Shown here piece by piece: positions 1-64,000 of a stretch of DNA of 64,000 bases. This DNA comes from Halalkalicoccus sp. CGA53 (GTDB taxonomy: Archaea > Halobacteriota > Halobacteria > Halobacteriales > Halalkalicoccaceae). Both the position numbers and the translations under genes were made by a program. The stretch lies in contig NZ_CP144125.1 of the NCBI RefSeq assembly GCF_036429475.1, forward strand, positions 3,365,521 to 3,429,520, read 5' to 3'. Under the pieces are notes generated by a model. It saw nothing but the letters and a program-made list of their open reading frames with translations, did not search any database and had not been told where the DNA came from. Every line of letters begins with the position of its first letter. The stretch's first letter is position 1.

Positions 1-10
1 CCGAAAACCA

Positions 11-77
11 GGGAAAGAAGCACTGAAAACTATCCTTGAAATGCGCTATGACTTACCAACAACCTCCGTCACAAGAG
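11..77 (+). repeat. degenerate repeat, copy 1 of a gene-end fragment
   Basis: About 67 bp aligns at roughly 80 percent identity, with one gap, to 13479-13546. Both copies read KEALKTILE in one frame. Here the frame runs on past the similarity without a stop, so the ATG at 41 lies inside the repeat and is not a convincing start for the flavoprotein gene that follows. The parent gene is not recognised. Confidence 0.55.
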
Positions 78-151
78 CGGTAGCGAAAATGCAGAGCCAA
101 TCATTGCTATTGAGTGCGAACGTTCATAACAACGGTATCTGTGTATCATAT

Positions 152-1411
152 ATGCGCGATCACTTTGACGTGGTCATCGCTGGTGCTGGCCCCGCTGGAG
201 CTCAATGCGCACGAGACCTCGCTGCAAGGGACTACGCTGTCGTCGTTCTCGAAACCGAATCAGAAGACGACTTTCCCCGTCAGAGTAACAAATCGACTGG
301 CGGAACGTTTCCGCCTATGCTGGCCTCGTTTGGTATTCCGGACGATGTCGTAATGAACTTCACCGACAGCGTCGTGATTGAATCCCCGAATGAATATTTT
401 GTCACAAAGCATGCCGGCGCTGTCCTAGATTTTGCCGCGTTCAAGAAGTTCCTCGTCGAGGATGGTCGACGAAAAGGGGCTGAATACCGATTTGACGCTC
501 GGGTTTCGAAGCCTATACTGGAGAACGGAGAGATCATCGGAGTCCAGTACAATGGGTCACAAAAAGTATACGGAGACATCATCATTGACGCAACCGGGCC
601 AGCCGCACCACTCGCGAAGGCCCTCGGTGTAAGCGACCTCAAACGCCGGAAACAAGCGATCGCGATCGAGTATGAACTCGAAGGAGTCGTGGTCGACCAC
701 GAGGAGTATGCTGATCTAACTGATGCGATGATGCTCCGGCTTGATCACAGATTTGCACCGGGAGGGTATTCATGGATCTTCCATACCGGTGCTGACACAG
801 CGAAAGTAGGCCTCTGTTACCTCCAGAACACAAGGTACCAACAGTACGCCGACACTCGTCGCACTATCGATGGCTATCTGCAACACTGGCTAGACACTGA
901 TCCTCGCTTCGAAAGTAGTGAGCAGATCGAGGGTCGACACCATCGAGGATCCGCACACATTCAACGTCCTGGCCGTCTGAGTACGGATAATTTCATGGCG
1001 ATCGGTGATACTGTCCCAACGATCGATCCGCTCTGGGGCGAGGGAATTGAAAAAGGGATGCGATCGGGACGTGCCGCTGCCATCACCGCGGACCGCTGTC
1101 TTATTCCCAACCAGCCAGACACGTCGGCCGAAAATATCTCGCTCTATAACACTCTGTGGAAAACTGAAGTTGCGCCTCGGGTGAACACACGACTGTTAGT
1201 AACAGAATTACTCTATCTCGTGCCAAACGATCGATACGACACCTTGGTGCGAGACTTTCACCGGTTTACTGGGGAGACGTTAAGCGAGGCAAGTCAGGGA
1301 GACATTGTAGCAATCGCGAAGATACTCCAGCCTAGCGACGCCCCGTTACTTGCGCAGTTTATGAAACACCAGCTTTGGGACTGGGGTGAACGACTGCGCT
1401 CTGCTCGATAG
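152..1411 (+). CDS. FAD-dependent oxidoreductase, geranylgeranyl reductase family
   Basis: A 419-residue flavoprotein. The N-terminus is a Rossmann FAD-binding motif, GAGPAGAQCARDLAARDY, at about residues 10-27, followed by the acidic VLE that binds the ribose. A second FAD motif, GDTVPTIDPLWGEGI, lies near residue 290 and matches the GD-P-GEG signature of geranylgeranyl reductases. In archaea this family saturates the isoprenoid chains of membrane lipids, but paralogues act on other substrates, so the substrate is not assigned. An in-frame ATG exists at 41, but the 37 codons it adds derive from a degenerate repeat. The ATG at 152 directly precedes the FAD fold and is preferred. The gene stands alone, with about 660 bp of gene-poor DNA downstream. 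Confidence 0.8.
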   Translation: MRDHFDVVIAGAGPAGAQCARDLAARDYAVVVLETESEDDFPRQSNKSTGGTFPPMLASFGIPDDVVMNFTDSVVIESPNEYFVTKHAGAVLDFAAFKKFLVEDGRRKGAEYRFDARVSKPILENGEIIGVQYNGSQKVYGDIIIDATGPAAPLAKALGVSDLKRRKQAIAIEYELEGVVVDHEEYADLTDAMMLRLDHRFAPGGYSWIFHTGADTAKVGLCYLQNTRYQQYADTRRTIDGYLQHWLDTDPRFESSEQIEGRHHRGSAHIQRPGRLSTDNFMAIGDTVPTIDPLWGEGIEKGMRSGRAAAITADRCLIPNQPDTSAENISLYNTLWKTEVAPRVNTRLLVTELLYLVPNDRYDTLVRDFHRFTGETLSEASQGDIVAIAKILQPSDAPLLAQFMKHQLWDWGERLRSAR

Positions 1412-2071
1412 ATAGCGCAACACCTCAGTGAGATTTCTGTTGTGATGCCGTGTTGAACGCAAGACAGCATCGGGGTAGGGTCGATCACTCACAGTGTTAC
1501 GGTGTCAGAGACTGATTCTTGGAGTATTCCGGCTTTACACGAAGATGGGAAGCTGGTTGCACAACAAAGCACGCGTAATGACTACGCATCAACACGGATT
1601 CTGAGTACGGTGATCGGTGAGTAGAGGAAACGGAGGTATCGGCATCAGATCTGGGCTATCTAGCGTTGTGCAGATCGGAACGCTGAACGATGAGAAGACG
1701 TTTATAACACGAACGCTCTTGTGGAGAGGATTGTTGGTGAACCGCTATCTGGCTGAGTTAGTTCGCTAACCCCAGCTCTTGGCTCGATTGACCCCCGATT
1801 CGGAGCAGACCACTCTGACAGGAAAACCGCCAGACGGCAAGCCACCAACAATCCCTTACCCAAGGGCGTCGTGTATAGGTCCACATCAGTCCTGGCATCC
1901 AAGGTCTCTCCATCCGACCGTTCTCAATCGACGGTGCAAGACGATCATTCAGTGAGTCGAACACTGTCCGATCAACGAACCCTGATCGTTCGACGAGTTC
2001 ACCTCCAGCAGTCGTCTGAAGTCGCGTTTCATCGGGTTCATCGCTGGAGAAAACAGCCAGCTCGAGTCGTT
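1412..2071. other. gene-poor interval with fold-back repeats
   Basis: No convincing gene is seen. A GTG-initiated frame of 40 codons at 1502-1624 reads like protein but matches nothing recognised. The interval holds the inverted repeat at 1728-1854, a small hairpin GTTAG-TTCG-CTAAC near 1757-1770 and a TTTATAA promoter-like stretch near 1700. It may be the scar of old insertions. Confidence 0.4.
1728..1854. repeat. 127-bp element bounded by 12-bp inverted repeats
   Basis: GGATTGTTGGTG at 1728-1739 is the exact reverse complement of CACCAACAATCC at 1843-1854. Looser similarity continues inward on both sides (CCGcTaTCTGGC against CCGtCTGGC). No coding potential is seen between the arms. This could be a miniature inverted-repeat element or a degenerate insertion-sequence end pair. 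No second copy was seen in the window. Confidence 0.4.
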
Positions 2072-2404
2072 TCAATCGATCCGATCGATTTTCAACCCCG
2101 GTTTTCCGGAGCGCTCCTCTACCGAGGCGGGTAGGTCATTCGCATCGAGCGCACCATTGAGATACGAGACTCCGTGTTCGGAGAGGCGGTATTTCCACGA
2201 TTCTCCCTCCGTTTCGACGAGTCGATAGTATAGCAACCGGTCTAACCGGGCGTCGATGTACTGCTTCGGGTACTCGAAGTGTGGTGAGAGTTCTCCGAGA
2301 CGGTCTTTGATCGCCTTCGAGCGCAGCGCTCGATCCTCCGTTTTCAGGAGTTCGAGAATGCGTTCATCGATCAGTCGCATCCATTCTGCATGTCGGCGTA
2401 TCAT
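2072..2404 (-). CDS. winged-helix DNA-binding protein, PhiH1-repressor-like
   Basis: A 110-residue protein with the haloarchaeal PhiH1-like layout: MIRRHAEWMRLIDERILELL at the start, a helix-turn-helix with IKDRL, then YIDARLDRLLYYRLVE (recognition helix and turn into the wing), and WKYRLSEHGVSYLNG as the wing and last strand. These proteins act as small transcriptional repressors or regulators of transferred genes. The longer frame up to 2440 adds 12 residues before the typical start. The ATG at 2404 gives the family's usual N-terminus. It is an isolated gene on the minus strand upstream of the polyamine-type importer, but nothing in the sequence ties it to that operon. A related gene lies at 54977-55207 and a broken one at 32331-32564. 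Confidence 0.7.
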   Translation of the reverse strand: MIRRHAEWMRLIDERILELLKTEDRALRSKAIKDRLGELSPHFEYPKQYIDARLDRLLYYRLVETEGESWKYRLSEHGVSYLNGALDANDLPASVEERSGKPGLKIDRID

Positions 2405-2887
2405 ATTCTCACTAATGACTACGCCAGGCAGCGTTATCAAAGTGATTGCGGTGATTTCAGGTGATAGGGGCCTTGAGAATAGTAATTACCCATTGCGCCC
2501 ACTGGATGTCTCGACGGGACTCAGTTCCGGTCGGTGGAGGTCCTGTAGCTCCTCACCAACAGTCTGTACATGGAGATCACAGTCTCACACAGCTAGGTCA
2601 TCGACGTGCTCTCTGTGAATCGATGTTGCAGGTCGATTAGTTTGCGTGGATGGTAGTCTCCACCGTCTCCAATCGTAGGAAAGTATACCAGCGGGGACGG
2701 AGATTCCTGTCTTCGTTCGAGCTCTTCTTCAGAACTCTCATAATCAATTAACACCGAAGGCGGACAAAGTATACCACCCTGATTCCCACTGATTTTCTAA
2801 TCATTAGAACAGAAATAAGTGGAAGCATACTACATATGGCGTCAATTGAAGGTGATTCGATAACGTATCAGACAGATTGCGATGCGG
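2405..2887. other. intergenic region, no gene seen
   Basis: Nearly 500 bp between the divergent winged-helix gene and the ABC importer. No frame with family signatures was found. The last part becomes AT-rich and leads into the importer promoter. Confidence 0.4.
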
Positions 2888-2894
2888 TTATATA
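2888..2894 (+). promoter_or_regulatory. TATA box of the ABC importer operon
   Basis: TTATATA is centred 26 nt before the GTG at 2917. This is the archaeal TATA-to-start distance expected for a leaderless transcript, and it supports that GTG as both transcription and translation start. Confidence 0.5.
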
Positions 2895-2916
2895 CGTGTA
2901 GTTAGCAGATGTCGTT

Positions 2917-4068
2917 GTGACACCCACTATCAATCCTACCACGCGCAGAACTGTCCTGGGAGCAATTGGTTCTGGGAGTGCGCTCGCGCTATCGGGCTGT
3001 CTTATCGGCGATGATGATGATGATGGCGATGAGGACGTCAGACCGATTGATCTCGAGTCGATCCCACCGGATGAGTACGAGTCGACGGTAAACGTTTGGA
3101 ACTGGTACACGGATTGGGTCGATTGGCACGTCGACGAGTTCCAAGATACCTATGAAGATATCGATCAAATAAATACACAGGCATATTCGGGCCCCAGTGA
3201 ATGGTACTCCCAACTGGAAGCGGGTAACGACGAGATCGATAATATCTGTGCCACGAATGAGTGGGTCGTTCGGGCAATGAACAACGACTACTTAGAACCA
3301 TTACCGGTAGACATCATGGACGCGTGGGATGTTTTAACTCCATTGGCTGCTGAAGACGCCGAAGAGTACTACAGCATGGATGGAGAGATCTATGCGATCC
3401 CAGAGTCGATCGTTATGCAACCCTCGCTAACGTACAACGAGGATTACTTCGATAGTCCACCGGATTCTTGGAGTATTCTTTGGGATGAGGAGTTTGACGG
3501 AATGATGTTCATGGAAGATTGGGCCGAGGTCTCCTGCCGTGTTGCCGCACTCTATACTGGTCAGGATCCGAACGATCCCGACGATTTCGAAGAGATCGAA
3601 GAGGTCCTCATGCAGCAACGGGATTTCAACGTCACCTATTGGAACGAATTCTCCTCTGCGATGGAGATGTTCATCAACGAAGAAGTCGTCGTGGGGCCAC
3701 TTCGGGATGGCAGGACCTGGATGGCACGGTATCTCGAGGATTCGCCGATAAATTACGCCGTGCCCGAAGAGGGGATGATGTACACATATGATAACTTCGT
3801 CATCCCGGAGGGAGCGCCAAATCCCCGAGCGAGTACAATGTGGATCGAACACGGCGGACAGATCTCATCGAGGATTCAGCTCTTCGCGCAGATGGGGTAT
3901 GTACCCCCGATCGAGAACTTAGAAGACGAGTTAACCGAGGTGGTGTCAGAAGAAGAAGCTTCGTTCGCTGACTGGCTCGATCCTGATGAACTAATCTTCA
4001 TCGAACCACTGGACGAAGAGACTCTAGAGCGGTATGACGAGATCTGGACGACTGTGGTCGCAGGCTGA
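2917..4068 (+). CDS. potD: Tat lipoprotein substrate-binding protein of a polyamine-type ABC importer
   Basis: A 383-residue extracellular solute-binding protein. The N-terminus has a twin-arginine motif (TRRTVLG, about residues 9-15), a hydrophobic stretch and a lipobox ending LSGC, so the mature protein is probably exported folded and anchored by lipid at the cysteine. An acidic linker (IGDDDDDGDED) follows, then a PotD-like binding domain with VNVWNWYTDWVD near the mature start. The start is GTG; the TATA box 26 nt upstream and the placement of the Tat signal support it. It is the first gene of a four-gene operon with potA, potB and potC homologues, 11 nt before the ATPase. Polyamine specificity is inferred from the PotABCD family and from the deacetylase-fold gene downstream; other small cations or organic solutes remain possible. 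Confidence 0.8.
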   Translation: MTPTINPTTRRTVLGAIGSGSALALSGCLIGDDDDDGDEDVRPIDLESIPPDEYESTVNVWNWYTDWVDWHVDEFQDTYEDIDQINTQAYSGPSEWYSQLEAGNDEIDNICATNEWVVRAMNNDYLEPLPVDIMDAWDVLTPLAAEDAEEYYSMDGEIYAIPESIVMQPSLTYNEDYFDSPPDSWSILWDEEFDGMMFMEDWAEVSCRVAALYTGQDPNDPDDFEEIEEVLMQQRDFNVTYWNEFSSAMEMFINEEVVVGPLRDGRTWMARYLEDSPINYAVPEEGMMYTYDNFVIPEGAPNPRASTMWIEHGGQISSRIQLFAQMGYVPPIENLEDELTEVVSEEEASFADWLDPDELIFIEPLDEETLERYDEIWTTVVAG

Positions 4069-4079
4069 GTGGAAAATAT

Positions 4080-5168
4080 ATGCCAGTATTACGCGTCGAG
4101 AACCTCAACAAGAACTACGGAGATGTCGTCGCCGTCAAGAACGCCTCGTTCGAAATAGAAGACGGGGAATTCGTCTCTATACTCGGACCGAGTGGGTCTG
4201 GAAAGTCGACGATGCTGCGGATGATCTCGGGATTTGAGACACCAACCACCGGTGAGATCTATATCAACGGTGAAAACGTCGTTGGGACACCTGCCTTCGA
4301 GAGAGATACGAACATGGTGTTTCAGAATCTCGCGTTATTTCCTCATCTTACCGTCTCCGAAAACATTCAATTCGGTCTCAAACGAAGGGGGGTCGAGAAG
4401 CAGGAACGGAACGAACGGACCGAGCAGATCCTTGAAGTCGTAGAGTTACGTGGCTACGGCGATCGCGATATCGATCAACTGAGTGGCGGCGAGCAACAGC
4501 GGATCGCACTCGCTCGCGCGCTCGTCAATGAACCCTCGATGATCCTTCTCGATGAGCCGTTGGCATCGCTCGACCGAAAGCTGCGCCAGCATATGAAATT
4601 CGAGCTACAGCGAATTCAGAATGAAACTGGAATTACATTTCTGTACGTGACCCACGACCAGGAAGTAGCGATGTCGATCTCCGATCGGATGATCGTTCTC
4701 AACGAGGGAATCATCGAGCAGGATGGCCCGGTCAGGGCGATATACGATCGCCCAGCTACTCGCTTCGTAGCGCAGTTCATGGGAGATCTAAACGTACTAT
4801 CCGGTACGGTCACGAGAGTAGATGAACGAACAATCGAGATGAACATAGGCGATGAGGCGGTGATGGTGCCGACAGTCAGTACCAACCCTGCTATAGCATC
4901 CGGTGAGACTGTCGAGGTCGGAATCAGACCATCTCATATTCAACTCTCAAAACAGAACGGATCATCCGCTGGTATATTGACCGGAATCGTTGAGAACGAC
5001 ATCTATGCTGGAGATGAGACCGTCTACAGTGTCGATGTCGGTGAGAAAGTCTTCAAAATAGAATCTACAGAAGACGGTTTCAACATCGGAGACCCCGTCG
5101 TACTGCGCTGGGATAGAGAATCGACGTTCCTGTTTGTCGACGGCGAGAACATATCTCAGGAGGGCTAA
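4080..5168 (+). CDS. potA: ABC transporter ATPase, spermidine/putrescine (PotA) type
   Basis: A 362-residue cytoplasmic ATPase that powers the importer. It shows Walker A GPSGSGKST (about residues 38-46), Q-loop FQNLALFPHL, the signature LSGGEQQRIALARAL, Walker B MILLDEPLASLD and the switch histidine in YVTHDQ. The C-terminal third (from about residue 240) is a TOBE-type regulatory domain, as in PotA and other carbohydrate/polyamine uptake ATPases (CUT1/MOI group). The gene begins 11 nt after the binding protein and ends 5 nt before the first permease, so the four genes are almost certainly co-transcribed. Confidence 0.88.
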   Translation: MPVLRVENLNKNYGDVVAVKNASFEIEDGEFVSILGPSGSGKSTMLRMISGFETPTTGEIYINGENVVGTPAFERDTNMVFQNLALFPHLTVSENIQFGLKRRGVEKQERNERTEQILEVVELRGYGDRDIDQLSGGEQQRIALARALVNEPSMILLDEPLASLDRKLRQHMKFELQRIQNETGITFLYVTHDQEVAMSISDRMIVLNEGIIEQDGPVRAIYDRPATRFVAQFMGDLNVLSGTVTRVDERTIEMNIGDEAVMVPTVSTNPAIASGETVEVGIRPSHIQLSKQNGSSAGILTGIVENDIYAGDETVYSVDVGEKVFKIESTEDGFNIGDPVVLRWDRESTFLFVDGENISQEG

Positions 5169-5173
5169 TTCCA

Positions 5174-6109
5174 GTGGCAACAGACACGTCTCAATCTCCT
5201 CCCGATGGACTTCGGAAAGCGGGCAGAAGGCGGATTAGAAGCGTACTGAACTACCTTCGTGATCGGCCAAGAACCCGGCTTTTCTTGCTGGTCGGAATTC
5301 CAGCGATCGTCTTACTGCTGTTTTTCCTTCTACCTCTCGCCTACATGCTGTGGCTATCGTTTCTCGATGGAATGCCACCGGCTTCACCCACCCTTCAGAA
5401 CTATCTGAACGTCTTTACCACCGATCTCTACTTGCGGGTCGTTTGGCGAACAACGGTACTCACTGTTCAGACTACAGCTCTAGTCGTCATCCTCGGATAC
5501 ACCTTAGCGTACAGTATGGCTCGGTTCTCGCGACGTACGACACTACTGCTACTCTTGGTGATACTCCCGTTTTGGACGAATTATATCGTTCGGATGTATG
5601 CATTGATCAACATATTCAGTCGGAACGGATTACTGGATTGGATCCAGCTATCTGCCGGGTTCGCTCAGGAGCCAAGCGGGATCATGTATACACATACAGC
5701 TGTCCTCCTCGGATTGACCTATGTGTGGCTCCCACTGGCAACGCTTCCCTTCTACGCCTCGTTAGCAAATCTGGACGATAGTTTGATCGAGGCCTCGAAA
5801 GACCTCGGTGCAGGTCCTATCGAGACGTTCTTCACCGTTACTCTCCCGCTGACCAAAAACGGGGTTATCGGAGGAATCGTTCTCGTTTCGATTCCTACAT
5901 TCGGTGCGTTCGTTACGCCAACTCTACTAGGAGGAACGGACCAGATCATGATCGGAATGGTCATTGAAAACCAGTTCACGGAGGCGTTCAACTGGCCGTT
6001 TGGATCTGCACTTAGTGTTCTCGTCTCCGTTTTCGTGATTGTAATGCTAGCCCTCGGAGTGAAATTCGGAGCTGGTGACGTCATTAGCAAGCAAGGTGGT
6101 GGGGAATGA
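5174..6109 (+). CDS. potB: ABC transporter permease, PotB type
   Basis: A 311-residue membrane protein with about six transmembrane helices after a basic cytoplasmic N-terminus of about 35 residues. The cytoplasmic EAA loop that docks with the ATPase reads EASKDLGAGPIETFFTVTLP at about residues 203-222. The start is GTG, 5 nt after the ATPase stop. Its last codons overlap the second permease by 4 bp (ATGA). It pairs with the following gene to form the heterodimeric channel of the importer. Confidence 0.85.
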   Translation: MATDTSQSPPDGLRKAGRRRIRSVLNYLRDRPRTRLFLLVGIPAIVLLLFFLLPLAYMLWLSFLDGMPPASPTLQNYLNVFTTDLYLRVVWRTTVLTVQTTALVVILGYTLAYSMARFSRRTTLLLLLVILPFWTNYIVRMYALINIFSRNGLLDWIQLSAGFAQEPSGIMYTHTAVLLGLTYVWLPLATLPFYASLANLDDSLIEASKDLGAGPIETFFTVTLPLTKNGVIGGIVLVSIPTFGAFVTPTLLGGTDQIMIGMVIENQFTEAFNWPFGSALSVLVSVFVIVMLALGVKFGAGDVISKQGGGE

Positions 6110-6924
6110 TCCCAGCGTCTTTTGAGCGATTCGTAGATAGCTATGGGAAAAAGGTCGGTCAGGCCGCAATGTGGATTATTCTACTCCTCCTGTGGATACC
6201 GATCGGTATTGTGACTTTGATGTCGTTTGCACCCGATAGAGCGCTCGCATTCCCACCGGATGGCGTTACGCTCTACTGGTACAGTACGTTCCTGCGGAAC
6301 GATTCGGCCATTACTGCAGTTTTGATGTCCGTTCAGATCAGTCTTATCGCGACACTGATCACTGTGGTACTGGCAACTGCTCTCGCGTATGGGATTGCAA
6401 AGTACGATTTCCCCGGGAAAGAGCTCCTACAGATCGTTGTCACCCTGCCAATAATCGTCCCACTCGTAGTTGTGGGGGTGGCGTTAGTGCTCTTTTTCGG
6501 GACGATCGGCATCGGAACCGGGTTCTGGAGCGTGGTGATCGCCCACGTGATTCGGACTATTCCCTTTGCAGCCCTCATTATCATCCCGACGATGTTGAGA
6601 TTCGATGAGAGGTTAGAAGAGGCCGCTAAGGATCTTGGCGCAGACGAGCTGGACGCATTTATCAACGTCCGGCTGCCCAATACTCTGCCCGGCATAGTTG
6701 CAGGTGGGTTGCTCGCGTTTACTATCTCATTCAATGAATTCGTCTATACCTACTTTGTTCGGGACACGCAGACTGAGACGCTCCCGGTCTATCTCTGGAA
6801 TCAGATCAGATTCGAAGCGACGCCAGAAGTCAACGTAATTAGCGTCGTCTTCCTCTTCGTCGCTGTGTTGATGATCCTCATCGCTATGGCTCTGACCAAT
6901 GTTCGGCGAATCACGATGCGCTGA
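6106..6924 (+). CDS. potC: ABC transporter permease, PotC type
   Basis: A 272-residue membrane protein with six predicted transmembrane helices. The EAA loop reads EAAKDLGADELDAFINVRLP at about residues 168-187, the expected contact for the ATPase. The start overlaps the stop of the upstream permease (ATGA), which implies translational coupling. It is the last gene of the importer operon. A deacetylase-fold gene with its own promoter follows 125 bp later. Confidence 0.85.
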   Translation: MIPASFERFVDSYGKKVGQAAMWIILLLLWIPIGIVTLMSFAPDRALAFPPDGVTLYWYSTFLRNDSAITAVLMSVQISLIATLITVVLATALAYGIAKYDFPGKELLQIVVTLPIIVPLVVVGVALVLFFGTIGIGTGFWSVVIAHVIRTIPFAALIIIPTMLRFDERLEEAAKDLGADELDAFINVRLPNTLPGIVAGGLLAFTISFNEFVYTYFVRDTQTETLPVYLWNQIRFEATPEVNVISVVFLFVAVLMILIAMALTNVRRITMR

Positions 6925-7018
6925 ACCGAGTTTCGTCGAATCGAGTCACCCGTCTCCAAGTCGACTGAGTAGGCTCCCCACACGGAGAGTGGGTACTGAG
7001 CGAGAGGATTGCAGTATC

Positions 7019-7024
7019 TTTATT
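7019..7024 (+). promoter_or_regulatory. TATA box of the deacetylase-fold gene
   Basis: TTTATT is centred about 28 nt before the ATG at 7050 but only 13 nt before the upstream in-frame ATG at 7035. The spacing favours 7050 as a leaderless start. Confidence 0.4.
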
Positions 7025-7049
7025 CGGTGTCTTCATGACTGTCACTACC

Positions 7050-8180
7050 ATGGAAGATATTCCTCCACTACGAGTATACTGGCATCGAGAAACGATCCTT
7101 CACGAACCACCCGATGGAGCGTTCAAACTTCCTTCGACCGATCTACTGGCCGTCGATGAACCCCATCCCGATCAACCCGCTCGAGTGAAGAACATCCGAC
7201 GTATCATCGAAGAAACCTTCGTTGACCGTGCACATTTTATACCCGTTGAGCCGGCCTCTCGATCGAGACTCGAGGCAGTACACACCGCCGAGTACCTCGA
7301 TTGGCTCGAATCGTTCTGTGCAGACGGTGGTGGACGGATCGATGGTACAACAACCGGAGCGAACGATATGACCTTCGTCGCTGCCCGGAGGGCAGCAGGC
7401 GCTGCTCTGGAGGCAACAGCCCACACACTCGAGGATCGACGAGGGATTCCGTATGCACTCTGTCGGCCGAGTGGTCATCACGCCCAGAGCGATAGAGCCG
7501 ATGGGTTTTGCTTTCTCAACAACGCAGCAGTTGCTGCTCAGTACGCTTTGGAAACGAGTTGTGAGCGAGTCGCAATCGTCGATTGGGACGTCCATCACGG
7601 GAACGGCACACAAGAGAACTTCGAGGAAAGAGATGACGTCCTATATATCAGTATTCACAACGATCACGGAGCCTGGGATCCAACGTATCACCCTCAGACC
7701 GGAGGGTTCGAGGAGGATGGAGTCAGTAAGGGGAAAGGATTCAACGTAAATATCCCGATTCCATCAGGAACTGGTGATCACGGGTACGAGTTGATCTTCG
7801 AAAACCTAGTCGAACCGATCATCGAGTCGTATAACCCTGATCTCATCGTTTACAGCGCTGGCCAGGATCCTGGAATTTCGGATCCACTTGGGCGCAATGT
7901 AGTCTCCCGTACTGGATTCCGCACACTTGGAGAACGCGCTCGAACACTTGCCGACCGCACAGCAGGGGGACGATACGTTCTCGTTCAGGAAGGTGGGTAT
8001 CAGATCAGCCATCTCGCGTTTGCCACACTCGGTGTCCTCGAGGGTGCTATTGGTTCGACGTTTGATCTCGAAGCGTATGGTGGTGATGACCCGTTTGCAT
8101 GGTTAGACGAGGAAATCGAGCCTCTTGAGAAAGCGATCGAACAGGCACGACAGTATCACGCTGAGTACTGGCCTGTATAG
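7050..8180 (+). CDS. histone deacetylase family amidohydrolase (probable acetylpolyamine deacetylase)
   Basis: A zinc amidohydrolase of 376 residues with the arginase/deacetylase fold. Catalytic and metal-binding motifs are visible: RPSGHHA (tandem active-site histidines), VDWDVHHGNGTQ (zinc ligands D and H), and SAGQDPGISDPLG (third ligand, late loop). VQEGGYQ contributes the glycine-rich strand near the active-site tyrosine. The family includes acetylpolyamine amidohydrolases, acetoin-utilisation proteins and histone deacetylases. The adjacent polyamine-type importer makes acetylpolyamine the likeliest substrate: imported acetylated polyamines would be deacetylated in the cytoplasm. The ATG at 7035 would add five residues; 7050 fits the TATA box better. 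The substrate is an inference from context only. Confidence 0.8.
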   Translation: MEDIPPLRVYWHRETILHEPPDGAFKLPSTDLLAVDEPHPDQPARVKNIRRIIEETFVDRAHFIPVEPASRSRLEAVHTAEYLDWLESFCADGGGRIDGTTTGANDMTFVAARRAAGAALEATAHTLEDRRGIPYALCRPSGHHAQSDRADGFCFLNNAAVAAQYALETSCERVAIVDWDVHHGNGTQENFEERDDVLYISIHNDHGAWDPTYHPQTGGFEEDGVSKGKGFNVNIPIPSGTGDHGYELIFENLVEPIIESYNPDLIVYSAGQDPGISDPLGRNVVSRTGFRTLGERARTLADRTAGGRYVLVQEGGYQISHLAFATLGVLEGAIGSTFDLEAYGGDDPFAWLDEEIEPLEKAIEQARQYHAEYWPV

Positions 8181-8618
8181 TCGCTTCCTCTAACTATCGA
8201 GAGAGGGCAGTCAGATTGCCGTAGCCATCGACGAGAATCATCGTCTGGGAACGCGTACAATCGCCCCCGTAAAATGGTTACGTCAGACGGATCACACCGC
8301 TCGGACGTGGCCCTCCCTTGGTTCAAGACGCAGAGATCGATACCACGTGCATCGTCGATCCGAGGACGTCGATGGGGCTCATCAGTACTCTCAAATTTCC
8401 CGACCTACTGGATGTGCGGACCTCTCGACTTCGGCGTGAGTGATCCGGTGGAGCTATTCGAAAGCCCGTATATCACAGTGAGGGGTAACACGACTCGGCT
8501 GGCCAGAGACCCGGCTCACTGCGTCCGGAACACGGAGAGAAGCGGGTCGGGATGGGCGAGTTCTCCGTCAGTGGCCGATCAGAAGGTTTAATCGGTTGAT
8601 ATTCACACTCGGACATAG
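8181..8618. other. intergenic region, no gene seen
   Basis: About 440 bp. A 105-codon frame at 8274-8591 has no recognisable domain or ribosome-binding context and is not called. The interval ends with the TTTAAT promoter element of the next gene. Confidence 0.4.
8587..8592 (+). promoter_or_regulatory. TATA box of the EamA transporter operon
   Basis: TTTAAT is centred about 29 nt before the ATG at 8619, consistent with a leaderless or very short leader transcript. Confidence 0.4.
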
Positions 8619-9527
8619 ATGGTTTTTCCAGGCAGTCACGTCGCTGGCGTCGCGCTCGCGACGGTGACCGCCGTCGCCTTCGCGGCCTACTACCTCAGCG
8701 TTCGTCTCGGCACCGAGAACGGCAGCGTTCTCGACGTGATGTTGATCTCGCTGTTGACCAACGTGGTGATCATCGTTCCGCTCGTGGGGATCGTTCACGG
8801 CGTCCCCCTGATCACGGTGCAGTCGTTACTCGCGTTCGTTGCGGCCGGCGTCTTCGGCTCGTTACTCGCCAGGATCACGCTCATTAAAAGTGTGCAGGTG
8901 ATCGGTGCCAGCCGGACCTCACCCATTGCCGCCTCGAACGTGTTCTTCGCGAGTCTCATCGCTATCGTCCTGTTCGACGAACAGCTGACAGTGATGCACT
9001 TCACCGGAATCGTCCTGATCGTCGCCGGAGTCGCAGCCATCACCTGGGAAACGGCCCACGAGGCCGACCCCGAATCCTCGCTTCGAGAGCTGCTACCGTC
9101 GCTGACGCTCCCGGTACTGGGAGCGGTCCTCCTCGGATTCGAGCCGATCTTCATCACGCTCGGACTCTCTGGAGGGACTGCAGTGCTCCCGGGTGTAGCG
9201 ATCAAAGCGATCGCGGCAACGACCGGCTTCGTCCTCTATCTCAGGCTCAAGACCGAGCTACGATCCGATATGCTCCAGTGGAGCCCCCACATGAAGTGGT
9301 ATCTCGGCGCCGGTCTGACGAGTACCGTAGGTATCGTCGCGTTCTTTGCCGCGTTAGAAACCGCCCCGGTCGTCCTCGTCGTGCCGCTGGTACAGACCTC
9401 ACCGCTGATCGTGGTCGTTCTGTCGGCGCTATTGCTCCCACAACACCTCGAGCGTGTTACCGTTCGTCTCGTGGCGGGTGCGGTCGTCGTCGTTGCCGGC
9501 GCGGCGCTGGTGTCCATTTACGGATGA
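8619..9527 (+). CDS. EamA-family drug/metabolite transporter
   Basis: A 302-residue membrane protein made of two similar halves, each with about five hydrophobic helices. This is the ten-helix layout of the EamA/DMT superfamily. Conserved features include GASRTSPIAASNVFFASLIA in the first half and APVVLVVPLVQTSPLIVVVL in the second. Members export or exchange metabolites or nucleotide-linked compounds; some act in lipid-linked sugar translocation. The stop overlaps the start of the O-antigen-ligase-like gene (ATGA), so the two are translationally coupled. This suggests a shared role in surface glycan or lipid-carrier handling, but the substrate cannot be read from the sequence. Confidence 0.78.
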   Translation: MVFPGSHVAGVALATVTAVAFAAYYLSVRLGTENGSVLDVMLISLLTNVVIIVPLVGIVHGVPLITVQSLLAFVAAGVFGSLLARITLIKSVQVIGASRTSPIAASNVFFASLIAIVLFDEQLTVMHFTGIVLIVAGVAAITWETAHEADPESSLRELLPSLTLPVLGAVLLGFEPIFITLGLSGGTAVLPGVAIKAIAATTGFVLYLRLKTELRSDMLQWSPHMKWYLGAGLTSTVGIVAFFAALETAPVVLVVPLVQTSPLIVVVLSALLLPQHLERVTVRLVAGAVVVVAGAALVSIYG

Positions 9528-11086
9528 GTGGTGTCGTCCGACGAGGAGACGAGACAGAGGACCGTCGTCGGGTGCAGTCTCCGAATCGCCGATCGTCCGG
9601 CGTACTCCAAGAGCCATCAGACCTATCTCGGGCGTGGATCAACGGAGAGTACGACGACCCTGGTGTCCCCACCACCGACGCTACCGATGATCTCGACACG
9701 CATGAGACCGACTCGCCCCGCCCTGCAGATACGGAGACCACCGTGAGAGAGCGTTCGCCGATGACGTGGGAACGGTACGTCATCGGGACCGCCATCGAGG
9801 AGGAGCCGACGGTTCCCCTTCACTACCCGCTCGTAGCGGTGCTCGCGATTATAGCAGCCATTGCGCCGAACACCTGGTTTCTCTCCTCACAGCATGGTTA
9901 CTACGTCTCGGGGGTCGTCCTCTGTGCGATCGTCGTCTACGCCGTCTTCCTCACGAGCGTCCGTCTGTGGACCGATTCGAACTTCCTGCTCCTCTTCGGC
10001 GCCTACTGGGTCGGTCTCGTCGTCCAGTATCACTACACCGCACAGCCGGAACTCCTCCAGTACGTCCTCGTCACGCCCATCGCGGTCGTGGCGACCGTGA
10101 TCGTCCTCCCACGGTTCGTCGTCGGTCGAAAGGAGACGTTCGCGATGGCGCTGACGGTCGTCGGCGTCTGTACGGCGTTAATCGGTATCTGGCTCCTCTG
10201 GCGGACGACACAGGGCGATCCGGTGACGATCGCCGGCTCCTCGCCCGGATGGATCGGCGAGGAGGTGGGGGACTACGACGGGTTCGCGAACATGCGAACG
10301 GTCTCGGTGTTTCACAACCAGAACACCTACGGCTTCTTCATGATGGTCACGAGTCTCGCCGCGCTCTACACGCTGTTGGCCCGCCGGGGCCTGCTCTGGG
10401 TCGGCGCCTCGGGCGTCTGTCTGCTCGGGCTGTTCATGAGCGAGGGCGACGCCGCCTACCTCGGCTTCGCGGTCGGGGCGATCGTACTCGTCTCCGGCTA
10501 CGACACCCGTCTCGCGGTAGCGAGCCTCGGCGTCGGTGTCGTCGCGCTGTACTGGTTGATCAGGATCGGCCACATCCCCGAGGTGATGGAGACGACGCTG
10601 ATGAGCCGTGTCGACCAGTGGGTGCTCTCGCTCGAACGGATCGCGGAGGACCCGCTGTTCGGGATCGGCTTCCTCGACGCGGCCCCGGAGATCGGAGCCA
10701 GCTACGGACCGCACAACTCGTTCGTTCACGCGCTGTTGAACGCGGGTATCATCGTCGGCTCGCTCTATCTCGGTGCGCTCGCGTACGCGTTCGCCCGTGG
10801 GCTCAGGCGGAAATGGACGCCGTGGACCGGCTTCGTCGTCGGCTCTACCGTCGGCCTGTTCGCGTACATGAGCTTCGAGTCGCTTTTCCTCGGTGGGTTG
10901 GGCGTCTCCTCGGTCGTCCTCGGGCTACTCGTCGGCCTGCTCGTCATTCCGGAACGGGACGGCGATACGGGACCGGTCACCGCGGTCGAAGCCCTGAGAC
11001 GAAGTCGAGGCGCGCGAGCGGTCGAACGGATTCAGGACCGGAGCGATAGTGCAACAGATTCCTTACCGAGGGGCGAGGAGGGGTAA
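9524..11086 (+). CDS. O-antigen ligase/polymerase (Wzy_C) family membrane protein
   Basis: A 520-residue protein. Its first 110 residues are polar and probably cytoplasmic. About eleven hydrophobic helices follow, with a long outer loop carrying FHNQNTYGFFMMV and GPHNSFVHALLNAGIIVG. The second is the histidine-containing H-N-x-F/Y motif typical of O-antigen ligases and Wzy polymerases. These enzymes transfer or polymerise lipid-linked glycans at the outer membrane face. A longer in-frame reading exists upstream inside the transporter gene, but the ATG at 9524 overlaps the transporter stop by 4 bp and is the obvious coupled start. The tail (from about residue 490) is charged. A second family member lies at 52773-54047. 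Confidence 0.75.
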   Translation: MSGVVRRGDETEDRRRVQSPNRRSSGVLQEPSDLSRAWINGEYDDPGVPTTDATDDLDTHETDSPRPADTETTVRERSPMTWERYVIGTAIEEEPTVPLHYPLVAVLAIIAAIAPNTWFLSSQHGYYVSGVVLCAIVVYAVFLTSVRLWTDSNFLLLFGAYWVGLVVQYHYTAQPELLQYVLVTPIAVVATVIVLPRFVVGRKETFAMALTVVGVCTALIGIWLLWRTTQGDPVTIAGSSPGWIGEEVGDYDGFANMRTVSVFHNQNTYGFFMMVTSLAALYTLLARRGLLWVGASGVCLLGLFMSEGDAAYLGFAVGAIVLVSGYDTRLAVASLGVGVVALYWLIRIGHIPEVMETTLMSRVDQWVLSLERIAEDPLFGIGFLDAAPEIGASYGPHNSFVHALLNAGIIVGSLYLGALAYAFARGLRRKWTPWTGFVVGSTVGLFAYMSFESLFLGGLGVSSVVLGLLVGLLVIPERDGDTGPVTAVEALRRSRGARAVERIQDRSDSATDSLPRGEEG

Positions 11087-11089
11087 CTA

Positions 11090-11365
11090 ATGCAGACACG
11101 TCGCCGTCAGCGGTTCATCTGCGGCATGGTCGCCTGGATGCTGGCCGTCATCCTCCTTCTCGGTCTCATAGAGGCACTCACGTTCGAACTCTATTTCGTC
11201 CTCTCGTTGATCGGACTGCTGGTCGTCACCCAACTCACCGCACCAACGAACGTCACGCCAGAGTGGCGGGGTCGGCTGAAATGGCTCATCGCAGTCGGGT
11301 TGGCGATCCTTGGCTACATCACCGTCCAGCGAATCATGGAGATCCTCCCTACGGAGTTACTCTGA
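11090..11365 (+). CDS. small integral membrane protein, unknown
   Basis: A 91-residue protein not assigned to a family. It has a basic N-terminus (QTRRRQRF) and three hydrophobic segments (about residues 12-30, 32-48 and 65-84), with a short polar loop around EWRGRLKW. It starts 3 nt after the O-antigen-ligase-like gene and ends 1 nt before the DUF4350 gene, so it is co-transcribed and may be an accessory subunit of either system. Confidence 0.6.
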   Translation: MQTRRRQRFICGMVAWMLAVILLLGLIEALTFELYFVLSLIGLLVVTQLTAPTNVTPEWRGRLKWLIAVGLAILGYITVQRIMEILPTELL

Positions 11366-11366
11366 T

Positions 11367-12443
11367 ATGAAGTGGTGTTCCCTTTCCACGAGTCGGTCCT
11401 ACCCGGAAATACTCCTGATCGTACTCGCTGTCACCGTTTTCGCCACCCTGGTCATCGCCGCCAGCGTCTCCGGGGCGGCGTTCGGATTGTTTACCCCGAC
11501 GTGGGAGGGGACCTCGGACCTCCGCGCAACTGCTGACGATACGGGGGCGGAAACGGTGGTCGTAACTGATAGCACGACGTACGAGAACGAGCAAGCAGAA
11601 GGAACCGTCGCGCTGATCCTCTCGCCGGAGGATCCGTATGACGAAGCCGAGGCTGAACGGATCGCCTCGTTCGTTGATTCGGGCGGAACGCTCGTCGTGG
11701 CCGATAGCTCTGGCCAGCATACGAACCCGATCCTTGAAGCCGTCGGCGCGAGTTCGCGTATCGACGGCGACCTGCTCCGTGACGAGCGCGAATACTACCG
11801 CTCTCCAGCGCTGCCGGTCACCACACCGACCAGCGCACATCCGTACGTCGCCGACGCTGACGCCCTCACACTGAACTACGGCTCCGCGCTCTCGGCGGGG
11901 GAGGCGAACGTACTCGTTCGGAGTTCGGAGTACGGTTATCTCGACCGGGATGCGAGCGGAAACCTCAGTGCCGGCGATGAGATGGCGGCTCACCCGATCG
12001 TAACGCTCGAGCAGGTCGGCGACGGGGAGGTGATCGTGGTGAGCGACGCGAGCCTGTTCATCAACACGATGCTTGAACACGACGGCAATCAAGGTCTCGC
12101 CACTGGACTCTTCTCGACCCACGACCGGGTGCTATTCGACGTATCACATTCCGGAGAAATTCCACCGCTCACGGCCGCTGTGCTCACTCTACGTGAGGCC
12201 CCCCTGCTCGGAGCGGCCATCGGCCTCACACTCGTCACCGCGATCGGCCTCGCGTACAAACGGCCGGCGTGGGCACGGAGTCTGCTCAGTCGAGAGCCGG
12301 ACGGCAGGTCAGAGGTCGAACTCGACGAGAGAGAGATGGACGCGGAACTCGAGGCACGATACCCCGACTGGGAGACTGAGAAACGCGAGCGCGTTGTCAC
12401 AGCGATTATATCACGTCGAATAAAAGACAAAGATAATGAGTGA
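11367..12443 (+). CDS. DUF4350 domain protein, membrane-anchored
   Basis: A 358-residue protein. One transmembrane helix near residues 13-34 is followed by an extracellular-type domain of about 230 residues. That domain has the class I glutamine-amidotransferase-like beta-alpha fold of DUF4350 (GTVALILSPEDPYDEAEA, then IASFVDSGGTLVVAD). A second helix lies near residues 268-287 and a charged cytoplasmic tail follows. DUF4350 genes are typically neighbours of MoxR and DUF58 genes, as here. The ATG at 11367 is preferred over a start 19 codons upstream because the latter lies inside the preceding gene. Its end overlaps the MoxR gene by 8 bp. Confidence 0.75.
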   Translation: MKWCSLSTSRSYPEILLIVLAVTVFATLVIAASVSGAAFGLFTPTWEGTSDLRATADDTGAETVVVTDSTTYENEQAEGTVALILSPEDPYDEAEAERIASFVDSGGTLVVADSSGQHTNPILEAVGASSRIDGDLLRDEREYYRSPALPVTTPTSAHPYVADADALTLNYGSALSAGEANVLVRSSEYGYLDRDASGNLSAGDEMAAHPIVTLEQVGDGEVIVVSDASLFINTMLEHDGNQGLATGLFSTHDRVLFDVSHSGEIPPLTAAVLTLREAPLLGAAIGLTLVTAIGLAYKRPAWARSLLSREPDGRSEVELDEREMDAELEARYPDWETEKRERVVTAIISRRIKDKDNE

Positions 12444-13419
12444 TCCAGAAGAGATCTACACGAGGCTACGCGAGGAGATAGACCACGTCCTGATCGGAAA
12501 GAACGACCTCACCGAGAACCTGACGGTCTCGCTTCTCACCGGCGGCCACGTCCTCCTCGAAGGGGTCCCCGGGGTGGCGAAGACGACTGTGGCGACGCTG
12601 TTCGCTCGTGCAAGCGGCCTCACCGAGGCACGTATCCAGATGACACCCGACCTGTTGCCGGCGGACATTACGGGTACGCACGTCTATCAGGAATCCACCG
12701 GCGGGTTCTCCCTCCAGACCGGTCCAGTATTCTCGAATATCGTCATCGTTGACGAGATCAACAGGGCAACGCCGAAAACTCAGAGCGCGTTGCTCGAAGC
12801 GATGCAAGAACGAAACGTGACGATCGAGGGCGAGACGCTCAGCCTACCCTCGCCGTTCATGGTAATCGCCACACAGAACCCGATCGAGATGGAAGGCACG
12901 TTCGAGCTTCCCGAAGCACAGCGTGATCGCTTCCAGCTTAAGCTCACAGTTGATCTCCCGAAACGCGGTGAGGAGCGAACGCTGCTCGACAACATCGATA
13001 TCGATCCTACGCTGAGTCCTGAACATCTCTCACAGGTCATCACACCATCCGATCTCGACTCCGCGCGAGAACGAGTCATCGATGTCCATATCGGCGATAC
13101 GGTCAAGGAGTACGTTCTCGATATCGTCGAAGCGACACGGACCCATCCTGACGTCTCGCATGGCGGCTCCCCACGTGCCTCGATCGCCTTCCTGAACACC
13201 TCAAAAGCCAGGGCAGCGATCCGGGGACGTAGGTACGTCACCCCCGATGACATCAAGACGATGGCACGGCCGGTGCTGACCCACAGACTGCTTCTGACCT
13301 CGGAGGCGGAGTTGAGCGAGGTGACGAGCGACGACGTGATCGACGATGTCCTTTCGACGGTCGAGACACCCGGAAGCTCGTTCGAGAGAGAGTCAGCCAC
13401 CAAAGACGGTACCCAGTAG
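12436..13419 (+). CDS. MoxR-family AAA+ ATPase
   Basis: A 327-residue ATPase. It shows Walker A GVPGVAKTT (about residues 40-48), Walker B IVIVDEINRATPKTQSALLE, sensor 1 IATQNPIEMEGTFELPEAQ, and an arginine finger in EAQRDRFQLK. The C-terminal lid includes HGGSPRASIAFLNTSKA. MoxR ATPases act as chaperones that mature or insert von Willebrand/DUF58-type partners, and the DUF58 gene is about 1.4 kb downstream on the opposite strand. Start and stop overlap the DUF4350 gene (ATGAGTGA), which indicates coupling. The stop at 13419 is followed by a short repeat and then convergent genes. Confidence 0.88.
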   Translation: MSDPEEIYTRLREEIDHVLIGKNDLTENLTVSLLTGGHVLLEGVPGVAKTTVATLFARASGLTEARIQMTPDLLPADITGTHVYQESTGGFSLQTGPVFSNIVIVDEINRATPKTQSALLEAMQERNVTIEGETLSLPSPFMVIATQNPIEMEGTFELPEAQRDRFQLKLTVDLPKRGEERTLLDNIDIDPTLSPEHLSQVITPSDLDSARERVIDVHIGDTVKEYVLDIVEATRTHPDVSHGGSPRASIAFLNTSKARAAIRGRRYVTPDDIKTMARPVLTHRLLLTSEAELSEVTSDDVIDDVLSTVETPGSSFERESATKDGTQ

Positions 13420-13478
13420 AGACCGACGACGCAACCGACACCGTAATCCGTACCAATAAGATGAAACTTACGCAAACC

Positions 13479-13546
13479 GGAAAAGAAGCGCTCAAAACTA
13501 TCCTCGAAACCGCACTCTAACTCACCAACAATCTACGTCTCAAGAG
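13479..13546 (+). repeat. degenerate repeat, copy 2 of a gene-end fragment
   Basis: It matches 11-77 at about 80 percent identity. Here an ATG at 13461 opens a 19-codon frame (MKLTQTGKEALKTILETAL, then TAA). The similarity continues past the stop, so the shared unit is DNA-level and the peptide is probably a relic. It lies between the converging MoxR and 13557-14387 genes. Confidence 0.55.
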
Positions 13547-13556
13547 GGGACCTGTG

Positions 13557-14387
13557 TTATTCCCACCGACAGGTGATGATCGCTTCCTCCTCGGCCGACT
13601 TGACGTCAACTGTAATCGGCGTCTCGAGCTGTGAGGCGAGCGTCGCGGCAGTGAGCGAGACGACCGGGTGATCGAACCGATCGACCGGGCCGAACGCGCT
13701 GTCTGCGACCACGACTGAAATCCGACCCGTCTCGGGGTCGGCGTCCGCACTCGCCCGCTCGACGAGTTCGAACGTCTCGGCGAGGCCGTCGGCGATCTGG
13801 TCCCCGAGCTCGCTCGGCTCTTCAGCGAACCCCCCGGTAACGGTCTCTTCGAGGTCGTCGACGAGCGCCCAGCCGATCGGTGCGAACGCGACACCGCGCT
13901 CTCGCTCGGCCGCCTGGGTGACCAAGAGCGTTCCGAGTGCGTCGTCGTCAGGTATCGCATACTCGGCGTGCTGGGGGACGAACAGCCGGACCGTCTCGCC
14001 GGTCGAGGTCTCGACCGGGAGGTAGATGCGATCCGAACGGAGCTGGAGGTCGTTGATAAGCGCGAGCTGGTTCTCGCTTAGTGTCTCGAAGACCCGTTCG
14101 CCGACGGTCGCAGAGACGAACCGTTCGGGCGTGAGGTATACCACGAGAATCGACGCGAACACCCCCGTTGCACCGAGCGTGAGCAGGACTGTCCGTGCCA
14201 TCGGAAAAACGGCGCCGCCGAGAATCGCGATGACGCCGACCAGCACGAGCGCACGGGAAGCCCGGACGAACTTCGTCCGTTGAGCCTCGGAGAGCGCGCC
14301 CCGAAGCCGGTCGTTCTCCGTTTCGAGCAGTTCGATCTGTGCTTCGAGCAGCTCTCGTTCGGTGAGATCGGATTCTGAAACACTCAT
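13557..14387 (-). CDS. conserved haloarchaeal membrane protein with N-terminal coiled coil
   Basis: A 276-residue protein of unknown function. It starts with a short coiled coil (SDLTERELLEAQIELLETEN), then two transmembrane helices (about residues 45-64 and 67-86), and a soluble domain of about 190 residues (DLQLRSDRIYLPVETSTGE onward) ending SAEEEAIITCRWE. The frame is open 109 codons further upstream, but that stretch is the antisense of the neighbouring membrane gene; the ATG at 14387 overlaps that gene's stop (ATGA). It belongs to the minus-strand DUF58 operon, so it is likely a structural or regulatory partner in the MoxR/DUF58 module. Confidence 0.65.
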   Translation of the reverse strand: MSVSESDLTERELLEAQIELLETENDRLRGALSEAQRTKFVRASRALVLVGVIAILGGAVFPMARTVLLTLGATGVFASILVVYLTPERFVSATVGERVFETLSENQLALINDLQLRSDRIYLPVETSTGETVRLFVPQHAEYAIPDDDALGTLLVTQAAERERGVAFAPIGWALVDDLEETVTGGFAEEPSELGDQIADGLAETFELVERASADADPETGRISVVVADSAFGPVDRFDHPVVSLTAATLASQLETPITVDVKSAEEEAIITCRWE

Positions 14388-14836
14388 GACTCGGTCACCA
14401 GACCAAGCGAGACGAGCTCGTAGCGATGGAGGCCATAGGAGGCGACCCCGAACGTGATGAGCAATACCCCGGTGGCGATCCACAGCGATAGGTCGACGCT
14501 CAAGACGACCGCCACCAGCAGGAATCCGACGGCTGCGGTAAAGGTGGTCGTCGAAAGAAGCGTCCCGGTCCACTCGAACGTCGACGCTCGCCCGGCGATA
14601 ACGAACAGCACCCCGAGTTCGACGAAGAGGAGGTCGATGACGGTCGCCGTGTGGAGTGTCGCGAGCAGTACATGGGCCGCCGCGACGGTGAAAACGATCG
14701 GGAAAAACAGCCATATCGGGATCAACGTGAGACCGACGATCGCTCCGGTCGGTCCGGCGGCCAGTCCAAGGGCGCCGATCGTCAGCGCGAGGCCGACGCC
14801 ACCGAGAGACGTGCGGTTTTCGATGGCGGGGTTCAT
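14384..14836 (-). CDS. integral membrane protein in the DUF58 operon
   Basis: A 150-residue, almost wholly hydrophobic protein with four to five predicted helices and very few charges outside the termini. It starts within the last codons of the DUF58 gene (overlap 14833-14836) and ends in a 4-bp overlap with the coiled-coil membrane gene, so all three are translationally coupled. No family is recognised; in comparable haloarchaeal loci a small membrane protein sits beside DUF58. Confidence 0.65.
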   Translation of the reverse strand: MNPAIENRTSLGGVGLALTIGALGLAAGPTGAIVGLTLIPIWLFFPIVFTVAAAHVLLATLHTATVIDLLFVELGVLFVIAGRASTFEWTGTLLSTTTFTAAVGFLLVAVVLSVDLSLWIATGVLLITFGVASYGLHRYELVSLGLVTES

Positions 14837-16260
14837 GCCGTCACCCGTCTGCTTCGTCCGATTGACACCACGCTCGCCAGACGTTGGCGGGGAGCTACCT
14901 CAAGTGCGTCTACCCGTTCGAATTCGGCTAATGACCGTCGGAACCGTTCGAACTCGTTGTAGCGTTCGTACATCGTGTCGACGTCATAGATGCCCTCCTC
15001 CTCGAAGAGAACGGTCGGGGTGAGCGCGACTAAAACGTTCCTCCCGCCGCGCCGGGCAGCCATCACCGCGTCGCGGATCTCCGACCGGTTCGTATCATCG
15101 GTGATGATCACCGTCCACGTTCCACCGGGGAGTCGCGAGACGTATCCCTCGATCGCTATCCGAAGCGGGGTATCGGTACGGCCGGTCGACCGAATCGCCG
15201 CACGTGAGCTGTCGCGAAACGACCGGATCTCCGTCGCGAACACCGAGTCATCCCCCGCGAGCGTCGCTACCGATGGTGCTGCCCGCTCGGTCGCCTCCGC
15301 TTCAACAGAGGCTCTGCTGCCAGCCGTTGGCTCCAGATCGTGAAGCATGGTCTTCACGCGCGTGTGCTGATGGGCGGTCTCCGCGGGTTGGATCGCCCGT
15401 GTGATCTCACCATCTCCGACGGTGTAGAGCCCCAATGGGTCACCAGCCCGAAACGCACTGTCGGCGATCTGGAGCGCAACGTTTCGTGCGAAATCGAGTT
15501 TCGTGGCGTCGGCTTCGCCGTGAGCCATCGACGAGCGGTGATCGACGACGAGCGCTGTCGTCCAGTCCGTCTCGGACTCGAACGTACGAACGTAGGGACT
15601 TCCCTGCCGTGCCGTTGCCTTCCAGTCGATCATGCGGGCCGAATCACCAGGGAGGTACTCACGGATCTCTCGAGGTTCGAGCCCGGTGCTGGGGGTTTCG
15701 GTATCTCGCTCGCCAAATGCCCGGTTGATTTTCTGTCCACCGCGGCCGACGTGTAGATCGAGAGTTTTGGGTTCGACCGTGAGCGTCGGGGCCGGGCCGT
15801 GTTCGAAACGTTCTTCGAACAGACCAGCCGGATCACCGACGGTCACGGTCGGCTTCTCGAAGTGATAGCTCCCAGCGACAGGGAAGACGACCTCGGTCGT
15901 CACCCCGCGTTTCGCCCCTTCGGAATCGATACTGAGCGGCGATTCCCCCAGCGAGCGCGCTGCGATGGGAACTCCAGCATCGATACGGACGTCGAGTGTC
16001 GTGGGCCGTCCGAGCGCACCAGCGATCGTCACCGCCACCGGTTGCGCCGCATGTACCCGATCTCGTTCGAGATGCTGCTCGACGTCGAGATCGGCGCGGA
16101 GGTCCTGGAGCGCGAGCGTGAGAGCGTACTGGCGTGCGAGCAGCCAGCCGGCACAGATCGTAGCACCGACCACCAACACCGGATCGTCGAGGACGACGGT
16201 TCCGACCGCGAGGGTACACACCACCGAAACCGCGGCCCAGTACCGGCGTGTCGGTCGCAT
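14833..16260 (-). CDS. DUF58 domain protein (MoxR partner)
   Basis: A 475-residue protein. Two N-terminal transmembrane helices (about residues 8-45) are followed by a beta-rich region of about 150 residues. The DUF58 core then contains EPREIREYLPGDSARMIDWK and TARQGSPYVRTFESE. A vWA-like Rossmann segment opens with ALVVDHRSSM, which retains D and S of a metal-site (MIDAS) motif. DUF58 proteins are the usual partners of MoxR ATPases in envelope-related complexes. The ATG at 16260 begins directly before the membrane helices; a longer reading to 16446 lies in antisense of the upstream DUF4129-like gene. The start is 80 bp from the divergent gene at 16340, so the two share a regulatory region. 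Confidence 0.82.
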   Translation of the reverse strand: MRPTRRYWAAVSVVCTLAVGTVVLDDPVLVVGATICAGWLLARQYALTLALQDLRADLDVEQHLERDRVHAAQPVAVTIAGALGRPTTLDVRIDAGVPIAARSLGESPLSIDSEGAKRGVTTEVVFPVAGSYHFEKPTVTVGDPAGLFEERFEHGPAPTLTVEPKTLDLHVGRGGQKINRAFGERDTETPSTGLEPREIREYLPGDSARMIDWKATARQGSPYVRTFESETDWTTALVVDHRSSMAHGEADATKLDFARNVALQIADSAFRAGDPLGLYTVGDGEITRAIQPAETAHQHTRVKTMLHDLEPTAGSRASVEAEATERAAPSVATLAGDDSVFATEIRSFRDSSRAAIRSTGRTDTPLRIAIEGYVSRLPGGTWTVIITDDTNRSEIRDAVMAARRGGRNVLVALTPTVLFEEEGIYDVDTMYERYNEFERFRRSLAEFERVDALEVAPRQRLASVVSIGRSRRVTA

Positions 16261-16339
16261 ATCTTTAAGAACCGGGTCCGATAGTTGAACCTTCCGGAGC
16301 GCAAGAGGTAAATTCCAGCCACCACATTCTCGTATAGAC

Positions 16340-18364
16340 GTGGAGCCGAGACCCCGTACCGTTCTGATAGTCCTCCTCACGGGACTCTGTGTTCTCGTCA
16401 TGGCCGGTAGCGTCGGCCTCGCGGAGGACGCGACCAACGAGAGCACGCCGGACCACCGACACCCGGAGGAAGTAGATGAGCACGGTGACGACGCGGCAGT
16501 CTCCGCCTGGCTTCGGGAGAGACTCGAATCGTCGCTCGAAGAGAGTTCGATCCGGCTGAGCGAGGGTGAGTACGAAGAGGCACGAGAATTGATCGGTGAC
16601 GATTACGACGCGACCCTCGAACAGTACGCCGAAGTCTTAGACGAGGACGACCGACAGGCGGCAAAGGAGATCGAATCGGCACGTGACGACCAGCGAAACC
16701 TCACCGACGACGTAGAGCGGTACGATCGACTCTACGAAGAGTACCAGGAGGCACGTGACGAAGGCGATCAGCAGCGGGCGCTCGAACTCGCACGCGAGTT
16801 GGAGTCGCTTTCGTCATCGATCGAGGAGCGAAGTCGGTCTCTCGACGAACGGTACGAATCGATGAGCGAGCGGACGGGCACCGACATGAGTACCGAGCGC
16901 GAGACCGTCGACACGATACGCTCGTCCGTCGTGGACAGACAGTCCGAAGTTCGGGAAGAGGAGTTCGATGAGACCGTCCTCGATCTCGACGGCACGCCGA
17001 CGGAAGCGAGTTTCTCCGAGCCGATGACGCTCAGTGGCTCACTCACGACCGAGACGGGCGAGCCGGTCGCGAACGAGGAGATCGTCCTCGCGATCGATCA
17101 CGACGAACGGGCACCCGACCAACCGCGCCAGACGCTCTCCGCGACGACCGACGGGGCCGGCTCGTTCGACGTTGAGTACCGACCGACGACCCTCCCACTG
17201 AACGTGACCGAGATCGACGTCGAATACCTCCCGGAGTCCGGTTCGCCCTACGCTGGATCGAGCGCGAGCGTTCCGATCGATCCGACACAGACGGACGCCG
17301 ACCTCGAGATCACGGCGGTTAACGAGTCGGTGGCATTCGGAGACGAGCTCGTCGTCGACGGGACCGTGCGTGCAGGTGGCCTCGAAGCCGAAGCCGATGC
17401 CGTCCCGGTGACGGTGACCCTCGACGGCCAGACGATCGCTGAGTCTTATACGGACGAAACCGGCTCGTTCAGCGCGAACGGAACGGTCCCAACGAACGTA
17501 CCTGTGGGCGACACGGAAGTTCAGGCGACCGTCTCCCAGCAGGATCGAACACTCTCGAGTGCAACCGAGAGCGAGACGATCGCGATCGAGGAAACGCCCG
17601 CCGGGTTGACGCTGACCGCAGAGCCCGTCGCCGAGGACCGACTCTACATCCATGGACGTCTCACGACCGCGGAGGGAATCGCGCTCGCAGAACAACCGAT
17701 CGTTATCGCCATCGGCGAGCAGAGCACGACCGTCCGAACCGACGAGAACGGCGAGTACGAGGCGACCATCACCGTCCCGGAGGAAGCCGGGTCGTCGGTA
17801 ACGGTCACGGCGTACTACGGCGAGGAGGGGACGAACATCGCGGACGAGGAGGCGGAGATCGTACTCGAACTGGGTGGTGGAGACGGCGTCGGTCCGCTGG
17901 GTAGGGTCCTCGGGGTTCCACTCGACGAAAGCACCATCACCGCCGGGGCTCTCACAGTGATCCTCCTGGGCTCGGGTGGATGGCTCCTGTTCCGACGACG
18001 CGATCAGGAGGGAAGGGAACCGGTCGAGACGGCCCCCCACGAACCGGATTCCTCGAGTGATATGCGTGGCGAGATCTCACGGTCGTTGCTCGTGTTCGCC
18101 CGTGAGAACCTCGACCGTGGCGATGAACACCGGGCCGTCGAGGCTGCTTACGTCGCGGCTCGGCAGAGAATAGACCACGGTTCGAATGCGCTCACACACT
18201 GGGAGTTCTACGACGTCTGTCGGTCGAACGGGCTCGAGGCCGAGGAGGTAGACCGCCTGAAATCGCTCACCGAGCGTTTCGAACGGGCTGCGTTCTCGCC
18301 GGCCGTGATCGCGCGCTCCGATGCGGAGGGAGCGATCGACGACGCAGAGTCACTGGTATCGTAA
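16340..18364 (+). CDS. exported multidomain protein with Ig-like repeats and DUF4129-like C-terminus
   Basis: A 674-residue protein with a hydrophobic export signal at residues 6-28. A helical, highly charged coiled-coil region follows (about 45-215), then two to three beta-sandwich (Ig/CARDB-like) repeats (about 220-530; recurrent pattern T-E/D-T-GEP/SF-x-A/V). One transmembrane helix lies near 553-571. The cytoplasmic C-terminus (about 595-674) resembles DUF4129: SLLVFARENLDRGDEHRAVE. DUF4129 proteins accompany MoxR/DUF58 systems and are often fused to transglutaminase domains; no such catalytic domain is seen here. The start is GTG, divergent from the DUF58 gene. The role is probably to sense or scaffold extracellular glycan or protein partners for the MoxR module. 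Confidence 0.65.
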   Translation: MEPRPRTVLIVLLTGLCVLVMAGSVGLAEDATNESTPDHRHPEEVDEHGDDAAVSAWLRERLESSLEESSIRLSEGEYEEARELIGDDYDATLEQYAEVLDEDDRQAAKEIESARDDQRNLTDDVERYDRLYEEYQEARDEGDQQRALELARELESLSSSIEERSRSLDERYESMSERTGTDMSTERETVDTIRSSVVDRQSEVREEEFDETVLDLDGTPTEASFSEPMTLSGSLTTETGEPVANEEIVLAIDHDERAPDQPRQTLSATTDGAGSFDVEYRPTTLPLNVTEIDVEYLPESGSPYAGSSASVPIDPTQTDADLEITAVNESVAFGDELVVDGTVRAGGLEAEADAVPVTVTLDGQTIAESYTDETGSFSANGTVPTNVPVGDTEVQATVSQQDRTLSSATESETIAIEETPAGLTLTAEPVAEDRLYIHGRLTTAEGIALAEQPIVIAIGEQSTTVRTDENGEYEATITVPEEAGSSVTVTAYYGEEGTNIADEEAEIVLELGGGDGVGPLGRVLGVPLDESTITAGALTVILLGSGGWLLFRRRDQEGREPVETAPHEPDSSSDMRGEISRSLLVFARENLDRGDEHRAVEAAYVAARQRIDHGSNALTHWEFYDVCRSNGLEAEEVDRLKSLTERFERAAFSPAVIARSDAEGAIDDAESLVS

Positions 18365-18683
18365 CCAGCCATCGAATACGACGAGTCTGTCCTCGACAGC
18401 GAAAGACGACGGGGGTGTCCTTGACTGGGTGGGTGCTATACGGCCCACGCACGTTCTTTGAATCTCGAACATGGGGAACATATCAGTTCCATCGTGCCAG
18501 CGCGACGACGAGATGGTGTGGACCTCGGATTATTCGGAGAGGCCCTGCACTGGAGGCAGCGAGCGCGCCAGATCCGGATGCCTGGACGTCGTCCGATTCC
18601 GATCGATCCGAGGATCCAGGAGACGACGCCCCGGTCCGGTGTAACCGACTGACTTTTCAACACGGGGAAGATATCAGAACTGA
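18365..18683. other. intergenic region with an 18-bp direct repeat
   Basis: No gene is seen. acatggggaacatatcag (18469-18486) recurs with two mismatches as acacggggaagatatcag (18660-18677). The second copy ends 6 nt before the ATG of the DUF1616 gene, so the first may mark a duplicated promoter/leader or an operator pair. Confidence 0.4.
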
Positions 18684-19691
18684 ATGGACCGCCGGAATCT
18701 CCGCTTGCTGTTGCCGGAGCCGATACGGACGTTGTCGGCGGACCTCGCAGTCGTCGTAGTCCTGACGCTCCTGACGGTAGTAGTCACCACGGTTCCGGTC
18801 ATCAGAGAGACGCCGATTCGGATCCTCCTCGGCCTGCCCTTTCTCCTCTTTCTTCCGGGGTACGCGTTCGTCGCGGCGCTCTTCCCGGAGGCGGGCTCGC
18901 CGTCGGGCGTCGACGAAGAGGCGCGAACCGAGGACCGGGGCATCGACGGGATCGAGCGCATTGCGCTCGCCTTCGGGATGAGCATCGCGCTCGTCCCCCT
19001 GCTGGGACTCGCGCTCAACTTTACGCCGTGGGGGATCGCGCTCGGACCGATCCTGCTCGCGGTGAGCGGGCTCACACTGCTCTGTGTCGCGGTCGCAGCG
19101 AAGCGTCGGCGTGCGCTACCACCCGAAGAACGGTTTACGGTCCCGTGGCGGGGATGGATCGCCGCGGGGCGTACGGAGATGTTCGAACCGGACGATCGCG
19201 TGGATGCCGCATTGAACGTTGTGGTCGTACTGGCGGTCGTACTCGCGCTCGCGAGCGTCGGCTTCGCTGTCGCCTTCCCCCAGTCAGGTGAGCAGTTCAC
19301 CGAGTTCTACCTCCTCACCGAGGAGGACGACGGCGATCTGATCGCCGCGGACTATCCCGAGGAGTTCGTCCAGGGTGAGACGCAGTCGCTCGTCGTCGGA
19401 ATCGAGAACAACGAGCACGAATCGGTCGAGTACACGGTGGTGATCCAGCTCGAACGGGTCGACGGCGAGGGCAACGAAACCGAGGTGGTCGAACGCGAGG
19501 AACTCGATCGGTTCGAGGAATCACTCGCCCATAACGAGAGCGTGCACAGGACCCAGGATGTCACGCCGACGATGACCGGCGAGGAGCTCAGGCTCACCTT
19601 CCTGCTTTATGACGGCGAGGTGCCCGAAGAGCCCACGCGCGAGAACGCGTATCGTGACCTCCACCTCTGGATCGACGTCGAGGAGGTCTGA
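18684..19691 (+). CDS. DUF1616 family membrane protein
   Basis: A 335-residue protein. The N-terminal half has four hydrophobic helices, including the DUF1616 hallmark around LLGLPFLLFLPGYAFVAALF (residues 48-67), and a further helix near 172-195. The C-terminal half is an acidic extracellular beta-domain (EEFVQGETQSLVVGIENNEH and onward) ending WIDVEEV. In archaea DUF1616 proteins lie in surface-glycan or MoxR-type loci, and the function is unknown. The last 45 codons are duplicated, in broken form, 1.1 kb downstream (20797-20935) beyond a VapBC pair. Confidence 0.8.
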   Translation: MDRRNLRLLLPEPIRTLSADLAVVVVLTLLTVVVTTVPVIRETPIRILLGLPFLLFLPGYAFVAALFPEAGSPSGVDEEARTEDRGIDGIERIALAFGMSIALVPLLGLALNFTPWGIALGPILLAVSGLTLLCVAVAAKRRRALPPEERFTVPWRGWIAAGRTEMFEPDDRVDAALNVVVVLAVVLALASVGFAVAFPQSGEQFTEFYLLTEEDDGDLIAADYPEEFVQGETQSLVVGIENNEHESVEYTVVIQLERVDGEGNETEVVEREELDRFEESLAHNESVHRTQDVTPTMTGEELRLTFLLYDGEVPEEPTRENAYRDLHLWIDVEEV

Positions 19692-19968
19692 CCGGGTGTG
19701 AACTGCCCGGTGGATCGAAACCCTCCATTCGAAGCGAAGGTATGGTGAACACGCCCGGGCGGAGAAACACGACCGCTCGGAAGCCGTGTTTCCCGTCGAC
19801 GGTACGGGCTCTCCGAGCTCCAGCGCGACGCGAGCTGTGCGGTCATTTGGGCTCTGTCGTCCGGAATTCGATCGAGAAGTGGTTCCGAACGCTCGCGATG
19901 CTGTTCGACCGGTTTCTTCGGACGTGGATGGGGTCGTTGACGGGTTGTGCGTCGCAGATGGAGGAGTG

Positions 19969-20364
19969 TCAATACTCCTCGACGTCGATGACACGTTTCG
20001 TTTCTGGGTGTGTGAAATCTCCATCCACAGAAACAACTGGGGCATCTAACTCCCGGCTGACTGCCGCGATCAGTGCATCCATCCCATCGAGATACGGTCC
20101 CTCCGGACCGATCTCATCCGTGATTTCCGCCGCAGCGATCGCTGATTGCTTATCGACGTCGTAGACGTCTCCCCACGCCAGTTTTTCAATGGCTTCGGTA
20201 ACGTCGGCATCGGGAAGATTACCGACGCCGACGAGAGCCTCTGCATAGGCCGGGACGGGCATTACCCACCGCTCGTCTCGACCACCCTCCGCTGCGTAGA
20301 ACTCTTCTGTGGATCGCTCTCCGTTCAAATAGTCGATGAGAAAGCTCGCGTCCAGGACCTTCAT
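19969..20364 (-). CDS. vapC: VapC-type PIN-domain toxin
   Basis: A 131-residue PIN-domain ribonuclease. Acidic active-site residues are visible: D5 in KVLDASFLIDYLNG, E43 in AYAEALVG, and the D-x-x-D pattern in LDGMDALIAAV with VVSVDGDF near the end. The longer open frame to 20760 is not used; the ATG at 20364 overlaps the stop of the antitoxin gene by 4 bp. VapC toxins cleave tRNA or other RNA when released from their antitoxin. The pair is inserted between a DUF1616 gene and a broken copy of that gene's end. Confidence 0.85.
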   Translation of the reverse strand: MKVLDASFLIDYLNGERSTEEFYAAEGGRDERWVMPVPAYAEALVGVGNLPDADVTEAIEKLAWGDVYDVDKQSAIAAAEITDEIGPEGPYLDGMDALIAAVSRELDAPVVSVDGDFTHPETKRVIDVEEY

Positions 20365-20609
20365 GCGCTCTCGTCGGCGAGTCGTCGCATTCGGTCTTTC
20401 CGTCTTTCCTTTGCCGTTCGTCGTGCTTCGCGGATACTCTCGGCCTGGTCGTCGGAGAGCATCCCGAACCCATCGTAGAAATCGACCTCGGGTTTCTCCT
20501 CGAAGACCCGTTCGAGGACGTCGTTGTAACTCTCGCCCTCCCGCCGTCGGCGCTCGATCTCGCGTTTCACCGCTTTGCTCACCCGAATCTGCTCGTCGGC
20601 AACGCCCAT
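20361..20609 (-). CDS. vapB: VapB-type antitoxin
   Basis: An 82-residue protein starting MGVADEQIRVSKAVKREIER, a ribbon-helix-helix-like or AbrB-like DNA-binding segment typical of haloarchaeal VapB proteins. A basic/acidic helical tail (EARRTAKERRKDRMRRLADE) follows and would wrap the toxin. The frame is open 18 codons upstream, but the ATG at 20609 gives the usual family N-terminus. It overlaps vapC by 4 bp (ATGA), so the antitoxin is translated first. Autoregulation by the toxin-antitoxin complex is expected from the family. Confidence 0.75.
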   Translation of the reverse strand: MGVADEQIRVSKAVKREIERRRREGESYNDVLERVFEEKPEVDFYDGFGMLSDDQAESIREARRTAKERRKDRMRRLADESA

Positions 20610-20796
20610 TACGCGTTGACGTTCGGCGTTGACGCACGTGTGTCTTTCGGTCGTTTTGGCCACTCCTCAGTACGCTCTTGTGGCGGAGATTGTTGAGGTA
20701 TTCTGAAGGGTAGCGGTGGTTCAAGCGATTCCGGTCGATAGCGGGGTTCCTACAGTACACGAATCGTGGCAGATGGCGAGCCCACGCGTCGACTAC

Positions 20797-20935
20797 GAGG
20801 TCACTCCGACTATGACCGGCGAGGACCTCAGATTGAGATTCCTACTCTACGATGGCGAGGTGCCCGAAGAGCCCACACGCGAGAACGCGTAATCGCGACC
20901 TCCACCTTTGGGTCGACGTCGAAGCGGACTCGTAG
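20797..20935 (+). pseudogene. broken duplicate of the DUF1616 gene 3' end
   Basis: The segment repeats codons for TPTMTGEDLRLRFLLYDGEV and PEEPTRENA of the gene at 18684-19691. It then suffers a 1-bp insertion (gcgtaatcgc against gcgtatcgtg) that creates an immediate stop; the remaining nucleotides still match the parent up to the end of its reading frame. It is therefore a relic of a second DUF1616 copy, or of a duplication that accompanied insertion of the vapBC pair between the two copies. Confidence 0.75.
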
Positions 20936-21141
20936 AGCCGACCGGATTCGACGAGAGGTACCGCGCCCACCCGGACGGGTAATTCGTACTGAGGGGTCGA
21001 AGTGAGAGACTCTCGAACGAGTTTCAGTCGTGGGTCACGGATTCCGGTAAGATAATACTAGCAAATTCAGTCTAAATCTTATTGTTTAAGTGTATAGAGT
21101 AGTTACTCTCTAGTCATGTCCCATCCAATAGAATGGACAAG

Positions 21142-21148
21142 TATATAT
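21142..21148 (+). promoter_or_regulatory. TATA box of the GT2 operon
   Basis: TATATAT lies in an AT-rich stretch, centred 26 nt before an ATG at 21171 that opens a seven-codon frame. This places the probable transcription start at that ATG. Confidence 0.45.
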
Positions 21149-21170
21149 TACCACACTACAGTAATTGCTA

Positions 21171-21194
21171 ATGAATATCCGGATTAATATATGA
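21171..21194 (+). CDS. putative seven-codon leader cistron
   Basis: ATG at the expected transcription start opens MNIRINI followed by TGA. The TGA overlaps the ATG of the next frame at 21191 (ATGA), giving a chain of coupled starts that ends at the GT2 gene. Whether it is translated cannot be judged from sequence alone. Confidence 0.25.
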   Translation: MNIRINI

Positions 21195-21466
21195 CCGAGA
21201 GTTTGCAACGAGGGGGGCGGACCGAGGATTCGGCCCCCGTCCACCCGAACGATCGTCTGCCGTACGGCGCTACCGAGGGGGTAGTGTACGCCGAGCGTAC
21301 GGTCGGCGGGGTCGTCCCCGCAGTTGTAGAAACGGGACCCAATGGGGTTGCACTCCGGGGGATCTCCGACCGTATCGCTCGTTCGGGCGCGTGCACCGGG
21401 CGAGCTACCGGTGGGAGTCAGGTCCGATCTCCCAGGATCACGGTTCGAGCGAGGGAGTTACCATGA
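21191..21466 (+). CDS. hypothetical protein upstream of the GT2 gene
   Basis: A 91-residue frame with no recognised domain. It is kept because its codons are GC-rich at third positions like its neighbours, its ATG is coupled to the seven-codon leader frame, and its TGA overlaps the GT2 ATG at 21463 (ATGA). It could instead be a leader region of the GT2 transcript that happens to be open. Confidence 0.35.
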   Translation: MTESLQRGGRTEDSAPVHPNDRLPYGATEGVVYAERTVGGVVPAVVETGPNGVALRGISDRIARSGACTGRATGGSQVRSPRITVRARELP

Positions 21467-22461
21467 GCGAACAGATTGAAAGCGTCCTACAGGAGCGAGT
21501 CGCAGACGTCCCCTCAGTACGGGACGTGCTACAGGAAACGGCCGACCCCGAGGCCGTCGAGGAGCGGGTGATCATCGGAGTTCCCGCGTACAACGAGGAG
21601 ATCGGGATTGGGAGCGTGGTGCTCGCCACGCAGCAGCACGCGGATCGGGTCGTCGTCGTCGACGACGGGAGCAGCGACGAGACGTCGCGGATCGCGCGAC
21701 TGGCCGGGGCGGAGGTTCTCGAACACGAGACCAACTACGGCAAGGGGAAGGCCGTTCGGACGCTGTTCGAGCACCTCCAGTCCGAGGAGTTCGACGCATT
21801 CGTGATGATCGACGGCGATGGACAGCACACCGCCGAGAACCTCCCGGAGGTCGTCGAACCCGTCCTGAACGGCGATGCCGACATCGTCATCGGGAGTCGG
21901 TATCTCGAGTTCGACGGCGAGGATGAGACCCCACGCTACCGACGGTTCGGTCAACAGGTGCTCGACAGGCTGACCGGTCGGGCGTCGGGAGCCGATCTGA
22001 CCGACACCCAAAGCGGGTTCCGTGCGTTCACCCCCGACGCGGTGACGAGCCTCGACCTGCGATCGGACGGGATGACCGTCGAGAGCGAGATGATCGACTC
22101 AGCAGTCAGAGAGGAGCTGACGATCGAGGAGCGTCCGATCTCGGTGCGGTATGAGGGGGTCGACGGGCAGACGCTCAACCCGATGCATCACGGTCTCTCG
22201 GTCACCCTCTTCGTCCTGAAGATGATACGCGACCGTCATCCGCTGGTGTTCTTCGGTCTCCCCGGGCTTGTGTTGTTGCTCGCGGGGACGGGCGTCGGCC
22301 TCCACTCGGCGATCGTCTACCAGAGCACCGGGGTGTTTCACTCCTGGCGAGTGCTCGTCGCGGGGCTCGTCACCATCATCGGCTTCCTGGGCGTGTTCTG
22401 TGGGCTGATCCTGAACCGGATCTCGAATATGATCTCGGAGCTCAAGGTGGAACTCGGATGA
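21463..22461 (+). CDS. GT2 glycosyltransferase, dolichol-phosphate-sugar synthase type
   Basis: A 332-residue protein. The GT-A catalytic domain (about residues 22-240) has IIGVPAYNEE at its start, VVVDDGSSDET (nucleotide binding), and MIDGDGQH, the DxD-type metal motif. DTQSGFRAF is characteristic of dolichol-phosphate mannose/glucose synthases. Two C-terminal transmembrane helices (about 254-276 and 292-316) anchor it. Such enzymes move a sugar from a nucleotide to dolichyl phosphate at the cytoplasmic face, the first or last donor step in archaeal N-glycosylation (compare AglJ/AglD-type proteins). It opens the first glycan gene block. Confidence 0.82.
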   Translation: MSEQIESVLQERVADVPSVRDVLQETADPEAVEERVIIGVPAYNEEIGIGSVVLATQQHADRVVVVDDGSSDETSRIARLAGAEVLEHETNYGKGKAVRTLFEHLQSEEFDAFVMIDGDGQHTAENLPEVVEPVLNGDADIVIGSRYLEFDGEDETPRYRRFGQQVLDRLTGRASGADLTDTQSGFRAFTPDAVTSLDLRSDGMTVESEMIDSAVREELTIEERPISVRYEGVDGQTLNPMHHGLSVTLFVLKMIRDRHPLVFFGLPGLVLLLAGTGVGLHSAIVYQSTGVFHSWRVLVAGLVTIIGFLGVFCGLILNRISNMISELKVELG

Positions 22462-22520
22462 CTGCGTCGTCGGTCCGTCTCGTGTCGAAAGTTGGAACTC
22501 GGTCCTATGAGCGTTAGAGA

Positions 22521-23714
22521 ATGAGCAGCAGTCAACAATCCCTCGCGACGTCCAGGGAGGATCCGACCGAATCGATACCGGTGGGGAGTGACGAGCCACT
22601 CAAAATTCTGCGAGTGGCGAGTGATCTGTACCCGGAGGTAATGGGTGGGTTGAGCCTCCACGTTCACGAGATGTCCCGTCTCCAGGCCGAGTGGGGTCAC
22701 GATGTAACCGTGTTAACATCTGATCACGGCAATCGCGGGCTTCCCTCAAAAGAGAAACGAGATGGATACGAACTGATTCGGCATCGAGAGGTCGTCAGTC
22801 CACTAGATAATACGATAACTCCGGGGATCGCTCTGACGGTTTGGAAACTGGCGGATGAATACGATATAATTCATGCGCATTCACATCTATTCTTCTCAAC
22901 GGATATCGTCGCAGCGCTCAATAGAACCCTTGAAACACCGTTGGTCATTACCAATCATGGCTTAATATCGCAGACGGCACCAAAATGGGTGCAAAAAGTG
23001 TTTATCCCAACGGTTGCAACGTTCACGCTGAATTCGGCTGATAGAGTCTTATGCTACACGGAAACTGATAAACATCGTCTACGAGAGCGGGATGTCAATA
23101 CAGCGGTCAGCGTCATTCATAACGGTATTAATTGTGAGAAGTTCATTCCACGAGAGACGGAGAACTCTAAAAATCCGCAAATTCTGTTCGTAGGCCGGCT
23201 GAAACCCGGGAAAGGAGTCGATAATCTTCTAATTGCATTTGAGGATGTAGTTGAGAAGATTCCACAAAGTACGTTGAAAATCGTCGGTAATGGGCCACTT
23301 CGAAATGAATTAATTCAGAAGGCGAAAACAAGCGGAATATCATCACAGGTTCAGTTCGTGGGCCAAGTTCTAAATGACCGAATGCCCGAGATCTATGCCG
23401 AAAGTGATGTCTTTGCTCTGCCTAGTATGAATGAGGGGCTACCGCGTACGGTACTTGAAGCGATGGCTTGTAGTATACCCGTAGTAACTTCTTCTCTTCC
23501 GCAACTGGAGCCCTTAGTCGATACAGCTGGATTCGTTGTTGATCCCAAGGCACCTGATCAACTCGCAGATAGTCTCTTAGATCTACTTGAGCATCCTGAT
23601 AAACGGGAGCGAATGGGAGCTGCTGGGAGAAAGAAAGTTGAGCGGAACTACTCTTGGCAGGAAACAGTACGAAGAACAAACGAGACCTATACTGAACTCA
23701 TAAATGATAGCTGA
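22521..23714 (+). CDS. GT4 family glycosyltransferase
   Basis: A 397-residue GT-B fold enzyme. The N-terminal domain begins LKILRVASDLYPEVMGGLSL with the glycine loop that binds acceptor. The C-terminal domain has ILFVGRLKPGKGVDNLL and the GT4 catalytic signature SMNEGLPRTVLEAMACSIPV with the E-x7-E pattern. It is about 37 bp shorter in its upstream gap than a typical transcription unit, so co-transcription with GT2 is likely. It is clearly related to the gene at 41445-42575 (same opening, same YPEV and HVH-MSR-Q motifs), marking two paralogous glycan blocks. Third positions are less GC-rich than in the MoxR region. Confidence 0.85.
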   Translation: MSSSQQSLATSREDPTESIPVGSDEPLKILRVASDLYPEVMGGLSLHVHEMSRLQAEWGHDVTVLTSDHGNRGLPSKEKRDGYELIRHREVVSPLDNTITPGIALTVWKLADEYDIIHAHSHLFFSTDIVAALNRTLETPLVITNHGLISQTAPKWVQKVFIPTVATFTLNSADRVLCYTETDKHRLRERDVNTAVSVIHNGINCEKFIPRETENSKNPQILFVGRLKPGKGVDNLLIAFEDVVEKIPQSTLKIVGNGPLRNELIQKAKTSGISSQVQFVGQVLNDRMPEIYAESDVFALPSMNEGLPRTVLEAMACSIPVVTSSLPQLEPLVDTAGFVVDPKAPDQLADSLLDLLEHPDKRERMGAAGRKKVERNYSWQETVRRTNETYTELINDS

Positions 23715-23818
23715 AGTCAACGAACTGCACTGATGATCCTCATGAGAGTACCAATCTCTGTGAATGGACTTAAAGTCAATAGGATTAACTCGAACTATTT
23801 CATCAGAGCTCTTAACTT

Positions 23819-25273
23819 ATGACAAATGTCGCCATAATAGTAATGGACACCGCTCGGTATGACGAATCGTTCGGGCCAACGGCTCCTCCCAACATATCTC
23901 ATGCTTGTGAAAACGGAACTGCATTTACTGCTGCCTTTTCTGCAGCACCATGGACGTTACCTTCTCACGCGAGTATCTTTTCCGGCCAGTATCCGTCAAA
24001 ACACGGCTCAAATGCTACCGCGAAACGGTTTAACCCCAATGTACCAAGCGTTGTTGAGGTTCTTAATGACGCTTCATATGAGACCGTTGCCGTCTCCAAC
24101 AATACGTGGATTAGCGGCGAATTCGGCTTTGATCGTGGATTCAACGAATTTAGAAAGAACTGGCAGTACGTCCAAACTGATGCTGATCCCGTCAAGATCG
24201 CACGCGAATACAACGGTACAGAGCGATGGCTGCAGCTCGCAAAGCATATCTTCGACGGAAATCCGCCGCTCAATGCTTTCAACGCACTTTATGCCCTCTT
24301 CCAACATCGTCAAGGGTTTGACGACGGGGCAAAGCGAACCAATGATTGGATAGACCAGTGGTTGGCTGAACGTGATGATTCGGATCCGTTCTTCCTCTTT
24401 GTGAACTACTTGGAACCGCATCTCGAATATAAGCCACCTCAGGAGTATACTGAAGAATTCCTGCCAGACGGTGTGAACTTTAAAGAAGCCATGCAAGTTG
24501 AGCAGGACGCGTTCCGATATATCGCAGGAGATCTTGAGATGTCCAGTCGCGATTTCGAAATTCTCAGAGCGCTGTATCGAGGTGAGATCGCCTATTTAGA
24601 TGCACGGCTCGGTGAACTCCAGGACCATCTGAAACAAGCTGGAGAGTGGGAAGATACTGTTTTCGTTATTGTCGGCGATCACGGTGAGAACATCGGTGAT
24701 CATGGACTGATGGATCACCAGTACTGTCTCTATGATACCTTGGTCCATGTCCCACTCGTCATTCAAGGGGGAGCCTTTACCGAGGGAGACGATTGCGACG
24801 ACCTCGTGCAGTTGACCGACCTTGCTCCTACACTGCTAGATGCTGCCGACATCGAAGCGCCCGAATTCAGAGAGCAGATACAGGGCCGTTCGTTCTATCC
24901 CTCATCTACTACCCCATCGCGTGAGTATATTTACGCGGAGTACATGGCAGCACAACCGTCGATGGAGGCACTCGAAAAACGCCTTTCTACCGTGAGAGAG
25001 GATGCCTATGACTACGACCGCTCGTTACGTACTATCCGAAGTGAGGAGTGGAAGCTCATTCGCGGGTCCGATGGTACACGAGAACTGTATCGGGTAGAAA
25101 GAGATGAGGGAGAGATTGACAACTGTGCCGACGACTATCCAGAGCAGGTTGACCGCCTCGAAAGCCAGTTGGATCAATGGCTCGAATCGTTCTCCCCCGG
25201 AACGACCAATACCGACGCAGCGATGGATCAGGAAACGAAGGATCGGCTAGAGGACCTCGGCTATCTACAGTAA
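23819..25273 (+). CDS. sulfatase-fold hydrolase (alkaline phosphatase superfamily)
   Basis: A 484-residue protein of the sulfatase family. It opens NVAIIVMDTARYD (first metal ligands). The active-site region AAPWTLPSHASIFSGQYPSKH has serine/alanine where the modified Cys/Ser of sulfatases sits, with conserved S-H-x-S-x-F-S-G-x-x-P. VIVGDHGENIGDHGL supplies the late metal ligands, and EEWKLIR-like text (SEEWKLI) lies near the C-terminus. In haloarchaeal glycan loci these enzymes may remove or transfer sulfate or phosphate-linked groups. No signal peptide is seen, so cytoplasmic action is likely. A broken relative with the same motifs is at 43750-44151. Confidence 0.8.
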   Translation: MTNVAIIVMDTARYDESFGPTAPPNISHACENGTAFTAAFSAAPWTLPSHASIFSGQYPSKHGSNATAKRFNPNVPSVVEVLNDASYETVAVSNNTWISGEFGFDRGFNEFRKNWQYVQTDADPVKIAREYNGTERWLQLAKHIFDGNPPLNAFNALYALFQHRQGFDDGAKRTNDWIDQWLAERDDSDPFFLFVNYLEPHLEYKPPQEYTEEFLPDGVNFKEAMQVEQDAFRYIAGDLEMSSRDFEILRALYRGEIAYLDARLGELQDHLKQAGEWEDTVFVIVGDHGENIGDHGLMDHQYCLYDTLVHVPLVIQGGAFTEGDDCDDLVQLTDLAPTLLDAADIEAPEFREQIQGRSFYPSSTTPSREYIYAEYMAAQPSMEALEKRLSTVREDAYDYDRSLRTIRSEEWKLIRGSDGTRELYRVERDEGEIDNCADDYPEQVDRLESQLDQWLESFSPGTTNTDAAMDQETKDRLEDLGYLQ

Positions 25274-25277
25274 GACT

Positions 25278-25410
25278 ATGAGTACGCGAATTCAAATCGT
25301 CTTTTTTCACGCCGCGACAGACACGTTTTCCGGTGGCGCGAAGATGCTCCATCGACTTCTCACTAGACTTGACAAAGACCGTTTTGGGCCGACTGTGCTA
25401 ACTAGGTATT
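25278..25410 (+). pseudogene. 5' remnant of a GT4 glycosyltransferase
   Basis: The first 44 codons (IQIVFFHAATDTFSGGAKML and following) match the N-terminus of the intact enzyme at 42572-43753. After TVLTRY the reading becomes unrelated AT-rich sequence and stops at 25490. The gene has lost about 350 codons. The break coincides with the beginning of the AT-rich island, so the truncation probably happened when that island was acquired. Confidence 0.8.
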
Positions 25411-25498
25411 GTTTGAAATGTTCTTGGCTACCCACCTATAGAGTGTCTTCAGGATCAAACTCTTTAATACTAAGTATAATCCAGAGATAATGATTTGA

Positions 25499-26632
25499 CT
25501 AATTGGTTGCAGATATTGATTTTATCTCCTGATCGTACATGCGTAAAACCTTGCTTATATGGTAGTTCTCATTGAGGTAATTTCTAGACTTTTTTCCTAA
25601 TTTCTCCCTATATCTTATGTCTTCGTAAATCCGTTTTATGTCTTCGATAAATGAATCAATATTCCCAGATACTATACCTATATCTTCGAAATTATTATCC
25701 AGTCTAAAATGAGATGACACTACAGGCGTTTCATAACGCCAAGCCTCCAAAAACGTGTTCGGAAATCCTTCATAATCTGATGTGCATACGAGAAGGCTTG
25801 CTTTTCTAAAATACTCATGTATCTCCTCTGGTGGAACACTTTCAACAAATGTTAGATTGTCTATTTTTAGGGCCTTTTTAGATAGCGATGCATAATACTC
25901 ATCGCTACTCTTGTTTCTACATATCATTACAAAGTCTATATTTGGTAACTGGCGAGCTATTTCAAGCAATCTATCTGGCCTTTTTTGCTCATAGTCACTT
26001 GTACCTACCCACAAAACAAAGTCTCGGCTAGAGTGTGGCAAGATATCTTTCTTTTTTGGGAGTGTATATCCATTTGGAATAACTATAGACTCAGACTTAT
26101 AATTATTTTCCATCATGTTTTTCTGCCGTATTGTTTGAGCAATTCTTAAGTCTGATCTCTTTATTGCTTGGTCGTACAGCTTAAGAAGTGCTGAATTATA
26201 TTCTATCTTTTTTGAATTACTCAATCTCTCTGGGTCTACATCACGATCATTAGCGATACAGTATACCGTAGACTTACCAATCAATTCGCAAAGAATTTGC
26301 GTGATCGTAAATAAAGGTGGTGCCCCTCGAATATAATAAATATCTGCGTCGACTCTCTTAATACCCAAAAATAGCGATAATATATTAGTAGGTATGTCCT
26401 TCATACTTTTTACAGGACCTGGGCATCCTTTGACTATATCTACTCCTTCCCTTGTTATTGTGCGTGGCTGTCCATAATCGCCTACAAGAGCGGTAACCTG
26501 GTATCCCTTTTTTAGTAGTCCTTTACCAAGGAGATACTGTTGACGCTGTGCGCCACCTGCTGGTTCATCCGAGTTTGAATAGTAATTATATAGTTTTTCT
26601 GATACAAAACAAACGTGTGGTTTCTTCTTCAT
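25499..26632 (-). CDS. GT4 family glycosyltransferase
   Basis: A 377-residue GT-B glycosyltransferase. The N-terminus is VCFVSEKLYNYYSNSDEPAG with a GGAQRQQYLLG acceptor loop. The C-terminal domain has LWVGTSDYEQKRPDRLLEIA and the signature TSDYEGFPNTFLEAWRYETP with both conserved glutamates. It starts 11 bp after the large membrane-protein gene and is probably co-transcribed with it. It is visibly AT-rich with many lysine, asparagine and isoleucine codons, unlike the MoxR region, and is similar to the divergent enzyme at 28572-29678 (GGGAERQLYLLG, YEGFPNTFLEAW). Confidence 0.85.
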   Translation of the reverse strand: MKKKPHVCFVSEKLYNYYSNSDEPAGGAQRQQYLLGKGLLKKGYQVTALVGDYGQPRTITREGVDIVKGCPGPVKSMKDIPTNILSLFLGIKRVDADIYYIRGAPPLFTITQILCELIGKSTVYCIANDRDVDPERLSNSKKIEYNSALLKLYDQAIKRSDLRIAQTIRQKNMMENNYKSESIVIPNGYTLPKKKDILPHSSRDFVLWVGTSDYEQKRPDRLLEIARQLPNIDFVMICRNKSSDEYYASLSKKALKIDNLTFVESVPPEEIHEYFRKASLLVCTSDYEGFPNTFLEAWRYETPVVSSHFRLDNNFEDIGIVSGNIDSFIEDIKRIYEDIRYREKLGKKSRNYLNENYHISKVLRMYDQEIKSISATN

Positions 26633-26643
26633 GACTGTTTATA

Positions 26644-28536
26644 TTACGGTGTTTGGTTCTCTATTTCATCATCATTTGGCTGAGATTTCCACATCTGTGT
26701 TTCACCATTACCATATAATTTAGCTACGGTAGGATCTTCACCCAAGCGTGCTATATCATTCTCGTTGTAGTGCGATAGCTCGTCCTGCTGATGAGCTCCA
26801 AATGGTTCTGATCGATCAAGAATATACTGTTGAGTGATTATATAACTTTCCCCTAGCGCTGCACCGGTATCTTCTCCACTATTAACTCCTAGATTCGGTG
26901 GAATTTGGTTCTGCGGATTCTCTGTGTTAATTGCTGGTGGCCATACGTCTTGATGCGTTCCAAGAATATATCTATATGTTTTGCTTGAAATGTCGTGTGA
27001 TCGAATTGGGACTGAAGAGTCATGATATTCGATTGTATATTCTATACCATCATGCTCCATGTGACTCATGTGATAATTTATGGGGTGTAATGAAAATACA
27101 CCGATTATTGCAACAAGAACCATCCCTACAAAGATGACAGACACTACTACTGATTGATATTTTTCTGTCGAATCATGATAATTAACCAAAACGAACCCAA
27201 TAGTGATTATCGACATAATTGTAGTATAACGTACAATACGAATCGGATTCGATCCAGAAAGATATACAACGAAGAATGTCACTGATAATATAATCCCAAT
27301 AGCTATTTGGAAAACTAAAAACTTAAAATCATCTTTATTCGTGTAAATCTCATAACTTTTATCGAATAGAGATAAAATCAATAATAAAAATGCAAGGGCT
27401 ATTGGAATTAATGGCGCCCCATACTGTTCGATTATCCGTTGGAAAAGAAATACAAACGGATTTTCAGCACCAGCGATCGCGCTGGATGCAGTATCTGTAG
27501 TCTGACCAGTTGGTGATGTCGATTCAATAATACGTCCAATTAATGCAGTGCCTACTGATTCAAAGGATGAATACCAAGCAACCCAGAGTAAGCCTGCAAT
27601 TATAACGAATGTTGCCAACATATTCACTGAATATTCACTTACTAGTGATTGGTGGCTGATAATAATTACTGATACTAGAAAAACTATGGCCAAAGCACCT
27701 GTTACTGGATGACCAATTATGATCCATGCGAGAATGAGGATAGTGAGTAATATATTACGTGACGTATCTATCCTATCTGTGGAGATTATAAGATAAAATA
27801 AAACCGGTAGTCCGATAGTCGACAAGAAGGCAGGGTGTACATGGGTATGAAAGTATGTGAATGGGAGAGGAAGAGCTACAAAGAAACAGAGATTCATATG
27901 TTGTGTAGAACTTATTGAGCGTATAGCCAATGATACAAATAATATAAATACTATAGTTGTTACAAAAGATATGATGAGTGCCGATGTTTCTATTCCGACC
28001 CAAAAGCTGGTTATACCTACTAATATGTGTGTGATTGGATACCAAGTGTCTACATGCCCTGTGGCTAGAATTGCTTTTACCTCTCCCATATGGACCAATA
28101 TATCTGCACTACCACGACCGTGAAGACGGTATCTGCGAACGTATGGTAGCATATAAATTATGCCATATAAGAATATGATATTTATGAAAAAGGCCAAACC
28201 TGACCCATATCCGTCTGATCGGAATAACCCAGTAAACGATAGGATGAGGGACGTGGTAAAGAATATCCATAACCATAGTGGGTACGCGCTGTAAATAGAG
28301 TTCTCGAATCCAGATGCAGCTGGCACAAGGTTAATACCAACCGTAACAATGAACGTGCAAATAACAGAAATAGTTAGTATCTTTTTATGGAGGTGATTTG
28401 TATTATTAGTAGGCGGTTTTATATTTGTACTCAGGACGTTATATATATTTTTCATGGTTATTTTGGAGTCTATGTACGAGCCTATTATATTTTGGACTTT
28501 TTTGAGGAATTGGAACAGGTACTTGATGGTTGTCAT
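26644..28536 (-). CDS. large polytopic membrane protein, possibly a GT-C-type enzyme
   Basis: A 630-residue protein with about twelve to fourteen hydrophobic helices from residue 48 to about 480, then a soluble tail of about 150 residues (HMSHMEHDGIEYTIEYHDSS onward). RRYRLHGRGSADILVHMGEV in an outer loop carries an acidic residue soon after the first helices, and HTHVHPAF lies between later helices, a layout resembling GT-C glycosyltransferases. No diagnostic family motif is recognised, so enzyme identity is inferred only from topology and neighbours. The gene is AT-rich. Its start lies 35 bp from the divergent GT4 gene at 28572, so both promoters overlap. Confidence 0.55.
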   Translation of the reverse strand: MTTIKYLFQFLKKVQNIIGSYIDSKITMKNIYNVLSTNIKPPTNNTNHLHKKILTISVICTFIVTVGINLVPAASGFENSIYSAYPLWLWIFFTTSLILSFTGLFRSDGYGSGLAFFINIIFLYGIIYMLPYVRRYRLHGRGSADILVHMGEVKAILATGHVDTWYPITHILVGITSFWVGIETSALIISFVTTIVFILFVSLAIRSISSTQHMNLCFFVALPLPFTYFHTHVHPAFLSTIGLPVLFYLIISTDRIDTSRNILLTILILAWIIIGHPVTGALAIVFLVSVIIISHQSLVSEYSVNMLATFVIIAGLLWVAWYSSFESVGTALIGRIIESTSPTGQTTDTASSAIAGAENPFVFLFQRIIEQYGAPLIPIALAFLLLILSLFDKSYEIYTNKDDFKFLVFQIAIGIILSVTFFVVYLSGSNPIRIVRYTTIMSIITIGFVLVNYHDSTEKYQSVVVSVIFVGMVLVAIIGVFSLHPINYHMSHMEHDGIEYTIEYHDSSVPIRSHDISSKTYRYILGTHQDVWPPAINTENPQNQIPPNLGVNSGEDTGAALGESYIITQQYILDRSEPFGAHQQDELSHYNENDIARLGEDPTVAKLYGNGETQMWKSQPNDDEIENQTP

Positions 28537-28571
28537 CCCTACATTTATATGTAACGATTCACATTATATTG

Positions 28572-29678
28572 ATGATGACAACAACAAAAGTCTGCTTCAT
28601 CTCGCCGTCTTCATATGGCTATTTTACTAATAATAAGAAAATCGCTGGCGGTGGGGCCGAACGACAGTTGTATTTATTAGGAAATAATTTGACTGATGAT
28701 TTCAATGTGTCCTTTGTCGTCGGTGACTACGGTCAGGCATCTGTCGAAAGTCACGAGAATATCTCTCTTTATCGTGCTCATCGTCCTGATCCAGAAAAAA
28801 ATCCTGTTTCAAAAATATTTTTGTTAGCAAAAGCAATGTCGAAAACTGATGCTGACCTCTATATTACTCGTGGTAATCCGCAATTAGCTGCTATTACTTT
28901 CTTGATCTCAAGAATGGTACGCTCTGAATGGTGCTTTCATGTAGCAAACGACGTTGATCTCACTTCCCGAGTCAACTCACTACCTCTTCCAGTCAGATAC
29001 CTATTCTCTTATGGTATTAAAAATGCTAAATTTATAGTGGTGCAGACAAAACGGCAACATCGATTACTAACTGAGAATTTCAACCGGACAGGATATCTTA
29101 TTCCAAATGGATATAATATACCTTCGGATTATGACGGAATGGGCACTCGCAACTTTTACCTCTGGGTTGGAAGATTAGATGCAGAGCAAAAGCGACCTCA
29201 TTTATACCTTGAGATTGCAAAAGAATTGCCAGAAAAGAAATTTGTACTTATTGGATCGGATGACAATGATCAGAAATACAGTAAATTGATCAAAGCAAAA
29301 GCTTCAAAGATACCAAACCTTACGTATATTAACGGAGTTGCTCCAGATGAAATACAGAGTTATTATGAAGGGGCTATTGCACTTGTAAATACTTCATCAT
29401 ATGAAGGATTTCCGAATACATTCCTTGAGGCGTGGCGAGTAAAGACACCTGTTATAAGCCTTGATGTAGACCCCAGTCGTTTTATATCTATAGACAAAAA
29501 TTTTAATTCTTATGCGAAAGGGGAACTTACAACTCTTATTCGATCTCTGAGAGCTATCGACAAGGGTAACCAAAGAGAGATTATTGGCGTTCAATCATAC
29601 AATCAATTTGTAAATAATTACTCAATCAACGAAATTTCTGACCTATATGCTTCCGCAATTAGAAATCACTGTTGCTAG
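28572..29678 (+). CDS. GT4 family glycosyltransferase
   Basis: A 368-residue GT-B enzyme. It opens TTTKVCFISPSSYGYFTNNK with the loop IAGGGAERQLYLLG. The C-terminal domain has FYLWVGRLDAEQKRPHLYLE and NTSSYEGFPNTFLEAWRVKT. Two consecutive ATGs (28572, 28575) are possible starts; the upstream reading to 28530 is antisense to the divergent gene and is not used. The 3' end overlaps the convergent flippase gene by 20 bp. It is AT-rich, like the minus-strand enzyme at 25499-26632 to which it is clearly related. Confidence 0.85.
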   Translation: MMTTTKVCFISPSSYGYFTNNKKIAGGGAERQLYLLGNNLTDDFNVSFVVGDYGQASVESHENISLYRAHRPDPEKNPVSKIFLLAKAMSKTDADLYITRGNPQLAAITFLISRMVRSEWCFHVANDVDLTSRVNSLPLPVRYLFSYGIKNAKFIVVQTKRQHRLLTENFNRTGYLIPNGYNIPSDYDGMGTRNFYLWVGRLDAEQKRPHLYLEIAKELPEKKFVLIGSDDNDQKYSKLIKAKASKIPNLTYINGVAPDEIQSYYEGAIALVNTSSYEGFPNTFLEAWRVKTPVISLDVDPSRFISIDKNFNSYAKGELTTLIRSLRAIDKGNQREIIGVQSYNQFVNNYSINEISDLYASAIRNHCC

Positions 29679-31107
29679 TAGCTACAAACTTGATCTCCTC
29701 TTTTGTAAATCCGTTCACTGTGTAAAGAACTAAAAAATAGATGATGAACCCGGTGAGTGGATATATTAGGATTGACGCGATATTCCCTGAGATGGGAATA
29801 ATATATATTGTTATTGTCATAATTCCTGTCGAAAAAACTGCTTTGATAGTCGGGGCTATTGGAAAGTCAAATTTCACGCTGTCGTATGCTATATAGATTA
29901 TGTATGCAGTTTTGGTGAATTGCATAGTAATTGTTGCAGTGATAGCTCCTAGAAGACCAAAAAAAGGCAAAAGAAGTATGTTAAGTAAAATATTACCAAT
30001 AGCAACCACAACAGTAATTCCTGCTATTTTATTAGTCTGCTCATTAGCTGATAGAATATATGCAAGCGGATTTTCTACACCCCAAATTAGATATCCAACT
30101 GCTAAAAGTGGAAGTAAGTCTGCACCCCTATCAGCGATCTCAGGTGTAGACAGAAGCGTTAGAACTGGCGTCGCAAGAATAGTTAATCCGGCAAATGCTG
30201 GAATAGCTAGTAATACGTAGCCACGTAAGATGGCACTGTAGAGTCTGCAAAGCTCTTCATATTCTCCGCTTTCCCATGCGGCTGTAACTGATGGATACAA
30301 GGTAGAATTTAAAATACCTGTCATCGTTCTAAATAATGTTGAGACTTGATCAATAATGGCGTAAATAGCAACTGCTGTAGGCGATATAAACAATAATATG
30401 AGATATCGGTCAATCTGGGAAAATACTCTACTTGATAATTCTTTTGGAATCATTGGTATGGCATACCTTAGAAGATCTTCAAAATTGCTTGTTGCAGGGA
30501 GTTGAACCCATTCGGGGTAGTAGTATAATAGCAGACCAATAGATATTCCTCCATATAAAAACACTAGAATCCATATTCCCACAAGTATACTCCTAGAAAT
30601 CAGGAAACCAACTGGTAAAGCTATTAGATATGTAGACATTTCTATTATTTGAATAACTTCATATGTTTTCACTTGTCCTTTCGAACGTGGATAATTCTTG
30701 ATGAAATTAGAACTAATAGTAACTATTATGAGTAAAGACACCGATATTATTACGTGCCACCTATTTCGAGCAACCTTTTCAAACGGAAGAACATCTATGA
30801 AAAATGACGAAATGACAAAGACTGTAAGAAATAAGCCGCTTATTGCTGCGAGTAGAAAGCCTGTATCCACAAATGTCTGTCCCGTTGTTTTTTCTACTGG
30901 CGTGTAACGGATCATAGCACCATGCATATGTCCTCCTCCTGCAGCTGCGAAAATTGCTACAACTGCTAGTATTGACATCCACAATCCATATTCAGATTCT
31001 CCAACATATCTAGTAATTATGGGTATTAGTAAGAAAGAACTCAGCATTGTGAGTGCATATCGTACCAGCGCGATCTTAGAGTCTGAGATAATTTTTATAA
31101 ATTCCAT
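29659..31107 (-). CDS. polysaccharide flippase (Wzx-like, MATE/MVF superfamily)
   Basis: A 482-residue membrane protein with about fourteen helices. The N-terminus (ALTMLSSFLLIPIITRYVGE) and the loop RVFSQIDRYLILLFISPTAV match polysaccharide transport proteins that flip lipid-linked oligosaccharides across the membrane. It ends in a 20-bp convergent overlap with the GT4 gene. It is AT-rich like its neighbours, and distinct in sequence from the GC-richer flippase at 46158-47588, suggesting that two glycan pathways or cassettes are present. Confidence 0.85.
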   Translation of the reverse strand: MEFIKIISDSKIALVRYALTMLSSFLLIPIITRYVGESEYGLWMSILAVVAIFAAAGGGHMHGAMIRYTPVEKTTGQTFVDTGFLLAAISGLFLTVFVISSFFIDVLPFEKVARNRWHVIISVSLLIIVTISSNFIKNYPRSKGQVKTYEVIQIIEMSTYLIALPVGFLISRSILVGIWILVFLYGGISIGLLLYYYPEWVQLPATSNFEDLLRYAIPMIPKELSSRVFSQIDRYLILLFISPTAVAIYAIIDQVSTLFRTMTGILNSTLYPSVTAAWESGEYEELCRLYSAILRGYVLLAIPAFAGLTILATPVLTLLSTPEIADRGADLLPLLAVGYLIWGVENPLAYILSANEQTNKIAGITVVVAIGNILLNILLLPFFGLLGAITATITMQFTKTAYIIYIAYDSVKFDFPIAPTIKAVFSTGIMTITIYIIPISGNIASILIYPLTGFIIYFLVLYTVNGFTKEEIKFVATSNSDF

Positions 31108-31161
31108 ATCAGCCGGTTTCTATGATAACATACTTAGACCCTGCTAACTTGTGCTTCATCA

Positions 31162-32073
31162 ATGGCTCTATTCAGTACCTTCAAACGAGGGGTTATGAAT
31201 CCTCGTCTAGTTGCCTGGAAAATTAATGAATTGTCATCAAGGTATCTGCTTCACTATCTTCGACCACCAACTGCAGTTTTCGAAGAAGATTGGGATAATT
31301 TAATTATTCTTGACGCATGTCATAAGGACTTGTTAACGGAAAATACACTTGATTTTGGAGACTACAAAAAGGTATGGTCTGGTGGTTCGGATTCAGAATC
31401 TTTCTTGTCATATAACGTTGGAGATAGGCAACTTGATGATGTTGTTTATATTACTGCGAACCCCTGGGTCAGTGAATACGAAGATCAAATTTTTCGGGTT
31501 CTACATGCTTGGGAAACAGATTGGGACGAAGACTCAAAAACAGTACTGCCAAGTTCGATGGCAAAGATTGCTGAAAAAGCTGAATCTGAATATCCAAACA
31601 AGCGAATTGTCGTTCATTTCATGCAACCGCACTACCCATTTTTGGGTCCAACTGCTGATAAGCTTCCAAATCATCGAACGTTCACTGGTGGTGGGAAAGT
31701 GACAACCGATTCTGCGGATTCTATTTGGGATCTACTACAAGAAGGCGAAGCTGATCCAACAATGGTATGGCAAGCCTACAAAGAAACACTCGATATCGTC
31801 TTACCTGTGGCACTCGACACAGCTCAAAAACTAAATGGAAAATCTGTCCTAACTTCTGACCACGGTAACGCATTTGGCGAACGCTCCTTCCCGATCCCAA
31901 TTCGGACCTACGGACATCAAAAAGGTAACCATATCCCTGCGATGTCACAGGTTCCTTGGATCGAATTTGAAGCCGATAATCGACGGGTTATAAAATCGGA
32001 CTATATTGCTTCGTCGGATTCCTCTGATGACGATCTAGTTCAAGACCGTTTAAAACACTTAGGGTATAAGTAG
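31162..32073 (+). CDS. sulfatase/phosphatase-fold protein, short form
   Basis: A 303-residue protein of the alkaline-phosphatase superfamily. WDNLIILDACHKDLL holds the first metal aspartate with a Cys two positions on, where sulfatases often have the catalytic group later in the chain. VVHFMQPHYPFLGP is a mid-domain motif, and VLTSDHGNAFGER gives the late DHG metal ligands. It lacks the longer C-terminal domain of the enzyme at 23819-25273. It is divergent from the flippase gene. The likely role is editing or decoration of the surface glycan; the substrate is unknown. Confidence 0.7.
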   Translation: MALFSTFKRGVMNPRLVAWKINELSSRYLLHYLRPPTAVFEEDWDNLIILDACHKDLLTENTLDFGDYKKVWSGGSDSESFLSYNVGDRQLDDVVYITANPWVSEYEDQIFRVLHAWETDWDEDSKTVLPSSMAKIAEKAESEYPNKRIVVHFMQPHYPFLGPTADKLPNHRTFTGGGKVTTDSADSIWDLLQEGEADPTMVWQAYKETLDIVLPVALDTAQKLNGKSVLTSDHGNAFGERSFPIPIRTYGHQKGNHIPAMSQVPWIEFEADNRRVIKSDYIASSDSSDDDLVQDRLKHLGYK

Positions 32074-32330
32074 CAATCTTATCATGAATATATGTTGGAC
32101 TTTGCTGCCGCATGATATTATATGCCTATAGCATGGGTTGCGGAATCGGCATCGAATTCACTCATAACCGGTGGTAATGCCTTTAACGCTCTGACCAGCA
32201 AGTGGGTACTTTTGCGCTCCAGTAGGAAGTTGGCACGAGAGAGGAACGAACCCGTACCAGTCAACTGCTCGAACTATAACCGAAATAGAACCGCTGCCGA
32301 TACAACGCCGAATTGTTGGAATTGCTGGCT

Positions 32331-32564
32331 CTATGCAGTACACTGCAAAATCCAGTTGCTACCTTTGTCTGTTATTTCGTATAGTCCTGTTTCTTTATGA
32401 TGATATCTCACCAGGTCATAAGTTCGTAGCCACTTGAGACTCTCTCCAATATAATTTTCGTGTTTGTCAATCTGGCCCGCTCATGATCCTCTCGTTTCTC
32501 GCCCTTCTGAGAGTAGGGTTAGGATTTCTTTATCGGTATCATTGAGATCGGAAGGTGACTCCAT
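32331..32564 (-). pseudogene. winged-helix (PhiH1-like) gene with in-frame stop
   Basis: Read on the minus strand, 27 codons (PSDLNDTDKEILTLLSEGRE) are followed by TGA at 32481-32483. In the same frame the fold then continues: AGQIDKHENYIGESLKWLRT, DLVRYHHKETGLYEITDKG, to a TAG at 32331. The two parts together make a complete haloarchaeal winged-helix domain, so a single sense codon (for example TTA to TGA) was lost. Restart downstream of the stop would leave half a domain. It is related to the gene at 54977-55207. Confidence 0.65.
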
Positions 32565-32728
32565 TTAGCAAGTATTTGGCTGCATTCGATTTCATACTTG
32601 TGTACACTACTTACTCACTAACCCACTTTTAATAGAACCGTTCTACAGAAACACTTGTACCACAAAGTTTCATAGAGAATATCCCCTACTATGGGCTCCA
32701 AAGTGCGGTATCGCCAGGAAGTAGAACT

Positions 32729-32775
32729 GGCCCGGTGGTGCTACACCGGACCGCGCTTCCCCGATCAGGAGAAGC
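32729..32775 (+). promoter_or_regulatory. two-hairpin leader A, abutting a start codon
   Basis: Stem 1 pairs CCGGTG (32732-32737) with CACCGG (32744-32749) around a six-base loop. It extends outward across one C.A mismatch to GG/CC. Stem 2 pairs GCTTC (32755-32759) with GAAGC (32771-32775). The ATG of the first small CxxC gene follows one base later at 32777. Leader B at 55363-55408 has the same layout, including the mismatch. Confidence 0.6.
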
Positions 32776-32776
32776 A

Positions 32777-32974
32777 ATGAAATCTAGCCACTCATCCTCA
32801 GAAAACAGTATCGCCTTCCAATACCCAATTACCGGACCCCACATGGAACCACCGACGATCCCCAACGCTACCACCTACTGGCGCTGCAGTTCCTGCGCTC
32901 GAGAATCCACGCGCGAACGGGACCTCTACCGAACCACGTTCCACGCCCTGAGCTGCGAGGTCCACGAATGTTGA
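32777..32974 (+). CDS. small CxxC protein
   Basis: A 65-residue protein with WRCSSCARESTRERDLYRTT and LSCEVHEC near the end, giving a CxxC and a second Cys pair that could form a small zinc ribbon. The ATG at 32777 directly follows the hairpin leader; the frame is open 14 codons upstream but that region is the leader. The stop overlaps the next CxxC gene by 7 bp. Function unknown; a nucleic-acid-binding or partner protein is plausible for so short a zinc ribbon. Confidence 0.5.
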   Translation: MKSSHSSSENSIAFQYPITGPHMEPPTIPNATTYWRCSSCARESTRERDLYRTTFHALSCEVHEC

Positions 32975-33231
32975 TCACCGCCCCTGCCGAACAGCTCCTC
33001 AAGGGCTACCAACTTCGAGAGGAGAGCTGTGGTTACTGTAAGACCACCCTCCACGAGGGCGACCGTGTCAGCGCCTACGCGGTCCAGTACGCGGGCGACG
33101 ACGACTGGTCGGTCCCACGGCTGTACTGTCGGGACTGTCGACCGACCATCTCCAATACACTCGGCGCGACCGAGCTGCTCGCCGACGGACGCCTCGGCTT
33201 CAGGGTGTCTGCAGAGCCCCCTCGATTTTAG
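32968..33231 (+). CDS. small CxxC protein with EGD motif
   Basis: An 87-residue protein. CGYCKTTLHEGDRVSAYAV and LYCRDCR supply two CxxC pairs about 30 residues apart, as in a split zinc ribbon. The gene at 55722-56105 has the same order (CRECSRTLTEGD, then VCKSCP), so these are paralogues in two similarly organised operons. It overlaps the preceding gene by 7 bp and converges on glmS with 7 bp between stops. Confidence 0.6.
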   Translation: MLITAPAEQLLKGYQLREESCGYCKTTLHEGDRVSAYAVQYAGDDDWSVPRLYCRDCRPTISNTLGATELLADGRLGFRVSAEPPRF

Positions 33232-33238
33232 AGTGAAC

Positions 33239-35041
33239 CTACTCCACCGTCACACTCTTCGCGAGGTTCCGGGGTTTGTCGATCGACCGACCGAGTTCGG
33301 TCGCGACCCAGTACGACACCAATTGTAGCTGGACGTTCGCCAACACCGATCCCACGAGTTCGCCAGTCGGAGGGATCCACAACACGTCTTCTCCGTACTC
33401 CGCGGCGTCGCTCTCCCCGTCGGTTACGACGACGACCGGTGCGCCCCGCGAGGCGACCTCGCGAACGTTCCCGATCGTCTTACGCGCGCTCTCATCGTCT
33501 CCGGTAACGACCGCGAACACCGGCGTTTCGTCGGTGACGAGCGCGAGCGGGCCGTGTTTCAGCTCGCCCGCGGCGAACCCCTCCGCGTGCTCGTAGCTGA
33601 TCTCCTTCATCTTCAACGCGCCTTCGAGCGCGACCGGGTGGTTGTACCCTCGCCCGATGAAGAAATACGCGTCCGACTCGTCGTACCGGCGGGCGACCTG
33701 CTCTGCGTTCGACGTGTCGAGCACCGACTCGAGCTGATCGGGTAACGCCAACAGATCCGATAGTACCTCGTCGCCCTCACCGGTCAGCGCGCAGGCGAGC
33801 ATCGCGAGCGCGACCTGCTGACTAGCGAACGTCTTCGTTGCGGCCACGCTGATCTCCGGACCGGCCCGGACGTACAGCACGTGATCGCACTCGCGGGCGG
33901 CACTCGAAGCGACGACGTTCGTCACCGCGAGCGTCGTCGCGCCCGCTCGATCCGCCTCGCGCAACGCCCGGAGGGTGTCGGCTGTCTCCCCGCTCTGGGT
34001 GACGCCGACGACGAGCGTCTCCGAGTCGATCGGTATCGATTCCGTGGTGTACTCGCTCGCGAGGAACGCCTGTGCGTGGACGCCACGCGTGCGAAACAGT
34101 CGAGCGCCGATCAGCGCCGCGTGATACGACGTCCCGCAGGCGACGAACTGGACCGGTCCGTTCGCGTCGAGATCCTCCAGTCCCTCGAGGTCGACCGATC
34201 GATCACGCCCGTCGATCCGACCCCCGAGACACTCGCGGAGCGCCCGCGGCTGCTCCATGATCTCCTTGAGCATGTAGTGGTCGTACTCGCCTTTCTCGGC
34301 GTCCTCGGGGTCCCAGGATACCGTGTGGACCTGCGGCGACAGCACTCTTCCGTCGTCGCTCGTCACCTCCACACCAGCTGGTGAAAGCCGGACGAACTGG
34401 CCGTCCTCGAGGTAGATCACCCGGGCGGTGAACTCGACGAACGCGGTGACGTCGCTCGCGATGAACCCGCCCGTGTCGCGGCATCCGACGACCAGCGGCG
34501 AGCCCCATCTCGTTGCGAGAACCGTGTCCGCTCCCTCGAAGAGCACCGCGATCGCGTAGTTCCCCTCCAGCCGGGAGACTGCCTTCTGGAACGCAATCTC
34601 GGGGTCCACACCCCCACAGAGGGCGTCCTCGATCAGGTGCGGAACGACCTCGGTGTCGGTCTCGCTCTCGAACGTGTGACCCGCCTCGGTCAGTTCCGAC
34701 CGGAGCGCCCGGTAGTTCTCGATGATCCCGTTGTGGACGACGGCGATCTCGCCGGTGCAGTCGGTATGCGGGTGAGCGTTCGCGTCCGACGATTTCCCGT
34801 GTGTACTCCAGCGGGTGTGACCGATCCCAGCCCACGCCTCGCCCGATCGCGACATCGAGTCGAGGGCCTCCTCGAGCGCGTCGAGTTCGCCCTCGCGTTT
34901 CACCACCGTGAGTTCGTCGTCGACGAGCGCGACGCCCGCCGAATCGTACCCCCGATAGTCGAGGCCAGAGAGACCGCTTCGCAGGACCTCGAGGACCGCT
35001 GGCCCGTCTGCACCATCGATGTAGCCGACGATTCCACACAT
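33239..35041 (-). CDS. glmS: glutamine-fructose-6-phosphate aminotransferase (isomerizing)
   Basis: A 600-residue enzyme that makes glucosamine 6-phosphate from fructose 6-phosphate and glutamine, the entry step to UDP-GlcNAc for surface glycans. The N-terminal glutaminase domain starts [10 protein letters not shown] with Cys2 as nucleophile. The isomerase part has two SIS domains with TSYHAALIGARLF, VGVTQSGETADTLRAL and GRGYNHPVALEGALKMKE. It ends with the conserved KSVTVE tail. Length and motifs are complete. The upstream region and both gene ends are duplicated at 54300-54840 as a deletion relic. It lies between the two glycan blocks, consistent with supplying amino sugar to both. Confidence 0.95.
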   Translation of the reverse strand: MCGIVGYIDGADGPAVLEVLRSGLSGLDYRGYDSAGVALVDDELTVVKREGELDALEEALDSMSRSGEAWAGIGHTRWSTHGKSSDANAHPHTDCTGEIAVVHNGIIENYRALRSELTEAGHTFESETDTEVVPHLIEDALCGGVDPEIAFQKAVSRLEGNYAIAVLFEGADTVLATRWGSPLVVGCRDTGGFIASDVTAFVEFTARVIYLEDGQFVRLSPAGVEVTSDDGRVLSPQVHTVSWDPEDAEKGEYDHYMLKEIMEQPRALRECLGGRIDGRDRSVDLEGLEDLDANGPVQFVACGTSYHAALIGARLFRTRGVHAQAFLASEYTTESIPIDSETLVVGVTQSGETADTLRALREADRAGATTLAVTNVVASSAARECDHVLYVRAGPEISVAATKTFASQQVALAMLACALTGEGDEVLSDLLALPDQLESVLDTSNAEQVARRYDESDAYFFIGRGYNHPVALEGALKMKEISYEHAEGFAAGELKHGPLALVTDETPVFAVVTGDDESARKTIGNVREVASRGAPVVVVTDGESDAAEYGEDVLWIPPTGELVGSVLANVQLQLVSYWVATELGRSIDKPRNLAKSVTVE

Positions 35042-35225
35042 CAGAGAGTAGGTGCAGTCCGGGCGAAGAGTCGAACCGAGTTATCGGTGTGAGAACCACC
35101 GGTCGGTCCGAAAATAACGGTACCGTCGTGATGAGATCGCCATATGTTTAATCGAGATCGTACTCCAGTCCATGCTCGCATTACCCCGAATGTGAAATAC
35201 AGATATAAAGTCTTTCTGAGGGTAA
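35042..35225 (-). repeat. glmS upstream region, intact copy of a duplicated segment
   Basis: About 180 bp upstream of glmS aligns at about 90 percent with 54671-54840 upstream of the glmS relic. Shared blocks include accgagttatcggtgtgaga and gatataaagtctttctgagg. The intact copy has a 9-bp stretch (taccccgaa, near 35180) missing from the other. The segment probably contains the promoter. Confidence 0.7.
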
Positions 35226-35584
35226 CTGTAGTGAGCGCTCTCCCGACGCGCGCCGTGAGACCACAGTGACGTATCGGCCCTGCTGTGAGAGAACGTTGAA
35301 GTAAACGAGACCACCCGGCTCTCCGGGCGGCCCCGACATCGACCTACCCACGGGCGAACACGAGCAACGATAGTGATAGTGAGGACTTCGGAGAGACAAG
35401 GTAGAGAGCCGACATCTCGTTTCTCAGTAACTGATACTGGACAGGGATCGAAGCGAGTTCCGTACCGTCACCGGCGTTGGGTGTTACGGATGTCACAACG
35501 GCTCAGGATTATTTGTCAAATGTGTATGCTATAAACAAGTAAGTTAGGAACTATTATTATGCGCGACGATAGGATAGACCTACT

Positions 35585-37081
35585 GTGAGCTCCAGAGCGT
35601 TGTATCGGTCGCTGAGTGTGGGGGGGACCGTGGTGATCACGGTCGCTGCCGTGCTCCTCGCGAACCACGCGGTCGTCCAGGAGCTCGTGACGACGTACAT
35701 CCCCATCGTCGACCGACTCACACCGGAGTTCGTCGGGGGCACCCGGCTCTGGTGGGCGCTGGCGCTGACCGTCCTCACTGTCCTCGGAGCGCTCTCCCCG
35801 ATCGTGACGCATCGACAGCGGCGATCGATCGACACTGTGATGCTGAGCCTGAAGGGGGTCACCATCGCGATGATCACCCTCGCGGCGATCGGGTACTTCA
35901 AGTGGTCGATCAGGCTCCCACGGGGTACGCTCATCGCCCTCTCGATCGTCCTCGCGATCGCGATACCGATCTGGTTTCTCTTCGTGAGCACCAGGCCGAG
36001 GACCGACCGTGTCCTCATCGTCGGCGCCAACCCGCTCGAGATCGATCGGGCGGCGCATGCGGCCGCCCACGACGTGATCGGCTATCTCTCGCCGCGTTCG
36101 GCTCTCAGATACGACGTCAGAACGGCGGTCAAACACGGGAACCGGCCGATCACTGACGGTGGAGGGCTGATCGAGCGGGTGCCGACCGAATCGGGATCGT
36201 GGTTCGGCGGCCTTGAGGCGAACATCGACCGGCTGGGCGGGATCTCCCGGCTGGAGGATGTCCTGATCGACCGGGACATCGACACGGTGGTCGTCGCGTT
36301 CAGCGAGAGCGATCGTGGCGAGTTCTTCGGAGCACTCGAGGTCTGTCACGAGCGTGGCATCCGTGCGATCGTCCACGAAGAGCACGCAGACGAGGTGTTG
36401 ATCGCGGGCGACTACGGCGAGGGGTTCGTCGAGGTCGACATCGAGCCCTGGAGCTGGTGGGACTCGCTCGGAAAGCGAGCCCTCGACGTCGCGTTCTCGG
36501 GGGCGGCACTACTCGCTCTCTCGCCGATGCTGGTCCTGATCGCCGTCGCGATCAAACTCGACTCGTCGGGACCGGTGCTCTACGCCCAGCGACGCACCGC
36601 CGGGTTCGGCCGCACGTTCCCCGTCTACAAGTTCCGGACGATGCTGCCCGACAGCGAGACGATCGACCCCCTCGACGACCACGAGAACGACCGGATCACG
36701 CGCGTCGGCCGGGTCCTCCGGAAGACGAACCTCGACGAGATCCCCCAGCTCTGGTCGATCCTCATCGGCGAGATGAGCGTCGTCGGCCCGCGTGCGACGT
36801 GGGTGAAGGAGGAAGAACAGATCGTCTACGAGGTGTCTGGCTGGCAGAAACGCTGGTTCGTCCCGCCCGGACTCACCGGTCTCGCCCAGGTCAACGAGGT
36901 GAACAGCACTGAACCCGAGCGAAAGCTCCGCTACGACATCGAGTACATCCGCCGGCAGTCGCTGTCGTTCGACATCTGGCTCATCCTCCGGCAGTTTCTG
37001 AACGTCGGACGGGACGTACTCGGTCTCTTCGTCGGTGAGGAGGAAACGAACGAGTCGAAAGCGAATCTCAGGAACGACTGA
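35585..37081 (+). CDS. polyprenyl-phosphate sugar phosphotransferase (bacterial sugar transferase family)
   Basis: A 498-residue enzyme of the WcaJ/WbaP type. About four N-terminal transmembrane helices are followed by a cytoplasmic region resembling a CoA-binding-like Rossmann domain (RVLIVGANPLEIDRAAHAAA). A re-entrant helix near 300-325 (GKRALDVAFSGAALLALSPM) precedes the catalytic domain with LYAQRRTAGFGRTFPVYKFR, KTNLDEIPQLWSILIGEMS and VGPR. It transfers a sugar-1-phosphate to a polyprenyl carrier and so starts a lipid-linked repeat unit. The start is GTG. It opens the second glycan block. Confidence 0.88.
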   Translation: MSSRALYRSLSVGGTVVITVAAVLLANHAVVQELVTTYIPIVDRLTPEFVGGTRLWWALALTVLTVLGALSPIVTHRQRRSIDTVMLSLKGVTIAMITLAAIGYFKWSIRLPRGTLIALSIVLAIAIPIWFLFVSTRPRTDRVLIVGANPLEIDRAAHAAAHDVIGYLSPRSALRYDVRTAVKHGNRPITDGGGLIERVPTESGSWFGGLEANIDRLGGISRLEDVLIDRDIDTVVVAFSESDRGEFFGALEVCHERGIRAIVHEEHADEVLIAGDYGEGFVEVDIEPWSWWDSLGKRALDVAFSGAALLALSPMLVLIAVAIKLDSSGPVLYAQRRTAGFGRTFPVYKFRTMLPDSETIDPLDDHENDRITRVGRVLRKTNLDEIPQLWSILIGEMSVVGPRATWVKEEEQIVYEVSGWQKRWFVPPGLTGLAQVNEVNSTEPERKLRYDIEYIRRQSLSFDIWLILRQFLNVGRDVLGLFVGEEETNESKANLRND

Positions 37082-37259
37082 GCGTGAGAGACTTTCGCGC
37101 ATAACTGCTGAGTGGTTTTTCAATTTGATTCGAACGCTACTGGGGCCAAGCGCACAGATCGGGGGCGTCGAAGCGGTAGAGGGCTTGAATTCGGATAATA
37201 GCCTATTTTAGTCAAAATTCTTAGAGAAGGTTTAATTCTCGGTGTTGTGTCGTGTGAGC

Positions 37260-37790
37260 ATGCAGATATCCAGTCGTGGACTTGGTCGACGGGCGCTGAT
37301 GGCAGCGTTGTCGACGGCGGCGATCGGCGCGAGTGCTACTCCTGTGACTGCGAACGCGGAGTACGCAACTCTGCCGTTGAGTGACGAAGAGGCCGAGGAG
37401 GCTGGGCTCGTGATTACATCATCGGCATATAACGTAAACGAGACGATATCACGGCTCCGCCAAGCGATTCGTGACGTCGAGGGGGCCGAAGAGATCCACT
37501 ACGTCGACCATACGGAGTTCGCCGCTGGTGTCGACGAACCACTTCGGGAGGTACGAGTGTTTCTGGTAGGGATGCCTAAGGTCGAATCGGAGCTGGGTGA
37601 AACAGCCCCGACCGTCGGTCTCGACGTTCCACCTGTGATCCTCGTCTACGACCACGAGGATAACGGTGTGGAGATGGTCCACAACACCCCGGAGTACGTT
37701 GCCGCTCGTCACGGGCTCACTGAGGGAATGGATGCGATACAGACGATGGACGACCGACTAACCGAAATAGTGGAGACTGTCAATGAGTGA
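37260..37790 (+). CDS. exported DUF302-like protein
   Basis: A 176-residue protein with a Tat-like signal (GLGRRALMAALSTAAIGASA) cleaved around TANA. The mature domain has SAYNVNETISRLRQAI, HYVDHTEFAAGV and EVRVFLVGMPKVESEL, then PPVILVYD. This order matches DUF302-like domains (small alpha-beta units with a periodic G-N/M-P and D-x-E pattern). A GTG 18 nt upstream is possible, but the ATG at 37260 immediately precedes the signal. The stop overlaps the next gene by 8 bp, which encodes a second similar domain. The family assignment is by motif order and is moderate. Confidence 0.5.
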   Translation: MQISSRGLGRRALMAALSTAAIGASATPVTANAEYATLPLSDEEAEEAGLVITSSAYNVNETISRLRQAIRDVEGAEEIHYVDHTEFAAGVDEPLREVRVFLVGMPKVESELGETAPTVGLDVPPVILVYDHEDNGVEMVHNTPEYVAARHGLTEGMDAIQTMDDRLTEIVETVNE

Positions 37791-38634
37791 GCAGCCGCAA
37801 AGGAATCTCTCGAACGACGACGAGACGGAGACTGAAGAACGCTCGAACGGGTTGAGACGGAAATTTCCCGAACTGATCGGGATCGGTGCCGTGGCTGGTC
37901 TTGCTGGCTGTGCCGACGAGCAAGACGAGCCACCGGACGACGGCGAAGGCGAAGACGACGTAGAGGAGGGGGACGAGGACGGGCCTGATGATGACCCACT
38001 CGATGACGATCCGGTCGAGGATGACGAGGTAGAAACCGACGATGACGATGGCGAGGACGAAGGTACTGACGTGGGCGATGATCCACTTGATGACGATAAT
38101 GCTGTCGATGATGAAGATGACGACCCCACTGAGGATGAAACGGATGAGCAGGTCGACGAAGACCAAGCGGAAGACGAACCGACCGACGACGAAGACCCAG
38201 CAGACGACGATTCAGCTGATGACGAAGCGGACGAGGAGTTTGACGTCGATGATGAGACGGCTGACGACGCCCCCACTGGAGTCGTGACCGTTTCAGTAGA
38301 CGGTCGAGTCGCCGACATCGTCTCAGAGGTAGAGGACGCTATCTCCGACGAAGAGGTCCTGCATCACGCCGTATCGATCAGCGATCGAGTCCACGGGACG
38401 GCGACGGTCGTGTTCCACATCGCCCGCGTAGATACACAGCTGCTACAAAACGGTTGGAGTGCCGGGATTGACATCCCACACCGTATCGTTATCTACGAGG
38501 CGGATTCGGACGAGGCGTTCCTCTCCTACACGGACCCCAAATATCTCTTCACCCGTCACAAAATCGACGACGATGAGACGGCCGAACTCCTATCAGAGCG
38601 GTTGGACGAGCTCATCGGTCAAATTCGAACCTAA
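37783..38634 (+). CDS. lipoprotein with long acidic linker and DUF302-like C-terminal domain
   Basis: A 283-residue protein. The N-terminus carries LRRKFPELIGIGAVAGLAGC, a Tat-like signal ending in a lipobox Cys at about residue 44. About 110 residues of almost pure D/E/P/T linker follow. The C-terminal domain (about 165-283) begins GVVTVSVDGRVADIVSEVED and contains PHRIVIYEADSDEAFL, similar in plan to the domain in the preceding gene. It is co-transcribed and overlaps that gene. The linker would hold the domain away from the membrane and through a charged surface layer. Function unknown. Confidence 0.5.
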   Translation: MSEQPQRNLSNDDETETEERSNGLRRKFPELIGIGAVAGLAGCADEQDEPPDDGEGEDDVEEGDEDGPDDDPLDDDPVEDDEVETDDDDGEDEGTDVGDDPLDDDNAVDDEDDDPTEDETDEQVDEDQAEDEPTDDEDPADDDSADDEADEEFDVDDETADDAPTGVVTVSVDGRVADIVSEVEDAISDEEVLHHAVSISDRVHGTATVVFHIARVDTQLLQNGWSAGIDIPHRIVIYEADSDEAFLSYTDPKYLFTRHKIDDDETAELLSERLDELIGQIRT

Positions 38635-38815
38635 AGGACGAAACACACGATACCGAACGGAAACGTGAGAGAGCCTCCAAGGGGGCAGGTCGGTCTACCG
38701 TACGATACGCCCCAGAACGCTCCTCGGAATCGAAGTTAGAGTCCGAAAGAGCCCCGATGTAGGGTCCAGACGTACTCTAGTAATCGATAGGGAAACCGAA
38801 AGAGAGAGGGTAGCA

Positions 38816-39289
38816 CTACGGGTCGAAGTCGGGTTCGATCTGTCCGCTCATCTCGCCAGCAGCGTTTTCGATACCGACGTTCGCCGAGTATACCTCGATA
38901 GACGCGTTTCCATCGAGCATCAACTCGACGAGCTCTTCGAGCGGCGCGTTACCCAGTGGGCCGACGAGTTCGTCTTCGCCGATAACACGCTTTCCGAGGA
39001 ACCCGTTGTAGACGTCGGCCACGGACTCCCCGTCATCCGCCACTCCAGGCTTTACGCGGGGTGATCGGTCTGTAGGATAGAGCCAGACCACGATCGGCCC
39101 CGTACTACCCCCCCTCGTGAGATGGATCGTCGCCTGGGTCGGCTGGCTGACCCCCTCGACGTGGAGTTCGACGCCCATCTCCGTGAGGTCATCGTCGATC
39201 GCGATCAGTGCGTATCCCCGGGCGCCGCCCGGACCGGAAACGTCCGCCTCGAACTTCCCCGGAAAGCCACGGTCGTCGAGTGCCGACAT
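38816..39289 (-). CDS. CHRD domain protein
   Basis: A 157-residue protein built as one CHRD (chordin-type) domain. QATIHLTRGGSTGPIVVWLY matches the HIH-G-x-G-P-V-x-x-L core. DELVGPLGNAPLEELVELML matches the L-x-GPL-x-x-L-x-x-L helix. IEVYSANVGIENAAGEMSGQ matches the final N-GE-x-x-GQ strand. CHRD proteins are usually exported; no signal peptide precedes this ATG, and none was found in other frames upstream, so it may be cytoplasmic or mis-started. Divergent from the beta-helix gene. Confidence 0.7.
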   Translation of the reverse strand: MSALDDRGFPGKFEADVSGPGGARGYALIAIDDDLTEMGVELHVEGVSQPTQATIHLTRGGSTGPIVVWLYPTDRSPRVKPGVADDGESVADVYNGFLGKRVIGEDELVGPLGNAPLEELVELMLDGNASIEVYSANVGIENAAGEMSGQIEPDFDP

Positions 39290-39564
39290 CCTACGTACTC
39301 ACGTCTCCAGTCGCGGTCCGTCGGACGATACAGTTCGTCGGTCTGAAGACCCTGTGGATTCGGCAGTGGACCATCTTCTGAGTATATGTTGGTCATTTCC
39401 TACATTAACCTACCTGTCGAGCTTTTTCTCAGCTCACTCTACATCAGGGCGCAAAAATATCAGGAGGTCAAATTTTATTGTGGATTAATGATTCCCACTT
39501 CGTAGAGATTTCTACATCTCTTGATAGATAAATATATCCGTCAACACTCGGAGTACCGTATAGC

Positions 39565-41295
39565 GTGTTTCGAAGAACGTTCATGGCGTCGACCGTCGGT
39601 GGTGCGTTTGCGACCTCTGGGACGGACGACGAGTGGATGCAGAACAGTATACAGACGGTCGAGGGTGGTGACGTTCGGGTGGTCGGCGAGGCGAGCGGCG
39701 CCGATTTCTCGACGATCCAGGAAGCCCACGACGATCTGCCGGAGGGAGGAACCGATCGACGCGAGGGAAGCGGTGGGATTATCGTCGACGGGACGTACGA
39801 TAGCTCTCAGGAGGACTTTCCGGTCAGGATCGAGAAGTACGTCGACATTCGAGGAACGTCGTTAACGCGAAGCCGGGTCCACACGACCGATCCGAGCGTC
39901 GACCTCTTTCACATCGTGAACCCAAACGACGTGAACTTCTTCCAGCGGATCAATATGTCGAATCTCTATCTTCGAGGTGGCAGACACGGAATCGTCGTCG
40001 ACGGCCTGACGCTGTTCAACGGTCGGAACCTCATCATGCGCGACATGGCCGGCGACGGTTTACGGACCGTCAACGAGGAATCCAGCGGGGGTCTACACGC
40101 GGGCTACCTGGAGAACGTCTACGCCTGGGCGTGTGGCGGCTACGGGATCGACCTGAATCCCAACACCCTGCCACACGGCTGGGTGTTGAGTCGGTGTTCG
40201 GCGACGCGGTGTGAGGTCGGGATCCGGATGGGTGGGTACGCCGGAACGATCCTTGGGGGTGCCTATCAGAACAATCGCGATTACGGAGTGCATCTGGAGA
40301 GCGCCGGGGCGATGGGCGTACACAACGCGTACATCGAGTTAAACGGGACGCAACAGACGAACCCCAGAGACGTGTTGTTGGGGATCAACGCGCTGGGTGC
40401 GAAACTGCACAACTGCTACATCCACGGCGGGCGACTCGACGACGGTGCAGAGACGCACGCCGCGATCGAGAGCGGAAACAACAACTACTGCGAAGTCGAT
40501 CACTGTACCTTCCGTGGATACGACCGCGTGAGTGATACTGGACTGTTCGACCTCTCGAACAACTCCGATAACTTCGAGGTGAACTTGGGGACCCACCAGT
40601 ACATCGGCGACCGACCACCCTTTTTCCAGACCGAACCGAGCACGTATCTCAACAACGGGGTACTGTTTTCGGACGAGATCGACGAGGTCTCGGGACGGTA
40701 TGCAGGGCAACAGGGGTTCTCCGAAGGGCAGTATTACTCGTGGGACGGTGACGAGTGGGTGGAGTTTGGGGAGGTGGTTGGAGACGATGACGACGAACTC
40801 GACAGAGCAACCAAGGAGTTGATCGACACCTATATCGACGATAATCGAAGTACGCCTATCGACTACGAGGCGGATATCGGATCCATATACGATACGTACG
40901 CGATCGAAGCGAATTTTTCGCCACAAACAGGGACCGTTCCCGTATATATGCGTGTAGGTAACATCGAAGACGATGTTTACGAATACCGATCTTTCGAAGG
41001 GACAGAGATCACTACAACATCCGGTGAATCCGAGTGGACGCTCGCGGTCCTCACTGCTGGCGGTCGAGGAGGGGCAGTACGTCTCGCGGGACAGGTAGCG
41101 ATCCGTCACGACCCGACTGCCCCACACAATAGAAACACGATCAGTAGCTCGTTCAATCTCTCTACCGTATCCGATGATGAAGTAATGGTGAATGGAAACA
41201 TAGCTCAAGCCGTAAATCTCGCGAGGGCCCTCAGGATTTGGACTGAGCAAAATATGACCGCGCGGATAAATCTATACGGCATTGATCTTGAGTGA
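39565..41295 (+). CDS. secreted right-handed beta-helix protein
   Basis: A 576-residue protein with a Tat-type signal at the extreme N-terminus (FRRTFMASTVGGAFA; GTG start). From about residue 40 the sequence has the pectate-lyase-like beta-helix pattern: VRVVGEASGADFSTIQEAHD, then GGIIVDGTYD, and repeated short strands such as YLRGGRHGIVVDG, GVHLESAGAMGVHNAYIEL and LHNCYIHGGRL. The last 200 residues are a separate, acidic domain. Such proteins bind or cleave polysaccharides at the surface, and location within the glycan block fits. Catalytic residues cannot be assigned. Confidence 0.7.
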   Translation: MFRRTFMASTVGGAFATSGTDDEWMQNSIQTVEGGDVRVVGEASGADFSTIQEAHDDLPEGGTDRREGSGGIIVDGTYDSSQEDFPVRIEKYVDIRGTSLTRSRVHTTDPSVDLFHIVNPNDVNFFQRINMSNLYLRGGRHGIVVDGLTLFNGRNLIMRDMAGDGLRTVNEESSGGLHAGYLENVYAWACGGYGIDLNPNTLPHGWVLSRCSATRCEVGIRMGGYAGTILGGAYQNNRDYGVHLESAGAMGVHNAYIELNGTQQTNPRDVLLGINALGAKLHNCYIHGGRLDDGAETHAAIESGNNNYCEVDHCTFRGYDRVSDTGLFDLSNNSDNFEVNLGTHQYIGDRPPFFQTEPSTYLNNGVLFSDEIDEVSGRYAGQQGFSEGQYYSWDGDEWVEFGEVVGDDDDELDRATKELIDTYIDDNRSTPIDYEADIGSIYDTYAIEANFSPQTGTVPVYMRVGNIEDDVYEYRSFEGTEITTTSGESEWTLAVLTAGGRGGAVRLAGQVAIRHDPTAPHNRNTISSSFNLSTVSDDEVMVNGNIAQAVNLARALRIWTEQNMTARINLYGIDLE

Positions 41296-41444
41296 TTTCC
41301 GTTTTACACTTTACGAGCGCTATTCTTCGATATAGGTATAATCCTCTGTGAGTGATGAGGTGATACAGTGATTACAGTACGTCTCATCGCGTCACAAAAG
41401 ACCTTCGTTCAAAAAAGTCGTTTCGGGTACATTAAAATACATCC

Positions 41445-42575
41445 ATGAAAATACTTCGAGTCGCACAAAAGGTATATCCTGAAGTTACTGGTGGCGGCCC
41501 GTACCACGTCCACGCAATGAGTCGCGATCAGGCTGCGATGGGTCACAACGTAACAGTGCTAACTGTTTCAGACGAGGTAGAAGAGGTAAGTCACCAAAAC
41601 AAAGCCGGCTACACGCTGGTAAAGCACCCTGCCACTGTTAGCCCTCTTGGGAACGACATCTCATTACCGTTAGCGCGAACCCTGTGGAACGAGTACGGTT
41701 ATGACGTGATTCACGCGCACTCACATATGTACTTCTCGACGAATTTAGCCGCTCTCCGTCGACGTCTCGGGTCACCTCCACTCGCGATCACGAACCACGG
41801 TCTCTACTCACAAAACGCTCCTCGAGCGATCTTCGGTCTCTACCTCCGCACCGCAGGTATATGGACGTTCAACTCGGGAGACCTCGTGTTCTGTTACACC
41901 GAAGAGGGGATGCGACGCGCCCGGAAATTTGGCGTGAAGAGCGATATCGAGATCGTCGCGAACGGGATCGATCAACAGCGCTTTACATCGAACGGTGAGC
42001 GAAGCGCGGAGATCGATCCTGACCGGCCCTCCGTTCTCTGTGTGGTTCGATTGGTCGAAGGGAAACGACCAAAAGACGCGATAGAGGCGATCGAAGGGGT
42101 TATTGACGACCATCCCAGTGTAGTTCTCTACCTCTGCGGTGAGGGACCGCTCCGAGAAAACCTCGAAGGGTACATCCGTAGAGAGGGAATCGAAGATCAC
42201 GTCGTGTTCCTCGGGAACGTCGATTACGACGAAATGCCGAAACTATATCGTTCGTGTGACGTGGTTATCCTGCCGAGCGAAGCAGAGGCAGGGTCACCTC
42301 GGGTGCTGCTCGAGGCGATGGCGTCCGAGAAGCCGTACGTCACGAGCGAACTCTACCAGGTCACCTCGTTGATCAAAGACCTCGGCAAGACAGCACCAGT
42401 CGGCGATATCGATTCGCTCGCCGAAGGTCTCGACGAGCTACTCTCGGATGAGGAGCTTCGAAACGATCTGGGAATCAAGGGACGGGAAATGGTCGAAGAA
42501 CAGTTCACCTGGGAGTCGACGGTCGATGGTGCGACAGAGGCGTTAGAGCGGCTGGTTCGACGTGAGAAGCGATGA
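41445..42575 (+). CDS. GT4 family glycosyltransferase
   Basis: A 376-residue GT-B enzyme starting MKILRVAQKVYPEVTGGGPY with HVHAMSRDQAAMGH. The C-terminal domain has VLCVVRLVEGKRPKDAIEAI and LPSEAEAGSPRVLLEAMASE with both catalytic-region glutamates. It is related to the enzyme at 22521-23714, with the same opening and the same HAHSH-x-x-FST motif (HAHSHMYFSTNL). The stop overlaps the start of the next GT4 gene (ATGA), so the two are coupled. Confidence 0.85.
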   Translation: MKILRVAQKVYPEVTGGGPYHVHAMSRDQAAMGHNVTVLTVSDEVEEVSHQNKAGYTLVKHPATVSPLGNDISLPLARTLWNEYGYDVIHAHSHMYFSTNLAALRRRLGSPPLAITNHGLYSQNAPRAIFGLYLRTAGIWTFNSGDLVFCYTEEGMRRARKFGVKSDIEIVANGIDQQRFTSNGERSAEIDPDRPSVLCVVRLVEGKRPKDAIEAIEGVIDDHPSVVLYLCGEGPLRENLEGYIRREGIEDHVVFLGNVDYDEMPKLYRSCDVVILPSEAEAGSPRVLLEAMASEKPYVTSELYQVTSLIKDLGKTAPVGDIDSLAEGLDELLSDEELRNDLGIKGREMVEEQFTWESTVDGATEALERLVRREKR

Positions 42576-43753
42576 GCGATGACGGTCAGATTCGTGTCGT
42601 GTTCTTTCACATCTCACACGACTCATTCGGTGGCGGGTCCCAGATGCTTCTCCGCTTGTTGAAGAACCTCGATACCGAGCGATTCGATCCGATCGTTCTC
42701 GCACAGTACGAAGACGAGTTTTGCAAGCGCGCTCAACGACACAAAATTCCCGTACGTATCGTGCCATTTCGCGGAATACTCGACTCGTACAACAAATCAC
42801 TTCTCGATCAGCCCACGTACAAACTCCCACTCTTGGGCCTTCGAATCGGCCAGTTCGTTCTCTCCGCTCGATCGCTTCTGTCCTCGGCGGACGTGATCTG
42901 GTGTCAGAACATCAGGGCACTCTTGACGATACTTCCCTACGTGCTTTTCTCACGAACACCGACGATATGGAACATCGGACTCGGCGAGCGATCGACCGGG
43001 CTGATGAGGCGATTGAACTCAATCGCGCTGTTCGCCTCGGATTACGTTTTTATCGAATCCGAGGCGCAAGCGATGGACGTATTCAGCGACCGTCAGCTCT
43101 CCCGCTACAAAGAGAAGTTCGTAATATTCTACAAGGGGATCGATACCGAGGAATTCAAGCCGTCCTCAGACGATGCTAACGGTAGCGAAGTGTTTCGTGT
43201 CGGCACCGCAGCACTACTGGTTCCGCGGAAAGGGCTCGATCAGTTTATCGATTGTGCCGAGCAGATCATAGAGCGACGCAGCGACGTACATTTCTATATT
43301 GCAGGGGATACACCTCGCGACGGGGACAGTACCTACGAACGGAGGTTACGACGCCGGGTAAAGGGCGCAGGCATCGAAGACAGAGTACACTTCCTCGGGT
43401 GGGTCGAAGAAATGCCGGCGTATCTGAACTCGCTCGATCTGTTCGTACTCCCCTCACACAACGAGGGGATTCCGGGCTCGGTTCGAGAAGCACTGTCGAC
43501 CGGGTTACCCGTTGTAGCTACGGACGTCGGAGGGACATCGGAAGTGGTGATTAATGGAAAGACTGGGATACTAGTTCAACCGGGGGAGACATCTGAGCTA
43601 GTCGAAGCAGTAACGCATATACTTGAGAACAGAGAAGTACGAAAAGAAATGGGTGCCCGAGGACGCGATCATGTCACTAAAAGTTTTTCTCTTAAAGGCT
43701 ACGTCGACCGGTATGAGATGTTTCTCCAGAGAATAGAGAGGTCAAAGGGATGA
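42572..43753 (+). CDS. GT4 family glycosyltransferase
   Basis: A 393-residue GT-B enzyme: IRVVFFHISHDSFGGGSQML at the N-terminus, VGTAALLVPRKGLDQFIDCA, and the signature LPSHNEGIPGSVREALSTGL with VVATDVGG near the C-terminus. The first 45 codons match the truncated gene at 25278-25410, which is therefore a lost paralogue. It is coupled to the preceding GT4 gene. The stop overlaps the ATG (43750) of the sulfatase relic. Confidence 0.88.
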   Translation: MSDDGQIRVVFFHISHDSFGGGSQMLLRLLKNLDTERFDPIVLAQYEDEFCKRAQRHKIPVRIVPFRGILDSYNKSLLDQPTYKLPLLGLRIGQFVLSARSLLSSADVIWCQNIRALLTILPYVLFSRTPTIWNIGLGERSTGLMRRLNSIALFASDYVFIESEAQAMDVFSDRQLSRYKEKFVIFYKGIDTEEFKPSSDDANGSEVFRVGTAALLVPRKGLDQFIDCAEQIIERRSDVHFYIAGDTPRDGDSTYERRLRRRVKGAGIEDRVHFLGWVEEMPAYLNSLDLFVLPSHNEGIPGSVREALSTGLPVVATDVGGTSEVVINGKTGILVQPGETSELVEAVTHILENREVRKEMGARGRDHVTKSFSLKGYVDRYEMFLQRIERSKG

Positions 43754-44151
43754 ATCGACCGAACGATCTCCTGATCAAGATAAACACCACTCGCGTAACG
43801 AACGCGTACGATCCAGAAGTGATGCTAAATCTCAATAGGAAAGCTTCAGGGGGCACGCGATTCACGAACGCGTTCACCACAGGTCAGTGAACTCTCTCGT
43901 CTCATGCGTCGATGTTCACGGGACAGTTAGGGATTAGCGTCGGGTCCAAAGGTTGTGCCAGCCAAAACTGGCAGATGCTGTTGTCTAGAGGGACAGCCAC
44001 ACTCCGATTGGCGACGCTAATCCCTAAGTATACAAGCGACCACGATACACGCGCAGGGACGAAGCAGTTTGACCCAGAAACACCGACATTGGTCGAACTA
44101 TTTCTAGAGGATGATTACCAAACAGTCGCGATCTCGAACAATACCTGGTGA
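43750..44151 (+). pseudogene. sulfatase-fold gene relic, interrupted and truncated
   Basis: It begins MNRPNDLLIKINTTRVTNAY at an ATG overlapping the upstream GT4 stop. It matches the N-terminal third of the sulfatase at 23819-25273: FTNAFTTG, then a stop codon (TGA) replacing the APW region, SHASMFTGQ, DTRAGTKQFDPETPTLVEL and YQTVAISNNTW. The frame stops directly after NNTW and the remaining 370 codons are missing. An element bounded by 16-bp inverted repeats sits inside, after FTGQ. Confidence 0.85.
43927..44027. mobile_element. MITE-like element inside the sulfatase relic
   Basis: A 101-bp element with perfect 16-bp inverted ends: TTAGGGATTAGCGTCG at 43927-43942 and CGACGCTAATCCCTAA at 44012-44027. 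Comparison with the intact sulfatase suggests the uninterrupted sequence was ggacagtatacaagc, so the insertion is clean with at most a 1-2 bp target duplication. No coding capacity exists between the ends, so it would need a transposase in trans. No second copy was seen in the window. Confidence 0.75.
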
Positions 44152-44171
44152 GTCCAGAATTTGAGAAGGCA

Positions 44172-45689
44172 TTACTTTTCAACACCTAGCGGTCCCATCT
44201 CTTGTTGATTTAATATGTCACTATTGCTATTTCGGTACGCTATTAATAGAAGAATGGTCAAAGCAGGCGTCAAAATAATCAGATCACTCATGAGTGCCTG
44301 TAAGGCATTATTCGTCAAACCTGAGTTTCCAATTCCACTAAGAAAGAGGGCAAAAAACAAGATAGACAGTGGGCTAACTGGATTCCTATCGATTAGTCTG
44401 TAGAGTAATCTAAGTAGAGCACCATAAATGAGACTTATTAGTAAAATTCCAGGATATCCAAAATTGATATAATAGTCGCCCATTGTTCCTGGATGCCTTC
44501 CTCCGGCTGCATCCGGTAGTAACTCTCGACGGAGAACTCCGCCAGGAGTAAGGACGGGCTTGTCCGGCCAAATAGCTCGAGGAATGAAATTGAGGGGAAC
44601 ACGGGCATAGAACGCTCCGAATTGATATCCGATCTGCTCTGGGACTATCTCCGTCAGTGCGAGGAAATTATCGAACTGATCGTTGTGAACGCCTGCTGAT
44701 GCGATAGACAAGGAATCAACACCGAGAAGGGCTTCGGAAAAATTCTGACCTAATCGAAGGGACCGCAGCAGAACAACACCAATAGCAATACCGATACTGA
44801 TCAAGGGAAGACCGAGAAGTACGACCGCTGGAGGTATCGATCCGGAAAGTCGAGCGAGAATACCTCGATGAAGATCAATGAGTTCTTCAACAAAGACGAG
44901 ATATAATACTATGAATACTAAAATCAGAACGCCGAGTGCTCTACCCCGTCCCCCGAGGAGTAAAAATAAACCGACAATAGGTACGACTCCCAAGATCTCA
45001 ATTGGATTCGGAGCCCGTCTTTCAGCAAGCGCACCACAGATCCACAGCAGGTACCCGATATAGAGCGAACGGGCACCCATCACGAAGATGTTCGACCCAC
45101 TGAACACCTCGCTTCTGGGTGTGTTGGTCTGGAACATGTAGAATGGGTTTGGTTCCGGAAAGACGAACAGGAGGACACCTATCAACGAACCGAATCCGAT
45201 AATAAAGTAGAAGATCGAAATTTTCCGATATACACTACCAGAAATCGCCAGGAGATCGGGGAGATGACTATGAATCGAAAGGGAGTCAGTGATGGACGGG
45301 ACCCGGGGACCGAGAAGATAATATCCTACAAGAGTCGCTGCGAGCATAGCGACGAGTACGGCCGAAACGATCGTCATACCTGTCTCGAACGAGTGACTAA
45401 TGATCTCATGTCTGAACTCTCGATTGGAAAAGTACGAACGTTCAAGCAGGGCTGCACCGATCATCAGACCGAAGGCACAATGGAATATAATCGGCTCGAA
45501 AATATTGAGCTCGCCGCGATAGCCGGCAATAAGGATCGGCACAAGACAAAGTGCGAACCAACTACCGATCAGCAGTGGTAACAGTGAATTGGTCGTAATA
45601 AACGCCCATACACCCGCAAGGATTATGACAACGAAAGCAAGTGCGGAGAAACCTAACGCAGTGAGACGCTCAAAGCTCCCTAGCCTCAT
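44172..45689 (-). CDS. oligosaccharide repeat-unit polymerase (Wzy-like)
   Basis: A 505-residue membrane protein with about twelve hydrophobic helices and a large external loop in the second half. That loop contains YARVPLNFIPRAIWPDKPVL and RHPGTMGDYYINFGYPGI, the pattern of O-antigen/repeat-unit polymerases (R-x-IW-P-x-KP, and G-Y-x-N-F-G). It would polymerise flipped repeat units at the outer face. It is convergent with the sulfatase relic (20 bp between ends). Several gene ends here suggest rearrangement. Confidence 0.8.
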   Translation of the reverse strand: MRLGSFERLTALGFSALAFVVIILAGVWAFITTNSLLPLLIGSWFALCLVPILIAGYRGELNIFEPIIFHCAFGLMIGAALLERSYFSNREFRHEIISHSFETGMTIVSAVLVAMLAATLVGYYLLGPRVPSITDSLSIHSHLPDLLAISGSVYRKISIFYFIIGFGSLIGVLLFVFPEPNPFYMFQTNTPRSEVFSGSNIFVMGARSLYIGYLLWICGALAERRAPNPIEILGVVPIVGLFLLLGGRGRALGVLILVFIVLYLVFVEELIDLHRGILARLSGSIPPAVVLLGLPLISIGIAIGVVLLRSLRLGQNFSEALLGVDSLSIASAGVHNDQFDNFLALTEIVPEQIGYQFGAFYARVPLNFIPRAIWPDKPVLTPGGVLRRELLPDAAGGRHPGTMGDYYINFGYPGILLISLIYGALLRLLYRLIDRNPVSPLSILFFALFLSGIGNSGLTNNALQALMSDLIILTPALTILLLIAYRNSNSDILNQQEMGPLGVEK

Positions 45690-46020
45690 TCGTAGCGTTT
45701 AACGTCCCACATGAAAATAAAACTACGGATTTAGAATTAATTAGTTGGCCATTTGAAGTGACTGTACAGAACATACCTATTTTTGGAGTTAGTGGGGGCG
45801 CATTTAATTTAAATTAATTAAATAATAGTACAAAATAATTTGGATTTGCCGGTATCTTGATGGTTGGGGACTCAGAGCTGCATAGCCTTGTTCTCATGGG
45901 CGTGATTCGTGACTTCTTAGTCCTTACGTTCACTATCGTCGGCAATTTTTAGGTTACTCAATCACGACCCGAAGGCTAATCTCGGAACGGTTATTATTGG
46001 GTAGAAAATCACACAGCATA
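45690..46020. other. AT-rich intergenic region
   Basis: No gene is seen. It contains a run of A/T (aatttaaattaattaaataa) around 45810 and the TATA element of the next operon at its end. The two flanking genes diverge, so both promoters lie here. Confidence 0.5.
45991..45998 (+). promoter_or_regulatory. TATA box of the flippase operon
   Basis: TTATTATT is centred 26-27 nt before the ATG at 46021, consistent with a leaderless transcript starting at the 46-residue peptide gene. Confidence 0.45.
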
Positions 46021-46161
46021 ATGTCCGCAGTTTTTACCTTTGTTGGAGCGATCGTGGTCGCCATCGTCGCGACGCTGGTTGAGGTCATGCTCTCCAGGCG
46101 TTTCGAGAGTCATAGATCGCTCATCATCGCCGATAGCGAGTTTGGCGAGGATAATAAATGA
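46021..46161 (+). CDS. 46-residue membrane peptide coupled to the flippase
   Basis: It encodes SAVFTFVGAIVVAIVATLVE followed by VMLSRRFESHRSL and an acidic tail ending GEDNK. One transmembrane helix (about residues 4-24) and a basic cytoplasmic flank indicate a single-pass membrane peptide. A TATA box lies at leaderless distance, and the stop overlaps the flippase ATG at 46158 (ATGA). No family is recognised. It may stabilise or regulate the flippase, or act only as a translated leader. Confidence 0.55.
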   Translation: MSAVFTFVGAIVVAIVATLVEVMLSRRFESHRSLIIADSEFGEDNK

Positions 46162-47588
46162 CACTTGCCTCGAAGATCTCGACGGACATTCTCACAACGG
46201 CGATCTTCAAGGCCTCGATGAAGGTCCGCGGGCTCGTTTTCATCCCCCTGCTGACTATCTCTCTTGGGGTTTCTGATTACGGCGCCTTCGTTCAGGTCAA
46301 CGCGATCGCGACGCTCGTCGCGCTGGTCTGTTTGCTCGGTTACGACACGGGCTACGTTCGATACATCCACGAGACGGACGAAGAGGGGCGGCTGTTCGGC
46401 TCATTGTTAGCGAGCACGCTGACCGTTGCGACCGCCGGCGGGGCGCTTGTCGTCGTTATGTCGGAATTACTCGCTCGCTACACGCTCCAGACGACGGCGT
46501 ACACCACCCTTTTCGCGATTGGCGGTGCTTACGTCATCGTTCATTCGCTATTCCAACTCTCACGATCGCACTATCAGGCTACCCAACGCGTCAAGACCTT
46601 CTCGCTCATTGAGGCGATGGATGTTTACCTCTCGGTTGGCGCGGTGGCCGTCACGGTTCTCGTCTTAGGTGGGGGTGTTGAACTCGCATTTGGCACGTTC
46701 GTCGGCATCCATCTCTTAATGACGCTGTCGATGGTCGGGGACATTACTCACCGAGGTGGGATCGGAGTGCCGACATCGGCCCACGTGGTCGACTGCACAC
46801 GCTTCTCACTCGGTGCGATGGGTAACACAGTCTCAGGCTCCTTGCTCTATAAGACCGATCGTGTGCTGATCGGCTTTTTTCTCGGCGCGTCTGCAGTCGG
46901 CATCTACTCCGTAGCCTATTCCGTTGGCCAATTGATTAAGCTCTTCTACCAACCGATCAGTATCTCGTTCTTCCCGGAGTTTTCACAGCTCTGGACTCGC
47001 GGGGACCAGGACCGGATCCGGGAGTACCTCCTGCGCGGGATACGCTACGCATTGCTGATCGGTATCCCGTCGATCGCCGGATTCGCACTGGTGGGGGAAG
47101 AGGTGATGGCGCTGCTCTCAACCGACGAGATCGCTGAGGCCGGCTCCCTTCCGCTGATCCTCATCGCCTCGGCGTTGCTCATTCGTGGGATCGGATTGTT
47201 TTACAGTAAAATGTTCTACGCGAAGGGAACATCTCGGATCCCGGCCTTGATCCAGTTTGGTGCAGCGGTCGTGAACGTACCACTGAATGTGGTGTTGATC
47301 CCGATTGTCGGGATCATCGGCGCGGCGCTCGCCACGCTCATTTCGTTTTCGGGCGTCGCGCTGCTGACTGCGTCGCTCTGGCAGTATGAGTTCCGCGTCG
47401 TCCCCCAGTGGTCTGAGATCGGACTGATGGTCTTCGCCGCCGCTGTAATGCTTGTCGTCTTCATTCTACTGCCATTGCCCTGGCCAGTCGTGGTCTTGAC
47501 CGCTCCACCAGTATATTTCGGAGTTTTCGTCGCGCTCGGTGGGTTGACGGGGGAGGAGCAGCGGTTGATCAAGCAAGTCGTTCGGTAA
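46158..47588 (+). CDS. polysaccharide flippase (Wzx-like)
   Basis: A 476-residue protein with about fourteen helices. Signature segments include TKASMKVRGLVFIPLLTISL-like text at the start (residues 14-33), SLLYKTDRVLIGFFLGASAV and YSVGQLIKLFYQPISISFFP, as in polysaccharide biosynthesis transporters. It moves lipid-linked glycan across the membrane. It is GC-rich, unlike the flippase at 29659-31107, and is coupled to a 46-residue membrane peptide upstream. Confidence 0.87.
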   Translation: MTLASKISTDILTTAIFKASMKVRGLVFIPLLTISLGVSDYGAFVQVNAIATLVALVCLLGYDTGYVRYIHETDEEGRLFGSLLASTLTVATAGGALVVVMSELLARYTLQTTAYTTLFAIGGAYVIVHSLFQLSRSHYQATQRVKTFSLIEAMDVYLSVGAVAVTVLVLGGGVELAFGTFVGIHLLMTLSMVGDITHRGGIGVPTSAHVVDCTRFSLGAMGNTVSGSLLYKTDRVLIGFFLGASAVGIYSVAYSVGQLIKLFYQPISISFFPEFSQLWTRGDQDRIREYLLRGIRYALLIGIPSIAGFALVGEEVMALLSTDEIAEAGSLPLILIASALLIRGIGLFYSKMFYAKGTSRIPALIQFGAAVVNVPLNVVLIPIVGIIGAALATLISFSGVALLTASLWQYEFRVVPQWSEIGLMVFAAAVMLVVFILLPLPWPVVVLTAPPVYFGVFVALGGLTGEEQRLIKQVVR

Positions 47589-47891
47589 CCACGCATCAAC
47601 ATTCGAAGTTATAGGGCAGATCGTCATCGGTCCACTCCGAACCCTCCTTCCAATCCTTCTCCGTCTATTGTGATATCCTATTATTTTTAAGGGTCATTCG
47701 TCGTTTAACAGTCGCAAACGACCTTATTTCCTTTCATTTATATAATCAAGATGGAATAGTGGCTGTAATCGCACTTATGGTAGTATACGTTGCAGCGCAA
47801 TGCATACTTAATAAGCCCCGATCTCAAGGGTATCGTTAGTTCCGTACGCCTGCTACAGTCGCCGCGTGTTGCGTTGATCGGTGCGTAGGTC
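47589..47891. other. intergenic region, no gene seen
   Basis: About 300 bp between the convergent ends of the flippase and the first ATP-grasp gene. It is AT-rich around 47690-47760 and no frame with protein character was found. Confidence 0.4.
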
Positions 47892-49031
47892 TCAGAAAGC
47901 GTCGTGATATTCGAAGAATCTTCGCGTTCGTTTATCAGCTAAGAAAGGGCGATGTACCTGCATCATTTCGATTGTGGGCCGTGAGTTTCCTTCGATCACC
48001 TTGATGTTCCCATGAGATAGCACGATATCCCAGGCATTCATGGGAACGTACCAGAAGGTTTCTGCCATTTCGCAACAGGCGGTACAAATCCTGTCCCACT
48101 GCGGTATTTTTATTCCCTCAATTTCCGCGCCCGTATTGGGGTGTTCTCGATACCACTCAACGACGGTTGATTCAGGGAATCGGACAGCCTGTAAAAGCGT
48201 GCCACTGTCCAAATCAACCCCGACGGAAAGTCCGCCACTATCCCAGTTGTCGACTGGTGCCGACCCGTCGTTTCCAAATCGATGGATCGCATCGGCGACG
48301 TATGGTTCGTCTAGGTCATAATCCCAGAGTGTGATCAATCGGATCGTGTTCACCGAGTCGGGATAGATCGACGCTGCATAATCAGCCTGCTCAACGAACT
48401 CAACAGCGATATAGACGCTATCTCCAATCTTAGACATAAGATCCCCAATGGTTTCAGGACCACCGGTGATTGATACGTCGCTTCCGTTCCATACGAGGAC
48501 ATAGACGCCGACCCCTCCGTTCCCATTCTCTGGTTTAATAACTATCTTTCCATGTACTTTCAATTTCCGCCGGAGCCAGTCCTCGGCGTCCTCATTTTTG
48601 AGGACTAAATCCTTGGTATAGGCCTTTCCCTTAGTGACCAAACCATAGAGTTCGGGAAGATACTCTGGATGGGAGCTCTCCATTAACAGATGAAACGGAT
48701 ATTTTCGAGTTGGAAACGCTTGTTCATGCCCATTTGCCCGTTTCCGATGGCGCATATTAACGTCGTTTAGGTAATCCTCAAAACTGTACTTATCGAAGTT
48801 ATAAAGAATGCCTGAGGATGTAGCAAATCCATTCCGATAGAAGGAGAGACGCTTTTTTAACGGGATGTCGTCTCTAAACTTTACTTCCTTTTCTTTCATT
48901 GCCAAGTCTGTCCATCCTAGTGCCTTTCGCTGGGCAGTTTTCGCCCCATTCCATGAGAGGGATACGATGTCCGCACCGGAAATCATGCCGACTGTCGAAT
49001 GCCAAACCGTATTTATGTTCCGGAAAGTCAT
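47892..49031 (-). CDS. sugar-transfer-associated ATP-grasp protein
   Basis: A 379-residue protein of the ATP-grasp superfamily, resembling the sugar-transfer-associated group. KIVIKPENGNGGVGVYVLVW is the nucleotide-binding loop, VEFVEQADYAASIYPDSVNTIRL the central strand-helix, and LSHGNIKVIEGNSRPTIEM the metal-binding E-x-N near the C-terminus. ATP-grasp enzymes join a carboxylate to an amine or thiol. In exopolysaccharide loci this subgroup is thought to attach amino acids or similar groups to sugars. It is paralogous to the gene at 49406-50542. Confidence 0.75.
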   Translation of the reverse strand: MTFRNINTVWHSTVGMISGADIVSLSWNGAKTAQRKALGWTDLAMKEKEVKFRDDIPLKKRLSFYRNGFATSSGILYNFDKYSFEDYLNDVNMRHRKRANGHEQAFPTRKYPFHLLMESSHPEYLPELYGLVTKGKAYTKDLVLKNEDAEDWLRRKLKVHGKIVIKPENGNGGVGVYVLVWNGSDVSITGGPETIGDLMSKIGDSVYIAVEFVEQADYAASIYPDSVNTIRLITLWDYDLDEPYVADAIHRFGNDGSAPVDNWDSGGLSVGVDLDSGTLLQAVRFPESTVVEWYREHPNTGAEIEGIKIPQWDRICTACCEMAETFWYVPMNAWDIVLSHGNIKVIEGNSRPTIEMMQVHRPFLADKRTRRFFEYHDAF

Positions 49032-49405
49032 TCCGGTTTGACGGGGTGGGACCGTTGATATATAATTTAGTTATCAAAATTTCTAATGGCTTTTCACACA
49101 GTCTGGCCGGCAGTTTGTGTAGTAAATTTTCAATTGTGCTAAGTATGATTATGTGCTCAATACAAAAATGAAGCGCTTTCTTAATTGTGGCAGAATGAAT
49201 TTCGTCATCTAGTTATCACTAAGGCGCTTGAGATGTTTGCCAATGAGAAGGATAAATACTGTTGTTGAAGATCTAATAAATTTTGGGTGTTGGGTGGACA
49301 AGGGATCAGTCATCGGAAATCTTCAAAAATATATGATCTTTAAAATATTGGTAAAAAGTAATTAATTTTATAAGTAAACATAATTTGGCTTGTGTTTTTA
49401 ATTGG
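49032..49405. other. AT-rich intergenic region
   Basis: About 370 bp between two same-strand ATP-grasp genes. It is visibly AT-rich and no gene was seen. It probably carries the promoter of the downstream (47892-49031) gene. Confidence 0.45.
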
Positions 49406-50542
49406 CTAAATTACGCCGTGACACTCGTAGAAATGTCGTACTCTATCGTTTCTGAGGAGTGGTTCGTGTACTTGGATAGAACGGGTGTTAGTATGGTTAT
49501 TCGCTTCAATAATCCTGAATTCACCCGGCCCAGTAACTATGAGATCCCAGCCGAGATACGGGATGTGCGAGAGTTCTGCAGCGATATCGATTAGTCGATC
49601 CGTGATACGATTCCATCCAGGAATGACAGTCCCTGTTATCTGTGCGCCTGTATCGGGGTGAGCGTCGTACCAGGTTCGTTCACCACTGTATGGGAACTGA
49701 ACGGCCTGAGAGAGCTCTCCCGTCCTGGCATCAATACCTGCCGAGAGACCACCCTGAGAAAAGTTATCAAGCGCTCCGGAAAGTGATGTCCCCATCCGGT
49801 GCATCTGACCAGCGAAGAAGGGTTCGTCCGCTTTCTCATCGTACATCGTTAGCACGCGGATTGAATTAGGAGTTTCAGGGTAGAGGTCTCTAGCGTAGTC
49901 TGCCTGTGAAACGTATTCTGTGATAATATACTCCTCAAGGGTCTGAACGTGCTCAATGAATTCACGTTTTGAATGTAAATCACCGTTGATTAGGTAGCCA
50001 GCACCTACTTTTTGAAGGATATAAACGCGTGATCCACCACCCCCTTTGACGTACTTTGCGACGAGCCTTTTGTTTGAGTGAAGCCGGTTCAGTATCCACT
50101 CGGTAGCATCACTTGTGCCCGTCCCAATCGCGTCAACATGATGGAATCGTCCAGAACGGAGATAGCCGTAGAGGTCGGGTAGGTGTTCGTTGAACTGGGA
50201 CAGTGCGTTATGAAAAAGTAATTTGTTTCCAACAACAATACTCCACTGACCGTTGATCCGAGGAGTCTTGACGTATCGCTGGTAATCCGTGAGATATTCC
50301 GAATCATCGACATCCTGCAACTGGTAGAGGGCGTCGCTCTGGCTGAGAAACCCACGCCGCCAAAGCGATAGACGACGTACTTTCGACATAGGAAATCGAT
50401 CTTTCGTCGTATATTCTGTGTGCGCAAGCGTGAACCATCGGTTGACTGGATGGGGCGGGACGTTTTTTCCCGCAGCGACAGCCAAAGAGGTAAATCCTTC
50501 TGATTTTAGCATTCGAAATGCTTTTGAGCTTCGATAGGACAT
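49406..50542 (-). CDS. sugar-transfer-associated ATP-grasp protein
   Basis: A 378-residue paralogue of the previous ATP-grasp protein. KRLVAKYVKGGGGSRVYILQ is the glycine-rich nucleotide loop, ITEYVSQADYARDLYPETPN the matching central segment, and TGPGEFRIIEANNHTNTRSI the metal-site E-x-N. It shares with its neighbour LxQADYA-x-x-YP and the SNTIR-like NSIRVLTMYD. Tandem paralogues suggest two successive or alternative decorations. It lies next to the asparagine-synthase-like gene. Confidence 0.75.
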   Translation of the reverse strand: MSYRSSKAFRMLKSEGFTSLAVAAGKNVPPHPVNRWFTLAHTEYTTKDRFPMSKVRRLSLWRRGFLSQSDALYQLQDVDDSEYLTDYQRYVKTPRINGQWSIVVGNKLLFHNALSQFNEHLPDLYGYLRSGRFHHVDAIGTGTSDATEWILNRLHSNKRLVAKYVKGGGGSRVYILQKVGAGYLINGDLHSKREFIEHVQTLEEYIITEYVSQADYARDLYPETPNSIRVLTMYDEKADEPFFAGQMHRMGTSLSGALDNFSQGGLSAGIDARTGELSQAVQFPYSGERTWYDAHPDTGAQITGTVIPGWNRITDRLIDIAAELSHIPYLGWDLIVTGPGEFRIIEANNHTNTRSIQVHEPLLRNDRVRHFYECHGVI

Positions 50543-50713
50543 CTGTTCGACGATCCTGCCTAGTCAAAGTTAAAGATTCTTAACTTCGTATCGCTATAAA
50601 TGTCAGCTTATTTATCACATTCCCAATCTGGTTTAATATATAAAATATATAATATTTTCTGGTTAGTTATAATCGGTTCCAGGGTCAAGGTTCGAAGGTC
50701 TTTCGTTCAGTGA

Positions 50714-52585
50714 TCAACTCAGTAGAAGGGTTGTTATCGGCATCTCAAGAAACGTGACAAGGGGGAACAACTCCCCCCGGTTGTTTTCTCCCTCCATATG
50801 CCGTCTATAGGTTTCTTGTACATTCTCCCAATGTAGCCAATCGATTTCCTCAATTAACTCTTTGTGTTCATTAATTGTTCCGGGGATGAACTCGGTCGAT
50901 CTAATGAGTTCATTGTCATCCGTCCACGAACCGGTAGTATGATGGGGTTCCGACGGTTTTTCTTCCCGTCCGAGATATCGCTGATTGAATTTGTATGCAT
51001 AGGTTCCAAAATGACGAATCAAGAACGGATGTGATGGTTTGACACCATTATTTGCGTGTGGAATCGAAGCGAGTTTCGGGCTCAGTTTGCAGAGTGCGTC
51101 GTTGACTATATTAGTTCGTGCGTGGTACTTAATTGGCATTCTATGTTGTAAATGGAGTAAGCGAATGTCTAAAAATGGATTTCTATAAGGAAACATTTGT
51201 ACAAGGCTTTGATGGAAAAAGTACGACCAAGCGTTGGTAATGGGATAGTAGTAGCTGGATCGGATAAGCTCAATAGGGCTCGGGTAGTGTACTCCATGAC
51301 TCCTGATCCCATTTCGTCCTTGACCAATTTCGTTCCGGAGTATTGTTTCAAGGGAAACAGGCGACTCAATATACAATGGAGGGATGGACTTATCCGGGCG
51401 CGTGTAGTGCCCGTTAAGCAATAGGTCGATATACGTGTCGATACTGTCGTGACCTCGTGACAACGGAAGAGTAATCGTTTCCCCAAGAACTGGAATATCG
51501 ATGTTTCGGGTTGGAACATAATTATGTTGATAGAGAACGTCACTATACAATCCACTCATAACGACGTCAAGTTCGTCCGCGATCTCGTCTCTGAAGTTCG
51601 TCGCCTGCCCCTGATCAAATGAGCTGATGAAACTCATGTGAGAAGGATTGCGCCTGAGTGCCCGTTTCTGATAATCTTTGTCACGCTTGAGAAACTTATA
51701 ATCGTGTCCGGCCAAACTCGCGATTTCTTTTGCGATCTCAGCTTCCCGGTTCTCCCACTCATTCATATGGTAACCCGTCACTGACGAACCGAGCGTCGCA
51801 GCAGCAATCAATCGCGAGTCGATTCCTCCACTCAATAACACACCGTACTCCGCGTCTTCCGAAGTACGGTCGGCGATAGCACGCTCGAAACGATCCGCGA
51901 ACTCACGGACGAAATACGAATAGGGCCGGTCCAGCGGGCGGTACTCCGGTCGCCAGTAGACGGCCGTCTCGCTCTCGCCAGTCGAAACGTCGATCGCCGT
52001 CCGCGAAGCCGGCGGGAGTTTCTCGATCCCCTCAAGCGGCGTCCGCGTCCCGAGCACTCGCTCGAAGGCGAAATACTCGTAGATATACCGATCGAACCCT
52101 GTTTCGATGGCCGGATGGCGCGCGAGTGACTGGATCCGCGAGGAGAACACGAACCCGCCGTCCGAGGTCCGCACGTAGAAGACAGGCCGGGATCCGAGCC
52201 GGTCCGTACAGAGCGTCACCGTCCCCGCAGCCGCGTCGTAGACGAGAATCACGAACTCGCCGTTCAGATACTCGACGAACTCGATACCGTACTGCTCGTA
52301 CAGCCGAGCGCAGTACGCCGCATCGGCCAAATCCGGGTGGATATCCCGCCGCTGGGTATATCCCTCCGGCCCGTCACAGCCGACGATCGAACCCCAGACC
52401 CAAAGCCGCACGCCGTCGACCTCGGCAGGCTGATCGCCATCGTAGAAGTCGTGCCGCGAGAGGTGAACGGAGAGCGCGTCGTCGTCGTACCGACGCACAA
52501 TCTCGTCGTCCCACCATCGGAGAGCCTCGCCGAACGATCGGTCTGATCCGGCGTCGCTACCGATCGTTCCGCAGATACCTACCAT
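50714..52585 (-). CDS. asparagine-synthase-like protein lacking the N-terminal cysteine
   Basis: A 623-residue protein with both asparagine-synthase parts. The N-terminal half has the class II glutaminase fold (TLCTDRLGSRPVFYVRTSDG, FVFSSRIQSLARHP) but starts MVGICGTIGSD, so the usual Cys2 nucleophile is replaced by Val and the nearest Cys is residue 5. The C-terminal half keeps the PP-loop SGGIDSRLIAAA for acyl-adenylate formation. It may therefore use ammonia or another amine rather than glutamine. In this setting it more likely forms an amide on a glycan acid or amino-acid substituent than free asparagine. The gene opens a minus-strand group with the ATP-grasp genes. Confidence 0.75.
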   Translation of the reverse strand: MVGICGTIGSDAGSDRSFGEALRWWDDEIVRRYDDDALSVHLSRHDFYDGDQPAEVDGVRLWVWGSIVGCDGPEGYTQRRDIHPDLADAAYCARLYEQYGIEFVEYLNGEFVILVYDAAAGTVTLCTDRLGSRPVFYVRTSDGGFVFSSRIQSLARHPAIETGFDRYIYEYFAFERVLGTRTPLEGIEKLPPASRTAIDVSTGESETAVYWRPEYRPLDRPYSYFVREFADRFERAIADRTSEDAEYGVLLSGGIDSRLIAAATLGSSVTGYHMNEWENREAEIAKEIASLAGHDYKFLKRDKDYQKRALRRNPSHMSFISSFDQGQATNFRDEIADELDVVMSGLYSDVLYQHNYVPTRNIDIPVLGETITLPLSRGHDSIDTYIDLLLNGHYTRPDKSIPPLYIESPVSLETILRNEIGQGRNGIRSHGVHYPSPIELIRSSYYYPITNAWSYFFHQSLVQMFPYRNPFLDIRLLHLQHRMPIKYHARTNIVNDALCKLSPKLASIPHANNGVKPSHPFLIRHFGTYAYKFNQRYLGREEKPSEPHHTTGSWTDDNELIRSTEFIPGTINEHKELIEEIDWLHWENVQETYRRHMEGENNRGELFPLVTFLEMPITTLLLS

Positions 52586-52772
52586 ACGATCACACCTTTC
52601 GATCCGTGCATAAACCTTGCTGAAGACGCAGTTAGACGATACAGAGGGGTGAGTGATTCAGTTGATACCGAACCGGATGCTCGGATCGCCGCCATGCCGA
52701 GAGACGCGAACGAATCGGCCACTGCGAGAGTGACCGAAAACGTATTGTATTATATATCCGTTTCTTGATAGA

Positions 52773-54047
52773 GTGCGTCCCGCTCTCAGGCGGCTTCGAC
52801 ACGGCCTCGCTCACCTCCTCAGCTTTGAGGTCGTCTTCGCCCTGTTCCTCTTCGCGGGCGTCTTCAAGGCCTCGCCGCATCTCACGTGGGTTCCCTACGA
52901 CCTCACGGCAACGTTCGCGGTTCTCTCCGGCCTCTTCGCGATCACTCTGCTCCTCACGAAGCGCGTCGACCTCCGATCGAAATCGCTAGTAATCGTCGCT
53001 CTATTCGGTCTCTTTCTCGCGTACGCACTCCTCACCGTCCTGTGGACCCTAAGCGAGATCTATGTCCAGGAGAAGGCCTTGCGGCTCGCGAGCGTTACCG
53101 CTTTCTCGCTGGTTGGTTGTGCCCTTATCGTCGGGGCGGACCGACTCCGACTCCGCCGGTTCCTGGCGGCCACGCTCGTCCTCGCGCTCGTCACCGCCGC
53201 CGCAACCATCTACCCGTTCACCATCCACGGCCCCGTCAGGATCGAGCCGTTCGGGACGACCTATCTCATCCTCGGCCGGATGATCGGCTTCGGTGCGGTG
53301 ATCGCCGCCTGGTACCTCCTGTTCGTCTCGCGGTCGTTCCCCCGATCAATCGCCGCCATCTGTGCGTTCGTCCCGATGGTTTTCGCCCTGTTGATCCTCG
53401 ATGGGCGCGGACCGCTAGCCTCCACGACGGTCACGGTCGGCCTGCTCGCCATCGGGGCGCTCGTGCTCACCCCAGTACACCGACGCCTGGAACGAGTGAT
53501 CCCGGGGGTCGCCGGGGCCGGAATCATTGTGATCGCCATCGACCGCTACGGTCACACGCTCCGGGTCTACGAGAAGTTCCGGGCGACGTTCAGCACGAAC
53601 CCTGATCCGGCGACCGCCGGCCGACTTGCGAACTGGGAGGCGGCTTACGCGACCTGGCGCTCGGGACGTACGGTCACCGGTCACGGCCTGGGGAGTTGGG
53701 GACCGCTCACCGACCAGACGATCCACTGGCCGCACAACATCGTCCTCGAACTCCTCGTCGAACTCGGTCTAATCGGCCTGCTGCTCTTCTTCCTACCGAT
53801 CGTGGTCGGTCTCTGGCTCTCGGTCACTGGCTACCTGGACACTCGGGATCCCGAGTACGTCGCCGTCCTCGCGCTGTTCGTCTACATGCTTCTCAACGCA
53901 CAGGTAACCGGCGACTTCAACGACAACCGGTTCCTCTTCGCCACTGTCGGCCTGCTCTGTTACGGAGCGACCGCGGAGCCGCGGATGGCGTGGATGAAGG
54001 ACCTCTTCGAGGCGTGGACAAGAACCCTCCTCACCGATCGCAAGTAA
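52773..54047 (+). CDS. O-antigen ligase/polymerase (Wzy_C) family membrane protein
   Basis: A 424-residue polytopic protein with about eleven helices and a GTG start. The external loop carries GRLANWEAAYATWRSGRTVT and HGLGSWGPL, followed by HWPHNIVLELLVELGLIGLL, the histidine-containing H-N-x-x-L-E motif of O-antigen ligases. It transfers or polymerises finished lipid-linked glycan at the cell surface. The layout is shared with the gene at 9524-11086 but the sequence differs. It is divergent from the asparagine-synthase-like gene and is the last intact glycan gene. Confidence 0.77.
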   Translation: MRPALRRLRHGLAHLLSFEVVFALFLFAGVFKASPHLTWVPYDLTATFAVLSGLFAITLLLTKRVDLRSKSLVIVALFGLFLAYALLTVLWTLSEIYVQEKALRLASVTAFSLVGCALIVGADRLRLRRFLAATLVLALVTAAATIYPFTIHGPVRIEPFGTTYLILGRMIGFGAVIAAWYLLFVSRSFPRSIAAICAFVPMVFALLILDGRGPLASTTVTVGLLAIGALVLTPVHRRLERVIPGVAGAGIIVIAIDRYGHTLRVYEKFRATFSTNPDPATAGRLANWEAAYATWRSGRTVTGHGLGSWGPLTDQTIHWPHNIVLELLVELGLIGLLLFFLPIVVGLWLSVTGYLDTRDPEYVAVLALFVYMLLNAQVTGDFNDNRFLFATVGLLCYGATAEPRMAWMKDLFEAWTRTLLTDRK

Positions 54048-54299
54048 ACACCAGCTGTGAGGACCGGTTCGGGATCCTGACCGTGATACCCCTCTCAGAG
54101 TTCACAGCGGTGCCCGACGGCGAGCAAACCGGTGTCCAAACAGACCTCGAGACCCGGCCACCGGAACCCCATCATCGAACCGGTCTGGTACGCGACGTGA
54201 CTGATCGCACTCTTCGTGATCGATCTGAAAGTGACAGGGACCGAGCTCTGTGTGAGTCGAATCCTGATGCTAGCCACACGACCGCGTTTCCTCGGCCAT

Positions 54300-54670
54300 G
54301 GTGAACTGGATCCGATCGAGTTTGTTCGCGATGCAGGACGAGACCAGCTGGAGCTGGACGTTCGCCAGCACCGACACTGACGAGGAGGAATCCACAACAC
54401 GTCCTCTCCGTGCTCCACGGCATCGCTCTCCCCGTCAGTGATCACGACGACCGGGGCGCCACGCGACTGGATTTCCCGGACGTTCCCGATCGTCTTCCGG
54501 GCCTGTTCGTCATCGCCGGTGACCACGGCGAACACCGTGAGCTCGTCGTCGACGAGCGCGACACCCGCCGAATCGTACCCCCGATAGTCGAGCCCGGAGA
54601 GACCGCTTCGCAAGGCATCGATGACCGCTGGCCCGTCTGACCCACCGATGTAGCCGACGATGCCACACAT
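54300..54670 (-). pseudogene. glmS: glmS deletion relic
   Basis: It starts [14 protein letters not shown] and keeps the first 46 codons up to DDELTV. It then jumps in frame to [20 protein letters not shown], codon about 509 of the intact glmS at 33239-35041. A second small deletion after WIPP shifts frame; the remaining text still matches [12 protein letters not shown] and A-x-x-L-x-R to near the original end. The junction shares CGGTG with both parental sites. The catalytic domains are gone, so the product cannot be an active enzyme. Confidence 0.9.
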
Positions 54671-54840
54671 CAGAGAGCGTGCGCTGTCCCGGCGAAGAGT
54701 CGAACCGAGTTATCGGTGTGAGAACCACCGGTCGGTCCAGAAATAACGGTACCGTGGTGATGAGATCGCCATATGTTCGGTCGAGATCGTACTCCAGTCC
54801 ATACTCGCATGTGAAATCAGATATAAAGTCTTTCTGAGGA
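54671..54840 (-). repeat. duplicated glmS upstream region
   Basis: It aligns at about 90 percent with 35042-35225 upstream of intact glmS, including accgagttatcggtgtgaga. It lacks a 9-bp stretch present there. The relic therefore retains the promoter-side DNA of a full glmS copy. Confidence 0.75.
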
Positions 54841-54976
54841 CAATGTAGTGGCCTTAGATCACGGAAAAACCATGATCCCCAAACCTCGATGATCTCGAGT
54901 GCCGCGACCGAATTCGAGAAGGTCTCGAAGCATCCCACTTGCGGTTCGAACCTAACTCGATGAATCGATAGTATAG
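54841..54976. other. intergenic remainder, no gene seen
   Basis: About 135 bp between the duplicated glmS upstream region and the winged-helix gene. No coding or repeat signal was seen. Confidence 0.4.
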
Positions 54977-55207
54977 CTATCTGGACGGGTCTGAGATCAA
55001 TTCGTAAAGCCCTGTGTCGTATAGATTCCTCGCGTGATCGTGCTCTACGAATCGCGTGAGGCGCTGTTGAATATACGCGCTCGTCACCTCACGGGTACCC
55101 TCATCGATCATGCGTTCACGAACGTAAACCGGAGTAACGCGTCCCTCTCGTAGATAACTCAAAAGCTCGAGATCGATTTCCCGCAAATCCGCCTCATCCA
55201 AGGACAT
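54977..55207 (-). CDS. winged-helix DNA-binding protein, PhiH1-repressor-like
   Basis: A 76-residue protein: ADLREIDLELLSYLREGRVT, then the recognition helix VTSAYIQQRLTRFVEHDHAR and the wing NLYDTGLYELISDPSR, the shortest form of the haloarchaeal winged-helix repressors. A TATA-like TTGTAATAG lies about 27 nt upstream on the minus strand. It is divergent from the CxxC operon at 55409, with about 200 bp between starts, so it may regulate that operon. The broken gene at 32331-32564 stands in a similar position ahead of the other CxxC pair. Confidence 0.7.
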   Translation of the reverse strand: MSLDEADLREIDLELLSYLREGRVTPVYVRERMIDEGTREVTSAYIQQRLTRFVEHDHARNLYDTGLYELISDPSR

Positions 55208-55362
55208 GACGATTATTTCGTTACCGCCTATTACAAGGTTACTGTTGGAACCAACGGATGAATCATATTCCGTCAGCTTTCGTAGTGAGTTTACAAAGTA
55301 ATCTATATCAGGCTGGCCACGTTAGAGGTACTGTGAAGCGCGGACTGCTGAGAATTGGTCTC

Positions 55363-55408
55363 GGCCGGGTGTCCAAGCACCCGACCTCGCGCTTCCAAGG
55401 CAGGAAGC
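55363..55408 (+). promoter_or_regulatory. two-hairpin leader B, abutting a start codon
   Basis: Stem 1 pairs CGGGTG (55366-55371) with CACCCG (55378-55383) around a six-base loop, extended past a C.A mismatch to GG/CC. Stem 2 pairs GCTTCC (55391-55396) with GGAAGC (55403-55408). The ATG at 55409 follows immediately. Relative to leader A the second pair of stem 1 is exchanged (C-G to G-C), a compensatory change. Confidence 0.6.
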
Positions 55409-55600
55409 ATGCAAACGAACACGCCCACGGCTAATGAGAGTAGCGACGAACGAAGACCCACCGACCGGCCGCTCGACGGCGCACGCTCGCTCCTCAGAGC
55501 GACGCTGTTAGACGATCGACTCCCGGAGTTCGAGGTCTATCAGGCACTCTGTGAGTGCTCACTCCCGCGATCGATCACGGACTTAGAGGAGCGGCGATGA
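55409..55600 (+). CDS. small acidic protein of the CxxC operon
   Basis: A 63-residue protein with a polar N-terminus and a helical second half (LLRATLLDDRLPEFEVYQAL, CECSLPRSITDLEERR). Two Cys lie in a C-x-C. The ATG directly follows hairpin leader B; 18 upstream codons in the same frame belong to the leader. The stop overlaps the next ATG (ATGA). No family is recognised. Confidence 0.45.
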   Translation: MQTNTPTANESSDERRPTDRPLDGARSLLRATLLDDRLPEFEVYQALCECSLPRSITDLEERR

Positions 55601-55725
55601 GTCCCAGCGAGACCGACCTCCTCGAGTGTCCGGTCTGTGGCGCGCTCGGACTCACCGAACGGATCGTCGACCACGACTGTCGTGCGTTCCTCGAGAGCCG
55701 ACACCGGAGACCCCGCTCGCTATGA
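55597..55725 (+). CDS. 42-residue zinc-ribbon protein
   Basis: It encodes SETDLLECPVCGALGLTERI then VDHDCRAFLESRHRR. C-P-x-C-G is a classic half zinc ribbon; the second half is H-x-C. Its ATG overlaps the previous stop and its TGA overlaps the next ATG at 55722 (both ATGA). Continuous coupling on both sides supports a real gene despite its size. Confidence 0.5.
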   Translation: MSPSETDLLECPVCGALGLTERIVDHDCRAFLESRHRRPRSL

Positions 55726-56105
55726 GGGTCGAAACGACGCTCGAACAGGCGCTCTCGGGAACGACGATCACGCTCGCATCTCAGGTTCGGTGTCGTGAGT
55801 GCTCGCGAACACTCACCGAGGGCGATCCGATCCTCGCAGGGTCGGAAAAACGAGGCGGTGAGTGGACGCTCACGCGGGTGGTCTGTAAGAGCTGTCCACC
55901 GGAACCCCCGACCGACACCCCGATCGTCTCGGGTCGGATCGCCAGCACGGCCGACCTCGCGAACCAGCGACACACACTTACGCTCTCCGACGTCGGACTG
56001 ATCGAGACGGCTCGCCACGACGACTCCGAATGTAATGAGCAGACCGACCCCATCCCAGCGTGTCGGCCGAGCCGATCCCCGAACCCGGAGGGCGAGAACG
56101 GGTGA
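55722..56105 (+). CDS. CxxC protein with EGD motif
   Basis: A 127-residue protein. CRECSRTLTEGDPILAGSEK and VVCKSCPPEP supply two CxxC pairs about 35 residues apart, paralogous to the protein at 32968-33231. The C-terminal half (TADLANQRHTLTLSDVGLIE onward) is extra. The start is coupled to the 42-residue gene. The last codons overlap the next GTG start at 56102 (GTGA). Confidence 0.6.
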   Translation: MRVETTLEQALSGTTITLASQVRCRECSRTLTEGDPILAGSEKRGGEWTLTRVVCKSCPPEPPTDTPIVSGRIASTADLANQRHTLTLSDVGLIETARHDDSECNEQTDPIPACRPSRSPNPEGENG

Positions 56106-56779
56106 ACCCGGACAAACCAACACTCGCGTCCATCTCCGAGCGTCTCGACGAACTCACGGAGCGCGTCGGGGACCTGGAGACCGAGCTGCGTGGGCTCGAA
56201 TCCGAATCGAGATCGGAATCCACGGTCGAAACACAGCCCACTCTCGAACTCCGTGGGACCACCTCCCCGGACGATGCGAGCCTCGATCAGATCTGGATCG
56301 CCGGCCATCCGATCGGGCTGATGCTCACGCGCCGTCGGCGGGAGATCGAACGGCTTCGCGAGGAGATCGACGAACGACGCCTGGACGGTCTCGAAACCGA
56401 CCTCCCCGCAGATCGCCTGCTCCCGATCCAGCAGGTCACCAGGACCTCCGAGGTCGATCCCTCGGTTCTGAGCGCGAACGATCGACGTGCGGCGGTCGTC
56501 TGGTCGAACCTCTTCGAGAGCTGTGATCGCACCCCGACGAAACTCGTCCTCGACTCGAGCGCGGTAAAGACGATCCTGCAGGTGAGCGAGGGGGAACGCC
56601 CGCACAACGAGACCGTCCGACGCGTGATGGAGCGTGTCGCCGACCTCGCCGGGGACCTCGTTAGCTGTGAGATCCACCGGACGAGAAAGGCACTCGTGAT
56701 CGATCGAGCCGAGCTCGCCGCGTTCGTCGACGACATCGACGAGCGGTTCGCGATTGCCGAACAGGAGAGAACCCGATGA
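56102..56779 (+). CDS. coiled-coil protein of the CxxC operon
   Basis: A 225-residue protein. The N-terminal coiled coil (LASISERLDELTERVGDLET) is followed by a linker, then a second helical segment (LTRRRREIERLREEIDERRL). The C-terminal domain (about 130-225) has NDRRAAVVWSNLFESC and SSAVKTILQVSEGERPHNET with alternation typical of winged-helix DNA-binding proteins. A GTG at 56060 is possible, but 56102 overlaps the previous stop as in the rest of the operon. This may be the effector or DNA-binding member of the operon. No known family is recognised. Confidence 0.55.
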   Translation: MNPDKPTLASISERLDELTERVGDLETELRGLESESRSESTVETQPTLELRGTTSPDDASLDQIWIAGHPIGLMLTRRRREIERLREEIDERRLDGLETDLPADRLLPIQQVTRTSEVDPSVLSANDRRAAVVWSNLFESCDRTPTKLVLDSSAVKTILQVSEGERPHNETVRRVMERVADLAGDLVSCEIHRTRKALVIDRAELAAFVDDIDERFAIAEQERTR

Positions 56780-56847
56780 ACGCCCGCGGATACCAGCCGG
56801 ACCGTCACGATGTTGTGACGGCTGACGGGGGAGGACGTGTGATCTGA
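56776..56847 (+). CDS. possible 23-residue peptide
   Basis: ATG overlaps the stop of the coiled-coil gene (ATGA) and opens 23 codons ending GGGRVI and TGA. It continues the chain of overlapping starts. It spans the left arm of the inverted repeat at 56803, so it may be fortuitous. Confidence 0.2.
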   Translation: MNARGYQPDRHDVVTADGGGRVI

Positions 56848-57015
56848 TAGTCCCCGTGCGGTCGCTCGGATCGACCTGTCGACGAACACACCCATCGATC
56901 GGCGTCGACCGGGCCTGACGGTGGGTCGACTACTCGTGGGTACATCGCCCGGTCGTCGCCGGTCGTATCCCCGTTCACTGGAAGCGGTCGATTCGACCAT
57001 CACAACATCGTGACG
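56803..57015. repeat. 213-bp interval bounded by 16-bp inverted repeats
   Basis: CGTCACGATGTTGTGA at 56803-56818 is the exact reverse complement of TCACAACATCGTGACG at 57000-57015, with matching GG one base further inward. Each arm also contains the small palindrome TCAC-GATGTT-GTGA. The interior shows no gene. It could be a paired operator or the ends of a small mobile element inserted after the CxxC operon. Confidence 0.5.
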
Positions 57016-57469
57016 CGTGACCCACGAGCGGCCGGTCGCCACGAACGTGGCACTCCCCGAGGCTTACTGGACGATCTACGAGACCGAAACGAACCGGAAA
57101 GCAACTGGGGAGAGACGCGTTCGCCCAACGGAGCGACCACACGAACGAGGGCCGATAGAACGGCGCTCTTTCAGCCCGTTGGTCCACTGCCGGTGGACTA
57201 AGCCTCTCCTCATCTCGTTCCCCGGTCCGTACCTAACGGGCGAATAGCAGTCGGAATCTCGCCTCACGGTGTTTTGCATGGGGTGTTCAGGGCGGGATTC
57301 GCCTCTGTCTCGCTATGTTTGACGAACGCGACCGGAGACTGCAGTGAGTTCGTTCACGAGCGATTCCGGCTCCCCGATCGACCGTCGATCCACGACGACG
57401 ACTCCGGCCATCGCGTGTCGATGTCTCGGAGAGTCGGAACCGACGGGCGAACCCCGTGCAGTCGTTTCG
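57016..57469. other. gene-poor interval
   Basis: A 76-codon GTG frame at 57017-57247 is open but shows no fold or family. An antisense PIN-domain relic begins just downstream. Nothing else was identified. Confidence 0.35.
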
Positions 57470-57589
57470 TTACATCCCGCGCTCGCGGAGCCGGATCACC
57501 TCGACGTCCGGTACCTCGTCGTACTCGGCGTCACCACAGATGACTAACGAACACTCCAGGGTCGACGCCGTCGCGAGTGCGTAATAGAG
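57470..57589 (-). pseudogene. 3' remnant of a PIN-domain toxin gene
   Basis: Read on the minus strand, codons from 57589 give LYYALATASTLECSLVICGD and AEYDEVPDVEVIRLRERGM followed by TAA. This is the last third of a VapC-type PIN domain: helix with A-x-A, then the SLVICGDAEYDE strand with D, and the closing V-E-V strand. The upstream two thirds are missing or unrecognisable, so the gene is decayed. Confidence 0.5.
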
Positions 57590-57699
57590 TAGAGGGTGTC
57601 ATACAACAGTTCATATGCCCTGGTTTCTGTCATGCTGGATCGATCAATACAGGTGACGCACGCATCGTTCTAGACGGAGGACCAATATGGGATCTATTC

Positions 57700-58173
57700 T
57701 TACTGCGAATCTACTTCTTCGTAGTACTCGATAATCTCCTTCAAACACCACTGGTTGAGTCCTTGTGATGCGAGCGTGAAAACCAACGTTGAGACAGGCT
57801 TGCGTTTGTACGCTGCGTAGAGACCATAGAGCCCTATTGGGATACTCACGGTGTTTAGGATCTGTGGGTAGCCGAGACCGATGAGGCGGTGCCCGTCGTT
57901 AGTCCAGCGTTCTTCAGCACGTACGACCTTGTACATCCAGTCATCCAACTCTTCACTTGGTTCGCGGAATAGCACCGGATTGATGATTAAGAACAGGAGA
58001 GTGAGCCCCAACAACTTCCATTGCCGATGGTAGAGTGCGCCCACGGCCACGAACCCTGCTGCCATTCGACTCCACCCGCTCTTCGGATTGGAGTGTCTGG
58101 CCCACATGTTCTCCATCTCCGTCAACTCTGTGAGCATATCGACTATCTCGAAAGTGAGACGTTCCACTGTCAC
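57700..58173 (-). CDS. DUF6653 family membrane protein
   Basis: A 157-residue protein. MENMWARHSNPKSGWSRMAA is the haloarchaeal DUF6653 hallmark. Two or three helices follow (about residues 38-60, 104-122 and 128-146), with a loop rich in charged residues (REPSEELDDWMYKVVRAEER). The frame also offers in-frame ATGs at codons 13 and 20, but the full frame fits. Function unknown; it stands alone between a toxin relic and a structured intergenic element. Confidence 0.65.
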   Translation of the reverse strand: MTVERLTFEIVDMLTELTEMENMWARHSNPKSGWSRMAAGFVAVGALYHRQWKLLGLTLLFLIINPVLFREPSEELDDWMYKVVRAEERWTNDGHRLIGLGYPQILNTVSIPIGLYGLYAAYKRKPVSTLVFTLASQGLNQWCLKEIIEYYEEVDSQ

Positions 58174-58298
58174 ATTAACATTCCGCCACAGCGTTCAGTA
58201 AGCATACCTACTGAGCGGTCGGTTCATCACTCTACTGACTTGAAAACAATACCGTGTCAATCGTTGAATGACACCCTTTAGAGTACGTTAGAAAGCCC

Positions 58299-58377
58299 GA
58301 AGACTTCCGCTGATCCCCATCAGTCGGTGGCAACGCTGTACTGTCGGCGGGTACCACCGACTGATCACAGCGTCTTC
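58299..58377. repeat. complex fold-back element upstream of a small Cys gene
   Basis: ATCAGTCGGTGG (58319-58330) pairs perfectly with CCACCGACTGAT (58354-58365). Outer GAAGAC (58299-58304) pairs with GTCTTC (58372-58377). ACGCTGT in the central loop (58333-58339) also complements ACAGCGT downstream (58367-58373), giving a possible pseudoknot or alternative fold. It lies 30 bp before the TATA box of the 58438 gene. Confidence 0.5.
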
Positions 58378-58406
58378 AGTGTGATGTCAGCGGAGACATA
58401 GTGTGG

Positions 58407-58415
58407 TATTTATTT
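58407..58415 (+). promoter_or_regulatory. TATA box of the small Cys gene
   Basis: TATTTATTT is centred 27 nt before the ATG at 58438, the leaderless spacing. Confidence 0.4.
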
Positions 58416-58437
58416 CGATTGGTCACCTAAGGGCTGT

Positions 58438-58629
58438 ATGAGTGAGGCATTCAAGTGTGATGGATGTGAAGGGTATACGGATGGGAGACCTTCTGCGGTT
58501 CTAACAGACCACGATCGTCCAGTTTCACAGTCAGGAGACGGATCAGGCGAAAGCCCTCGAGAGTACGATCTCTGTAAGTCCTGTCTTGGAACGATCAAAG
58601 AAAATGTCCTTACTAACGGGGTGAGGTAA
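58438..58629 (+). CDS. small Cys-rich protein
   Basis: A 63-residue protein. FKCDGCEGYTDGRPSAVL and YDLCKSCLGTIKENVL give two CxxC pairs about 38 residues apart, enough for one zinc site. It stands alone after a structured intergenic element, with a well-placed TATA box. It differs in sequence from the EGD-type CxxC proteins. Function unknown. Confidence 0.55.
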   Translation: MSEAFKCDGCEGYTDGRPSAVLTDHDRPVSQSGDGSGESPREYDLCKSCLGTIKENVLTNGVR

Positions 58630-59292
58630 TGAGACTGCGCTCAATTTTTGCTCGCTCTATTACCAAACCTAACAAACACGGACGACCACTAGCGTTCCGA
58701 TATATTTCGGTCATTCGTCGGTGAAAAACCACTGACTCTATCGTTTCCACTGTTGGAGCGTGTCATAGAATTCATACCACACAATAGTCAGTCAAAGTAC
58801 TGTTATATAGTATAACGGCTTCACTGATCCGTGCACCAGGTGAACGGAGATTGAAGACAGTTAGAGAGCGCTCCTTCGTTTATGAATACTGAACCTTCTC
58901 GTCCGTTCGCTCTGTTTCGCTTCGGAGCAGAGGAGTGTTAGGGGGAAATTCGGCGTTCTCGGAGGTGCTAGCTTTACATCTGTGAACAACCGTGCGAACC
59001 TTCCAATGACACATCAGCAAGGCAAAAATCAAGAGACGAAGCGAGGAGAGCGAAAGCAGCTCTGGAGACTTGGTCGAGATCGCATAGAGTGAGCATGCGA
59101 GAGTGTAAGTGCCTGAAGAAGACAGGTTTCGCTACTTCGGTATCTACTGGTATGGCCGGGGTACTCGCTTGCTCTCGACATCGGGGCCTTGTGCAACACT
59201 CACCGGGAGGTCCATTACTATTGTTGCACAAGGCAGATTAATTTCCGTCATCATGGCGATCGGACTTGCCTAGCGGAGATCTGGTGGTTCCT
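58630..59292. other. gene-poor interval with a 13-bp inverted repeat
   Basis: About 660 bp with no recognised gene. An 85-codon minus-strand frame (58974-59231) overlaps a perfect inverted repeat and shows no domain. Probably an old insertion site. Confidence 0.4.
59186..59234. repeat. perfect 13-bp inverted repeat with 23-bp spacer
   Basis: GCCTTGTGCAACA (59186-59198) is complementary to TGTTGCACAAGGC (59222-59234). No T-run follows, so it is not a standard terminator. The TTGTGCAACA core recalls ends of some haloarchaeal insertion sequences, but this comes from memory and is unverified. It may be a leftover of paired element ends. Confidence 0.45.
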
Positions 59293-60678
59293 TCAGGTGT
59301 CCGTCTCGGTCATCGCTGTTGGTTCAGCCTGGCTGGCGTACGTCTCAGCCAGCTCCACGAGATCGTAGACGTGAATCCCGGTCTTGAACCACAGCACGCG
59401 ATCGGCAGCGCTCCCAAACTCCTCACTGGAACAATCCAAGCGCTCTGAGACAGCGAGAATGAAGTTGTCCGCGTCTACCTGCCGGATCTTCTCCAGCTTC
59501 GATTCCAGATACTCGGGAGTCCAGAATCCAACGACCTCGAGGATCGCCCGACGACCGTCCGGATGCTCGATCGCAAAATCGGGGATCATCACCTCCGCGC
59601 CGAGGTCGAATACGTCGTCCTCTCGCACTAACTCCCACTCCGTCGTTGCTCGTTCCCACTTTTGGGCGAGCGTCCGTTCGACGTCGCTATCGAAGCGCTT
59701 CCCGGCGCTGTAATGCGAATCCAGCCCGTCGGTATGATCCAATGTGAACTGGCGCGTCTCTCCGAGTGTCTCGTCGATAAGGATCTCGGCGGCCATCTCC
59801 CACCGATCACAGAGCGGAAGTGCCGGAAGGAAGTTCGCCATTCGGATCCCGTACTTCTGAGACTGCGAAAACAGCGATGCCGGTCCATCAAGCACGGCTT
59901 CGTACCCTACAGCCTGATCGGTACTCCCGACGCGCTTGCCATCGGCGTCGATCGGGTAGATGCGGTGCATTAGCCCGAACAGCTTCACGTAGCTGAACAC
60001 TGTCCCGAAGTGATCCCACACGCGAATGCACATCTCCGTCGCATCGTAGAGCACCGCCTGCGCGAGCGCGAGATTGTACCGGATCAACAGCCAGTCGACG
60101 GTGAGATCCGTGTGTTCGTACTCTTCGGAGCTACTGCCGGTCAACGCAGTCGTCGATGTCGACGCTGATGTCCTCTCATCACCAGCACCAGTATCAGCGT
60201 ACTGCTCGGCAGTTCGCGTCCCGATCCGGACGAGTCGTTTGTTGCCCTCGAGATCGGCGTACATCCCCCGATAGCACTCTTCGAGTGAGATACCCAGCGC
60301 GTCGGCAACCCCGCTATACACTTCCAGCTTCTGGGTGTCCTTACCGAGTGTGGGCTGTCGGACGATCGGATACCGTTCATTGGCTCGCTCGAACAGTCGC
60401 CGACGAATCTCGCGCGGCTCGACCGGCGAGACGACCTCGAACTCACACTCGTCTTCCAGGAGCTTCGCCAAACCCTGAACGATCTTGTAGTCGGTATCCG
60501 CGACGGTCAGTTCGTCGATCGCGTCCTCGAGGTCACCCTTCGATTCCTCAAGATGCGCCTCGAACAACTGAATGAGCTCTCGGGCGGTCTGCCGGTAGCG
60601 CTCGTCGTTCGAGTTGATAAATAACGGTGTGACCTCTTCATCAGTCGTGCGCGACCGTGAGAGATCAGCCGTTAGCAC
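59293..60678 (-). CDS. bax1: Bax1-like nuclease (DUF790), XPB partner
   Basis: A 461-residue protein of the DUF790/Bax1 family, which binds archaeal XPB and cuts bubble or splayed DNA. The C-terminal nuclease core has MIPDFAIEHPDGRRAILEVV followed by GFWTPEYLESKLEKIRQVDA, giving the D, E-x-x and K pattern of restriction-like nucleases. The N-terminal and middle regions carry RYNLALAQAVLYDATEMCIR and LVRYGTRTAEQ-like helices. The start is GTG at 60678, inside the last codons of the xpb gene (14-bp overlap), so the two are translated from one message. A low-complexity S/T-rich insert near 168-186 is unusual. Confidence 0.85.
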   Translation of the reverse strand: MLTADLSRSRTTDEEVTPLFINSNDERYRQTARELIQLFEAHLEESKGDLEDAIDELTVADTDYKIVQGLAKLLEDECEFEVVSPVEPREIRRRLFERANERYPIVRQPTLGKDTQKLEVYSGVADALGISLEECYRGMYADLEGNKRLVRIGTRTAEQYADTGAGDERTSASTSTTALTGSSSEEYEHTDLTVDWLLIRYNLALAQAVLYDATEMCIRVWDHFGTVFSYVKLFGLMHRIYPIDADGKRVGSTDQAVGYEAVLDGPASLFSQSQKYGIRMANFLPALPLCDRWEMAAEILIDETLGETRQFTLDHTDGLDSHYSAGKRFDSDVERTLAQKWERATTEWELVREDDVFDLGAEVMIPDFAIEHPDGRRAILEVVGFWTPEYLESKLEKIRQVDADNFILAVSERLDCSSEEFGSAADRVLWFKTGIHVYDLVELAETYASQAEPTAMTETDT

Positions 60679-62104
60679 TGCTACTCACCCCCTCACGGCG
60701 GCGTTGGGAGACGTACGTCTCCATCGTATCCTCCGAGATGATCTCGTAGAGGCGTGCCGGCTGACGGTCCTCCGTTGGCCGCAGAATGCGACCAAGCCGC
60801 TGAGCATACTGGCGTTTCGACGCGCTCCCCGAAAGGATGATTCCGACGTTCGCTGCAGGAACGTCGATTCCCTCGTCAAGAACCTGAGACGTTCCCAGCA
60901 TCGAGTACTCGCCGGTGCGGAATCGATCGAGAATCTCGGTGCGCTCCTCAGTTTTCGTCTGATGAGTGATGCAGGGAACGATGAACTCCTGGGAGATGTC
61001 GTAGGCGAAGTCGTTGTTGGCGGTGAAGATGATAGCGCGGTCGTCGTGGTGACGCTTGATCAGGTTATCAAGCGTGTCGAGTTTCTTCGCGGCCGTGCGG
61101 GCGATTCGCTCGGCTCGCTGCTTGGCGATGAGCGCCCGTCGTCCCTCCGGATCGTAGGACGTCCGTTTGAGGAACTCCGCATACCCCTCTGCCTTCCAGA
61201 GGTCGAACTCGTGACTGTCGACGTAGTCGCGGTAGATCTGATACTCCTCGTTATATGTGGTGCGTTCCTTCGGTGTGAGATCAACTGACATATGAATCGT
61301 CTCGTACTCGCTGAGATACTCGCCGGCGAGCTCGTCGACGTCCTCCTGGTAGACGACCGGTCCGATGAGGTCCTCTAAGAGTTCGTGTTTCCCGTCCGGA
61401 CGCTCGTAGGTTGCCGTGAGTCCGAGGCGATACGGCGCGATCGTCATCTCGGGGATCTGCTGGTAGGTCGGAGCAGGCAGGTGGTGTTCCTCGTCGACGA
61501 CGAGCAAGCCAAATCGATCGCCGTACTCGTTGACGTAGCGATAGGCGCTGTCGTAGGTGGTGACGGTGATCGGAGTGACCTCGTGACTGCCACCGCCGAG
61601 AACACCGATCGGCTCTCGCAGCTGATCACCGAAGGCGTTGGTGAGCGTGGCGTGCCACTGGTTCATCAGGTCGATCGTCGGCGTCACAACGAGTGCGCTG
61701 ACACCGGCATCAGCGATCGCTTGTAACCCGAGAAACGTCTTTCCGCTCCCCGTTGGAAGGACGACGCTGCCTCGGCGTCCGTGGTCGATCCACGCGTTGA
61801 GGGCAGCTTGTTGGTACTCACGCGGCTCGATGTGAAGCGCTGGTGTGAGTTCGAGATCGGGGTAGGCTCGGGCGGCATCTTCGATCGTCTGGTTGAATCC
61901 CTGCTGAAGCGTTCGCTGCTTGGCGGTACCTCTTTCCTCTTCGCGATGGCGAGTACCATCCCCCATGCCAGCCCATTCGAGCAACGCTCGATACCGATAT
62001 GCTTGGGCACGGTACTCATCGACGCGCTCATCCCACTCCGCATACGGAGCCGTTTCGGTGGCCCCTCGAAGGAGGAGTGTTCCGTCGTCGAATTCGATTT
62101 TCAT
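60665..62104 (-). CDS. xpb: XPB-family DNA helicase
   Basis: A 479-residue superfamily 2 helicase. Motif I is LPTGSGKTFLGLQAIAD, motif II LLVVDEEHHLPAPTY (D-E-x-H), motif III LGLTATYERPDGK. The C-terminal half has IIFTANNDFAYDISQEFIV and motif VI YAQRLGRILRPTEDRQPARL. A damage-recognition-like N-terminal region (about 1-95) precedes it. The ATG at 62104 is preferred to the upstream frame start at 62158, as it directly opens the conserved MKIEFDDGTLLL. Overlap with bax1 indicates an operon of helicase and nuclease acting together in nucleotide excision repair. Confidence 0.88.
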   Translation of the reverse strand: MKIEFDDGTLLLRGATETAPYAEWDERVDEYRAQAYRYRALLEWAGMGDGTRHREEERGTAKQRTLQQGFNQTIEDAARAYPDLELTPALHIEPREYQQAALNAWIDHGRRGSVVLPTGSGKTFLGLQAIADAGVSALVVTPTIDLMNQWHATLTNAFGDQLREPIGVLGGGSHEVTPITVTTYDSAYRYVNEYGDRFGLLVVDEEHHLPAPTYQQIPEMTIAPYRLGLTATYERPDGKHELLEDLIGPVVYQEDVDELAGEYLSEYETIHMSVDLTPKERTTYNEEYQIYRDYVDSHEFDLWKAEGYAEFLKRTSYDPEGRRALIAKQRAERIARTAAKKLDTLDNLIKRHHDDRAIIFTANNDFAYDISQEFIVPCITHQTKTEERTEILDRFRTGEYSMLGTSQVLDEGIDVPAANVGIILSGSASKRQYAQRLGRILRPTEDRQPARLYEIISEDTMETYVSQRRREGVSSSANG

Positions 62105-62234
62105 CGCGTCTATGAACCCGTTATTGGGGAGAGGGCGAATAACTTGCTTGTTCAGCACACCTCCTCGTTACTTCTTCAATACACCTCTTCATTCGGAGGA
62201 AATGGTTAACTGCGAGGCGGACCTACTCATGCGC

Positions 62235-62633
62235 ATGAGCCGGGACCGAGGAGACGATGGCCGATACGTCGAGAAGGTAAGTCTCGACGATGTGATTGCG
62301 CATCTCCTCGAACGTGACGAGCCGGTCACCGGCAAAGAAGTGGGAGAGATACTGGGGATTTCGAACCGATCTGCACTCGACAAACTCAACGAATTACACG
62401 ACCGCGAGACGGTCGAACGGAAGAAGGTCGGTGGAGGAGCCGTTATCTGGTGGCTCACCGACGAACAGCGCGCGCGCGGTGGCCCTGTCGAGCCACTATT
62501 CGGACTCGTCGGCCTGTTCGGCGACGATGAGGAGGCTGCTACCCGTGCTCGCGCGCGATCCAAGGAGTGGACCGAGGAGTTCGACCGACAGCTGATGAGC
62601 GGTGTCGACGGCACCTCCGACGGAGAGGTGTAG
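62235..62633 (+). CDS. winged-helix antitoxin-like protein
   Basis: A 132-residue protein starting MSRDRGDDGRYVEKVSLDDV, then an HTH (PVTGKEVGEILGISNRSALD, KLNELHDRETVERKKVGGGA) and an acidic helical tail (FGDDEEAATRARARSKEWTE). It lies 12 bp upstream of a PIN-domain gene on the same strand, the arrangement of a toxin-antitoxin pair, and the HTH would autoregulate. Alternative ATGs at 62202 and 62229 exist; 62235 gives the usual family start. A GGAGGA lies one base from the 62202 ATG, too close for normal use. Confidence 0.65.
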   Translation: MSRDRGDDGRYVEKVSLDDVIAHLLERDEPVTGKEVGEILGISNRSALDKLNELHDRETVERKKVGGGAVIWWLTDEQRARGGPVEPLFGLVGLFGDDEEAATRARARSKEWTEEFDRQLMSGVDGTSDGEV

Positions 62634-62645
62634 GTCCCCGTCTAC

Positions 62646-63035
62646 ATGATTCTCGACTCGACGTTCGTTCACGATGTTGTCCACGGAAGCGACGCGGCGA
62701 TCGCTCGACTCACCGAGCTTCGTGATACGGATACACCGGTTGCACTCTCATCGCTCACCGTGTTCGAGGTTGGAGTCGGGTTACGAGAAGAGAGCGCTCG
62801 GTATCGCCAGCGCTTCGACAAACAGATCGAAGAGCTCGTAGTGCTCCCGATCAGTGAGGCCGCTGCCCGTCGCGCAGTGAAAATCCAACACGATCTGCTC
62901 GACCGAGGTGATCGAATCGGTGCACGCGATCTACTCATTGCCGGGACTGCGATCGGGAGTCCAGATCCGCGGGTGCTCACTCGAAACATCGGTGAGTTCG
63001 AGCGTGTCGATGGCCTCAAAGTAGAGAGCTACTAA
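62646..63035 (+). CDS. vapC: VapC-type PIN-domain toxin
   Basis: A 129-residue PIN-domain protein. MILDSTFVHDVVHG holds D4, SSLTVFEVGVGLREES the conserved E, GDRIGARDLLIAGTAIGSPD the D-x-x-I-A-x-A helix, and VLTRNIGEFERVDGLKVESY the final strand. This is a complete ribonuclease toxin set. The antitoxin-like gene is 12 bp upstream. A second complete VapBC pair is at 19969-20609, and a PIN remnant at 57470-57589. Confidence 0.82.
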   Translation: MILDSTFVHDVVHGSDAAIARLTELRDTDTPVALSSLTVFEVGVGLREESARYRQRFDKQIEELVVLPISEAAARRAVKIQHDLLDRGDRIGARDLLIAGTAIGSPDPRVLTRNIGEFERVDGLKVESY

Positions 63036-63208
63036 TTCGTTTCGATCAATCCGATGGGCGTCTGACTGAAAGCTACAGTGCTACAGCCGTAGCACCTTTG
63101 TATGTGACCGACTGCCATCGCTCGCTCATGCAAATTCCGAACACCTGATTATACGCCGGGGTAGTTGATCCTTCGAATCCAGTCGTTCAGCTATTTCGCC
63201 TGTCTTTA
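63036..63208. other. intergenic region, no gene seen
   Basis: About 170 bp downstream of the PIN toxin. No coding or repeat signal was seen; it leads into an antisense zinc-finger-like remnant. Confidence 0.35.
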
Positions 63209-63328
63209 TCACTTTCGTTCAGCAGTCTCCGTGTCTTCCGGACAGTCGTGAAGTCGAAGGCTGGACAGTGTCTCGAACGTCTTGCCACAGTCCTCGGACG
63301 TGGGGGCATCGTCTGTACTCTGTATCAC
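63209..63328 (-). pseudogene. decayed zinc-finger-like small gene
   Basis: From a possible GTG at 63326-63328 the minus strand reads STDDAPTSEDCGKTFETLSS and LRLHDCPEDTETAERK, then TGA. CGKTF with LRLHDC resembles a small C2H2/C2HC finger, but the first Cys of the usual C-x-x-C is Ser, and upstream codons of a related frame (MCADRVCDTEYRRCPHV) are out of phase. Probably a frameshifted relic. Confidence 0.35.
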
Positions 63329-63542
63329 ACACCCGATCGGCGCACATATCACCGATGTCGTTCGATTCCTGTTCGAGGAACTCTGAGCTTCTCCGATGAT
63401 CCCTATGATAAGGATCGGGCAGATTGAAATGTGCGACGGTACGTTAGCCCCTCTATTGATAGATTCAGGACGATGGAAAACAGGACCTGTGACCAGTTGT
63501 ATGGTACCCTCCTAGGCCGGACGGTACCACCGATGGTCGCTT
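63329..63542. other. intergenic region, no gene seen
   Basis: About 210 bp ending at the stop of the gene that runs off the window. Possible terminator or regulatory content was not resolved. Confidence 0.3.
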
Positions 63543-64000
63543 CTACGCCATCTCTCGCCCGGAACGAAAACTCGTTAGATCATCTATTCGTTGTTCGAGT
63601 GCTTCGATCTCGCGCCGAAGCTCTTCGGCGCCTTCGCTCTCGGTTGCTGCGAGGCGATCCTTCAGCCCCTGGAGACGGGTCTCTTTCACGTCCTCGTCGA
63701 CCTCCGCCTTGCGAACGTACTCGCGCTGTTCGATCTCGTAGAGGTCTGACTCGGCGAGCTCGGTTACGTCAAGGACTTCATCGACTTTCTCGCGATCGAC
63801 AGCGAGAACGCGCTCGCGCTCGATCCCTGCATCTTCCAGAGTGGAGAGAACCTCCTCGTCATGTTTGAGCGTCCGTCGACGCCGAGCCGTCCGCTGCACC
63901 GAACCATACTGTCCGTGGACGGGTCGATCGTGATGGAGGCGGTCGAGAAGAACGTCGGTGACTTCCTGGCGGTACTCGTTGGCCCCTCTCTGCACGTCCG
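63543..64000 (-). CDS. 3' end of an unrecognised gene (runs off window)
   Basis: The frame is open from the window edge to a stop at 63543, about 152 codons. An in-frame GTG at 63993-63995 could be read as a start, but no stop separates it from the edge, so the gene probably extends beyond. Visible text: EYRQEVTDVLLDRLHHDRPV, GQYGSVQRTARRRRTLKHDE, and a C-terminal coiled coil (EGAEELRREIEALEQRIDDL). The family is not recognised; it resembles haloarchaeal proteins of transferred regions only in style. Confidence 0.5.
   Translation of the reverse strand, partial: DVQRGANEYRQEVTDVLLDRLHHDRPVHGQYGSVQRTARRRRTLKHDEEVLSTLEDAGIERERVLAVDREKVDEVLDVTELAESDLYEIEQREYVRKAEVDEDVKETRLQGLKDRLAATESEGAEELRREIEALEQRIDDLTSFRSGREMA

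Follow-up and report, generated by a model that had tools for sequence, protein, structure and literature searches.

The add adenine riboswitch is a translational riboswitch whose aptamer is a three-way junction. For the induction of archaeal viruses, only repressors and one antisense RNA are, to our knowledge, known as controls. Our literature search turned up synthetic riboswitches of haloarchaea, a haloarchaeal S15 leader, and papers on the viruses phiH, phiCh1 and ChaoS9. This search, which covered literature other than the original phiH and phiCh1 transcription papers, returned no description of the element reported here and no report that the phiH and phiCh1 leaders form a conserved RNA family; an earlier remark on the hairpins of those single leaders is possible. 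A structured RNA that occurs in about half of the haloarchaeal genomes sampled, in the model viruses BJ1 and ChaoS9 and, as a homologue, in phiH and phiCh1 has apparently gone undescribed.

Two copies of this element, A and B, are located in the 64-kb window, i.e., the whole stretch of DNA that was analysed (Table 1). Copy A contains GG-C-CCGGTG (32732-32737)/GTGCTA/CACCGG (32744-32749)-A-CC, then GCTTC (32755-32759)...GAAGC (32771-32775), one base, and the ATG at 32777. Copy B contains GG-C-CGGGTG (55366-55371)/TCCAAG/CACCCG (55378-55383)-A-CC, then GCTTCC (55391-55396)...GGAAGC (55403-55408), and the ATG at 55409. Direct reading of the letters confirmed what a first-pass annotation had described in both leaders, i.e., GG, a C.A mismatch, a 6-bp stem, a 6-base loop, ACC and a second stem, as well as the swap of one pair in stem 1 with retained pairing, and the close contact with the start codon, the second stem ending 0-1 nt ahead of the ATG in both copies. 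The two hairpins of that description correspond to P3 (stem 1) and P4 (stem 2) and were placed correctly; however, the outer helix P1 and the hairpin P2 had been overlooked. The full element is approximately 75 nt long: the closing helix P1, P2 and P3 make a three-way junction, and P4 and then the start codon follow. Because P1 and P2 had been missed, the true extents, about 32701-32779 for copy A and 55335-55411 for copy B, are longer than first noted. The GG is present as described, but across the family it mainly closes P2 and is not an extension of stem 1. In full, copy A reads AAGTGCGG TATC GCCAG GAAGTAGAA CTGGC CCGGTG GTGCTA CACCGG ACC GC GCTTC CCCGATCAGGA GAAGC A ATG, and copy B has an identical plan. 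Folding z-scores of the first-noted stretch were -2.5 to -2.9, exceeding what chance would give, and the three-way junction appears directly in the minimum-energy folds of further copies.

Table 1. Coordinates of the two leader copies and of the surrounding genes in the window.
Feature	Positions	Strand	Evidence
Copy A, TATA/BRE-like box AAGTTTCATA (AAGTTTTATA in relatives L026/L034)	32665-32674	+	sequence; A+T peak across upstream regions
Copy A, P1 5' strand AAGUGCGG	32701-32708	+	pairs with 32751-32758; folding, model alignment, covariation
Copy A, P2 hairpin (GCCAG...CUGGC), strands 32713-32717/32727-32731	32713-32731	+	folding, model alignment, covariation
Copy A, P3 hairpin (CCGGUG-GUGCUA-CACCGG), stem 1	32732-32749	+	sequence, folding, model, covariation
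Copy A, P1 3' strand CCGCGCUU, last bases common to P4	32751-32758	+	folding, alternative-pairing analysis
Copy A, P4 start-codon hairpin (GCUUC...GAAGC), with SD-like AGGAG	32755-32775	+	sequence, folding, covariation
Copy A, broken divergent winged-helix regulator upstream	32334-32564	-	tblastn 78-79% identity, 77 aa, to intact relatives; one in-frame stop
Operon A gene 1, 65-aa CxxC protein	32777-32974	+	weak RYYR-CCHC match below cut-off
Operon A gene 2, 87-aa CxxC protein	32968-33231	+	
Copy B, P1 5' strand GAAGCGCG	55335-55342	+	pairs with 55388-55395; sequence, model alignment
Copy B, P2 hairpin (GCUGAGA...UCUCGGC), strands 55347-55353/55359-55365	55347-55365	+	model alignment, covariation
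Copy B, P3 hairpin (CGGGUG-UCCAAG-CACCCG), stem 1 of second copy	55366-55383	+	sequence, folding, model
Copy B, P1 3' strand CGCGCUUC, also used by P4	55388-55395	+	sequence, alternative-pairing analysis
Copy B, P4 start-codon hairpin (GCUUCC-AAGGCA-GGAAGC)	55391-55408	+	sequence, folding, model alignment
Copy B, divergent winged-helix regulator upstream, 76 aa	54977-55207	-	phrog_38164, E=2.7e-32; homologue in virus BJ1
Operon B gene 1, 63 aa	55409-55600	+	
Operon B gene 2, 42 aa, CPVC motif	55597-55725	+	
Operon B gene 3, 127 aa, CxxC	55722-56105	+	relatives at three further copies in same genome
Operon B gene 4, coiled-coil protein	56102-56779	+	GTG start assumed

The tiny CxxC operons that had been ascribed to both leaders are found in operon A and in genes 2 and 3 of operon B; gene 1 of operon B contains no CxxC. 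A winged-helix gene does lie near each copy, as claimed, intact at copy B and a relic at copy A. Both copies are located in or beside a polysaccharide gene region, with no evident complete provirus around them in the window; they resemble small leftover modules. Beside copy B lies a glmS-like gene (54095-54670, minus strand) that seems to have lost an internal part, and a complete glmS (33239-35041, minus strand) adjoins operon A; this pair suggests a past duplication in the region. Copies A and B as parts of one duplicated region were considered and rejected: the two differ in gene content, and many genera carry the element.

Four further copies were detected in the same genome, one of them on the second replicon, ahead of related operons or other small genes. 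A covariance model built from four copies, with copy A left out (R1), recovered copy A in the window (33 bits, E=1.7e-6); its only other matches there were copy B and one weak 13.8-bit match on the P3 of copy B itself. Matches to R1 were present in 19 of 59 relatives. Using a refined model of 32 sequences (R2), we obtained matches in 202 of 391 haloarchaeal genomes of the class, representing 64 of 86 genera, with best E-values of about 1e-12 per genome (E-values are rough because the calibration was short). In a phylum-wide sample of 295 genomes there were 27 positives, all 27 in the same order, and no match outside that order. The many further matches with compensatory changes are what the first-pass annotation had named as support; by contrast, its view of a single CxxC gene family as the target did not survive, since the downstream genes differ greatly and include SWIM zinc-finger, RYYR-type CxxC and wHTH genes along with many that are uncharacterised. 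The common denominator of the loci is a divergent regulator combined with an early-operon, provirus-like setting.

Covariation was analysed in 100 matches (94 distinct), mostly outside the model-building sequences. Standard pairs were formed in 95.0% of the cells, compared to 73.0% in shuffled alignments and 33-41% in slid registers. Fitting of the alignment to the model works in favour of the pairing figures; the slid-register controls speak against the fit as the explanation. There were 405 double-change cells versus 111 in shuffles, and none of 500 shuffles reached the observed value. Double changes occurred in 20 of 22 pairs, every P2 pair being changed on both sides, and in 19 of 21 pairs of a separate RNAalifold prediction for the same alignment. 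In a mutual-information ranking that is blind to structure, the top pairs were those of P3, P2, P4 and P1, plus the two ends of the P3 loop. Of the 94 sequences, 45 have C.A and 29 have U.G at these ends, i.e., isosteric wobbles, and the only conserved unpaired positions that stand out are in the P3 loop (T48, 93%) and at A60/C61 (about 70%). We rejected the view that inversion of the P3 loop (CTGGAA versus the reverse complement TTCCAG) reflects an inverted piece of DNA, given that TGGA occurs with both closing pairs; the reverse complement is present for 8 of 28 six-base P3 loops, and the isostery of U.G and C.A is the simpler reading of the loop variants.

An ORF starting with ATG begins at the 3' end of the match in 132 of 136 matches. 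Among 133 distinct upstream regions, the A+T maximum lies at -39..-31, counted from the start of the element, as in an archaeal TATA box, and the element starts about 30 nt downstream of this box. In phiH, the early lytic transcript T4 starts at 34556 according to the annotation of the GenBank record. This position is the first base of the helix GACGAAGG.../...CCUUCGUC and opens GACGAAGGUAAUCGC, which is paired with GCGGUUGCCUUCGUC around a P2/P3 pair; the minimum-energy fold of the T4 leader is the same three-way junction. The record accordingly places the start of transcription at or a few bases before P1 for phiH T4, and TATA spacing points to the same location elsewhere. A transcript beginning after the hairpins, which the first-pass annotation had named as contrary evidence, was not seen: phiH T4 starts at the first base of the element.

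Codons 9-13 of the element-led genes (about 32801-32815 and 55433-55447 in the window) carry a nucleotide motif, W26 W27 R28 A29 NNN T33 NN C36 G37, at a fixed distance from the ATG in unrelated proteins. The third base of codon 11 is T in 90 of 120 cases versus a 13% background, and G37 is found in 114 of 120. The mutual-information ranking revealed no strong covariation between this motif and the leader columns. A conserved hairpin in the coding sequence over the motif was rejected as well, inverted repeats being found in some families and not in all.

A divergent small regulator gene is present within 600 nt of 115 of the 136 matches (median distance 114.5 nt), compared to 1 of 136 control stretches, and for none of the 136 matches was a small regulator gene found on the same strand within that distance. 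The divergent regulators belong to two families, wHTH (phrog_38164 at the window copy) and RALLTDRERE-type (phrog_26393). The latter (RALLTDRERE...YQAISRVR, no Pfam match) replaces the winged-helix regulator in many loci, e.g., L010 783-1043 (minus strand), and is a candidate for an unrecognised provirus regulator family. A tyrosine integrase lies within 20 kb of at least 11 of 68 elements, with 2.1 expected (P=6e-6).

Using an exact-pattern search, we found the element in viral contigs; a protein query read through stops and one other exact pattern yielded no viral contigs. In BJ1, the match (3512-3600, E=5.9e-6) has the winged-helix ORF6 on one side and, on the other, the ORF7-14 operon, which includes a SWIM gene; element and operon lie ahead of a Cdc6-like gene. 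In ChaoS9, the match (42016-42095, E=1.1e-7) is flanked by an HTH gene on one side and on the other by an operon, after which comes orc1. The phiCh1 homologue, which occupies intergenic sequence with the repressor gene and ORF49 as neighbours, is a weaker match (E=0.0075). The phiH homologue has a weak covariance score (15.3 bits in an unfiltered local search) because its P4 has a long loop, and the covariance-model search found no element in the phiH T1 leader. These are the features of a temperate-virus early control region, i.e., a divergent regulator, an early operon, and occurrence in authentic viruses (BJ1 and ChaoS9, and more weakly phiCh1 and phiH). In phiH and phiCh1, no start codon is annotated directly after the element; a strong GC-rich hairpin follows instead (L172 34145-34175 in phiCh1, L173 34668-34690 in phiH), possibly a terminator or a variant platform. 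For BJ1 ORF7 (AM419438.1, 3547) and ChaoS9_315 (MK310226.1, 41997), the annotated start is inside or before the leader, and the likely true ATG is at 3598 and just after 42095, respectively.

The 5' strand of P4 is the segment GCUUC, into which P1 continues on its 3' side. The GAAG preceding P1 can extend P1 over GCUUC, the positions involved being paired in 99, 95, 97, 90 and 85%. In constrained folding, the P1-extended and P4 states differ by a mean of -1.55 kcal/mol (sd 3.7) and are within 3 kcal/mol of each other in 55% of copies; the summed probability of both pairings is 0.92. SD-like 4-mers are present in the P4 loop in 54% of cases versus 23% after shuffling. In 20 variant copies, the copy's own 5' strand pairs at 3.95 of 5 positions versus 3.89 of 5 for the consensus strand, only one position being clearly significant (p=0.0025). 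Triple covariation of the 5' strand, GCUUC and P4 is convincing in single copies (L028, L040, phiH); the statistical test was weak, and only complementarity is claimed.

We are inclined to regard the feature, a structured 5' leader that precedes early operons of temperate viruses of haloarchaea and of elements resembling proviruses, as an RNA switch on translation initiation. According to this model, P1, P2 and P3 fold into a three-way junction at the 5' end of the early-operon mRNA, and GCUUC would pair either backward (extended P1) or forward (P4, with the SD-like stretch in its loop and its end at the start codon). Extended P1 would leave the start region open (ON), whereas P4 would mask it (OFF). 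Since the 5' part would fold first, the start region is predicted to be open by default through extended P1, and P4 would be able to mask it once P1 is lost. A putative junction-binding factor would tip the equilibrium and in this way govern the first genes of the lytic/early operon, and this leader control would sit beneath the transcriptional control exerted by the divergent regulator. We infer that the two states may interconvert in the cell, that ON and OFF are probably assigned as above, and that a trigger may exist. An SD is often dispensable in haloarchaeal translation, so masking may matter less. Further points against the switch are the scarcity of independent co-change between the P1 extension and P4 in the variant copies, which is its weak spot, the missing annotated start codon next to the element in phiH and phiCh1, and the near lack of G-U in P3 and P4. 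A more far-reaching version is offered tentatively, as a possibility rather than an expectation: a natural archaeal-virus RNA switch, in which a widespread ligand- or protein-sensing leader gates early lytic translation as part of the lysis/lysogeny decision across haloarchaeal proviruses, and which would be the first riboswitch-like class of natural origin in haloarchaea to be linked with the induction of viruses.

The first-pass annotation had left RNA and DNA readings side by side. If the conserved sequence were a DNA operator or a recombination site made of inverted repeats, no asymmetry between G-U and A-C cells would be expected from the palindrome, and comparison of the two is therefore decisive for P1 and P2. 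The ratios are 23:2 for P1 and 60:0 for the P2 core; thus, it is the transcribed (mRNA-sense) strand that is selected, as RNA, and a DNA operator spanning the whole element is rejected for these two helices. Unlike P1 and P2, P3 and P4 show strict double changes, with 0 of 534 and 1 of 562 G-U cells, respectively (alignment A6), and gave no signal of G-U over A-C in this strand test. Such strictly Watson-Crick stems are what an operator would show, and DNA-binding regulators and integrases are indeed found in the neighbourhood; yet the arms are free to vary, and TATA box and start codon fix the register, so that we give this reading hardly any credence. The scarcity of G-U in P3 and P4 is not explained by simple RNA stability and could come from a second constraint, at the DNA level or in protein recognition, or from templated correction of inverted repeats. 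The strand test and the start-site evidence both favour RNA. We consider it virtually certain that the element is a leader RNA, conserved and widespread, of early operons of the provirus type in haloarchaea.

The remaining alternatives concern what this RNA does. The junction might bind a protein, either from the host (ribosomal or RNA-binding) or from the virus (a small zinc-finger protein), that blocks or permits translation with no small molecule being sensed. Many downstream genes encode small zinc-finger-like proteins, a haloarchaeal S15 leader imitating a three-stem junction has been described (PMC7247131), and the fixed geometry and the conserved P3 loop (with its closing C.A or U.G) would suit a protein ligand. 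However, the first downstream gene varies widely and the RNA does not, which makes simple autoregulation by the first gene product unlikely, and no ribosomal-protein gene was noted downstream; we consider the protein-bound leader rather unlikely, and still the least improbable of these alternatives. A passive structure that protects the 5' end of the early transcript, or sets a fixed translation level without switching, would agree with the very stable folds and with the weak independent covariation between the P1 extension and P4. Against it, almost all copies have a GCUUC that can pair with either side, with near-balanced states, and a passive cap would not require the hairpin to end at the start codon, as it does almost without exception; this renders it improbable. 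Finally, the hairpins might be contact points for a counter-transcript, or a processing target, as for phiH T1, the leader over which an antisense transcript runs according to the record annotation and to the title of Stolt and Zillig (1993), as cited in PMC6210493. It is T1, though, in which the model finds no copy, and the chance that this explanation applies is slight. For the translational switch that we favour, the leader RNA is a concrete, testable candidate for a post-transcriptional control point in archaeal virus induction and a candidate natural expression switch for haloarchaea. The leader model also corrects gene starts in virus records and serves as a search model for provirus early operons.

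Compared to translational riboswitches of the add type, the leader is similar in having three helices around a junction, a P1 strand common to the start-site hairpin, and a 5' UTR location reaching up to the start codon; it differs in being archaeal, in preceding early viral rather than metabolic genes, and in having no known ligand. It also differs from the known riboswitch classes, which are included in Rfam, in that Rfam 15 gave no family at the gathering score in the 64-kb window; permissive scans gave none for copy B and, for copy A, one chance-level CcsR1 match (16 vs 65.3 bits). With crcB and other riboswitch classes shared by archaea (PMC2864571), it has in common that these are conserved archaeal 5' UTR RNAs, whereas the structure is different and the Rfam scan found none of them in the window. 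The S15 ribosomal leader motif of Halobacteria (PMC7247131) is likewise a haloarchaeal structured leader with a multistem junction. The two are set apart by gene context, S15 leaders being located ahead of ribosomal-protein genes and our element ahead of provirus-type genes, which encode small zinc-finger, SWIM, wHTH and uncharacterised proteins and not ribosomal proteins. The phiH T4 leader and the phiCh1 repressor-operator region differ from the other copies in a longer P1 extension, a longer P4 loop and the missing adjacent start codon; they are the same in structure and position, and in phiH the mapped start coincides with the first base.
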